Positions 1-35,214 of a stretch of 35,214 bases of DNA are shown piece after piece. Source of the DNA: Clostridiales bacterium. GTDB lineage: Bacteria > Bacillota > Clostridia > Christensenellales > Aristaeellaceae. The notes under the pieces are model-generated. The model was given only the letters and a program-made list of their open reading frames with translations, was not told the DNA's origin and did not search any database. Position 1 is the first letter of the stretch. Every line of letters starts with the position of its first letter. The stretch lies in NCBI GenBank assembly GCA_012729115.1, contig JAAYDR010000048.1, forward strand, positions 1 through 35,214, written 5' to 3'. The position numbers were made by a program, and so were the translations under genes.

Positions 1-223
1 CGGGTAATAGATGCATACTCAGGACCCGCGCCTGATACCCTTCCTGCATCCTGCGCGTAACCCCAGGCAGAGGCAGCCATGTTCCCACGGTCTGCCCCGT
101 TGCAAAACCGCCGGCCTTCTTGAGTGCGTCCGTTTCCGATATACCGCCCACCTGGTAGGTAGCGATGACACAACTTTCTCCGCCAACAGATGTTTCCGTG
201 TCAAAAGGCAAATCAAAATACAT
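1..223 (-). CDS. RuBisCO-like protein (RLP), N-terminal fragment cut by window edge
   Basis: Only the first 74 codons are in the window. Residues 21-65 follow the RuBisCO large-subunit N-terminal domain: a beta strand beginning IATYQVGG, then the hallmark QTVGTWLPLPG, then a QARVLSM strand matching the family's ARV segment. The ATG at 223 is preceded by GGAGG about ten bases upstream; an overlapping ATG ten bases earlier stops after six codons. The catalytic lysine, metal-binding Asp/Glu and loop 6 lie outside, so true RuBisCO cannot be strictly excluded, but the setting (last visible gene of a sugar-importer operon) favours an RLP. Known RLPs act as enolases or isomerases in methionine salvage and as decarboxylase or transcarboxylase in D-apiose breakdown (OiaX, OiaT). 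Substrate here is unknown. Confidence 0.8.
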   Translation of the reverse strand, partial: MYFDLPFDTETSVGGESCVIATYQVGGISETDALKKAGGFATGQTVGTWLPLPGVTRRMQEGYQARVLSMHLLP

Positions 224-262
224 TGTCGTCCATCCTCCGTTCATCTTCAGGGAGTCCGCCGG

Positions 263-1492
263 TCACGGAAGCAGCGAAAGCATTGCATCGGCTGCCGCAC
301 GGGAGAAATCCTCATCTAAAAAGTGTGCATCAATCTCCACCAACGGGATCTCTTTTTTCAGCCCTTTTCGAAACACAGAAAAGATGGCTTCATCCACCTG
401 GGGGTCATGCAAACGCTCACCAAGCCGTGTTTCACTGCGCAGCCCGGCCAGCGGAAGGATCGCGATCACTTTTCCGGTATGGCGGTTGAGCCGTTCCACG
501 GCAATTTCAGCCGCTTTCTCCGCCTCATGGGAAAACAGTTTGATATGCGCGATTTCCTTGTTATGCAGGGTATATTTGCGCCGCGTCCAGTCCCCGATTG
601 CATTGGACTGAAAATCCTTCAGAGGATAATCCACAAAATCCAGACCGCCGGGCGATACGACCATAGGGATACCCATCCTGGCTGCAGCCGTAAGCCGCTG
701 CGGCGCACCATAGGAAAATCCCCCGCCGATCACGTCCTGGGAAACGATTTCATGCAAGCACAGATCCATCACAGCGCCAATACCACCGCTTGTAATCAAC
801 TGCTCCATGGTTCGTCCACCGACACCTGTGGTATGGAACACCACAACATCATAGCCTGCCTGCTTCACCAGGCGCACGGCATTCACCACACCGTCGTTGG
901 TAACGCCCATCATGGTAGCACCCAGCAAAAACCTGGATCCGTCCAGTTGCTCCCCTCCGTTGCGCACCATGCCCATGATGGCAGCCGCCGCATTGCCAAG
1001 CACAATCCTGGTCAGAGGGTTGACGCCGGCGATGTCGACGATGGACGGCATCACGGTGATGTCCTTGTCTCCCACCAGCAGGTCAAAAGGACGGCTTCCG
1101 CAAGCTACGGTGGAAAGGATCAGCTTTGGAAAACCGATGGGCAGCTGACGCATGGAATGGGAAGCGATGGTCGAGTTCTGCAAACCGCCCAGCCCCAGGA
1201 TTCCGTGTATCCGTCCCTGGTCAAACAAGTCCTTGACAACAGCGGTCGCGCCCGCTTGCATGATGGCAACCGTACCGGCCTTGTCATTGGCGGAGAACAC
1301 CTCCTGAAGGCTGCTGCCGCCTGCTGAGGCGATTGCATCTGCGCCGATATCCGCCTCATAGGAATAACCGCCTCGGGACGACACGTCGATGGTGAGTGCA
1401 CGGAAGCCTTCTCTTTCAAAGACCTGCTTGATAAAATCCATTTCCGCATGTTTTGTATCCGCGCTGGCAATGACCGCAATCGTTTGTTGCAT
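263..1492 (-). CDS. UPF0261 / Tm-1-like ATP-binding domain protein
   Basis: A 409-residue cytosolic protein covering the usual full length of the UPF0261 (Tm-1-like) family. Family features seen: N-terminal IAVIASADTKHAEMDF, a Gly-rich ILGLGGLQNSTIA, a LILSTVACGSRPF stretch, a DITVMPSIVDIAGVN block, and a second domain with FHTTGVGGRTME and VVSPGGLDFVDYPL. The ATG at 1492 sits five bases after GGAGG; the open frame extends 25 codons upstream without a better site. The biochemical role of bacterial members is not settled; plant Tm-1 binds a viral replication protein. It lies 39 bases ahead of the RuBisCO-like gene and behind a lactonase-like gene, so a step in sugar-acid breakdown is inferred. 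Confidence 0.88.
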   Translation of the reverse strand: MQQTIAVIASADTKHAEMDFIKQVFEREGFRALTIDVSSRGGYSYEADIGADAIASAGGSSLQEVFSANDKAGTVAIMQAGATAVVKDLFDQGRIHGILGLGGLQNSTIASHSMRQLPIGFPKLILSTVACGSRPFDLLVGDKDITVMPSIVDIAGVNPLTRIVLGNAAAAIMGMVRNGGEQLDGSRFLLGATMMGVTNDGVVNAVRLVKQAGYDVVVFHTTGVGGRTMEQLITSGGIGAVMDLCLHEIVSQDVIGGGFSYGAPQRLTAAARMGIPMVVSPGGLDFVDYPLKDFQSNAIGDWTRRKYTLHNKEIAHIKLFSHEAEKAAEIAVERLNRHTGKVIAILPLAGLRSETRLGERLHDPQVDEAIFSVFRKGLKKEIPLVEIDAHFLDEDFSRAAADAMLSLLP

Positions 1493-1532
1493 AGTTCCCT
1501 CCGCCGTACGGGCAGTGCCGGATGTTATGAAA

Positions 1533-1570
1533 AGCTTGTGCGAGGCTGTGTTTAGCACCCCGCACAAGCT
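1533..1570 (-). other. Intercistronic stem-loop, 10-bp perfect stem
   Basis: AGCTTGTGCG (1533-1542) pairs perfectly with CGCACAAGCT (1561-1570) around an 18-base loop, just downstream of the lactonase-like gene and upstream of the UPF0261 gene. Read on the minus strand the stem is followed by TTTTCATAAC, so it may act as a weak or partial terminator, or protect the upstream mRNA and set different levels within the operon. Confidence 0.6.
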
Positions 1571-1582
1571 GCCATAACCTCG

Positions 1583-2383
1583 TCAGCCAAAGATAGGCGT
1601 CGTCTTCATCCGCTCCAGCAGTTCAGTCTCATGGGAGAGCAGGATATGGTCCAGACCCTGGGCGCGCTCCTTTGTAATCTCCAGGCTTCTCCAGCATGCC
1701 ACGATATCGGCAAAGCGGCTGGGGGGGGTTACAGTATATCCAATTTCCGGAATGGGATTGAAGTTTGCCAAACGGAAAGCAGAGTCTCCGCCCAGGATGT
1801 ACTTGCCGTCCTTCGTGTCCACTTCAATGGACATATGCCCGGGCGAATGTCCAAAGGTTTCAAAAGCGCGCACGCCCGGCACGATCTCTGTTTCGCCGCT
1901 GCAGGTGTCCACCTTGATCCCTTCGAAGGGACGGACGATGCCAAGGAACGGGTGTTCATAGCTTTTATAGTACAGGGGGATGGGGTCCAGCGCAAAGGCG
2001 TATTCACGTTCATGAGCGATGAATGTGGCATTCTTGAACTTGTCCATATAGAAAATGTGATCCCAATGCATATGGGTAAACAGCACATAATCAACTTCCT
2101 CACAGGGGATTCCCAGGGAAGCGAATTGCTCATAGATCGCCTCGCCGGGACCCTGCCAGGAACCGGGATGATGGTACTTGTCGGCACGCTCCGTCCAGGC
2201 CATGCCGGTGTCCACAAGAATCTTTCTGCCTTCTCCCTCAATCAGGAACGTCAGTACGGGAAGAGCTTCCTTTTCTTCCTTGATGCCCTGGATATAATGA
2301 TGAACAGAATGGTGATAATGGTACTGCTTGGGATATGTTGGCACAAAACCACTGTTGATGGGCCGAATTGTGTACTGAGCCAT
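1583..2383 (-). CDS. Metallo-beta-lactamase-fold hydrolase, N-acyl homoserine lactonase-like subgroup
   Basis: A 266-residue soluble protein with the HxHxDH metal motif (FTHMHWDHI, about residues 98-106), a further metal histidine in FGHSPGHMS, the bridging Asp in LGGDSAF, and a C-terminal LLSHE. An ILVDTGMAW strand near residue 55 is typical of AHL-lactonase-type members. The start at 2383 is chosen because AAGGAGGA lies eight bases upstream; an ATG six codons earlier would overlap that site. Known members open lactones or hydrolyse esters with two zinc ions. Between sugar permeases and a UPF0261/RLP pair it may open a sugar lactone, but quorum quenching or a cyclic-ester hydrolase role cannot be excluded from sequence. 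Confidence 0.85.
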   Translation of the reverse strand: MAQYTIRPINSGFVPTYPKQYHYHHSVHHYIQGIKEEKEALPVLTFLIEGEGRKILVDTGMAWTERADKYHHPGSWQGPGEAIYEQFASLGIPCEEVDYVLFTHMHWDHIFYMDKFKNATFIAHEREYAFALDPIPLYYKSYEHPFLGIVRPFEGIKVDTCSGETEIVPGVRAFETFGHSPGHMSIEVDTKDGKYILGGDSAFRLANFNPIPEIGYTVTPPSRFADIVACWRSLEITKERAQGLDHILLSHETELLERMKTTPIFG

Positions 2384-2421
2384 TGGATGATCCTCCTTCA
2401 TATTGGCGTTGTCCGGGTTAT

Positions 2422-3387
2422 TTACAAGCGGGCAATCTTTTTCCGCCTGTTTCGGGTGGAAATGTCAAGCCAGACCATGAGTATGATCACCAGGCCGACA
2501 GCGAGCGATTGCAGGTAGCTGGAGATGCCCACCAGGTTGATTACGTTCACGATGATGGTCAGCACCAGCGCTCCGATGAATGTTCCCAAAATGCCACCTT
2601 CGCCGCCCAGTAGCGACGTACCGCCCATGACGACCGCAGCGACAATTTGCAGGCCATAGGAGTTGCCCATGTTCGCATCGGCCGCATTCAGCCGCGCCGT
2701 CATCACAATGCCGCCGATGGCAGCCGTCAGACCGCAGATGGCGTAGGCCTTGATGGTCAAAACAACGCTGCGGACCGCGGAATACTTTGCCGCATAGGCA
2801 TTGCTGCCCAGCATATAGATGTTTCGGCCCAGCGTTGTCCGTTGAAGCAATAAGTACAACAATCCCAACAGTGCAAACGCAATGATGACAGGTACGGGGA
2901 TGATGCCGACGTAGCCGACACCGATAGGTGTGAAGTTGCGCGGCAGGTTGTAGATTACGGCGCCCTGCATAACAATTGTGGAAATTCCCAGAACCACCAT
3001 ATTTGTGCCGTATGTAGCCACAAAGGGAGGCAGCTTCAAAATTCCCACAAGCATTCCGTTGAAGATGCCAATGACCAGTCCGGCCAGCAGACCGACTGCA
3101 ATGACAACGGGAATGGAAAAGTTGAGCAAAAGAAGTTGGGCCACAATACAGCCCACCAATGCCGCGGTATTGTTTACAGACAGATCAATGCCGCCGGTCA
3201 GCACCACCGCCGTCAGACCGGAACTGAGGATAAAAAGAACGCTGGTCTGGCGTAAAACCGTCATCAGGTTGTCACCTGTCAAAAACGAACCGCTGGACAA
3301 TGTGGCCAGTAGGATGACGATGACGAGCACAATCATGCTGTAAGCATACTTGGAATGCATGAAATAGTCGGCAATCTTGTTTTTCAT
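2422..3387 (-). CDS. Ribose-type ABC transporter permease (RbsC family), second copy
   Basis: A 321-residue inner-membrane protein, almost entirely hydrophobic helices, with family marks TGGIDLSVN (about residues 65-73), a GLVIGIFNGMLVG helix, the LPPFVATYGT loop and a MGGTSLLGGEGGILGTFIGA coupling region that would contact the ATPase. It starts after GGGGGTAGGAACA and lies 12 bases downstream of the other permease gene, so both are translated from one message. Members form the channel of BPD_transp_2-type sugar importers. It differs clearly from its neighbour, so the channel is probably a heterodimer. Substrate specificity comes from the binding protein and cannot be read here. Confidence 0.9.
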   Translation of the reverse strand: MKNKIADYFMHSKYAYSMIVLVIVILLATLSSGSFLTGDNLMTVLRQTSVLFILSSGLTAVVLTGGIDLSVNNTAALVGCIVAQLLLLNFSIPVVIAVGLLAGLVIGIFNGMLVGILKLPPFVATYGTNMVVLGISTIVMQGAVIYNLPRNFTPIGVGYVGIIPVPVIIAFALLGLLYLLLQRTTLGRNIYMLGSNAYAAKYSAVRSVVLTIKAYAICGLTAAIGGIVMTARLNAADANMGNSYGLQIVAAVVMGGTSLLGGEGGILGTFIGALVLTIIVNVINLVGISSYLQSLAVGLVIILMVWLDISTRNRRKKIARL

Positions 3388-3399
3388 TGTTCCTACCCC

Positions 3400-4350
3400 C
3401 TACTCTTCCTGCTTGCGCTTGATGTACGCGTCAAGGATAATCGCAAACAGCACGACAAACCCGATAATCGCCGTCTGGTAGATGGAGGATACGCTCATCA
3501 TCACAAGGCCGTTCTTGAGCACCTGGATGAGCAGTACTCCGAAGATCGTGCCCACGATGCCGCCGCGGCCTTCGCGCATGGATGTTCCTCCCAGCAAAAC
3601 GGCCGCCACAGAGTTGAATTCGAACCCGTTGCCTGCAATCGGATTGCCGGATTCAATGCGGCAAGCCAACAGGAAACCGCCAATGGCGGCCATCAGGCCG
3701 GTATAGGTGAAAGCCTGAATGGTAGCCATCTGATTGCTGTAACCCGCTACATTGAGCGCCTCGGGGTTACCGCCCATGGTAATGATGCGCGTACCAAAGC
3801 GCGTTCGCTTCAGGAGCACCCAAGTTAACAGAAAGCATCCCACCGCCACCCATAGGATGATGGGCATCCCAAAGACCGCCTGCTTGGCTACGACCTTGAA
3901 GATGCTGTGCCGATGGTAGATCGACGATCCGTTGGCGATGGTCAGCGCGATGGAATTCAGGATGTTTTGCATACCCAGTGTTGCGATGAAAGGCGGCAAC
4001 TTCATCTTGGCGACAATCACACCGTTGAGGAAACCCGCGGCAATCGCCGAGCTCATGGCGACGGCCAGGGCTACGCCCATGGGCAGACCCATCTGCATAA
4101 ACACGATCCAGACCACTGTGACCATATTCAGCGATGCGCCGAGAGATAGATCGGTGCCCTGCATCAAAACAACTATCGTTTGGCCGCAGGACACCACAAA
4201 GAGCGGAGCGGCTTGAACAGCAATGCTGGTTAAGTTGCTCAGGGTGAAATAATTCTTTGTGTTAAAGCCATAAAAAACCAGCATGACAGCTATCATCCAC
4301 ACAGCGGGCGGAATACGTCCCAATACCCTTGGCAAAGCGCGTTGACTCAT
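3400..4350 (-). CDS. Ribose-type ABC transporter permease (RbsC family), first copy
   Basis: A 316-residue integral membrane protein. Family features: QTIVVLMQGTDLSLGASL near residues 60-77, the KLPPFIATLGM loop, repeated Gly-rich helices, and the LLGGTSMREGRGGIVGTI ATPase-coupling region near the C-terminus. The ATG at 4350 overlaps the stop of the upstream ATPase gene in an ATGA arrangement, indicating translational coupling; the open frame extends 19 codons further inside the ATPase gene but has no reason to start there. With the following permease it should form the transmembrane part of a pentose-like sugar importer. Confidence 0.9.
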   Translation of the reverse strand: MSQRALPRVLGRIPPAVWMIAVMLVFYGFNTKNYFTLSNLTSIAVQAAPLFVVSCGQTIVVLMQGTDLSLGASLNMVTVVWIVFMQMGLPMGVALAVAMSSAIAAGFLNGVIVAKMKLPPFIATLGMQNILNSIALTIANGSSIYHRHSIFKVVAKQAVFGMPIILWVAVGCFLLTWVLLKRTRFGTRIITMGGNPEALNVAGYSNQMATIQAFTYTGLMAAIGGFLLACRIESGNPIAGNGFEFNSVAAVLLGGTSMREGRGGIVGTIFGVLLIQVLKNGLVMMSVSSIYQTAIIGFVVLFAIILDAYIKRKQEE

Positions 4351-5861
4351 GCCGTTTCCGCCTCCTTTCCAAGAACCATAATGCGTCCTATCTCCTCGGC
4401 CGTGCACTGGTTTCTTGCAATCTCTGCCAGCATGCTCCCATCCTTCATGATGTAGAGGCGATCGCTCATGCCGATCACCTCCTGCATCTCGGATGAGATC
4501 ATAAGGATCGCCTTGCCCTGGGAAGCGAGTCTGTCCATAAGTGCGTAAATCTCCATCTTGGCGCCCATATCGATACCCCGCGTCGGCTCATCAAAAATGA
4601 TCACATTGGACTTGGCCGACAACCATTTCCCGATGACCACCTTCTGTTGGTTTCCCCCGGAAAGCTGTGAAACCGCGCGGCGAACATCCGGCGTGCTAAT
4701 ACGCAGCTGCGCAACGTACTCATCAGCCACCTTCTGGTTTTTCTTCTCGGACAGGATGCCGTTGGGAAATACATGCTTCAGGCTCACCGCCACCGTGTTC
4801 CACGCCACAGACGCTTTAAGAGCCAGTCCAAAGCGCTTGCGATCCTCAGGCAGAAGCCCCAGGCCCATGGAAACAATGTGCGCCGGACTTCGGCCCGTAA
4901 TGTCCTTGCCGTGTAGGTACACCTTGCCGGAGGCGGGTTTGTCGATGCCGAAGATCAGCCGCGCCATCTCCGTACGCCCGGAACCCACAAGGCCCGCCAC
5001 CCCCACGATTTCGCCTTTGTTCAGCGTCAATGAACAGCCGCGTACGCATCCTTTTTTATCACAAAGGTTTTCAACACGAAGAACCTCACCACAGTGGTTA
5101 TTCTTCGTGCGCACATAAACCTGCGCAATGTCACGACCCACCATCAGATTTACCAGTTCCTCATCCGTCAGCTCGCCCTCCCTAAGCGTGGCGACATACT
5201 TCCCATCGCGTAAAACCGTTAGACGATCCGAGATTCGATGATACTCCTGCATCCGGTGTGAAACGTAAATGATGCCGATACCCCGCTCCTTCAGCCTGTG
5301 AACCTGTTTGAAGAAGGGTTCAATTTCACGCTCTGACAGCGGTGCTGTGGGCTCATCAAAGATAATGATTTTGGGATTGTAGGACAGCGCTTTTGCAATT
5401 TCAATCATTTGCTGGGAAGCGACTCCAAGCAGCTTCACCGGGACGGTCGTATCGATGGATTCACAGCCAAGCATTTTCAGAATGGCTTTGGCATCAGCCT
5501 GCATCTTTCTTTTGTCAATAATGCGCGTACCCTTAAACAGCGGTTCTCTATTGAGAAAGATATTCTCTGCCGCGTTCAGGTAAGGAACCATGGTCAACTC
5601 CTGATAGACGGCGACGATCCCATGGGCAAGCGCCTCCTTGGGAGACGGAAAATGAACAACTTTCCCATCCAGGCGTATTTCCCCGGCATCCGGCTGATAT
5701 ACACCCAGGATACATTTGGCCAGCGTGGATTTGCCGGCCCCATTCTCACCGACAAGCACATGCACTTCCCCCGGCATCAGGTCAAAATTTACGCAGTCAA
5801 GCGCTTTGACGCCCGGGAACACCTTGGTCATGCCTGTAACAGTAAGTATCGGCTTATTCAT
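4347..5861 (-). CDS. Sugar ABC transporter, double ATPase subunit (RbsA/MglA/XylG type)
   Basis: A 504-residue protein with two ATP-binding cassettes. The first has Walker A GENGAGKST (about residues 38-46), an atypical signature region LLGVASQQMIEIAKAL and Walker B IIIFDEPTAPL. The second lacks a canonical Walker A (VGSGRTEMARLI), carries the signature LSGGNQQKVVIGKWL and Walker B VIIFDEPTRGIDMGAK. This asymmetry is normal for RbsA-type ATPases and leaves one fully catalytic site. It starts with ATG at 5861 after an intercistronic hairpin and overlaps the first permease by four bases. It powers import of the sugar captured by the binding protein encoded upstream. Confidence 0.95.
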   Translation of the reverse strand: MNKPILTVTGMTKVFPGVKALDCVNFDLMPGEVHVLVGENGAGKSTLAKCILGVYQPDAGEIRLDGKVVHFPSPKEALAHGIVAVYQELTMVPYLNAAENIFLNREPLFKGTRIIDKRKMQADAKAILKMLGCESIDTTVPVKLLGVASQQMIEIAKALSYNPKIIIFDEPTAPLSEREIEPFFKQVHRLKERGIGIIYVSHRMQEYHRISDRLTVLRDGKYVATLREGELTDEELVNLMVGRDIAQVYVRTKNNHCGEVLRVENLCDKKGCVRGCSLTLNKGEIVGVAGLVGSGRTEMARLIFGIDKPASGKVYLHGKDITGRSPAHIVSMGLGLLPEDRKRFGLALKASVAWNTVAVSLKHVFPNGILSEKKNQKVADEYVAQLRISTPDVRRAVSQLSGGNQQKVVIGKWLSAKSNVIIFDEPTRGIDMGAKMEIYALMDRLASQGKAILMISSEMQEVIGMSDRLYIMKDGSMLAEIARNQCTAEEIGRIMVLGKEAETA

Positions 5862-5899
5862 CCATCCATCCCCCCGACACGTTCAATCTATCAGGCTTT

Positions 5900-5938
5900 C
5901 GAAGAAAGGCGACCATGTTATATGGCCGCCTTTCTTCG
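5900..5938 (-). other. Strong intercistronic hairpin between binding-protein and ATPase genes
   Basis: A perfect 12-bp stem (CGAAGAAAGGCG with CGCCTTTCTTCG) is extended inside by CCAT/ATGG after one mismatch, leaving a five-base loop. It lies in the 102-base gap between the binding-protein stop and the ATPase start. No U-run follows on the minus strand, so mRNA protection or partial termination is more likely than full termination. Such structures commonly give excess binding protein over membrane components; that role is inferred here. Confidence 0.75.
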
Positions 5939-5963
5939 TCCACAGGACACAGTCGTCAAATGA

Positions 5964-7052
5964 TCAGTTGAACCACGCAAAATCAGCAATATACGTATCG
6001 ATCTTGCCGGCGTCAATCAATGGATCGTGACGCTCGGAGGGGAAGGGAATGAAGTATTCTTCCGGAACTTTACCGTCATCCAGGTACTGGATCAGCGCAG
6101 CCACCGCAAAATAGGTGGAGCCAAACGGATCGGTGTTGTAGGTCACCGTCAGATCGCCATCCTTGATGGCTTGGGAAGCATCCTTGGAGCCGTCAAAACC
6201 GCCAACCAAAACGCCTGTGACCGAAGCGGCCTTCAAGGCCTGGATCGCGCCCAACGCCATTTCATCGTTGGCACCTACGACGATTTTGAGTTCATCCTTC
6301 AAGCCGGCGCGTTGGAGCAGGTTTTCCATCACCTGCATGCCCTGAGCCCGGTTGAAGTTTGCTGTCTGGGACTCCAACAGCTTGCAGTTGGGGTACTCTT
6401 CCAATGCCGCCAGGATACCGGCCTTGCGTTCTTCAGCGTTCTGCGCGCCCGGAGGTCCCTCCAGGATGACCACGCCGCCTTCTCCGCCGGCTTTCTCGCA
6501 AAGATACTTGGTTACCACATATCCGGTTTCAAAATAATCAACACCGGTGCGCATCATGGAGCCGGATGTAGGCGCCGTTCCGATAGCCACCACGGGGATT
6601 CCCGCTTCATTGGCAGCATCCACGGCGGCCATGATGCCGTTGGAATCGGAAGGATGGATCACAAAACCGTCAACGCCCTGTTGAATCTGCGCTTCCATAA
6701 TGGCCAATTGCTCTTCAATGGAGTCCTGCTGCGCCGGTGCGAGGGTTACGACGGTAACGCCCATATCCCTGCCTGCCGCTTCGCCGCCCTTCCACATACC
6801 ATTCATGTATGGATTGGTAGAGTTTTTGGTCATCACACAGATGGTATACTCGCCCTTCGCCTTGAGTTCGGTCGCAACTTTCGAACCAATGCCGGTAATG
6901 GGCAGTTCAATCTTCCATTTTGCGTTGTCACTGGCACGATTCACGTTGACATTCAATGAGAAGTCAGGTTTCTCCGCAGCGGCTGCCATTGAGCTCATCA
7001 CGCAGCCAAATACCAGCACCAGAGCCATCAGAAGCAATGAGAGTTTCTTCAT
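5964..7052 (-). CDS. Sugar ABC transporter substrate-binding protein (periplasmic-binding-protein type I)
   Basis: A 362-residue exported protein. The N-terminus has two lysines, a hydrophobic core (residues 5-17) and VFGC, which could be a slightly unusual lipobox with Cys17, followed by alternative AAA-type cleavage sites. The mature part carries family marks: YTICVMTKNSTNPYM, a VDGFVIHPSD strand, AGIPVVAIGT, ARTGVDYF-like MRTGVDYFETG, and VVGANDEMALGAIQALK. AAGGAGGATCCCAC precedes the ATG at 7052. It is the first gene of the operon and lies directly behind a strong promoter. It should deliver a monosaccharide or sugar acid to the two permeases. The ligand cannot be named; ribose, xylose, apiose-like and other small sugars all use this fold. 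Confidence 0.92.
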   Translation of the reverse strand: MKKLSLLLMALVLVFGCVMSSMAAAAEKPDFSLNVNVNRASDNAKWKIELPITGIGSKVATELKAKGEYTICVMTKNSTNPYMNGMWKGGEAAGRDMGVTVVTLAPAQQDSIEEQLAIMEAQIQQGVDGFVIHPSDSNGIMAAVDAANEAGIPVVAIGTAPTSGSMMRTGVDYFETGYVVTKYLCEKAGGEGGVVILEGPPGAQNAEERKAGILAALEEYPNCKLLESQTANFNRAQGMQVMENLLQRAGLKDELKIVVGANDEMALGAIQALKAASVTGVLVGGFDGSKDASQAIKDGDLTVTYNTDPFGSTYFAVAALIQYLDDGKVPEEYFIPFPSERHDPLIDAGKIDTYIADFAWFN

Positions 7053-7150
7053 GTGGGATCCTCCTTCATTTTTTGTGAGACGGGTCCATGGGTATAAAGT
7101 TGTTCCTGCGATTGAAACGACTTGCTGTGATGTGCACCAGCCAAGATCGT

Positions 7151-7175
7151 ATCATTGGATATAATATACCATCAT
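7151..7175. promoter_or_regulatory. Candidate operator: 25-bp imperfect palindrome over the -10 box
   Basis: The segment is quasi-symmetric about position 7163: nine of twelve positions in each arm match, with ATTGG/CCAAT-like and TATA elements (TTGGATATA on one arm, ATGGTATA on the other strand). It covers the -10 hexamer of the importer operon, where a repressor would block RNA polymerase. GntR/FadR-type regulators of sugar-acid genes bind similar TTGGTATACCAA sites, but no regulator gene is in the window, so the assignment is tentative. Confidence 0.4.
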
Positions 7176-7191
7176 ACATTGGACCTGTCAA
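7163..7191 (-). promoter_or_regulatory. Sigma-A promoter of the sugar importer/RLP operon
   Basis: On the minus strand TTGACA (7186-7191) is separated by exactly 17 bases from TATATT (7163-7168), about 110 bases ahead of the binding-protein ATG. Both boxes are near consensus, so the promoter should be strong unless repressed. Confidence 0.85.
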
Positions 7192-7218
7192 TAGAATGAA
7201 CAAAAAAATTGAAGGAAT

Positions 7219-8665
<1,447 letters not shown>

Positions 8666-8676
<11 letters not shown>

Positions 8677-10186
8677 GCCTCTCCCCGCCTTTCCACCCAA
8701 GGTCATGGGGCCTTGTGCCCTCCGCCATGGGAAAAGCTCTTTCGTATGCATAGGCCATGGCCAGAAGCCTTGGCAAATTCTCCCGCTTCCCCATCAGACC
8801 CATACCCATGGGCAATCCCGACCGGTCCTGGGCACAGGGAAGGGAAACTGCAGGCAGGCCCGTAAGCCCGGCCGGAACACCAAACCGGTCTCCCCGGCAC
8901 AGGGATGGGACGCTGTCTTCCTTCCCCTCCAAAGACCGGGCCAGGGTTGGTACCACGGGCATCAGCAGCCCGTCACAGCTCTCAAGCACATCCGATGCCT
9001 CCCGGAACAAGGCTTTCCGGATCCTCTGGGCTCCGGCATAGGAAACCGGGCTGTTGCCCCCTTCCAGTACGGCTGCACCCAAAATTAGGCGGCGTTTCAC
9101 CTCCGGACCAAAACCTTCGCCCCGGGAATGCCGGTACATCTCCCCCAGATTCCTGTAATCTCCGGACCGGTGGCCATACCGGACGCCGTCATAGCGAGCC
9201 AGATTGCTGGCAGCCTGGGCACTGCTGAGGAGGTCATATGCCCAAGCGGCACGGGTCAGGGAAGGAAGAGACACCCGGACCAGCCTGGCCCCCAGGGACT
9301 GCCAGCGGGAAAGCGCTTCCGTGAGGCCATGAAAAACTACCGGGCTCAGCCCGCTCTCGGGCTCCCAGCATTCCCTGGGCAAGCCGAAAATCCGGCCTTC
9401 CAGGGATACGGGATTGTTCATCTCCGCCAGAAAATCAACAGCCAAGTCTTCCCTGGAAGTAGCGTCCTTGGAATCGGCACCCGCGATCACATTCATCACC
9501 AAAGCCGCGTCGTATGCGCTTTTGCACAAGGGACCGATCTGGTCCAGGGAACTGGCAAAGGCTACCAGGCCGTAACGGCTCACTGTGCCGTAGGCAGGCC
9601 GGACCCCTACCACCCCGCAATGGGAAGCGGGCTGCAATACACTGCCCCCGGTATCACTGCCCAGCGCACAGGGAGCCATCCCCGCCGCCACCGTTGCCCC
9701 GGAGCCGCCGGAGGATCCGCCCGCAGACCTCTTGAGATCCCAGGGATTTCGCACCGGACCATAAAGGCTGGTCTGCGTGCTGCTGCCCATCGCAAACTCG
9801 TCCATGTTGAGCTTGCCCAAAAGCACCATTCCCGCCGTGCGCAGCCTGCCAATGACTGTGGCATCATAGGGAGCTATAAAATCCTGCAGCATCCGGCTGG
9901 CGCAGGTGCATCGGCGATCCTTCACCAGGATATTGTCCTTCACAGCCATGGGGATGCCATCCAGCGGTGAGAGGGCCTGTCCCGCCCTTCGCCGGGCATC
10001 GGATGCCTTCGCCTGGGCCAGGGCTTCCTGATCATACACATCAACATAGGCGTTCAGGGACGAATTCTGCGCGCCGATGCTGGCCAAATAGGCACCGGTA
10101 ATCTCCACGGAGGAAAGCTGACCGTTGCCTAGCCGTTTACAGAGCTCCACCAGGGGCATAGCGCATATGGTTCGCCAGGTCTCCAT
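8666..10186 (-). CDS. gatA: Aspartyl/glutamyl-tRNA amidotransferase subunit A
   Basis: A 506-residue amidase-signature enzyme that releases ammonia from glutamine for GatB. The catalytic Lys is in IPMAVKDNI (near residue 80), the cis-Ser in SAGGSSGGSG and the nucleophile Ser in SDTGGSV. VSRYGLVAFASSLDQIGP is also present, as is usual for GatA. One oddity: the motif normally reading GGSIRQPA is GGSVLQPA, so a usually conserved arginine two residues after the nucleophile is leucine. The region QQ ends at the C-terminus with PHDLGWKGGERHEA. The ATG at 10186 follows gatC by 12 bases, with a GGGGGTAGGGAA ribosome site in the gatC end. Confidence 0.96.
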
Positions 10187-10198
10187 GTTCCCTACCCC

Positions 10199-10516
10199 CT
10201 ATTCCAGAACCCTGGGCAGTGTGATGAAAGGCCCATGGACGCCGGGGGCGTTGCGAAGAACTTGTGAAAGCGGCAGGGATGAGCCTGGGCTGTCCTCCCG
10301 GATGGGCTCTGCTGCTTCCTGTGCCTGGAGAGCCTCATTGCCAGAAATCCCTTCGGGATCAGGGCAATCCTCCCCATCTGCACATCCCTCCACGCGGGGA
10401 ACCGCCCCAAGGGCGGCTTCCAACTCCCGGCCCAAAACCTCGGCCTCCCGGGAAGTCAGCTCCAGCATCACCAGAGACGCCATTGCTTCCAGTATCTCCC
10501 CCTGTTCTCTTTTCAT
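10199..10516 (-). CDS. gatC: Aspartyl/glutamyl-tRNA amidotransferase subunit C (divergent)
   Basis: A 105-residue protein placed directly upstream of gatA. The N-terminal helix VMLELTSREAEVLGREL matches the GatC pattern, and the C-terminus LRNAPGVHGPFITLPRVLE matches the strongly conserved L-R-x-D/N-x-P ... F-x-x-P-x-V-L end that wraps around GatA. The middle (residues 44-75) is an acidic, low-similarity stretch longer than in most GatC proteins. GatC stabilises the GatA-GatB pair. GGGGGAAGG lies just upstream of the ATG at 10516. Confidence 0.88.
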   Translation of the reverse strand: MKREQGEILEAMASLVMLELTSREAEVLGRELEAALGAVPRVEGCADGEDCPDPEGISGNEALQAQEAAEPIREDSPGSSLPLSQVLRNAPGVHGPFITLPRVLE

Positions 10517-10563
10517 TTGCCTTCCCCCATTTTGCCTGATGGCTCGATCCGGTTTTTACAGTC

Positions 10564-10591
10564 AGCATACCACATCGGCAGGTTCTGTCAA
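10564..10591 (-). promoter_or_regulatory. Promoter of gatCAB
   Basis: Minus strand: TTGACA (10586-10591), 16-base spacer, TATGCT (10564-10569) with TGG immediately before it, giving an extended -10. It lies about 48 bases before the gatC ATG. Confidence 0.8.
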
Positions 10592-10605
10592 TCCTTGCCT
10601 CCCTG

Positions 10606-10638
10606 GCAAAAAGGAAGAGGAGCGTTTCCGCTCCCCTT
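10606..10638 (-). terminator. Rho-independent terminator of the large surface-protein gene
   Basis: On the minus strand GGAGCG-GAAA-CGCTCC with flanking AAGGG/TCTT forms a GC-rich hairpin with a GAAA tetraloop, followed by TTCCTTTTT. It separates the surface-protein gene from the gatCAB promoter just beyond it. Confidence 0.8.
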
Positions 10639-10719
10639 GAAAATGTGTCATTGCTGATATTCTGGTGATGCAATTCCGCCGGCTGCAGACCCGGGGGCTG
10701 TGTCCTTTGCAACGTCCTC

Positions 10720-13700
10720 CTACGCTTCCCCGCCGTCCTTGTTTTCGGCATTCTGGTAGCGCTGGGTCCTGCTCACCCGACGGCCCTGGCTCACATCAGC
10801 TGTACTTCCCTGTCCAATGGGCTGGGCAAAGGGATTGCTTGATCTGGCTGTTTCACCGACAGGCTGGGTCATGCTTCCCGTTTTCTCTGCCCCCTGTCCC
10901 ACAGGACGGGCATAGGGGTTCTGGGCTCCCTGGCCGGCGGGAGGGGTGGGATTGCCAAAGACGCTTTGATTGCTGGGGGGTGGAGTCATCGGGGCCGATG
11001 GCGCCATCCCGGTTCCCGTGGGCTGAATGGGCCTGCTGTAGGGAGACTGTACGTTTCCCGGCGCCCTGGTTTGATTGGGCTGGTTTTGCTGGGTTCCTGC
11101 CACAGGCGGCGCGGCCACAGCCCTGCGGGTATAGGGACTCTGGGCGCCAGCTCCCTGAGGTTGCTTGTTCATGGTGCCTGCGGCCGCTCCGGCTGCGCCG
11201 GCCCGCCGATTGGCCGCGGCTGCCTTGGCGGCAGCTCTGCGCTTCTTGTTCTGACTCAGGGCATAAGCGTACACGCCGCCGGCCCCGCCGATGAGCACAA
11301 TCCCCGCGCCTATCAGGCCCCAGGGTACGGAATCGGTCTGGGTCTCCCTGCTCTCGTCGTCATAGGAAATCGGAATCATGGTGCCGATCACAAAGGTGGG
11401 GGTGGGCGTTAAGGTAGCCTCCGCTCCAATGCTGGGGATCGGCGTGGCATAGGGGTTGAAGGGTTCATAGCTGGCGTTCAGGCCCGCATTGGCATTGGGA
11501 TTTTGCCAAGTGCCCACATTCCAGTCCTCCATGGAAATGATTCCTGGGGTAGCAGAGCCTGTGGAGCCGCCGGAGCTGGATCCGCCCGAGCTGGATCCGC
11601 CGGAGGTGCCGGAGCCGCTGGAAGAGTTCTTGAGCCCCTGCAGGTATTCGTTGCTATTGAGGAAGCTGGAAAGCTCCGTGAGGTTCAGCACATGAATATA
11701 CTGCCCGTGTATCCAGCCAACGGTTCCCGCCTGGTTTACGTTGTACCAGGTCACACCGTTAACCTCCTTGCTGCCCAGCACCAGCATAAACGCGTATTGG
11801 CTCAGGGTCTTGATCTTGGTGCCATTGGGCGTCTGGCGGAAGTTAACGCTGGCGGTGGCGTAGGCGTAGCTGGACTTGGCATAGGGATCATAGGGCTGGG
11901 GAGTAACAGCGGCGGTAGGGGTGGGCTTGGGCTGGCTGTTCAGATAGGCCTGCACCTCCGCGTCGCTCATCTTGCGCATCTGGTCGATACGGATGTAGCC
12001 TGTCAGTCCGTTATAGGTGCTGATGTGCCAGCCGATGTCCTGGTTGTAGAGCTGCCCGCTGACATACACCACCGTGTCGATGGGCAGCCAGGCTTTGGCC
12101 TCCGCATACTGATCGGTAACATTGCGCATGGGCACGCTGTCGCCAATGGTGATGTAATACCCCGTCAACTGCGCGGGTACCTTGGTGGGAGTGGGACTGG
12201 GAGAAGGGGTGGGAGTAGCATGGTCCTTCTCATACTGGTCTATGATTGCCTGGGCTTCCTCATCGGAGATATGCCGAAGCGCGCTGTCCTGCACGATGCC
12301 GCTCTTGCGGTCCTCTCCCAGGCGCATCTGCGCACCGCTCCACAGGGTCGTCCCCTGGTTATACTGTCCGTTGATGTACAGCAGCGTATCCTTGGGCAGG
12401 GTGGCAATGATGGATTCATCCTTGTTGTTGGCATCCTTGCGAAGGGCGGTCTGGCTGATGGTGACAGCATAACCCATGTACATCTCGGTCTTTTTGTACC
12501 GGAAAACCACGGTGGCCGGGTCTGCCATGCCCTGGGCGCTCACAATTACCTCCACCGAGGGAACGCTACCCTCCGCCAGGGCATAGCCCTGGGGCACCAG
12601 ATTGTTATCCGGTGCAATGGTATGGGTGCCGGTGGCAAGAGCAATCTGCTGGGGAATGGCAATGGCCTTTCCTTCCGTGTCGATGTATTGCACGGTAACC
12701 GTGGCCGGCGGCGCGTCATAGCGGAAGATTACTTCCGCCGGGGTTGCAACGCCCTGGTCGTCCACTTGCACGGTTATGGAAGCCGGGGAATCCTTGGCCA
12801 GGGTGAAGCCCTTGGGGACGAGGGCGGGGTCCGGCGCAATGGGATGGCTGCCCTTTTCCAGTTGCATCTGCTGAGGCGCTGCCAGATCGCCGCCGATGGC
12901 ATTTCTGTAATAGACGGTCAGGATAGCCTTGTTCACAGGCTTTTCATAGAGGAAGATCACGGTGGCCGGGGTCGCCGTTCCATTGCTGTCCACAGTCACC
13001 TCCACGGAGGGAACGCTGGCCTGGGACAGCACATAGCCCTGGGGCACCAAAGACACATCCGGCGTCACAATGTTCTGCCCTTCAGGCAGGGTGAGGGTCT
13101 GGGCATCGGCAATGGTGGCGTTCAGTGTGTCCTTGTACTCCACAGTCACCGTTCCCGTTGCCTGAGGCCTGTCATAAAGAAAGGTCACCACTGCAGGGCT
13201 GGCAATCCCGTTGCTGTCCACGGTCACCTCCACGGAAGGAGTGCTGGCCTGTGACAGCACATAGCCCTGGGGTACCAAAGACGCATCCGGCTCTACGATG
13301 CTCTTCCCTTCGGGCAGGGTAAGGGTCTGGGTGTCCGCAATGGGGGCGTTCAGCGTGTCCTTGTATTCCACGGCCACGGTTCCCGTCACCTGAAGCTTTG
13401 TGTAGGTAAAGACCACAACGGCGGGATAGGCGTTACCCTGAGCGTCAATGGTCACCTCCACCCAGGTCGGGGTGCCTTCCTTGAGCACGTACCCCTGGGG
13501 CATGTCCGAGGGGGCGGGTTCCACCCGATGGGTTCCCTGCTCCTTCTCCACAGTTTGGGGGGTGCAGATGTCCTGATTGTTCTCGTTTACATAATGGATT
13601 TCAAAAGCACCCTTGGCGGCTGCCTTTTGCATCGCAAAGGTTACAAAACTGGGCGTAGCCGTGCCGTTTGCGGAGACCTCCACCATCACCCGGTCATCCC

Positions 13701-15162
13701 CAACGAGGGTATAGCCCGGCACAGCGCCCTGATTGGCAATGACCTCTGTGGTCGTGCCCACAGCGCAGATGACCGACTCCTGGTAAAGAACGGTGGCGGG
13801 ATTGTCCGCGTCCACATAGCTGACCACCACCTGGATCTCCATGGGCGGCTGGGTTTCTGTCCCGGGCACGGGGGTGCTTTGGGCGTAGTTATAGGCGTCG
13901 CTGTCCTCCTGGGAAAGCACGTCCACATAGTCCTGCACCACGTAGCAGTCAACGCCCTTGTAATTGATCTGATACCAGCTTTTTCCGTTGGCGTCGCCGG
14001 ATCCAATCACCCAGATATACGTATCCTTTTTTACATCAGAGGCAGCCTTTTTGCTGCTGGTGCTGGGTTCCGTACGGAAGTTCACCACGGCATTGGTTCT
14101 GCCGTAGCGCCCGATGGGAGAGATTACCAGTTCCGTGGCGGGCGGCTCGGTGTCCTCAGGAGGCTCGGTTTCCTGGGGAGGGTCGGTCTCCAAAGGTTGA
14201 TCCGTCTCCTGAGGCGGCTCGGTTTCCCGAGGCGGCTGGGTCTCCTCAGGCGGCTGGGTTTCTTCCTGCAGAATCTCCTTAAACTCGAAGTAGATGTCTG
14301 CGGGATTGGCCACACCCCAATCGTCCACCGTTACCTTATAGGAGGAGGGGCTTTCGGGACTCAGGGTATATCCTTCGGGCGTAAAGTCCGGGGTTACGTT
14401 ATGGGTGCCGGGATCCAGTTCCTTCCACTGAGGATCCGCAAGTTCCTCGCCATTGAGGCCAACGTAGTGAATGATGACTGCTCCCTTTACCGGTTCCGGG
14501 GCGGGGGCTGTAAAGGCAAAGACCACGGGGCTGGGATAGGCGCTGCCGTTCTGGTCCACGGTCACATACTGGCTGTCCTGGTCCACGGTATACCCCTGGG
14601 GAACCTTGCTCCAGTCCACGCTGACAATGTTGTCCTGGTCATAGGCACACAGGACCATGGTGGTATAAAAGGTCCCGTTCTGATCCTGGTACAGCACTTC
14701 CACCTGCACGGGAGGTACCTCAAGGGGTGTGGGCATGGGCAGGCTGGACAGGTACAGTTCATAGCCGCCCACCTCCACTCCATCCCGGTAGACGGTGATG
14801 GGGGTGCTGGTACCGCTGATAAAATCCACGGAGTCCACCGGGGACACCGGGGTGCCGTTGGCGGGGGTATAGGTGTAGGGGTCTCCCTGCAGGGGCAAAA
14901 TGTTCAGGATGATGGGGTAGGCAAAGGCCTCTGCCGGAAGGGTAGCCCAGTACACCGGGGTTTCCCCATTCAAAGAGGCCACGACCTGCAACACCTGGGG
15001 ACTATCCTCGGATACCTGATAATTGAGTTCCAGGATGGGCATACCGCTCAAATCCGGAGCAGCAGCGGCGCTGAAAGGCAGCGCGAACTGGACCAAGAGA
15101 AGCAGTGACACCATCGCCCAGGCGCCCAGGCGGCGAAGATTGCTAACGATGGATCGTCTCAT
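10720..15162 (-). CDS. Large surface protein with MucBP-like repeats, SH3 domains, membrane anchor and repetitive cytoplasmic tail
   Basis: A 1480-residue protein. Order: signal peptide (1-35, ending FSAAAAP); a unique N-terminal domain (to about 145); two MucBP-like repeats (145-297); a TQPPEE/TEPP-type linker (300-344); an SH3-like domain (344-425); six more MucBP-like repeats of about 75 residues (440-894), each with a GY-L core and an ATP/ASP-A-V-FxY end; three SH3-like domains (about 897-985, 995-1075, 1094-1170) joined by TPTPSPSP-type linkers; a Ser/Gly linker; a membrane helix (about 1277-1299); then an Arg/Ala-rich stretch and a Pro/Gln/Gly tail. There is no LPXTG motif. MucBP-like and bacterial SH3 domains are known in adhesins and cell-wall-binding proteins, so wall-spanning adhesion or sensing is inferred. 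AAGGAGGAAACTGT precedes the ATG. Confidence 0.88.
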   Translation of the reverse strand: MRRSIVSNLRRLGAWAMVSLLLLVQFALPFSAAAAPDLSGMPILELNYQVSEDSPQVLQVVASLNGETPVYWATLPAEAFAYPIILNILPLQGDPYTYTPANGTPVSPVDSVDFISGTSTPITVYRDGVEVGGYELYLSSLPMPTPLEVPPVQVEVLYQDQNGTFYTTMVLCAYDQDNIVSVDWSKVPQGYTVDQDSQYVTVDQNGSAYPSPVVFAFTAPAPEPVKGAVIIHYVGLNGEELADPQWKELDPGTHNVTPDFTPEGYTLSPESPSSYKVTVDDWGVANPADIYFEFKEILQEETQPPEETQPPRETEPPQETDQPLETDPPQETEPPEDTEPPATELVISPIGRYGRTNAVVNFRTEPSTSSKKAASDVKKDTYIWVIGSGDANGKSWYQINYKGVDCYVVQDYVDVLSQEDSDAYNYAQSTPVPGTETQPPMEIQVVVSYVDADNPATVLYQESVICAVGTTTEVIANQGAVPGYTLVGDDRVMVEVSANGTATPSFVTFAMQKAAAKGAFEIHYVNENNQDICTPQTVEKEQGTHRVEPAPSDMPQGYVLKEGTPTWVEVTIDAQGNAYPAVVVFTYTKLQVTGTVAVEYKDTLNAPIADTQTLTLPEGKSIVEPDASLVPQGYVLSQASTPSVEVTVDSNGIASPAVVTFLYDRPQATGTVTVEYKDTLNATIADAQTLTLPEGQNIVTPDVSLVPQGYVLSQASVPSVEVTVDSNGTATPATVIFLYEKPVNKAILTVYYRNAIGGDLAAPQQMQLEKGSHPIAPDPALVPKGFTLAKDSPASITVQVDDQGVATPAEVIFRYDAPPATVTVQYIDTEGKAIAIPQQIALATGTHTIAPDNNLVPQGYALAEGSVPSVEVIVSAQGMADPATVVFRYKKTEMYMGYAVTISQTALRKDANNKDESIIATLPKDTLLYINGQYNQGTTLWSGAQMRLGEDRKSGIVQDSALRHISDEEAQAIIDQYEKDHATPTPSPSPTPTKVPAQLTGYYITIGDSVPMRNVTDQYAEAKAWLPIDTVVYVSGQLYNQDIGWHISTYNGLTGYIRIDQMRKMSDAEVQAYLNSQPKPTPTAAVTPQPYDPYAKSSYAYATASVNFRQTPNGTKIKTLSQYAFMLVLGSKEVNGVTWYNVNQAGTVGWIHGQYIHVLNLTELSSFLNSNEYLQGLKNSSSGSGTSGGSSSGGSSSGGSTGSATPGIISMEDWNVGTWQNPNANAGLNASYEPFNPYATPIPSIGAEATLTPTPTFVIGTMIPISYDDESRETQTDSVPWGLIGAGIVLIGGAGGVYAYALSQNKKRRAAAKAAAANRRAGAAGAAAGTMNKQPQGAGAQSPYTRRAVAAPPVAGTQQNQPNQTRAPGNVQSPYSRPIQPTGTGMAPSAPMTPPPSNQSVFGNPTPPAGQGAQNPYARPVGQGAEKTGSMTQPVGETARSSNPFAQPIGQGSTADVSQGRRVSRTQRYQNAENKDGGEA
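12928..13383 (-). repeat. Tandem 228-bp duplication inside the surface-protein gene
   Basis: Two adjacent 76-codon units (13156-13383 and 12928-13155) encode nearly identical MucBP-like repeats, residues 594-669 and 670-745, both beginning GTV-VEYKDTLNA and sharing LVPQGYVLSQAS and VEVTVDSNG. The DNA is also very similar, unlike the other six repeats, which share only the protein pattern. This points to a recent duplication. Confidence 0.85.
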
Positions 15163-15231
15163 ACAGTTTCCTCCTTCATATCACCAGAGCGTACTTGGGC
15201 ACACCCGGAGCAATTGCCTTGAGATTCCTTC

Positions 15232-15260
15232 ATTGTAAGGGTACACAGAATGCTTGTCAA
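15232..15260 (-). promoter_or_regulatory. Promoter of the large surface-protein gene
   Basis: Minus strand: TTGACA (15255-15260), 17 bases, TACAAT (15232-15237), about 70 bases ahead of the ATG at 15162. The rest of 15163-15411 shows no equally good promoter for the divergent Nudix gene; TATAGT at 15373 has no matching -35. Confidence 0.85.
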
Positions 15261-15411
15261 GGAAGCAAGGTGTCGGGTTATGCCGAATTTACAAGGATTT
15301 CCGGCCTCCTCTCCCTGGCTGCCCGGTGGAAGATTCCCACAAGGACAAGGGAGATGCCGTGTAAACGGCGAATATAGTATCCCAAACCCATCCGTAAGGA
15401 GGCGTCCAATC

Positions 15412-15996
15412 GTGACAGAGTACCCTGGATTAAGGGAAATTCCCATCCGGGATGAGCAAGTTTTCCATGGGGCGCTGATTGATGTCAGCCACATGCAGGT
15501 CACCCTCCCCAACGGCAGAACCTCTCTCCGGGAAATCGTACACCACCCGGGCGGAGCCGCCGTTGTCGCCATCGATACAGAAGGGAACGTCACTCTTGTA
15601 CGCCAGCATCGTATCGCCCCGGGCCTGATCACCCTGGAAATCCCAGCCGGCAAGCTGAACTCTCCTCAGGAGGATCCCATGCTGGCTGCCGCCCGGGAAT
15701 TGAGCGAGGAGACGGGCCTGGTGGCCGAAAACCTCCAGTGGCTCACCACCATGCTTCCCACACCGGGATACTGTACGGAGCGAATCCACCTTTACCTGGC
15801 TACAGGCCTGACCCCTTCCGCCGCCCACCCGGATCCGGATGAATTCGTATATGCGGTGAAGATGCCCTTTGCCAGAGCCCTGGAGATGGTGGAACGCGGC
15901 GAACTGCCGGATGGGAAAACTGCCCTGGGACTGTTGCTGGCCTATCGGCGTTTGGGTATGGATCCATCCCCAAGGACGAACCCTTCAGACATGTAA
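15412..15996 (+). CDS. Nudix hydrolase, ADP-ribose pyrophosphatase type
   Basis: A 194-residue cytosolic protein starting at GTG 15412, nine bases after AAGGAGG (15396-15402); the frame is open upstream but without a comparable site. It has the NudF-type core: FHGALIDV, a VVAIDTEGNVTLVRQHR strand, LEIPAGKL, and the Nudix box running from GKL to AARELSEETGL, with one extra residue between the Gly and the first Glu. The Nudix box REXXEE residues bind Mg2+. Family members split ADP-ribose into AMP and ribose 5-phosphate. It leads a run of plus-strand genes toward gyrB; its own promoter is not obvious. Confidence 0.9.
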   Translation: MTEYPGLREIPIRDEQVFHGALIDVSHMQVTLPNGRTSLREIVHHPGGAAVVAIDTEGNVTLVRQHRIAPGLITLEIPAGKLNSPQEDPMLAAARELSEETGLVAENLQWLTTMLPTPGYCTERIHLYLATGLTPSAAHPDPDEFVYAVKMPFARALEMVERGELPDGKTALGLLLAYRRLGMDPSPRTNPSDM

Positions 15997-16064
15997 CGTA
16001 TGGAACAGCCATTCCCATCCCCGCCCCCCGTAAAATGGCTTGAATTTGGAAAGGAATGAACCGC

Positions 16065-16280
16065 ATGCCCCGCTCCCAGGGGGTTCCCTCCCCCCGCTCA
16101 CCCAAGGGTCCGACCCGCTTTGGCCTCCTGATGATCGCCCTTTCCCTTTTACTGGCAATCGGGCTGAGTCTGCTGGTCTTGGGGCTTCTCTTTGGCGGGC
16201 CGCCCAAGCGCCAACGGAACATCCCGCTGTATCAGGCCGAGCCGTCCCTCCTCCTGGCCCAACCCCTCCACAGCTTGTAA
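16065..16280 (+). CDS. Small single-span membrane protein, unrecognised
   Basis: A 71-residue protein: a basic, Pro-rich N-terminus (about 20 residues), one strongly hydrophobic helix (FGLLMIALSLLLAIGLSLLV, about residues 19-42), then a short tail starting GGPPKRQR. AAAGGA lies nine bases before the ATG at 16065; an ATG three codons earlier is too close to that site. The following acetyltransferase gene begins 20 bases later. No family was recognised; the reading frame and gene spacing make it plausible, though not proven. Confidence 0.6.
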   Translation: MPRSQGVPSPRSPKGPTRFGLLMIALSLLLAIGLSLLVLGLLFGGPPKRQRNIPLYQAEPSLLLAQPLHSL

Positions 16281-16300
16281 GAGAAGGAAGTCCGCTGACC

Positions 16301-16867
16301 ATGCAACAATACCAGGAGGCTTTCAGCCGTTTGCCAACCCTGTTTACACCCCGGCTCATCCTCCGCCCGGCCCGCATGACCGATGCCCAGGATATCTACG
16401 ACTATTCCCGGGATCCGGAGGTAGCCCGCCATGTGCTTTGGGACGCCCACCAAAGCATCCACCAGACCCGGGGTTATCTTCGCTTTTTGCTAAAGCAATA
16501 CCGCAACGGTCAGCCCAGCTCCTTTGTGATTGAGCTGGCCCAGGAACACCGGGTGATCGGCACCATCGGCTTTATGTGGCTTCAGCAGGAAAATCGCTCC
16601 GCCGAGGTGGGATACAGCCTGAGCCGCACCTATTGGAACCGCGGGCTGATGACGGAAGCATTGAGCGCCGTGATTCAGTTCGGTTTTGAAAAGCTGCACC
16701 TGAACCGGATCGAGGCCCAGCACGAAAGCGACAACCCTGCCAGCGGCCGGGTAATGGTCCACGTGGGCATGCGGCATGAGGGCCGCCTGCGCCAGCGGGT
16801 CTACAACAAGGGCCGGTACGTGGATGTGGAGTTGTACGCAATTCTGCGGGACGATCCAAGGCGGTAA
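16301..16867 (+). CDS. GNAT-family N-acetyltransferase (RimJ/RimL type)
   Basis: A 188-residue protein. The order is typical of RimJ/RimL-like GNATs: TPRLILRPARMTDAQDIYDY at the start, VIGTIGFMWL as strand 4, AEVGYSLSRTYWNRGLMTEAL as the acetyl-CoA-binding region, FGFEKLHLNRIEAQHESDN, and SGRVMVHVGMRHEGRLRQ near the end. Such enzymes transfer acetyl from acetyl-CoA to protein N-termini, antibiotics or small amines; the substrate is not predictable. AGAAGGAAG sits about ten bases before the ATG. The stop is followed in 11 bases by the next gene, with AAGGAGG between. Confidence 0.9.
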   Translation: MQQYQEAFSRLPTLFTPRLILRPARMTDAQDIYDYSRDPEVARHVLWDAHQSIHQTRGYLRFLLKQYRNGQPSSFVIELAQEHRVIGTIGFMWLQQENRSAEVGYSLSRTYWNRGLMTEALSAVIQFGFEKLHLNRIEAQHESDNPASGRVMVHVGMRHEGRLRQRVYNKGRYVDVELYAILRDDPRR

Positions 16868-16880
16868 GGAGGTACAAAAA

Positions 16881-17687
16881 ATGTTCTCCCCGGGAAGATG
16901 TCTCAAATACGCACAGCTCCTTCTCCTGGTTTGCCTTGTGCTTATGCTGGCCGGTTGTTCCGGCAATCCCGCCACCGCTTATCAGCGAGCCGTGGACATC
17001 TTTGCTACCGGGGACTACCAGAAGGCCGCCGAAGCCTTTGAAAAGCTGGGGGACTACCAGCAATCGGGCCTCTACGCAACGTATTGCCGCGGCCTGATTT
17101 TGTATGAAATGGGCGACTTTGCGGCAGCGGAACCTTATTTTGAAAAGGCCCAAAACTTTATGTACGGCAAAAGCCGTTATACCTATTGCCATGCCTATGT
17201 GCTGGAAATGGCAGGCAGCTTTCCCCAGGCCGCGGAGAACTACCTCTCCCTGGGGCAATATGAAAACGCGCCTCAGGCGGCCCAATATTGCCTGGCCCGG
17301 GCCGCTGAAGACGCCAAGGACTATGAAACCGCGCTCTATGCGTATAGAGCAGCAGCGGGTTATTCCGACGCTCCCACCCGCCTGGACAATCTCCAGACCC
17401 AGGTATACGACTATGCCACCCAGCTTAAGGAGGAGCAGCTTTATGAGCGGGCCCTCAACTTCTTTACCAAACTGGGGGATTACTACGACAGCGCGGCGCA
17501 GGCCAAGGAATGCAAAGAGCATCTGCGCAGGCAGCTCTATGAGGCTGCCGAATCTTTGGAAAATGAAGGAAGGCTGCAGGAAGCCTACGAGGCCTTCCGG
17601 GGTCTGAGCGGGTACAGCGACGCTGAAACCCGCGCCCAGGAACTGGCAGGCCGGCTTGGAATTCCCCTGGAGGAACCGGAAGAATGA
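16881..17687 (+). CDS. TPR-repeat lipoprotein, unrecognised
   Basis: A 268-residue protein with a type II signal peptide: a basic N-terminus, a hydrophobic run and lipobox LAGC near residue 26, so it should be anchored to the outer face of the membrane. The mature part is built of short TPR-like helical hairpins with repeating A-xx-YEKAL-like and GDYxxA patterns, for example ATGDYQKAAEAFEKLGDY, then a similar LNFFTKLGDYYDSA. Such proteins usually act as scaffolds in the cell envelope. AAGGAGGTACAAAAA precedes the ATG. It is cotranscribed with the acetyltransferase. Confidence 0.85.
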   Translation: MFSPGRCLKYAQLLLLVCLVLMLAGCSGNPATAYQRAVDIFATGDYQKAAEAFEKLGDYQQSGLYATYCRGLILYEMGDFAAAEPYFEKAQNFMYGKSRYTYCHAYVLEMAGSFPQAAENYLSLGQYENAPQAAQYCLARAAEDAKDYETALYAYRAAAGYSDAPTRLDNLQTQVYDYATQLKEEQLYERALNFFTKLGDYYDSAAQAKECKEHLRRQLYEAAESLENEGRLQEAYEAFRGLSGYSDAETRAQELAGRLGIPLEEPEE

Positions 17688-17738
17688 CGCACCGGTAGAA
17701 CTCTCCCGGCTGAATCCAATTATAAGGAAGCAACCCCC

Positions 17739-17767
17739 TTTTCAAAATTGCAAAAAAATGATATCAT
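17739..17767 (+). promoter_or_regulatory. Possible gyrB promoter
   Basis: TTTTCA (17739-17744), 17-base A-rich spacer, TATCAT (17762-17767). It is the best match in the 187-base gap before gyrB. Downstream, CCGCA/TGCGG (17779-17797) can form a small leader hairpin followed by TTTGCTTTT. Confidence 0.4.
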
Positions 17768-17790
17768 ATAAAGACGCAGCCGCATGTTGA

Positions 17791-19905
<2,115 letters not shown>

Positions 19906-19913
19906 CGGGGGAT

Positions 19914-19950
19914 GGGAGACGGAGGAGTCTCAAAACCGCCGTCTCTTCCC
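19914..19950 (+). other. Stem-loop between gyrB and gyrA
   Basis: GAGACGG (19916-19922) pairs with CCGTCTC (19939-19945), with weaker flanking GG/CC pairs. It is followed by TTCCC rather than a U-run and lies immediately before the gyrA ribosome site, so it probably affects mRNA stability or partial termination rather than ending the operon. Confidence 0.4.
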
Positions 19951-19978
19951 ACCTAATAAAGGAGCGTGACTGGGCACC

Positions 19979-22522
19979 ATGTCCGAAATTCAGGATAAAT
20001 TGATTCCCATGGACCTGGAAACGGAAATGAAAAAATCCTTCATCAGCTATGCCATGGCGGTCATTATCAACCGGGCGCTGCCGGATGTAAGGGATGGGCT
20101 TAAGCCGGTGCACCGGCGTATTCTATACGCCATGAACGAGCTGGGAATGACAGCGGATAAGCCCTATCGCAAATGCGCCCGCATCGTGGGCGATGTGCTG
20201 GGCAAATATCACCCTCACGGGGACAGCAGCGTATATGACGCCATGGTGCGTCTGGCGCAGGATTTCAGCATCCGTTATCTGCTGGTGGAAGGCCAGGGCA
20301 ACTTTGGCTCCGTGGACGGAGACGGTGCGGCGGCCATGCGTTACACAGAAGCGCGTATGGCCAAGCTTACCAGTCATCTGATTGGCGAGATCGACAAGGA
20401 TACGGTGGACTTTTACCCCAACTTTGATGAAACGCTGCTGCAGCCCACAGTACTGCCCAGCCGCTTCCCCAATCTGCTGGTCAACGGTTCCAGCGGCATT
20501 GCCGTGGGCATGGCCACCAACATCCCCCCCCACAACCTGGGTGAGGTGGTGGACGGCTGTGTATATATGATCGATAATCCGGACGCCTCCGTAACGGAGC
20601 TGATGGAATATATCAAAGGGCCGGATTTCCCCACCGGCGGCATTATCTTAGGCCAGGCGGGCGTTCGTGCCGCCTATGCCACAGGACGGGGCCGGGTGCT
20701 GGTGAGGGCCCGCACGGAAATCGAGCCCATGGCCAACGGCCGCAACCGAATCGTGGTGACAGAAATCCCTTACATGGTCAACAAGGCCCGGCTGGTGGAA
20801 AAAATCGCGGAGCTGGTGCATGAGAAGCGGCTGGAGGGCATCAGCGACATCCGGGATGAGAGCGACCGAAACGGCATGCGGGTGGTCATTGAGCTGAAAA
20901 AAGACGTACATCCCACCATCGTGCTCAACTATCTGTATAAGCATACCCAGATGCAGGAAACCTTTGGCGTGAACATGCTGGCCCTGGTGGACGGGGAACC
21001 CAAGGTGCTGACCCTGCGGGAGATGCTTTACCACTACATCCGCCACCAAAAAGAAGTGGTTACCCGGCGCACAAAATACGACCTGGACAAGGCCCTGGCC
21101 AGAGCCCACATTCTGGAAGGGCTGCTCAAGGCTCTGGATCACATTGATGAAATCGTGGAGATCATCAAAAAGAGCCCGGACGTCAACACCGCCCGGGAGC
21201 GTCTGATAACCACCTTCCTTTTCAGCGACAAGCAGGCCCAGGCCATTCTGGACATGCGCCTGGCCCGCCTTACAGGCCTGGAGCGGGAGAAACTGCAAGG
21301 GGAGTACGACGAGTTACAGAAAACCATCGCCTATCTGCAGGGACTACTGGCGGACGAGGTCCAACTGATGAACGTCATCAAGGAAGAAATGATTGCCATC
21401 CGGGATAAGTTTGCCGATGACCGCCGCACGGAACTGACCCATATTGAAGGTGAAATCGACATCGAAGACCTGATCCAAAGCGATGACATGGTGGTCACCA
21501 TGACTCATTTTGGCTATGTGAAACGCTTGCCAAAGAGCACCTACCGGGCCCAGCACCGGGGCGGCAAAGGTGTCAGCGGCCTCACCACCCGGGAAGAGGA
21601 CTATGTGGAGCGGCTGATTATCGTCAACACGCACCAGGACATCATGTTCTTCACCAACCTGGGGCGGGTGTATACCCTCAAATGCTATCAGATCCCCGAG
21701 GCAGGCCGGACCGCCCGGGGCATGGCCATTGTGAATCTGCTGCGCATCGCCGGGGAAGAAAAGGTTACCGCCATGATCCCCGTGCCAAAGGACATTGACA
21801 ACCACCATCTGGTGATGATGACCCAGCAGGGCATGATCAAGAAAACCCCCTACAGCGAGTTTGCCAATCTGCGCAAGAACGGTCTCATTGCCATAACCCT
21901 CAAGGAGGAGGACCATCTGGTAGCGGTGGAACTCACAGACGGAGGCCAGAGCCTGCTCCTGGGCAGCCGCTATGGCAAAGCCATCCGCTTTAGCGAAGAG
22001 GAGATTCGCGTGATTGGCCGGATGGGTATGGGCGTGCGCGCCATGAAGCTGCGGGAGGGGGATGAGATGATCGATATGTCCGTCATCAGGGAAGGTCAGC
22101 AGGTGCTTTCTATCACCACCGGCGGTTATGGCAAGCGCACCGAACCGGACCAGTATCGGGAGCAGGGCCGCAATGGCATGGGGATCAACGCCATGAACCT
22201 TACCGAGAAAACCGGCCTGCTGGCTGCTCAACTGACCGTCTATGACGACGAAGACATCCTGCTCATCACCGACGACGGCACCATCATCCGCATGGCCGTG
22301 GCAGACATCCGCCAAAGCGGGCGTTCCACCCAGGGCGTTCGGCTGATGCGTATCGCCGAGGGCGCTCAGATCGTTGCCGTGGCCCGTGCCGAGCAGGAGC
22401 AGGAGGAGGACGCCATCGTATCGGACTTTGAAGAGGAGGGGCAGGAGGTCCTGCAGGGTGAAGAAAACAGCCTGAGCGAAACGGATGCCGCCCAGGCCGA
22501 ATTGGAAGATACCGATATCTAA
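19979..22522 (+). CDS. gyrA: DNA gyrase subunit A
   Basis: An 847-residue protein, the DNA-cutting subunit. The catalytic Tyr122 is in MRYTEARM. The quinolone-resistance-determining region reads [10 protein letters not shown] with Ser83 and Asp87 in E. coli numbering, so no common resistance substitution is present. The C-terminal beta-pinwheel follows; its GyrA box reads QHRGGKG near residue 525, one change from the usual QRRGGKG. The acidic C-terminal tail ([17 protein letters not shown] onward) is typical. AAAGGAG lies about 14 bases before the ATG at 19979, a longer gap than usual. It is translated downstream of gyrB. Confidence 0.96.
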
Positions 22523-22529
22523 AGTAATA

Positions 22530-22573
22530 CCCCTGTGTGGGAAAGGTCTCTTCATGAGGTTTGCCCACAGGGT
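22530..22573. terminator. Possible terminator hairpin after gyrA
   Basis: CCCTGTGTGGG (22531-22541) pairs with CCCACAGGG (22564-22572) apart from one bulged base. It sits between the converging gyrA and membrane-protein genes. Neither side has a clear U-run, so it is only a weak candidate. Confidence 0.4.
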
Positions 22574-22613
22574 CATCCAATGAGCAGATCCTGGGGAGCG
22601 GCGGGGCAGGGCT

Positions 22614-23165
22614 TCAAAGTCCTTGCTGCTCCCCCACCAGGCGCTTCAGCGTAATGCTCTTGATATGCCACTGGTTGTTTTCCTTCACCAGGCTTGCGCT
22701 ATACATTGCCCCCTGCCACCTTGGAGGGCTTTCATAGCCTTCTCCGTAAAGAGCCTTGGCTGCTTCAGCGTTCTTGCCGTTCACCCGTCCGTCAATCCGG
22801 GGGATGGTCTCCACAAATTCTGCCCTGGCCGTGTTCTCCCAGGGCCAGCACCACATCCAGGTCATCTCAAGCCGGTGGTCAATACCGCGAATGGTATAGT
22901 AAATATATGGGCTTTTCTGGTCCAGTGCCAGCAGAAGGTTTTCGTCCCGCTGCAAATAGCTGCCTTGGAAAAATTTGTTCAGTTCCTCTGCCTTTTCCCC
23001 CATCATGATCACTTGGGCGCGCTTGGCCATACCGTCCTTGAGAATGATGGAAATATTGGCAGCGTTCATGGCGTAATAGAAGGTAACAGTGAACAGGCCC
23101 AAGACAACTGCCAGCAGCAGCATCCGTCCTGCCAGATACCAGATCAATCGGCGCAGCTTCTTCAT
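22614..23165 (-). CDS. Membrane-anchored protein of unknown function
   Basis: A 183-residue protein: a basic start (MKKLRRLIWYLAGR), one hydrophobic helix (about residues 13-34), and an extracellular domain of about 145 residues rich in aromatic residues (TWMWCWPW, YIYYTIRG). The residue pattern of the C-terminal half (SASLVKENNQWHIKSITL) resembles small alpha+beta NTF2-like folds, but this is only an impression. No family was recognised. AAAGGGAGGAGCCT precedes the ATG. It has its own promoter and appears monocistronic. Confidence 0.8.
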   Translation of the reverse strand: MKKLRRLIWYLAGRMLLLAVVLGLFTVTFYYAMNAANISIILKDGMAKRAQVIMMGEKAEELNKFFQGSYLQRDENLLLALDQKSPYIYYTIRGIDHRLEMTWMWCWPWENTARAEFVETIPRIDGRVNGKNAEAAKALYGEGYESPPRWQGAMYSASLVKENNQWHIKSITLKRLVGEQQGL

Positions 23166-23207
23166 AGGCTCCTCCCTTTGGGCGATCCTCCCGGGGGTCT
23201 ACGGGTC

Positions 23208-23236
23208 ATTATACAGGAAAGCACAGCGTTTCGCAA
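23208..23236 (-). promoter_or_regulatory. Promoter of the membrane-anchored protein gene
   Basis: Minus strand: TTGCGA (23231-23236), 17 bases, TATAAT (23208-23213), about 43 bases before the ATG at 23165. Confidence 0.8.
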
Positions 23237-23294
23237 CGCGGGAAGCGGATTGTCACCTTTTGCCACATCCTTCCCGCACAGCCTTTTTCCACCC

Positions 23295-23323
23295 TTGAAA
23301 ACCCCTTTGGCCTATGATATGCT
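23295..23323 (+). promoter_or_regulatory. Promoter of the exported-protein gene
   Basis: TTGAAA (23295-23300), 17 bases, TATGCT (23318-23323), about 30 bases before the ATG at 23354. It is divergent from the promoter at 23208-23236. Confidence 0.65.
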
Positions 23324-23353
23324 GTGGCCACGGGTCATCGGTAGGAGGTGCCT

Positions 23354-24007
23354 ATGTTGTTACGGTTTCGCGTCCTGGCGCTGCTCCTTGGTGCGCTGCT
23401 TGCTCCGGCATGGAATGCCGCGGGTGCGTCAACCCTCAGCGGCCAGGGATATGCTCTTTTCACCCAGTACTACAAAGAGGACATCACCTTTATCAACACC
23501 AACGGCAACAGGCATCTCATCCCCCTGTCCATCGCAAAAACGTCCAACGGCCAGGACGGCCAGCCCATCGTCTACTCCTTGATGGGCGATACTCTGAACG
23601 TAACTCTGACCATGAACAATTCGGGCGATGTGATTGAAAGCTGTGTCATCACCCTGACCGCTCCCCCCGGCATGGAGTACGGAAACGCTGTCTATAACGA
23701 TTTCGCCATTTCCGGCTATCAGAGCTATGCCCTGCTCATGGCCATGCATACCGACCCGGATCCGGCCAAGCGCTACGGGCTGGTGACGGATGTAGAAGCG
23801 GGCATTCTGGCCGGGAACGGCAGCTATCAGCGGCAACTGGGCGTGTATACCCTCACCTGCACCCGACAAAACAATGTAGCGGAACTCCGCTTTGAAATCA
23901 AAGCGCTTCAGGAGACACCACCCCCTTGGCCGGCAGTCGAAGAGGATACGGACATCCTCCCTTCGGGGGAACCTGAGGGCGAGGAAGAAGGGGGCGGGAT
24001 GCTCTAA
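23354..24007 (+). CDS. Exported protein of unknown function with acidic tail
   Basis: A 217-residue protein with a signal peptide (about residues 1-25, hydrophobic core VLALLLGALLAP, likely cleavage after AAGA). The mature domain is beta-rich, with alternating patterns such as LNVTLTMNNSGDVIESCVITLTA, which resembles an immunoglobulin-like or CARDB-type fold; this is inference only. The C-terminus (EEDTDILPSGEPEGEEEGGG) is strongly acidic with no anchor, so it is either secreted or retained by partners. TAGGAGG lies five bases before the ATG. No family was recognised. Confidence 0.8.
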   Translation: MLLRFRVLALLLGALLAPAWNAAGASTLSGQGYALFTQYYKEDITFINTNGNRHLIPLSIAKTSNGQDGQPIVYSLMGDTLNVTLTMNNSGDVIESCVITLTAPPGMEYGNAVYNDFAISGYQSYALLMAMHTDPDPAKRYGLVTDVEAGILAGNGSYQRQLGVYTLTCTRQNNVAELRFEIKALQETPPPWPAVEEDTDILPSGEPEGEEEGGGML

Positions 24008-24026
24008 GCAACCCGCCCTCCTTGTT
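23992..24026. terminator. Hairpin between converging exported-protein gene and glmM
   Basis: GGGCGGG (23992-23998) pairs with CCCGCCC (24012-24018), with inner GCT/AGC pairs, followed on the plus strand by TCCTTGTT. It overlaps the last codons of the exported-protein gene. On the minus strand CCTTCTTCC follows, so it may serve both genes. Confidence 0.65.
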
Positions 24027-25374
24027 ACGCCAATTCCTTTTCGATTAACTTGCTGAGCGCATACACGTCGGTATCCAGCTCCCGCTGGTCCGGCCCCTCT
24101 ATCATTACCCGGACGCAGGGCTCCGTTCCGCTGGCACGAATGACCAGCCGTCCCCGGTCTTCATACTTCTTTTCCATCTCTGCGATCAGGCGAAGGATTT
24201 TGTCATTCTTGTCATAATCGTATTTTTTTCGATCATCCACATGAGCCGCGTACTGGCTTTGGGGCATCATCTGCATCACGGAGGACAGGCGGCTTAGGGG
24301 CTGCTGGGCAGATACCATGGCGCTGATCACCTGTACCGCGGTAATCAAACCGTCCCCGGTGGTGTTATGGTCCAGTAAAATCACATGACCGCTCTGCTCA
24401 CCTCCCAGCACGTAGCCGGCTTCCAGCATCCGTTCCAGCACGTACCGATCCCCCACCTTGGTCTTTTCCAGCTTGATCCCATGCTTCTTCATGGCGATGT
24501 CCAGGCCCATGTTGCTCATCACCGTGGCCACCACCGTGTTGCCTCGCAGCTGGCCCTTCTCCTTCAAATACAGGGCCAGCATGGCCAGCACCTTGTCGCC
24601 GTTGATAAGCTGCCCCCGTTCATCCACGGCCATCAGGCGATCCGCATCCCCATCAAAGGCAAAGCCCACGTCCGCGCCCAACTCCCGCACCAATTCGCAC
24701 AGGCGCTGAGGATGGGTGGAGCCGCAGTTTTCGTTGATGTTGGTGCCGTCGGGTTCGTGGTAATAACAGCTCACCTGAGCGCCCAGCTCGCGAAAGATCA
24801 TGGGGGCCACCTCATAGCTGGCTCCCTGGGCGCAATCCAGTACCACATGCAGACCGTCCAGCCTCACACCGGTGGTTTCCTTCACGAAGTCCACATAGCG
24901 CCGGGTGGCGTTGCGCTGGCGCACAGGCCGTCCCACCCGTCCGCCCACGGGCATCTCCACGTCCTGGGGAAGGCCGCTATGAACCAACTCCTCAATTCGG
25001 TCCTCAATGGCATCGGGGAGCTTGTAGCCGTTCTTGTCAAAAAACTTGATGCCGTTGTACTCCACCGTATTGTGACTGGCGCTGATGACCACCCCGGCAT
25101 CCGCTTCATAGTATCGGGTCAGGTAAGCGATTGCAGGGGTAGGCAGGACTTCCACGAGCACCGCCCGGGCTCCCACGCTGCAGATTCCTGCCACCAGAGC
25201 GCTTTCCAGCATTTCGCCGCTGATACGGGTATCCCGGCCTACCAGAATGGTGGGCCGGTGAACGTCGCTGGCCAACACCCAGGAGCTGGCCTGACCCAGG
25301 CGAAAGGCCAAATCACAGGTCAGTTCCACGTTGGCAATACCCCGAACCCCATCGGTTCCAAATAAACGAGCCAT
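24025..25374 (-). CDS. glmM: Phosphoglucosamine mutase
   Basis: A 449-residue enzyme converting glucosamine 6-phosphate to glucosamine 1-phosphate, feeding UDP-GlcNAc and peptidoglycan synthesis. Seen: start MARLFGTDGVRGIAN, the phosphoserine loop ISASHN with Ser100, the metal loop FDGDADR, the sugar-binding GGEQSGH, and the phosphate-binding RASGTEPCVRVM near the C-terminus. The ATG at 25374 is preferred (AGGAG seven bases upstream) over one two codons earlier, which would overlap the stop of the upstream gene. The upstream TIM-barrel gene ends two bases away, so the two are cotranscribed. Confidence 0.96.
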   Translation of the reverse strand: MARLFGTDGVRGIANVELTCDLAFRLGQASSWVLASDVHRPTILVGRDTRISGEMLESALVAGICSVGARAVLVEVLPTPAIAYLTRYYEADAGVVISASHNTVEYNGIKFFDKNGYKLPDAIEDRIEELVHSGLPQDVEMPVGGRVGRPVRQRNATRRYVDFVKETTGVRLDGLHVVLDCAQGASYEVAPMIFRELGAQVSCYYHEPDGTNINENCGSTHPQRLCELVRELGADVGFAFDGDADRLMAVDERGQLINGDKVLAMLALYLKEKGQLRGNTVVATVMSNMGLDIAMKKHGIKLEKTKVGDRYVLERMLEAGYVLGGEQSGHVILLDHNTTGDGLITAVQVISAMVSAQQPLSRLSSVMQMMPQSQYAAHVDDRKKYDYDKNDKILRLIAEMEKKYEDRGRLVIRASGTEPCVRVMIEGPDQRELDTDVYALSKLIEKELA

Positions 25375-25376
25375 AC

Positions 25377-26336
25377 TCATTCTCCTTTATTCGCGCCTTC
25401 AAAAATCAGCACGTCTTTGAGGAAGGCGATTGCCTTTTGAAGACCCTCGTTGGCAGACATAAGGCCGTCCTCATGCTCGATGGACAGTACGTCGTCATAT
25501 CCTGCCAGACACAGGGCGCTGATGATGTCCTTCCACACAGGATAGCCATGGCCATATCCCACCGTACGGAATAGCCAGCTTCTCTCCGTCTGCCTGTTCA
25601 TGTTTTTCACATCCAGCACACCGTTGATGGACGTGTTGTAGGGATCGATTTTGGTGTCCTTGGCATGGACGAAGTAGATTGCGTCCTTTAAATAGCGGAT
25701 GGCGGCAACCGGGTCAATCCCCTGCCAAAAGAGATGGCTGGGGTCCAGGTTCGCGCCGATCAGCGGCCCCACGGCCTCCCGGAGCCGCAGCAGGGTTTCC
25801 GGATTATAAACGCAAAAACCCGGGTGCATCTCCAGAGCGATCTTCTCAATTCCATGGGCCGCAGCGAAGGCCGTGGTCTCCCGCCAGTAGGGGATGAGCA
25901 CCTCTTTCCACTGGTACTCCAAAATCCCCTGGAAATCCTCCGGCCAGGAACAGGTGACCCAGTTGGGGGTTTTGTCCTCCGGGCTGCCGCCGGGACAGCC
26001 GCTGAAAGCGATGATGCGCTTCACACCCAGCTTCTCCGCCAGCAGCACCGCCGCAGTGAAATCCTCCCCAAATCCTTTGGCGATCTCCTTGTTGGGATGA
26101 ACCGGGTTGCCATGGACAGACAGGGCCGCGATGCCAAGACCGTTGTCCGCAAGAATCTGTTGGAACTCTGCCCGTTTCACATCGTCCTGCAACAGCACAG
26201 CAGGGTCGCAATGGGCTTTTCCCGGAAAGCCGCCACAGCCGATCTCCACAGCCTGAACCCCGTTTGACGCCAGGAATTTCATCGCTTCCTCAAAGGGCCG
26301 GTCCCCTAAAATCACGTTAAAGACAGACAACTTCAT
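25377..26336 (-). CDS. Sugar phosphate isomerase/epimerase, xylose-isomerase-like TIM barrel
   Basis: A 319-residue cytosolic protein of the AP_endonuc_2/IolE-like family. Presumed metal ligands: Glu in IALEMHPG, Asp and His in ANLDPSHL, His in FVHAKD, and Glu in LSIEHED near the C-terminus. The N-terminus MKLSVFNVILGDRPFEEA and VQAVEIGCGGFPG form the first strands of the barrel. Members isomerise, epimerise or dehydrate sugars or inositol derivatives; the substrate cannot be named. GGAGGAGGAGCAACGGG precedes the ATG at 26336. It leads a two-gene operon with glmM. Confidence 0.9.
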   Translation of the reverse strand: MKLSVFNVILGDRPFEEAMKFLASNGVQAVEIGCGGFPGKAHCDPAVLLQDDVKRAEFQQILADNGLGIAALSVHGNPVHPNKEIAKGFGEDFTAAVLLAEKLGVKRIIAFSGCPGGSPEDKTPNWVTCSWPEDFQGILEYQWKEVLIPYWRETTAFAAAHGIEKIALEMHPGFCVYNPETLLRLREAVGPLIGANLDPSHLFWQGIDPVAAIRYLKDAIYFVHAKDTKIDPYNTSINGVLDVKNMNRQTERSWLFRTVGYGHGYPVWKDIISALCLAGYDDVLSIEHEDGLMSANEGLQKAIAFLKDVLIFEGANKGE

Positions 26337-26359
26337 CCCGTTGCTCCTCCTCCATATGG

Positions 26360-26377
26360 CTCCTTGCCGTCAAGGAG
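26360..26377 (-). other. Leader stem-loop upstream of the isomerase-glmM operon
   Basis: CTCCTTG pairs perfectly with CAAGGAG around a four-base loop. It lies in the 5' untranslated region between the promoter (26405-26433) and the ribosome site, so the stem could affect ribosome access or stability. Confidence 0.45.
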
Positions 26378-26404
26378 TTGTACCCTAATGTATTGCCAAT
26401 TTTC

Positions 26405-26433
26405 AGTATACCGCGTCAGTGATAAAATATCAA
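26405..26433 (-). promoter_or_regulatory. Promoter of the isomerase-glmM operon
   Basis: Minus strand: TTGATA (26428-26433), 17 bases, TATACT (26405-26410), about 70 bases before the ATG at 26336. Confidence 0.8.
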
Positions 26434-26498
26434 GAAAAGATCCCCCACAAGATAATGGGTACTCATCGCGCATAGACGTAAAAACCCACCATGGATAG

Positions 26499-26528
26499 TT
26501 GACAGGGCCGCTCTCAGAATGATAGACT
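26499..26528 (+). promoter_or_regulatory. Probable promoter of the coupling-ATPase module
   Basis: TTGACA (26499-26504), 18-base spacer, TAGACT (26523-26528). Transcription would start near 26535, after the ATG at 26519 and before the one at 26552, which supports the later start for the first gene. Confidence 0.5.
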
Positions 26529-26551
26529 TCAAAGTGGAGAATAAGGCGAAG

Positions 26552-27019
26552 ATGAGAACATTGCCAACTCTCCATCATGTGCATGGGGGTGACTCCCTGT
26601 TGTTTTTCAATGACAAGACGGGCACGCTTACCTTTGAAACAAGCCTGTGCCTTACGCCCTTCATGATTCGCAGGGACCTGATGGCTGCGCTTCAGGATGC
26701 GGGAAGCACGATCCACGACCTGGACAAGTCCGATATCCTGCCCTTGCCCGCTTTCGCGGTGGAAGGAGGCACCCTCGCACCGGTGTGTTTTTTACTGAAT
26801 GACCGGTTGGTGGCGGTTACCTTGACGGCATCGTCTGTAGGGCAAAAAACTGCTCTTACCGGCGAGCAGCAGCGGGCTTTTCTGTTTGCCTCATTTCGGG
26901 CCAAGGACCCCTGTCCTGACACGCTTCGCAACTGCATCCTTCATGGCGGCTTTGGCTCCATTACCCTGTGCACGGACCCTCGCAGCGGTCATGCTTCCGC
27001 ACGGATCGCCTGGTCATAA
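26552..27019 (+). CDS. Unrecognised cytosolic protein, first gene of the coupling-ATPase module
   Basis: A 155-residue protein with no signal peptide or membrane helix. No family was recognised. Visible marks: LLFFNDKTGTLTFETSLCLTPFMIRRDLM near the start, a VCFLLNDRLVAVTL strand in the middle, and an HGGFGSITLC turn near the end; the mix of short strands and helices suggests one compact alpha+beta domain. The start at 26552 rather than 26519 is chosen from the promoter position, with GGAG and AAGG just upstream, though neither site is strong. It lies 48 bases before the next gene on the same strand. Confidence 0.7.
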   Translation: MRTLPTLHHVHGGDSLLFFNDKTGTLTFETSLCLTPFMIRRDLMAALQDAGSTIHDLDKSDILPLPAFAVEGGTLAPVCFLLNDRLVAVTLTASSVGQKTALTGEQQRAFLFASFRAKDPCPDTLRNCILHGGFGSITLCTDPRSGHASARIAWS

Positions 27020-27067
27020 AAGATCCGCCCGGTTTCTTGAACATATTCCGGTTAAGGAGTGAACTAC

Positions 27068-27655
27068 GTGCAGGCGGCTTTGATCCCTATTATGCGTGAT
27101 TACCTGGTCCGTTTTCAACAGACCGCCATCAAGGAAACAGGGCGCAGGCCCTTGACATTCCTTAGATCCCCCATGGACGAAAAACTGGTGCTCCCCGGAT
27201 GCCAGCGTCCCGGGTATGCCTTTTGGCAGCCGATTCCCTGGAAGGACGGCAATCCGCCCCTGGGGGAGGCTTCCGCCCTGTTTCATTCCACCATCATTGA
27301 CTATCTCTCCATGTGTCAGTTTCTGGAAATCCGCTTCCGGCTCCCTGTCGCTCCCCTGAACAGCCCCCTCTCCTTTCTTTACAACCGTATTTTTGAAACC
27401 TACAAAAACACCGAAAACGCTCCCCCCTCCCGAGCCTTTGAGGAGGCCAGACTCTACCACAAGGAACATCCTGAACTTCCCCTCAACTACTGCATGGCCG
27501 CTACCTGCGATGCCGGGCCTGCCCTGCTGCTCAGTCTCCGGGCAGAGGACGGCCAAGCTTTCATCACCCGTGTAGACAGCGACGCTGACCCCCTGTATCT
27601 GAAACTCACCGTGGACCGGCTCCTGCCTAAGCTCAAATTCGTATACGATTTCTAG
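27068..27655 (+). CDS. Unrecognised cytosolic protein, second gene of the coupling-ATPase module
   Basis: A 195-residue soluble protein with no known motif that I can recognise. It begins at GTG 27068, eight bases after AAGGAG; the GTG at 27059 overlaps that site. Features: a helical N-terminus (IPIMRDYLVRFQQTAIKE), a central FHSTIIDYLSMCQFLEIRF helix, a proline-rich LPVAPLNSPLSFLYN, and a strand-rich C-terminus ending KLKFVYDF. The 651-residue gene follows after 40 bases, so it is in the same operon and may be a partner of the ATPase. Confidence 0.75.
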   Translation: MQAALIPIMRDYLVRFQQTAIKETGRRPLTFLRSPMDEKLVLPGCQRPGYAFWQPIPWKDGNPPLGEASALFHSTIIDYLSMCQFLEIRFRLPVAPLNSPLSFLYNRIFETYKNTENAPPSRAFEEARLYHKEHPELPLNYCMAATCDAGPALLLSLRAEDGQAFITRVDSDADPLYLKLTVDRLLPKLKFVYDF

Positions 27656-27695
27656 ATCTGTTCACAGAGAAAGCAAGAAAGGAAGCCTCAGTCTC

Positions 27696-29651
27696 ATGCT
27701 AGAAACCGCAAGGCAAAACAGCATTGTAAGCTATGCCGGCCTGTCCAAGCCCGCTTTGCTGAGCCTTGCCAAACAAGCCTTTGCCCAAGCGGATGACGAG
27801 GTGCCGGAGCGGTTTGTTTTCTTCCTACCGCTGTTTCCCTTTGAACTGATCCAGAATATGAACTATCTGGGGAACGTCCCCGTCCCTTCCCCAAAAGTGT
27901 CTCCCCTTGGCTTTTCCAGGGATCCCCAGGAATACCATGCCAAAATGTACCGCCAGTTTCCGGATTTGTACCAGGGCGATAACTACCGCCGCAACTTCGA
28001 CTATGAGGGCCGCTTTACAGGCCGGGGCGTATTTACCGTAGATCCTGCCTGGATAGCCCGCTTCCCCCAGTTTGCCCCCTTTGCCGGAGAAAAGCTGATG
28101 ATCTACCTGATCGGGGACGGTCCACAGGCCGTTGCCCTGCCCGAGAGCATCTACCCCCGGGGAGGCAAGTTTTTAGCTGCCCTGGAGCATCGCCTGCAGA
28201 TTACCGGGCGGGTGGAGCAGTTTGTCCACTATCTCAAAGGCCGTGTCTCAGGCGGTGATGTGTATGACCCGGATCTCATCGGTCAGGAGTACCTGGCTCT
28301 GACCGGCCTATCCCCTGTGATGCTGCGCCAAAGCGAACTGAACCGAATGCTGCAGGATCTGAGCATCGCCCGGGCCCAGCAAAACGACACCACGGCCGCA
28401 GGCCTTTTTACCGAAAGCGCGAAAAGGGCGGAAAACCTTTGCCAGTATGTGCCTTATCTCTACGCTTGCGACACCTTTGAGCCCACGTCGGTGACCAAGC
28501 ATACGGCTCGTCTGTTTCAGCCTGCCTTTAAAGATTTTGACTTTATCAGCAACCTTTGGATCCCCTATCAGGACCTGGTTGGCTATGTGAACCGGGAAAC
28601 CATGACCGTGAACATGCAGCGGCTCTGCGAAGGCTATCAGATCGCCCCGATATACGATCCGCTCACAGGGGGCGGGCGCTATCCCGACATGCTGCGGGGA
28701 CTCATTGTCCGGGACCGGGACATTCCCATGCTGATGGGGGATGTGTTGAACAACCCTGCCTATGGTAGCGGCATGAACCCCCTGGGAATGATCGGGAAAC
28801 AGGTTTTCATCCCGGAAAGCCGGGAATTGATTCGTCAGAGAAAGCTGGCCATGGAGCCGTTGGACTTTGAGGTGGAAAACACGCAGCTCTCTGCAGAGGC
28901 TTACCAACACGCCATGATGCGCAGCGCCCTGCAGGAATACAAGGGGAATCTTGTGGACGCCATGTATTGCCGGGAGGCGACTCTATCACAAATCCCCGAA
29001 GAAACCCACGCTTATGAAACCGCCAAGGCTTCTCTGGACAGGAAAGTGGCCCAAAAGCAAAAACAGGTGGACACAGCCGGAGAGCGCTGGAAGCACTGCC
29101 AGGTCAGTGGCTATGACGCGGACATCGACTATCTGCGGCGCAAGCAGCACTCACGGGAGGGCATGCCCCAGGAGGATAAGCAACCGCCTATGCCTTTTGC
29201 TGTGGACCCCCAGCGGGAGCAGAGCATTGAAAGCGGTTATACCATGCGCAACAATGCTCAGCGGCTATCCTATCCGGAGGCAATGATAACACCGCCAGAG
29301 GCACCCACTTTACCGCTGAAGGTGCGATGTGAAGCGCCCCCCTCCCCGGAAACAGCCAGGAATGCATCCCAGAGCAGCGCCCGGAAGCCGACCCCTGAAA
29401 ACGAGACCGATAACACCGCCCAGGCATCCCAAGACAGTCCGGACTCCTCCCAGGCCGAAATTCCCCCCCGTACCCCAGCCTCATTTCAGTCCCTGTCTGA
29501 GAAACTGCTGTACAAACAAATCGATCCCACAGCCCCCAAGCTGGCCAGCATCGTACGCCGGGAAAGCGAAGCCCGGGTCCAGGTGGAGAACAAGGATGGC
29601 AAGATGGCCTCTTTAAAGGAGGGCACGGCATGCAACAAAAAAGTGTACTGA
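27696..29651 (+). CDS. Unrecognised 651-residue protein, third gene of the coupling-ATPase module
   Basis: A large soluble protein without signal peptide or membrane helix. Residues 1-430 appear folded and aromatic-rich, with FVFFLPLFPFELIQNMNYL near residue 40, a FDYEGRFTGRGVFTVD stretch near 110 and MLMGDVLNNPAYGSGMNPLGMIG near 345. Residues about 438-470 are a charged helix, possibly coiled coil. Residues about 485-620 are a Pro/Ser/Thr/Glu-rich, probably disordered tail, followed by a more ordered C-terminal helix (LSEKLLYKQIDPTAPKLASIV). No family was recognised. The gene overlaps the ATPase start by 22 bases, so translation is coupled and the two proteins probably act together. AAAGGAAG lies about ten bases before the ATG. 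Confidence 0.8.
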   Translation: MLETARQNSIVSYAGLSKPALLSLAKQAFAQADDEVPERFVFFLPLFPFELIQNMNYLGNVPVPSPKVSPLGFSRDPQEYHAKMYRQFPDLYQGDNYRRNFDYEGRFTGRGVFTVDPAWIARFPQFAPFAGEKLMIYLIGDGPQAVALPESIYPRGGKFLAALEHRLQITGRVEQFVHYLKGRVSGGDVYDPDLIGQEYLALTGLSPVMLRQSELNRMLQDLSIARAQQNDTTAAGLFTESAKRAENLCQYVPYLYACDTFEPTSVTKHTARLFQPAFKDFDFISNLWIPYQDLVGYVNRETMTVNMQRLCEGYQIAPIYDPLTGGGRYPDMLRGLIVRDRDIPMLMGDVLNNPAYGSGMNPLGMIGKQVFIPESRELIRQRKLAMEPLDFEVENTQLSAEAYQHAMMRSALQEYKGNLVDAMYCREATLSQIPEETHAYETAKASLDRKVAQKQKQVDTAGERWKHCQVSGYDADIDYLRRKQHSREGMPQEDKQPPMPFAVDPQREQSIESGYTMRNNAQRLSYPEAMITPPEAPTLPLKVRCEAPPSPETARNASQSSARKPTPENETDNTAQASQDSPDSSQAEIPPRTPASFQSLSEKLLYKQIDPTAPKLASIVRRESEARVQVENKDGKMASLKEGTACNKKVY

Positions 29652-30928
29652 AAGGAATGCAAATCTCCCGCACCATCCCCTATCGGGACCCTGATGCCCT
29701 CTTTGCTCTGGCCGGTACGGACGGCAACGGACAAAACGCCTACCTGCCCATTGGCGACAGTATGTTAAGCCGACATATGCTTTTACTGGGTGCTCCCGGC
29801 ACAGGCAAGAGCAACCTGATGTCCCACTTCCTGCGCAATATCCGCGCCAACCTAACCCAGACCGATGTTCTGGTCGCCCTGGATCCTGCCGGAGAATACT
29901 ATAAGGCTTTCTACCAGCCGGGGGATATTGTCTTTTCCAATGACATCCGTTCCAGCGGTGAAGCAGGGGAGGCCTACTGGAACCTGTATTCGGAGCTTTG
30001 TGAGGATGACAAGGTCATTGAGGACGCCTCCTTCCTGTGCGACCTGCTGTTTGGTGAACACATCCGGGGGACAGCGGAACCCTTCTATGCCAATGCCGCC
30101 CGCGATCTTTTCATGGCCCTGATCGTATACCTGCGCCGGAGAGGCGATAAGGAACTACAAAACAACCTGGCCCTGCGTGAACTTCTCGACGGCTTTGACT
30201 TTGAAAGCATGCGCTCCATCCTGGAGCAGGAGCCGGACCTGCGCGCCCTGGCCTCCTACCTGAGCAAGCCGGACAGCCCTGAAACCCTGGGTGTTGTGGC
30301 CGCCTTGCAGCAAGCCGCCAGAGAACTTCTGCAAGGCTGCTTCTGCCAGGATGGATCACTGGGCATGCGCCCTTTGATCAGGGCCAAGGGCGGCAAGGTA
30401 ATCTTCGTATGCTATGATCCTTCCCACGGCAACATGCTTCGCCCCTTGTATGCTGCGCTCATTGATCTGTGCATGCAGGAAGCCCTCAGCCGCAAGGAGA
30501 ATGAAGGAAGCGTGTACCTGCTGCTGGACGGCATCGCGGCCTTCCCGCCCTTTCCCCACCTGGAGGATGCCCTGCTGCTGGGCAGAAGCAGGGGCCTGAA
30601 GATTATCCTGTCCGCCATGAGCGTCAGCCAGCTGCAAAACCGCTACGGCTCTGCGGTTACCCAAAGCCTGGTCTGCTCCTTTGGTACCACCGTGGTGTTC
30701 CGCCTCCACGACCGGCTCAGCCGGGATTTCGTGAAGGGTCTCTATGGCCGCCACCGGGTGGTGGAAAGCTTTGCATCCACCGTACAGATACGCAACATCA
30801 TTGAACAGGTAATGGACCAATACATTATTGAGGATGAGGACATTACCGCCCTTCAGACCCTCGAATGCCTCATCGCCACCATGCATTACCCACCCTTCTG
30901 GTTCCGCCTCAGGCCTTATGGCGGGTAA
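29630..30928 (+). CDS. VirD4/TraG-like coupling ATPase without membrane domain
   Basis: A 432-residue P-loop ATPase. Walker A is GAPGTGKSN (54-62); DPAGEYYKAF (85-94) and AYWNLYSEL match the DPKGE and WNP-like segments of type IV coupling proteins; Walker B is VYLLLDGIA (295-303); LGRSRGLKIILSAMSVSQLQNRYG (318-340) corresponds to the sensor and arginine region with Q-x-Q-L-x-x-YG. The usual Walker B glutamate after Asp300 is Gly301. Coupling proteins pump DNA or protein substrates through type IV secretion channels; most have N-terminal membrane helices, absent here. AAGGAGG seven bases before ATG 29630 fixes the start. No relaxase or VirB genes are nearby. HerA/FtsK-type relatives are the main alternative. 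Confidence 0.85.
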   Translation: MQQKSVLKGMQISRTIPYRDPDALFALAGTDGNGQNAYLPIGDSMLSRHMLLLGAPGTGKSNLMSHFLRNIRANLTQTDVLVALDPAGEYYKAFYQPGDIVFSNDIRSSGEAGEAYWNLYSELCEDDKVIEDASFLCDLLFGEHIRGTAEPFYANAARDLFMALIVYLRRRGDKELQNNLALRELLDGFDFESMRSILEQEPDLRALASYLSKPDSPETLGVVAALQQAARELLQGCFCQDGSLGMRPLIRAKGGKVIFVCYDPSHGNMLRPLYAALIDLCMQEALSRKENEGSVYLLLDGIAAFPPFPHLEDALLLGRSRGLKIILSAMSVSQLQNRYGSAVTQSLVCSFGTTVVFRLHDRLSRDFVKGLYGRHRVVESFASTVQIRNIIEQVMDQYIIEDEDITALQTLECLIATMHYPPFWFRLRPYGG

Positions 30929-30952
30929 GTCATCCACAAAGGAGGTCTTCCC

Positions 30953-31684
30953 ATGAATATCACCCCCAGGGACATTGCCAAAATGCTGGATCACAGCACC
31001 TTACAACCCGACTTGACCCAGGAGGACATCCGCAAGGGCTGCGAAATTGCCCTTGCATACGGCACCGCCAGCGTCTGCGCCCGCCCCGGGGACATCCCCC
31101 TGGTGACGCAGTTGCTCCAGGGAAGCGACGTAAAGGTCTGCACGGTGATTGGCTTTCCTCATGGCAACCACAAGCCCGAGATCAAACTGGCCGAGGCCCG
31201 CATTGCATTGGAGGACGGCTGCCAGGAACTGGACATGGTTCTGAACATCGGCAGGCTCATTGCCGGCGATACCGCTTATGTTCAGGATGAAATCCAGGCC
31301 ATATGCGACCTGGCCCATAGCCGGGATACAAAGGTGAAGGTGATCCTGGAAACCTGTTACCTCACCGACGAGCAAAAGAAGCTGGCATGCGGGCTCTGCG
31401 CCCAGGCAGGGGCAGACTGGGTAAAAACCAGCACCGGCTATGGCTCTGGCGGCTGTACCCTCCACGACCTGCGCCTGATGCGCGCTTGTGTGCCCCCCAG
31501 TGTGCAAGTGAAGGGATCCGGCGGCATCCGGGATCTGGATACCGTATTGGCAGCCCGGGTCATCGGAGCCAGCCGCTGCGGTGTTTCCGCCACCCGGAAG
31601 ATTATGGAGGAAGCCAAGAAGCGTTATGCGGAGGGTACATTGACAGAACCCATGGATTTAAAAGAAATGGAGGGCGGGTACTGA
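30953..31684 (+). CDS. deoC: Deoxyribose-phosphate aldolase
   Basis: A 243-residue class I aldolase splitting 2-deoxyribose 5-phosphate into glyceraldehyde 3-phosphate and acetaldehyde in nucleoside breakdown. The Schiff-base lysine is Lys158 in WVKTSTGYG; other conserved blocks are MLDHSTLQPD, VIGFPHG, ELDMVLNIG with an active-site Asp, KVILETCYL and VKGSGGIRD. Length is typical. AAAGGAGG lies close to the ATG. It follows the ATPase gene by 24 bases with no promoter or terminator between them, so it is probably read from the same message, which is an unusual neighbour for it. Confidence 0.96.
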   Translation: MNITPRDIAKMLDHSTLQPDLTQEDIRKGCEIALAYGTASVCARPGDIPLVTQLLQGSDVKVCTVIGFPHGNHKPEIKLAEARIALEDGCQELDMVLNIGRLIAGDTAYVQDEIQAICDLAHSRDTKVKVILETCYLTDEQKKLACGLCAQAGADWVKTSTGYGSGGCTLHDLRLMRACVPPSVQVKGSGGIRDLDTVLAARVIGASRCGVSATRKIMEEAKKRYAEGTLTEPMDLKEMEGGY

Positions 31685-31718
31685 CCCCGCCCCCGGCACT
31701 TCGCCAAATTGGTACAAG

Positions 31719-31750
31719 AAAGCGGCCCTCTCAACGGAGAAGGCCGCTTT
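31719..31750. terminator. Bidirectional terminator between deoC and the VanW-type gene
   Basis: AAAGCGGCC (31719-31727) pairs with GGCCGCTTT (31742-31750); inside it TCTC pairs with GAGA around AACG after one mismatch. Read on the minus strand it is followed by CTTG after the stem's TTT. It sits between converging genes. A second GGGCGGG/CCCGCCC hairpin overlaps the deoC stop. Confidence 0.8.
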
Positions 31751-31763
31751 GTAACATAGAATA

Positions 31764-32957
31764 TTATGCGTTGTCACCCTTGAAAATCTGAATCGTCAGC
31801 ACACCCCGGCCGTCGCTCTCCGCCAGAATGCGGATGGGAAAATCATAGTCATTGCGGAAAACCAGGTTCAGGTTGACATTTCCCACTGCCGCGTCCGTGT
31901 GCTGAGGCAGATATCTGGCGCTACCCGGGCCGTGGGGGCGGCGGTAGAGAATCGAGATTCCCGGCAGCTGACGGATGGTATTGTACAGCGTGCTGCTGCT
32001 TTGGCAGGTGCCGCCGCCGTAACCCAGCTGTGTGCCTCCGTCAATCAGTACCGGCGCAGGGAAATATCCGTTGGATTTCTTGTAGGGGCCTATCTGGGCA
32101 TTAAAATCCAGCTGTTCTCCAGGCTGCATCACCCGGGTCATCAGTTCGCAGCTGCGTACGATGTTCTTGCAGCGGCCTTCATTGCCCTCCGCCCCGGTAT
32201 TGTAAGCAAAGTAACTGGAAAATGCCGCGATGGGGGTTTGGGAGCTCATGGGATCAATGGTGGGGGCCACCACGGTCATGTTGGTGAGCAACCGCGCGTC
32301 CACATATCCATAGCCGCGCCAATAGTAGATTTTTGCGAATCCGTTCACAAACTCAATGATCGCGATCCTATTCCCCTTGCCAAGGATGATGGGGTTGATC
32401 TCCTCGCTGACTCTGGGAGCCTGATAGACATAGGCATCCTCAGTCAGGGTGGCCACATAGCTCATGGGCATGACTCCATAGGGGGGAGTGGTAGAAGGGT
32501 CCAGCACCGTGCAGTTCTCGTCAATGCAGGTTCTCAGCACGTAGCCCACCGTGCCCTCATACTCCACCAGCACAAAGGATGGATACACCTTATAGATGGT
32601 GACCTCTTTCCCCTTGCCCACCTGACCCAGGACCTGGCTGTCCGTATCCTGGGCATAGCGGATGCTGGCAACGTTACCGGTGGCGGTCATCAGCTTGATT
32701 TTGGTCCGGTACAAAGGAGACAAACCCTGGATGCTGGGCGACCCCATATCGTTTTCATCCGCCACGGATACCGCCTGCTCATCGTCTACAGGCAGGTCCT
32801 CCTCAGCGACGCCCTCGTCAATGGCCTCCTGGATCAGCGTTTTTTCTTCGGCAGGAGCCGCCACATCCTGGGCGGCATCCTCTGCGCCTGCCGCTATGAA
32901 CGGCAGGATCATGATACAAAAAAGCAATATGGCAACCAGGCGTCTCAACCCTGTCAT
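31764..32957 (-). CDS. Exported VanW-family protein with SH3-like domains
   Basis: A 397-residue secreted protein. Order: signal peptide (residues 1-25, hydrophobic core LVAILLFCIMILPFIAAGA), acidic linker (to about 70), two SH3-like domains (about 75-155 and 160-235, with YAQDTDSQVLGQVGKGKEVTIY and AYVYQAPRVSEEINPIILGKG), then a VanW domain (about 245-390): MQPGEQLDFNAQIGPY, GGGTCQSSSTLYN, VFRNDYDFPIRI. VanW proteins occur in some vancomycin-resistance clusters and in many wall-associated proteins; function is unproven. The ATG at 32957 is chosen because the GTG at 32969 lies too close to AAGGGG. Three genes away is a glycan hydrolase. Confidence 0.88.
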   Translation of the reverse strand: MTGLRRLVAILLFCIMILPFIAAGAEDAAQDVAAPAEEKTLIQEAIDEGVAEEDLPVDDEQAVSVADENDMGSPSIQGLSPLYRTKIKLMTATGNVASIRYAQDTDSQVLGQVGKGKEVTIYKVYPSFVLVEYEGTVGYVLRTCIDENCTVLDPSTTPPYGVMPMSYVATLTEDAYVYQAPRVSEEINPIILGKGNRIAIIEFVNGFAKIYYWRGYGYVDARLLTNMTVVAPTIDPMSSQTPIAAFSSYFAYNTGAEGNEGRCKNIVRSCELMTRVMQPGEQLDFNAQIGPYKKSNGYFPAPVLIDGGTQLGYGGGTCQSSSTLYNTIRQLPGISILYRRPHGPGSARYLPQHTDAAVGNVNLNLVFRNDYDFPIRILAESDGRGVLTIQIFKGDNA

Positions 32958-33032
32958 CCCGCGTGTCACCCCTTATGGCACAGTGGACCCCGCAAGGCCG
33001 CCGCAAAAAGCGTGAATCTTCGGAGCGGTTCC

Positions 33033-33041
33033 ATTATATCA
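33033..33041 (-). promoter_or_regulatory. Extended -10 promoter of the VanW-type gene
   Basis: Minus strand: TGATATAAT, a perfect extended -10 (TATAAT at 33033-33038). No good -35 is seen at 17 bases, as is common with extended -10 promoters. It lies about 76 bases ahead of the ATG at 32957. Confidence 0.6.
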
Positions 33042-33115
33042 CATTTCAGGGGAGAACCGCCGGGGCGGGAGAAAATTTACAGAAGCAAATGCCTCAGTCT
33101 CTTTACCATCACGAT

Positions 33116-33820
33116 CTAGCGGACGCCCTCTTCGCCCACTGTCACGGTGTTGCTAAGGATATCGGCAAAGCCCTTGCTTTGGTATCCCTCCACCAACAGC
33201 GCGGCCTCGTACATCTTTCCCAGTTCCATGCCCAGGCTTTCCCACGCCTTCATGTGCTCGCTGACAGAGATGGTTCCGCTGGCGCGCTTGGAGGTACGCA
33301 CGCTCCAGTACTGCTGAAAGGTGGCGGTGCCTTTGATAGAGGGCTGATTCGTACGGGTGGTTTCATAGATGTCATAAGTTCCGCCGTCCACGGTAATGCT
33401 GCCCTTGAGCGCCGCTCCCGGCGGACGCCAGTTCCCCCAGCTGTCCACCACGTAGTATTCCACAAGGGGATCGGAGGTCCATCCATACACACACAGATAG
33501 GAATTGCCCTCCGGACGGTAGTCGCAGTCATAGGTGACGGATATGTCCCCAAGCTCCTGGTATGTCTTTGTCTCATCAAATTTGATGCCCTTGCGGAACA
33601 GCGCGTTGTTGATGTCGCTCCAGGTGCAGCTGAACGTGCCGCCTTCCTTAAGAGTCATGCTGGTTGTGCCTGAATCCTTCCACAGCTCATAATCAAATCC
33701 GTCATGGGTACCCAGCTCATTCCCGGTGATGGTTTTTTTCGCCTCCGCTCCTTGCGCGACGGGAACGCACGCCGCAAGGGCAAGCATTATCACGAAAAGC
33801 ATGCTTAGCTTCCTTTTCAT
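33116..33820 (-). CDS. Endo-1,4-beta-xylanase, glycoside hydrolase family 11
   Basis: A 234-residue exported protein. After the signal peptide comes a single GH11 beta-jelly-roll domain: [40 protein letters not shown] with nucleophile Glu121, the thumb [24 protein letters not shown], and [11 protein letters not shown] with acid/base Glu211. It hydrolyses internal bonds of xylan. No carbohydrate-binding module is present. The leader contains LAAC (Cys18), a good lipobox, and an alternative VAQGAEA cut site, so it may be membrane-tethered rather than free. AAAGGAGAAG precedes the ATG; the metallopeptidase gene is 42 bases upstream on the same strand. Confidence 0.93.
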
Positions 33821-33862
33821 TATGGTCTTCTCCTTTCACCGGATGCGGAAAGCCCATGCCGG

Positions 33863-34903
33863 TTACACCCCGATATACCCCTTGAGCGTCTTTAATGTAT
33901 TCAGCACGCCGTCCATATGGCTGCGCTCATACCCGTGGCTGGCATACACCCCCGCGCCAATGAGCCCATGGCGCACATCATGCCCCGCCTGCAGCGTCGC
34001 TTCCACGTCTGATCCGTAATGGGGATATACGTCCACTGCGTAGTCTGCTCCCTCCCGCTTCGCCGCGTCAATCAGCTTTCCCACCACCCCGTAGTGATAA
34101 GGCCCCCCGGAATCCTTCGCACAGATGGAGACCTGCCTCTCCGTGCATTGCAGCCCCTCTCCCACGCAGCCCATGTCAACGCTGATGCACTCGGTGACGC
34201 CCTCGGGCACAGGGCCGGCGCCGCCGTGACCCACCTCCTCATAGACGGTCACATGAACCCAAACCCGGCGGCAGGGGGCAAATCCCTGATCACGCATATA
34301 TTTGGCCAGTCCCAAGAAAATGCCCACCGACAGCTTATCGTCCAAAAAGCGGCTCTTGATATAGCCGGAGGCAGTGACCCGGGTTCTCGGGTCAAAGCAG
34401 ACCATGTCGCCCACCTGGATGCCCAAAGCCCTGGCCGCTTCAGCAGTGGCAGCATCCTCATCCAGCAATACCTCCATGGTATCAAAGCCGCGCTTTGTGT
34501 CGCCATAGCTTCCGTTGACATGCACCGAAGCGTTCATCAATTGCAGCGTGCCCTCATACACCTGGCCTGCCCTGGTATACACGCGAACATTTTCCGCTTC
34601 GGCATTTTCCGGGCGCATGCCACCCAGGTTGGTCACACGCAGCCGGCCATTGGATTTCACTTCCGCTACCATAGCCCCCAGTGTATCTGCATGAGCTTCC
34701 AGCAGGAGGCCATCCGCATCGTCCTCCCCGCCCAGGTCCACCAGTACGCCGCCCTTTTGGGTCAGCCGCGTATCATAGCCCAACGCCTCAAATGCCTGTT
34801 TTGTCCATTCCGCCGCATTCCGGGTAAATCCCGAGGGGCTGTCGATAGCCAGCAAGGTCACGGCCTGTTCGATTGCGTAATTCGCGTATTGAAGATCCAT
34901 CAT
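33863..34903 (-). CDS. M42-family metallopeptidase (glutamyl aminopeptidase/endoglucanase-M type)
   Basis: A 346-residue cytosolic enzyme of the M42 family (FrvX/PepA/YsdC-like), which form dodecameric shells that trim peptides. Metal and catalytic residues seen: His and Asp in LEAHADTLG, Asp in SRFLDDKLSVG, Glu-Glu in VTVYEEVGHGG, Asp in ISVDMGCVG, and the C-terminal His in ASHGYERSHMDG. The ATG at 34903 has GGAGG nine bases upstream; the frame extends 39 codons into the tRNA region. Some members were once called cellulase M, so an in vitro glycan activity has been suggested, but peptidase is the better call. No clear promoter is seen in the 42-base gap to the tRNA terminator. Confidence 0.92.
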   Translation of the reverse strand: MMDLQYANYAIEQAVTLLAIDSPSGFTRNAAEWTKQAFEALGYDTRLTQKGGVLVDLGGEDDADGLLLEAHADTLGAMVAEVKSNGRLRVTNLGGMRPENAEAENVRVYTRAGQVYEGTLQLMNASVHVNGSYGDTKRGFDTMEVLLDEDAATAEAARALGIQVGDMVCFDPRTRVTASGYIKSRFLDDKLSVGIFLGLAKYMRDQGFAPCRRVWVHVTVYEEVGHGGAGPVPEGVTECISVDMGCVGEGLQCTERQVSICAKDSGGPYHYGVVGKLIDAAKREGADYAVDVYPHYGSDVEATLQAGHDVRHGLIGAGVYASHGYERSHMDGVLNTLKTLKGYIGV

Positions 34904-34945
34904 GATCCTATGCCTCCTGCGAAATGATTTGGGGTTATGATAAGG

Positions 34946-34977
34946 AAACGCCCGAGAGCATTCGCTTTCGGGCGTTT
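34946..34977 (-). terminator. Terminator of the tRNA operon
   Basis: AAACGCCCGA pairs with TCGGGCGTTT, continued inward by GAGC/GCTT with one G-U pair, giving a 14-bp stem with a four-base loop. On the minus strand it is followed by CCTTATC. It starts directly at the 3' end of tRNA-Leu. Confidence 0.85.
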
Positions 34978-35063
34978 GGTGCGGCCAAGAGGACTTGAAC
35001 CTCCATGAAGAAACCTTCACTAGAACCTGAATCTAGCGCGTCTGCCAATTCCGCCATGGCCGC
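34977..35063 (-). tRNA. tRNA-Leu (anticodon CAG)
   Basis: A complete cloverleaf on the minus strand with acceptor GCGGCCA/TGGCCGC, the D-arm GCGGAATTGGCAGACGC typical of leucine tRNA, anticodon arm CTAGA-TTCAGGT-TCTAG (CAG), a long variable arm TGAAG/CTTCA, and T-arm GAGG-TTCAAGT-CCTC. The 3' ACCA is encoded. Confidence 0.97.
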
Positions 35064-35098
35064 ATATGGAAGGGAGCACACCAAGGGAAACGGGAAAA

Positions 35099-35183
<85 letters not shown>

Positions 35184-35202
35184 ATGGTAGGGAAAACCGG
35201 AT

Positions 35203-35214
35203 TGGAGCTGGCGA
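35203..35214 (-). tRNA. 3' end of a further tRNA (probably Thr), cut by window edge
   Basis: The minus strand reads TCGCCAGCTCCA, which fits a 3' acceptor strand (CGCCAGC), a U discriminator base and CCA. Threonine tRNAs beginning GCTGGCG and neighbouring tRNA-Tyr are common in Clostridia, but only twelve bases are visible and glycine tRNA is also possible. Confidence 0.45.

What the first reader, a model, noticed from the sequence alone, without database searches (positions are those of the whole stretch)
26552..30928. Orphan coupling-ATPase module with three unknown partner proteins
Four plus-strand genes form a tight operon: 155 aa, 195 aa and 651 aa proteins with no recognisable family, then a VirD4/TraG-like ATPase. 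Gaps are 48, 40 and -22 bases. None has a signal peptide or membrane helix. Housekeeping genes flank the block (glmM, deoC), and there is no relaxase, VirB4, integrase, repeat or tRNA insertion site. This argues against a conjugative element and for a resident chromosomal machine that uses a type IV coupling fold for something else, such as DNA handling, defence, or cytosolic protein sorting. That function is inference.
Basis: partly seen in the sequence, partly recalled or inferred. Interest (0 to 1): 0.82.

Follow-up and report, generated by a model that had tools for sequence, protein, structure and literature searches.

The report
Domesticated toxin, antidote and motor operon
A four-gene operon in an uncultured Clostridia genus looks like an old bacterial toxin, its antidote and a loading motor whose key catalytic residues have been lost, yet the toxin-derived gene was found in all 17 genomes of the genus that were searched, so it has probably been put to a new use inside the cell.

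Summary
The operon is real at the stated coordinates and gaps, but it is not three unknowns plus a motor. Orf3 carries a Tox-HNH-HHH nuclease domain (Pfam, above cut-off). Orf2 folds like Syd, with an HNH-toxin immunity protein as second structural hit. Orf4 is a soluble TrwB-type ATPase. Orf1 stays unassigned.

A second copy in a sister-genus genome has a fuller layout: PH-like membrane protein, orf2-like gene, HNH toxin with intact histidines, ATPase with intact Walker-B Glu. At the window-type locus, each of 19 orf3 proteins keeps at most one of the five motif histidines (the window none). The Walker-B Glu is gone in 11 of 11 ATPases, but kept in 13 of 13 outside the clade. The membrane protein is absent from all 21 fetched loci.

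Orf3 is nevertheless in 17 of 17 genomes of the genus. ATPase-less members fall in four places on the tree, and a short C-terminal motif of orf3's disordered tail goes with the ATPase (9 of 9 with it, 0 of 10 without). That suggests tail recognition, as in type IV coupling.

Best reading: a domesticated, apparently catalytically dead toxin–immunity complex serving as a cytosolic scaffold. Its actual job is untested.

The parts
26552..27019 (+). orf1, 155 aa, no known family; fast-evolving (27-43% identity to relatives); ends in a conserved FG..DP.TG motif
   Evidence: found next to orf2 in 19 of 20 named loci (the 20th, L069, begins 376 bases before orf2)
27068..27655 (+). orf2, 195 aa (GTG start), Syd-like fold, probably derived from a SUKH-type immunity protein; slowest-evolving of the four
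   Evidence: AF2 model pLDDT 80.8; Foldseek top hit Syd 3ffv E 3.2e-6, TM 0.68/0.73, second RhsPI 8bd1_B E 0.052; dN/dS
27696..29651 (+). orf3, 651 aa: degenerate HNH toxin domain, second conserved domain, helical part, disordered tail
27894..28166 (+). HNH-HHH-like domain of orf3 (residues 67-157); none of the five motif histidines of the paralogue is left here (HHH>IYL, SVH>SIY, last H>A)
28749..28772 (+). NNPAYGSG motif (residues 352-359) of the second conserved domain; NNP-YG-G in 19 of 19 and in the paralogue orf3'
29250..29648 (+). low-complexity, presumably disordered tail of orf3 (from residue 519), variable in length across relatives
29604..29615 (+). C-terminal tail motif MASL (residues 637-640); M[TAS]x[LM] type, found in the last 30 residues only where the ATPase is present
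29630..30928 (+). soluble TrwB/TraD-type ATPase, 432 aa
29789..29812 (+). Walker A of the ATPase, GAPGTGKS, intact
30512..30535 (+). Walker B region of the ATPase, VYLLLDGI: Asp kept, catalytic Glu replaced by Gly
30953..31684 (+). deoC, 24 bases downstream; follows the operon in 13 of 19 genomes (in a further MAG, L075, it is fused in frame to orf3)

Best explanation
The operon is a domesticated descendant of a cassette that encoded an HNH nuclease toxin with a long disordered tail (orf3), its Syd/SUKH-type immunity protein (orf2) and a soluble coupling-type ATPase that recognises the tail (orf4). In the lineage leading to this genus and its sister genus the nuclease lost its active-site histidines, the ATPase lost its Walker-B Glu and the PH-like membrane partner was dropped; orf1-orf2-orf3 then became fixed. 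I propose that orf2 stays bound to the dead HNH domain as an immunity protein would, that this complex is a stable cytosolic scaffold, and that short motifs in the tail decide what it docks to: the ATPase (M[TAS]x[LM] at the C terminus) in about half of the genus, and in many relatives possibly the DNA sliding clamp (QLxLF-like motif). Shown by computation: the domain and fold assignments, the loss of catalytic residues, conservation, the scattered absence of the ATPase and the motif-ATPase covariation. Inferred: loss of activity, vertical descent, the orf2-orf3 complex, ATPase docking, clamp docking, and any cellular role.
For: Tox-HNH-HHH in 20 of 20 orf3 proteins. Against the paralogue L050, three of the five motif histidines are lost in 19 of 19 orf3 proteins, one is kept in 6 and one in 4, and no protein keeps more than one; an Rhs-type HHH toxin (L099) aligns with L050's histidines. 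Syd fold for orf2 with an HNH-toxin immunity protein as second hit. The paralogue operon L050 in G072 holds a ZnR-PH gene, an orf2-like gene (orf2 HMM, E 5e-10), orf3' with HHH and ATPase' with DE. Walker-B Glu lost in 11 of 11 of a 100/100-supported clade, kept in 13 of 13 outside. A SUKH-1 gene sits before a GHH-like toxin gene and the ATPase in L092. Purifying selection: orf2 dN/dS 0.10-0.14 in the four closest pairs, deoC 0.09-0.16 in its five closest. Tail motif in 9 of 9 ATPase+ against 0 of 10 ATPase-, with ATPase-less members in four places on the tree.
Against: No Pfam match links orf2 to Syd or SUKH by sequence in 21 members. Loss of the Walker-B Glu does not prove loss of ATPase activity; 5 of the 11 have Asp there. 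Ten of 19 orf3 proteins still keep one motif histidine. The second domain of orf3 keeps an NNPxYGxG motif shared with the paralogue and may be an active enzyme. The clamp-like motif is absent from the window's own tail, from the two complete sister-clade tails (L058, L074) and from L057, so clamp docking cannot be the general role. The M motif was defined on the same sequences it was counted in, and L052/L053, which fall in the same unresolved group of the ATPase tree as L050, L089 and the window clade, lack it. No known fold matches the orf3 model. orf1 is unexplained and weakly constrained. Many dS values are near saturation. The gene tree was not compared with a species tree.
Confidence: 0.65

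Rival explanations
1. It is still a working antibacterial effector module: the second, unassigned domain of orf3 is the toxic part, orf2 is its immunity protein and the ATPase loads it into an unknown exporter.
For: The NNPxYGxG region is conserved in 19 of 19 and in the paralogue; immunity-type partner; coupling-type ATPase with a covarying tail motif.
Against: orf3 persists in 9 of 17 genomes without the ATPase; no PH-like membrane partner in any of 21 fetched loci; orf2 evolves nearly as slowly as deoC, whereas immunity genes usually diverge fast (general knowledge); HNH site degraded.
Confidence: 0.18
2. Orphan immunity: orf2 is kept to neutralise HNH toxins of competitors, and the dead orf3 is a carrier or decoy.
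For: Syd-like fold with an immunity protein as second hit; an Rhs-borne Tox-HNH-HHH toxin exists in another Clostridia genome.
Against: The folded part of orf3 beyond the HNH domain is also conserved; orf2 is uniformly conserved (mean column identity 79%).
Confidence: 0.08
3. An anti-phage defence module with a HerA/Mad8-like motor.
For: PADLOC Mad8 profile matches the ATPase at 2.9e-15, and several HerA profiles match it more weakly; nuclease-like plus motor is a common defence layout (general knowledge).
Against: The other three proteins have no PADLOC match; genus-wide presence is unlike patchy defence genes; both catalytic sites look degraded.
Confidence: 0.05
4. Remnant of an integrated conjugative element.
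For: TrwB-type ATPase.
Against: No relaxase, VirB or integrase family among the 19 window proteins scanned with Pfam, apart from the coupling-protein families of the ATPase itself (not every ORF was scanned); no CD1110-type VirB4 in the own genome; several relatives of the ATPase neighbour toxin-like genes.
Confidence: 0.02

Closest known systems
Tox-HNH-HHH polymorphic toxins (PF15637), e.g. Rhs-borne
   Same: HNH-HHH domain, aligned with an Rhs-type toxin
   Different: Motif histidines lost; the domain lies at the N terminus, not the C terminus; no Rhs or other trafficking domain found
Syd / SUKH-type immunity proteins (Syd 3ffv, RhsPI 8bd1)
   Same: Fold, gene next to an HNH-toxin-derived gene
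   Different: No sequence-level family match; strongly conserved across the genus
TrwB/VirD4 type IV coupling proteins (1e9r)
   Same: Match over the TrwB_AAD_bind profile and to TrwB chains; a C-terminal tail motif covaries with the ATPase, as substrates of VirD4 carry C-terminal recognition regions (PMC6536674, passages read)
   Different: No N-terminal membrane helices, no VirB partners found, Walker-B Glu lost
Xanthomonas-type bacteria-killing T4SS
   Same: Logic: coupling ATPase, effector with C-terminal recognition region, immunity protein (PMC6536674, passages)
   Different: VirB proteins not found; the signal proposed here is a short motif in a low-complexity tail; the effector appears dead
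Exported alarmone synthetase beside TrwB in Streptomyces (PMC12691689, passages read)
   Same: Effector gene near a TrwB gene in a Gram-positive
   Different: There TrwK and TrwI are also reported; here no CD1110-type VirB4 in the own genome

Membership tests
Polymorphic toxin-immunity system | Recognised toxin domain | tested here: met
   PF15637 above cut-off; 20 of 20 members match
Polymorphic toxin-immunity system | Intact motif histidines of the toxin domain | tested here: not met
   at most one of five kept in each of 19, none in the window
Polymorphic toxin-immunity system | Immunity gene next to toxin gene | tested here: met
   Syd-like orf2, 40 bases upstream; fold only, function untested
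Polymorphic toxin-immunity system | N-terminal trafficking domain and C-terminal toxin | tested here: not met
   toxin domain at residues 67-157, no trafficking domain found
Type IV coupling protein (TrwB/TraD) | TrwB_AAD_bind domain | tested here: met
   E 2.6e-38; PDB 1e9r/1gl6 E 2.5e-27
Type IV coupling protein (TrwB/TraD) | Walker A, and Walker B with Glu | tested here: not met
   Walker A present, Walker-B Glu lost in 11 of 11
Type IV coupling protein (TrwB/TraD) | N-terminal membrane helices | tested here: not met
   maximum hydropathy 1.14 over 19 residues
Conjugative element / T4SS | VirB4 in the genome | tested here: not met
   CD1110 VirB4 model: no match in own genome; over cut-off in 2 of 14 genomes, below it in 4 more, two of these (G029, G072) being the ATPase itself; other VirB4 types not tested
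Conjugative element / T4SS | Relaxase in the genome | not tested
   only the window proteins scanned were looked at
T7SS effector locus | EssC ATPase | tested here: not met
   0 of 14 genomes over the TIGR03928 cut-off; all 14 have weaker matches over parts of the model, read as FtsK-type ATPases
Syd/SUKH superfamily | Fold | tested here: met
   3ffv E 3.2e-6, prob 1.00; that Syd belongs to SUKH is recalled
Syd/SUKH superfamily | Sequence profile match | tested here: not met
   no Syd or SUKH Pfam match in 21 members (limit E 10, but HMMER's filters drop most above 0.1)
MADS defence (Mad8) | Other MADS genes in the operon | tested here: not met
   only the ATPase matches, 4 proteins scanned
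Beta-clamp client | QLxLF-like motif | tested here: inconclusive
   12 of 21 tails, shuffle mean 0.04, maximum 2, but absent in the window tail; consensus from PMC4549789 (passages); binding untested

The most novel reading that the evidence does not exclude
The live relatives of this operon define an undescribed effector-handling machine of Gram-positive bacteria: a soluble TrwB-like ATPase, a PH-like membrane protein with zinc ribbons, and toxin-like cargo (HNH or HExxH proteins) tagged by long low-complexity tails, in one case with a SUKH-1 immunity gene, working without EssC (0 of 14 genomes over cut-off) and mostly without a CD1110-type VirB4 (2 of 14). The window shows the same machine turned into an apparently non-catalytic cellular scaffold that became core to a genus, with a tail-motif code that changes when the motor is lost.
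Probability: 0.32. Interest if true: 0.86.

Novelty: new variant of a known kind. Interest (0 to 1): 0.64.

Why it matters
Polymorphic toxins and their immunity proteins are usually seen as weapons that turn over fast. Here a toxin, its antidote and a motor appear catalytically dead, yet the toxin-derived gene is kept by a whole genus, which would be a clear bacterial case of toxin exaptation. The live relatives point to a coupling ATPase that serves toxin-like cargo without a consistent type IV or type VII secretion motor that I could find, and the tail motif that covaries with the ATPase gives a directly testable recognition signal.

Tried and rejected
TNT (NADase) nature of the second orf3 domain: suggested by eye from GQQV-like letters in L050, but there was no Pfam match and no structural match; dropped. 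A PF14021 search gave two TNT loci among 60 genomes that I did not compare further. T7SS as exporter: EssC model over cut-off in 0 of 14 genomes. Viral, plasmid or phage origin: no match for orf2 in viral contigs and plasmids, for a middle part of L050's orf3' in plasmids, or for orf3 in phages. The first genome-contig scan with orf3 found nothing; the scan with the orf2 alignment found 20 loci. A phylum-wide ATPase search at E 1e-40 found only the own genome among 398, so the family is rare or patchy. Of 702 plasmid records with an ATPase match, 626 are typed conjugative and the commonest genera are Gram-negative; I looked at three records. Clamp binding as the general role: rejected because the window, L057, L058 and L074 lack the motif. 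MADS membership: only Mad8 matches. The tail-motif shuffles ignore relatedness, and for L050 and L089 also tandem duplication, and the motif was defined after seeing the tails; the tree is the better argument.

Rows left out or doubtful: L059 and L060 were left out of the 9-against-10 count because their orf3 runs off the contig (in G008 and G072 the ATPase lies on another contig). L072 has only a fragment of orf3 and is in no tail count; L047, an unnamed locus, was added. L075, an orf3-deoC fusion without an own tail, is counted among the 10 without ATPase. The Walker-B table holds 24 ATPases; L094 (two pieces), L095 and L096 were not put in. Several ATPase-less genomes are incomplete (65-87% for five of the nine). 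My notebook entry overstates how many genomes of the genus lack the PH-like protein; one search shows 9 of 11.
Full report
Observation. GC content (56.7% in the operon, 57.3% and 57.2% on either side) and third-position GC (0.63-0.70, against 0.72-0.74 in gyrA, glmM and deoC) give little sign of recent import. Two tRNA genes lie about 4 kb downstream, not at the operon's edge. The 20 named loci fetched with orf2 are uncultured MAGs, nearly all labelled Clostridia, Clostridiales or Eubacteriales, two of them Candidatus Limiplasma (taxonomy).

What the parts are. ATPase: TrwB_AAD_bind, E 2.6e-38; closest solved chains TrwB 1e9r/1gl6, E 2.5e-27. Orf3: Tox-HNH-HHH at residues 67-157, in 20 of 20 members of its alignment. 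Orf2: AF2 model with pLDDT 80.8 (the other four models 69-70); the best structural match is Syd (3ffv, E 3.2e-6, prob 1.00), the second the RhsPI immunity protein of an Rhs toxin (8bd1_B, E 0.052, prob 0.97). No sequence family finds it. Orf1: nothing. The orf3 model of residues 1-535 is confident (pLDDT 84.2) but matches no PDB or viral model at E 0.001; its HNH part does not show up there either.

Distribution. At E 0.001 orf3 is in 19 of 150 genomes: all 17 of the genus and two of genus g14. The ATPase is in 8 of the 17. In 7 of the 9 genomes without it, orf3 is followed directly by deoC on the same contig, so the absence there is not an assembly gap; the other two are G004 (65% complete) and G009. 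deoC follows the operon in 13 of the 19 genomes; in G003, G004, G006 and G009 something else follows, and G008 and G015 end at contig edges. On the orf2+orf3 tree the ATPase-less rows fall in four places: L064/L067/L068/L069/L070, L066, L073/L076 and L075. I read these as losses because the paralogue and both main branches have the ATPase.

Live relatives. ATPase relatives occur at E 1e-25 in 9 of 391 genomes of the class including the own, at 35-39% identity on Paenibacillus and Curtobacterium plasmids, and in no phage record. In several, the gene just before the ATPase encodes a globular head plus a low-complexity tail: Tox-GHH by Pfam in L052 and L053, GHH-like by eye in L092, HExxH by eye in L055, L089, L093 and L096 (also in L053's cargo), and the HHH toxin in L050. 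The HExxH proteins of L055, L093 and L096 have no Pfam match; that of L089 was not scanned. L054 has a 245-aa gene of unknown kind there, next to a gene with a below-cut-off match to an SPN immunity factor. In L086 the gene before the ATPase is the PH-like one and the tail protein comes after it. L092 has a SUKH-1 gene (E 1.1e-12) before the toxin-like gene. The PH-like protein (PH fold and two hydrophobic stretches by eye, Pfam bPH_3 only at 0.078 in L054; zinc ribbons in most) is found in 9 of 16 such loci (8 of them made the profile; L050 is the independent one) and in 0 of the 21 fetched loci of the window clade, some of which are short. In whole genomes, 9 of 11 of the genus lack it; G014 has one on another contig (E 5.9e-41) and G016 a partial match.

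Degeneration. In L050, in the same genome (G072) as a window-type locus, the operon is fuller and its catalytic residues are intact. Of the five motif histidines of L050, three are lost in 19 of 19 window-clade orf3 proteins, one is kept in 6 and one in 4; no protein keeps more than one and nine, the window among them, keep none. L099, an Rhs-type toxin, shows the same histidines as L050. The Walker-B Glu is lost in 11 of 11 of a clade with 100/100 support on a long stem (0.92 changes per site) and kept in 13 of 13 outside. Yet the genes are under constraint: the pairs with lowest dS give dN/dS 0.25 (orf1, one pair), 0.10-0.14 (orf2, four), 0.10-0.32 (folded part of orf3, six listed) and 0.11-0.51 (ATPase, six listed), against 0.09-0.29 for deoC (six listed); medians over pairs with dS under 1.5 are 0.55, 0.24, 0.39, 0.29 and 0.16. 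Orf1 is the least constrained, and many dS values are near saturation.

Tail motifs. The last 30 residues of orf3 hold M[TAS]x[LM] in 9 of 9 proteins with the ATPase and 0 of 10 without it; 5000 shuffles reached at most 2 in the first group. The pattern was written after seeing the tails. A similar M-centred motif (wider pattern) is repeated 6 times in L050 and 10 times in L089, whose ATPases fall in the same unresolved group as the window clade; L052 and L053 fall there too and lack it in their last 60 residues, as do seven other cargo proteins. I read it as the ATPase's recognition signal, with a code that drifts between lineages; that is inference. A beta-clamp-like pentapeptide is in 12 of 21 tails (shuffle mean 0.04, maximum 2), in both ATPase+ and ATPase- genomes, but not in the window, L057, L058 or L074. 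The clamp consensus comes from PMC4549789 (passages).

Mechanism proposed. Orf2 holds the dead HNH domain, the complex is a stable scaffold, and the tail recruits partners. The retained NNPxYGxG domain (19 of 19 and L050) could be where a remaining activity sits. Adjacency to deoC, including one in-frame orf3-deoC fusion (L075), hints at deoxynucleotide or DNA metabolism but is weak.

Novelty. Searches of the open-access library for coupling ATPases with toxins and immunity proteins listed no paper whose title or abstract start describes this arrangement. PMC3482391 (passages) names type IV systems as a toxin route, and the words VirD4 and coupling do not occur in its held text; PMC12691689 (passages) reports a Streptomyces effector gene that co-occurs with TrwB, TrwK and TrwI. 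Passages of PMC6536674 and PMC4549789 were also read; other papers were seen only as search listings. The library omits most subscription journals, so absence here is weak evidence. That Syd belongs to the SUKH superfamily, and the general statements on how immunity and defence genes evolve, are recalled.

Noticed in passing
L075:8616-10922: orf3 and deoC are fused in one reading frame in this MAG, with no own tail and no ATPase on the stretch; real fusion or lost stop codon not settled.
   Followed up: partly
G072:C36 (L050): Fuller, apparently live operon (PH-like protein, orf2-like gene, HHH nuclease with 6 tail motifs, ATPase, and by eye a zinc-ribbon protein) in the same genome as a degenerate window-type copy.
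   Followed up: yes
L089:7204-9339: HExxH protein with a tail holding ten copies of an FSMDEMAQ-like repeat, directly before a TrwB-like ATPase.
   Followed up: partly
L093:4621-7287 and L096:9205-11676: The TrwB-like ATPase is followed at once by a second gene of about 390-430 aa that looks to the eye like a degenerate ATPase partner; no Pfam match above cut-off.
   Followed up: no
G014:C30 (L119:9126-9902): A genome of the genus carries a PH-like protein gene and a zinc-ribbon gene without a nearby ATPase, orf2 or orf3 match.
   Followed up: partly
window 33116-33820: GH11 family (xylanase) protein on the minus strand, beside a VanW/SH3 protein (31764-32969).
   Followed up: no
window 10720-15162: 1480-aa minus-strand protein with MucBP and SH3 domains, a likely surface protein.
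   Followed up: no
L099 (G215): Rhs-type protein ending in a canonical Tox-HNH-HHH domain, useful as the active reference.
   Followed up: yes
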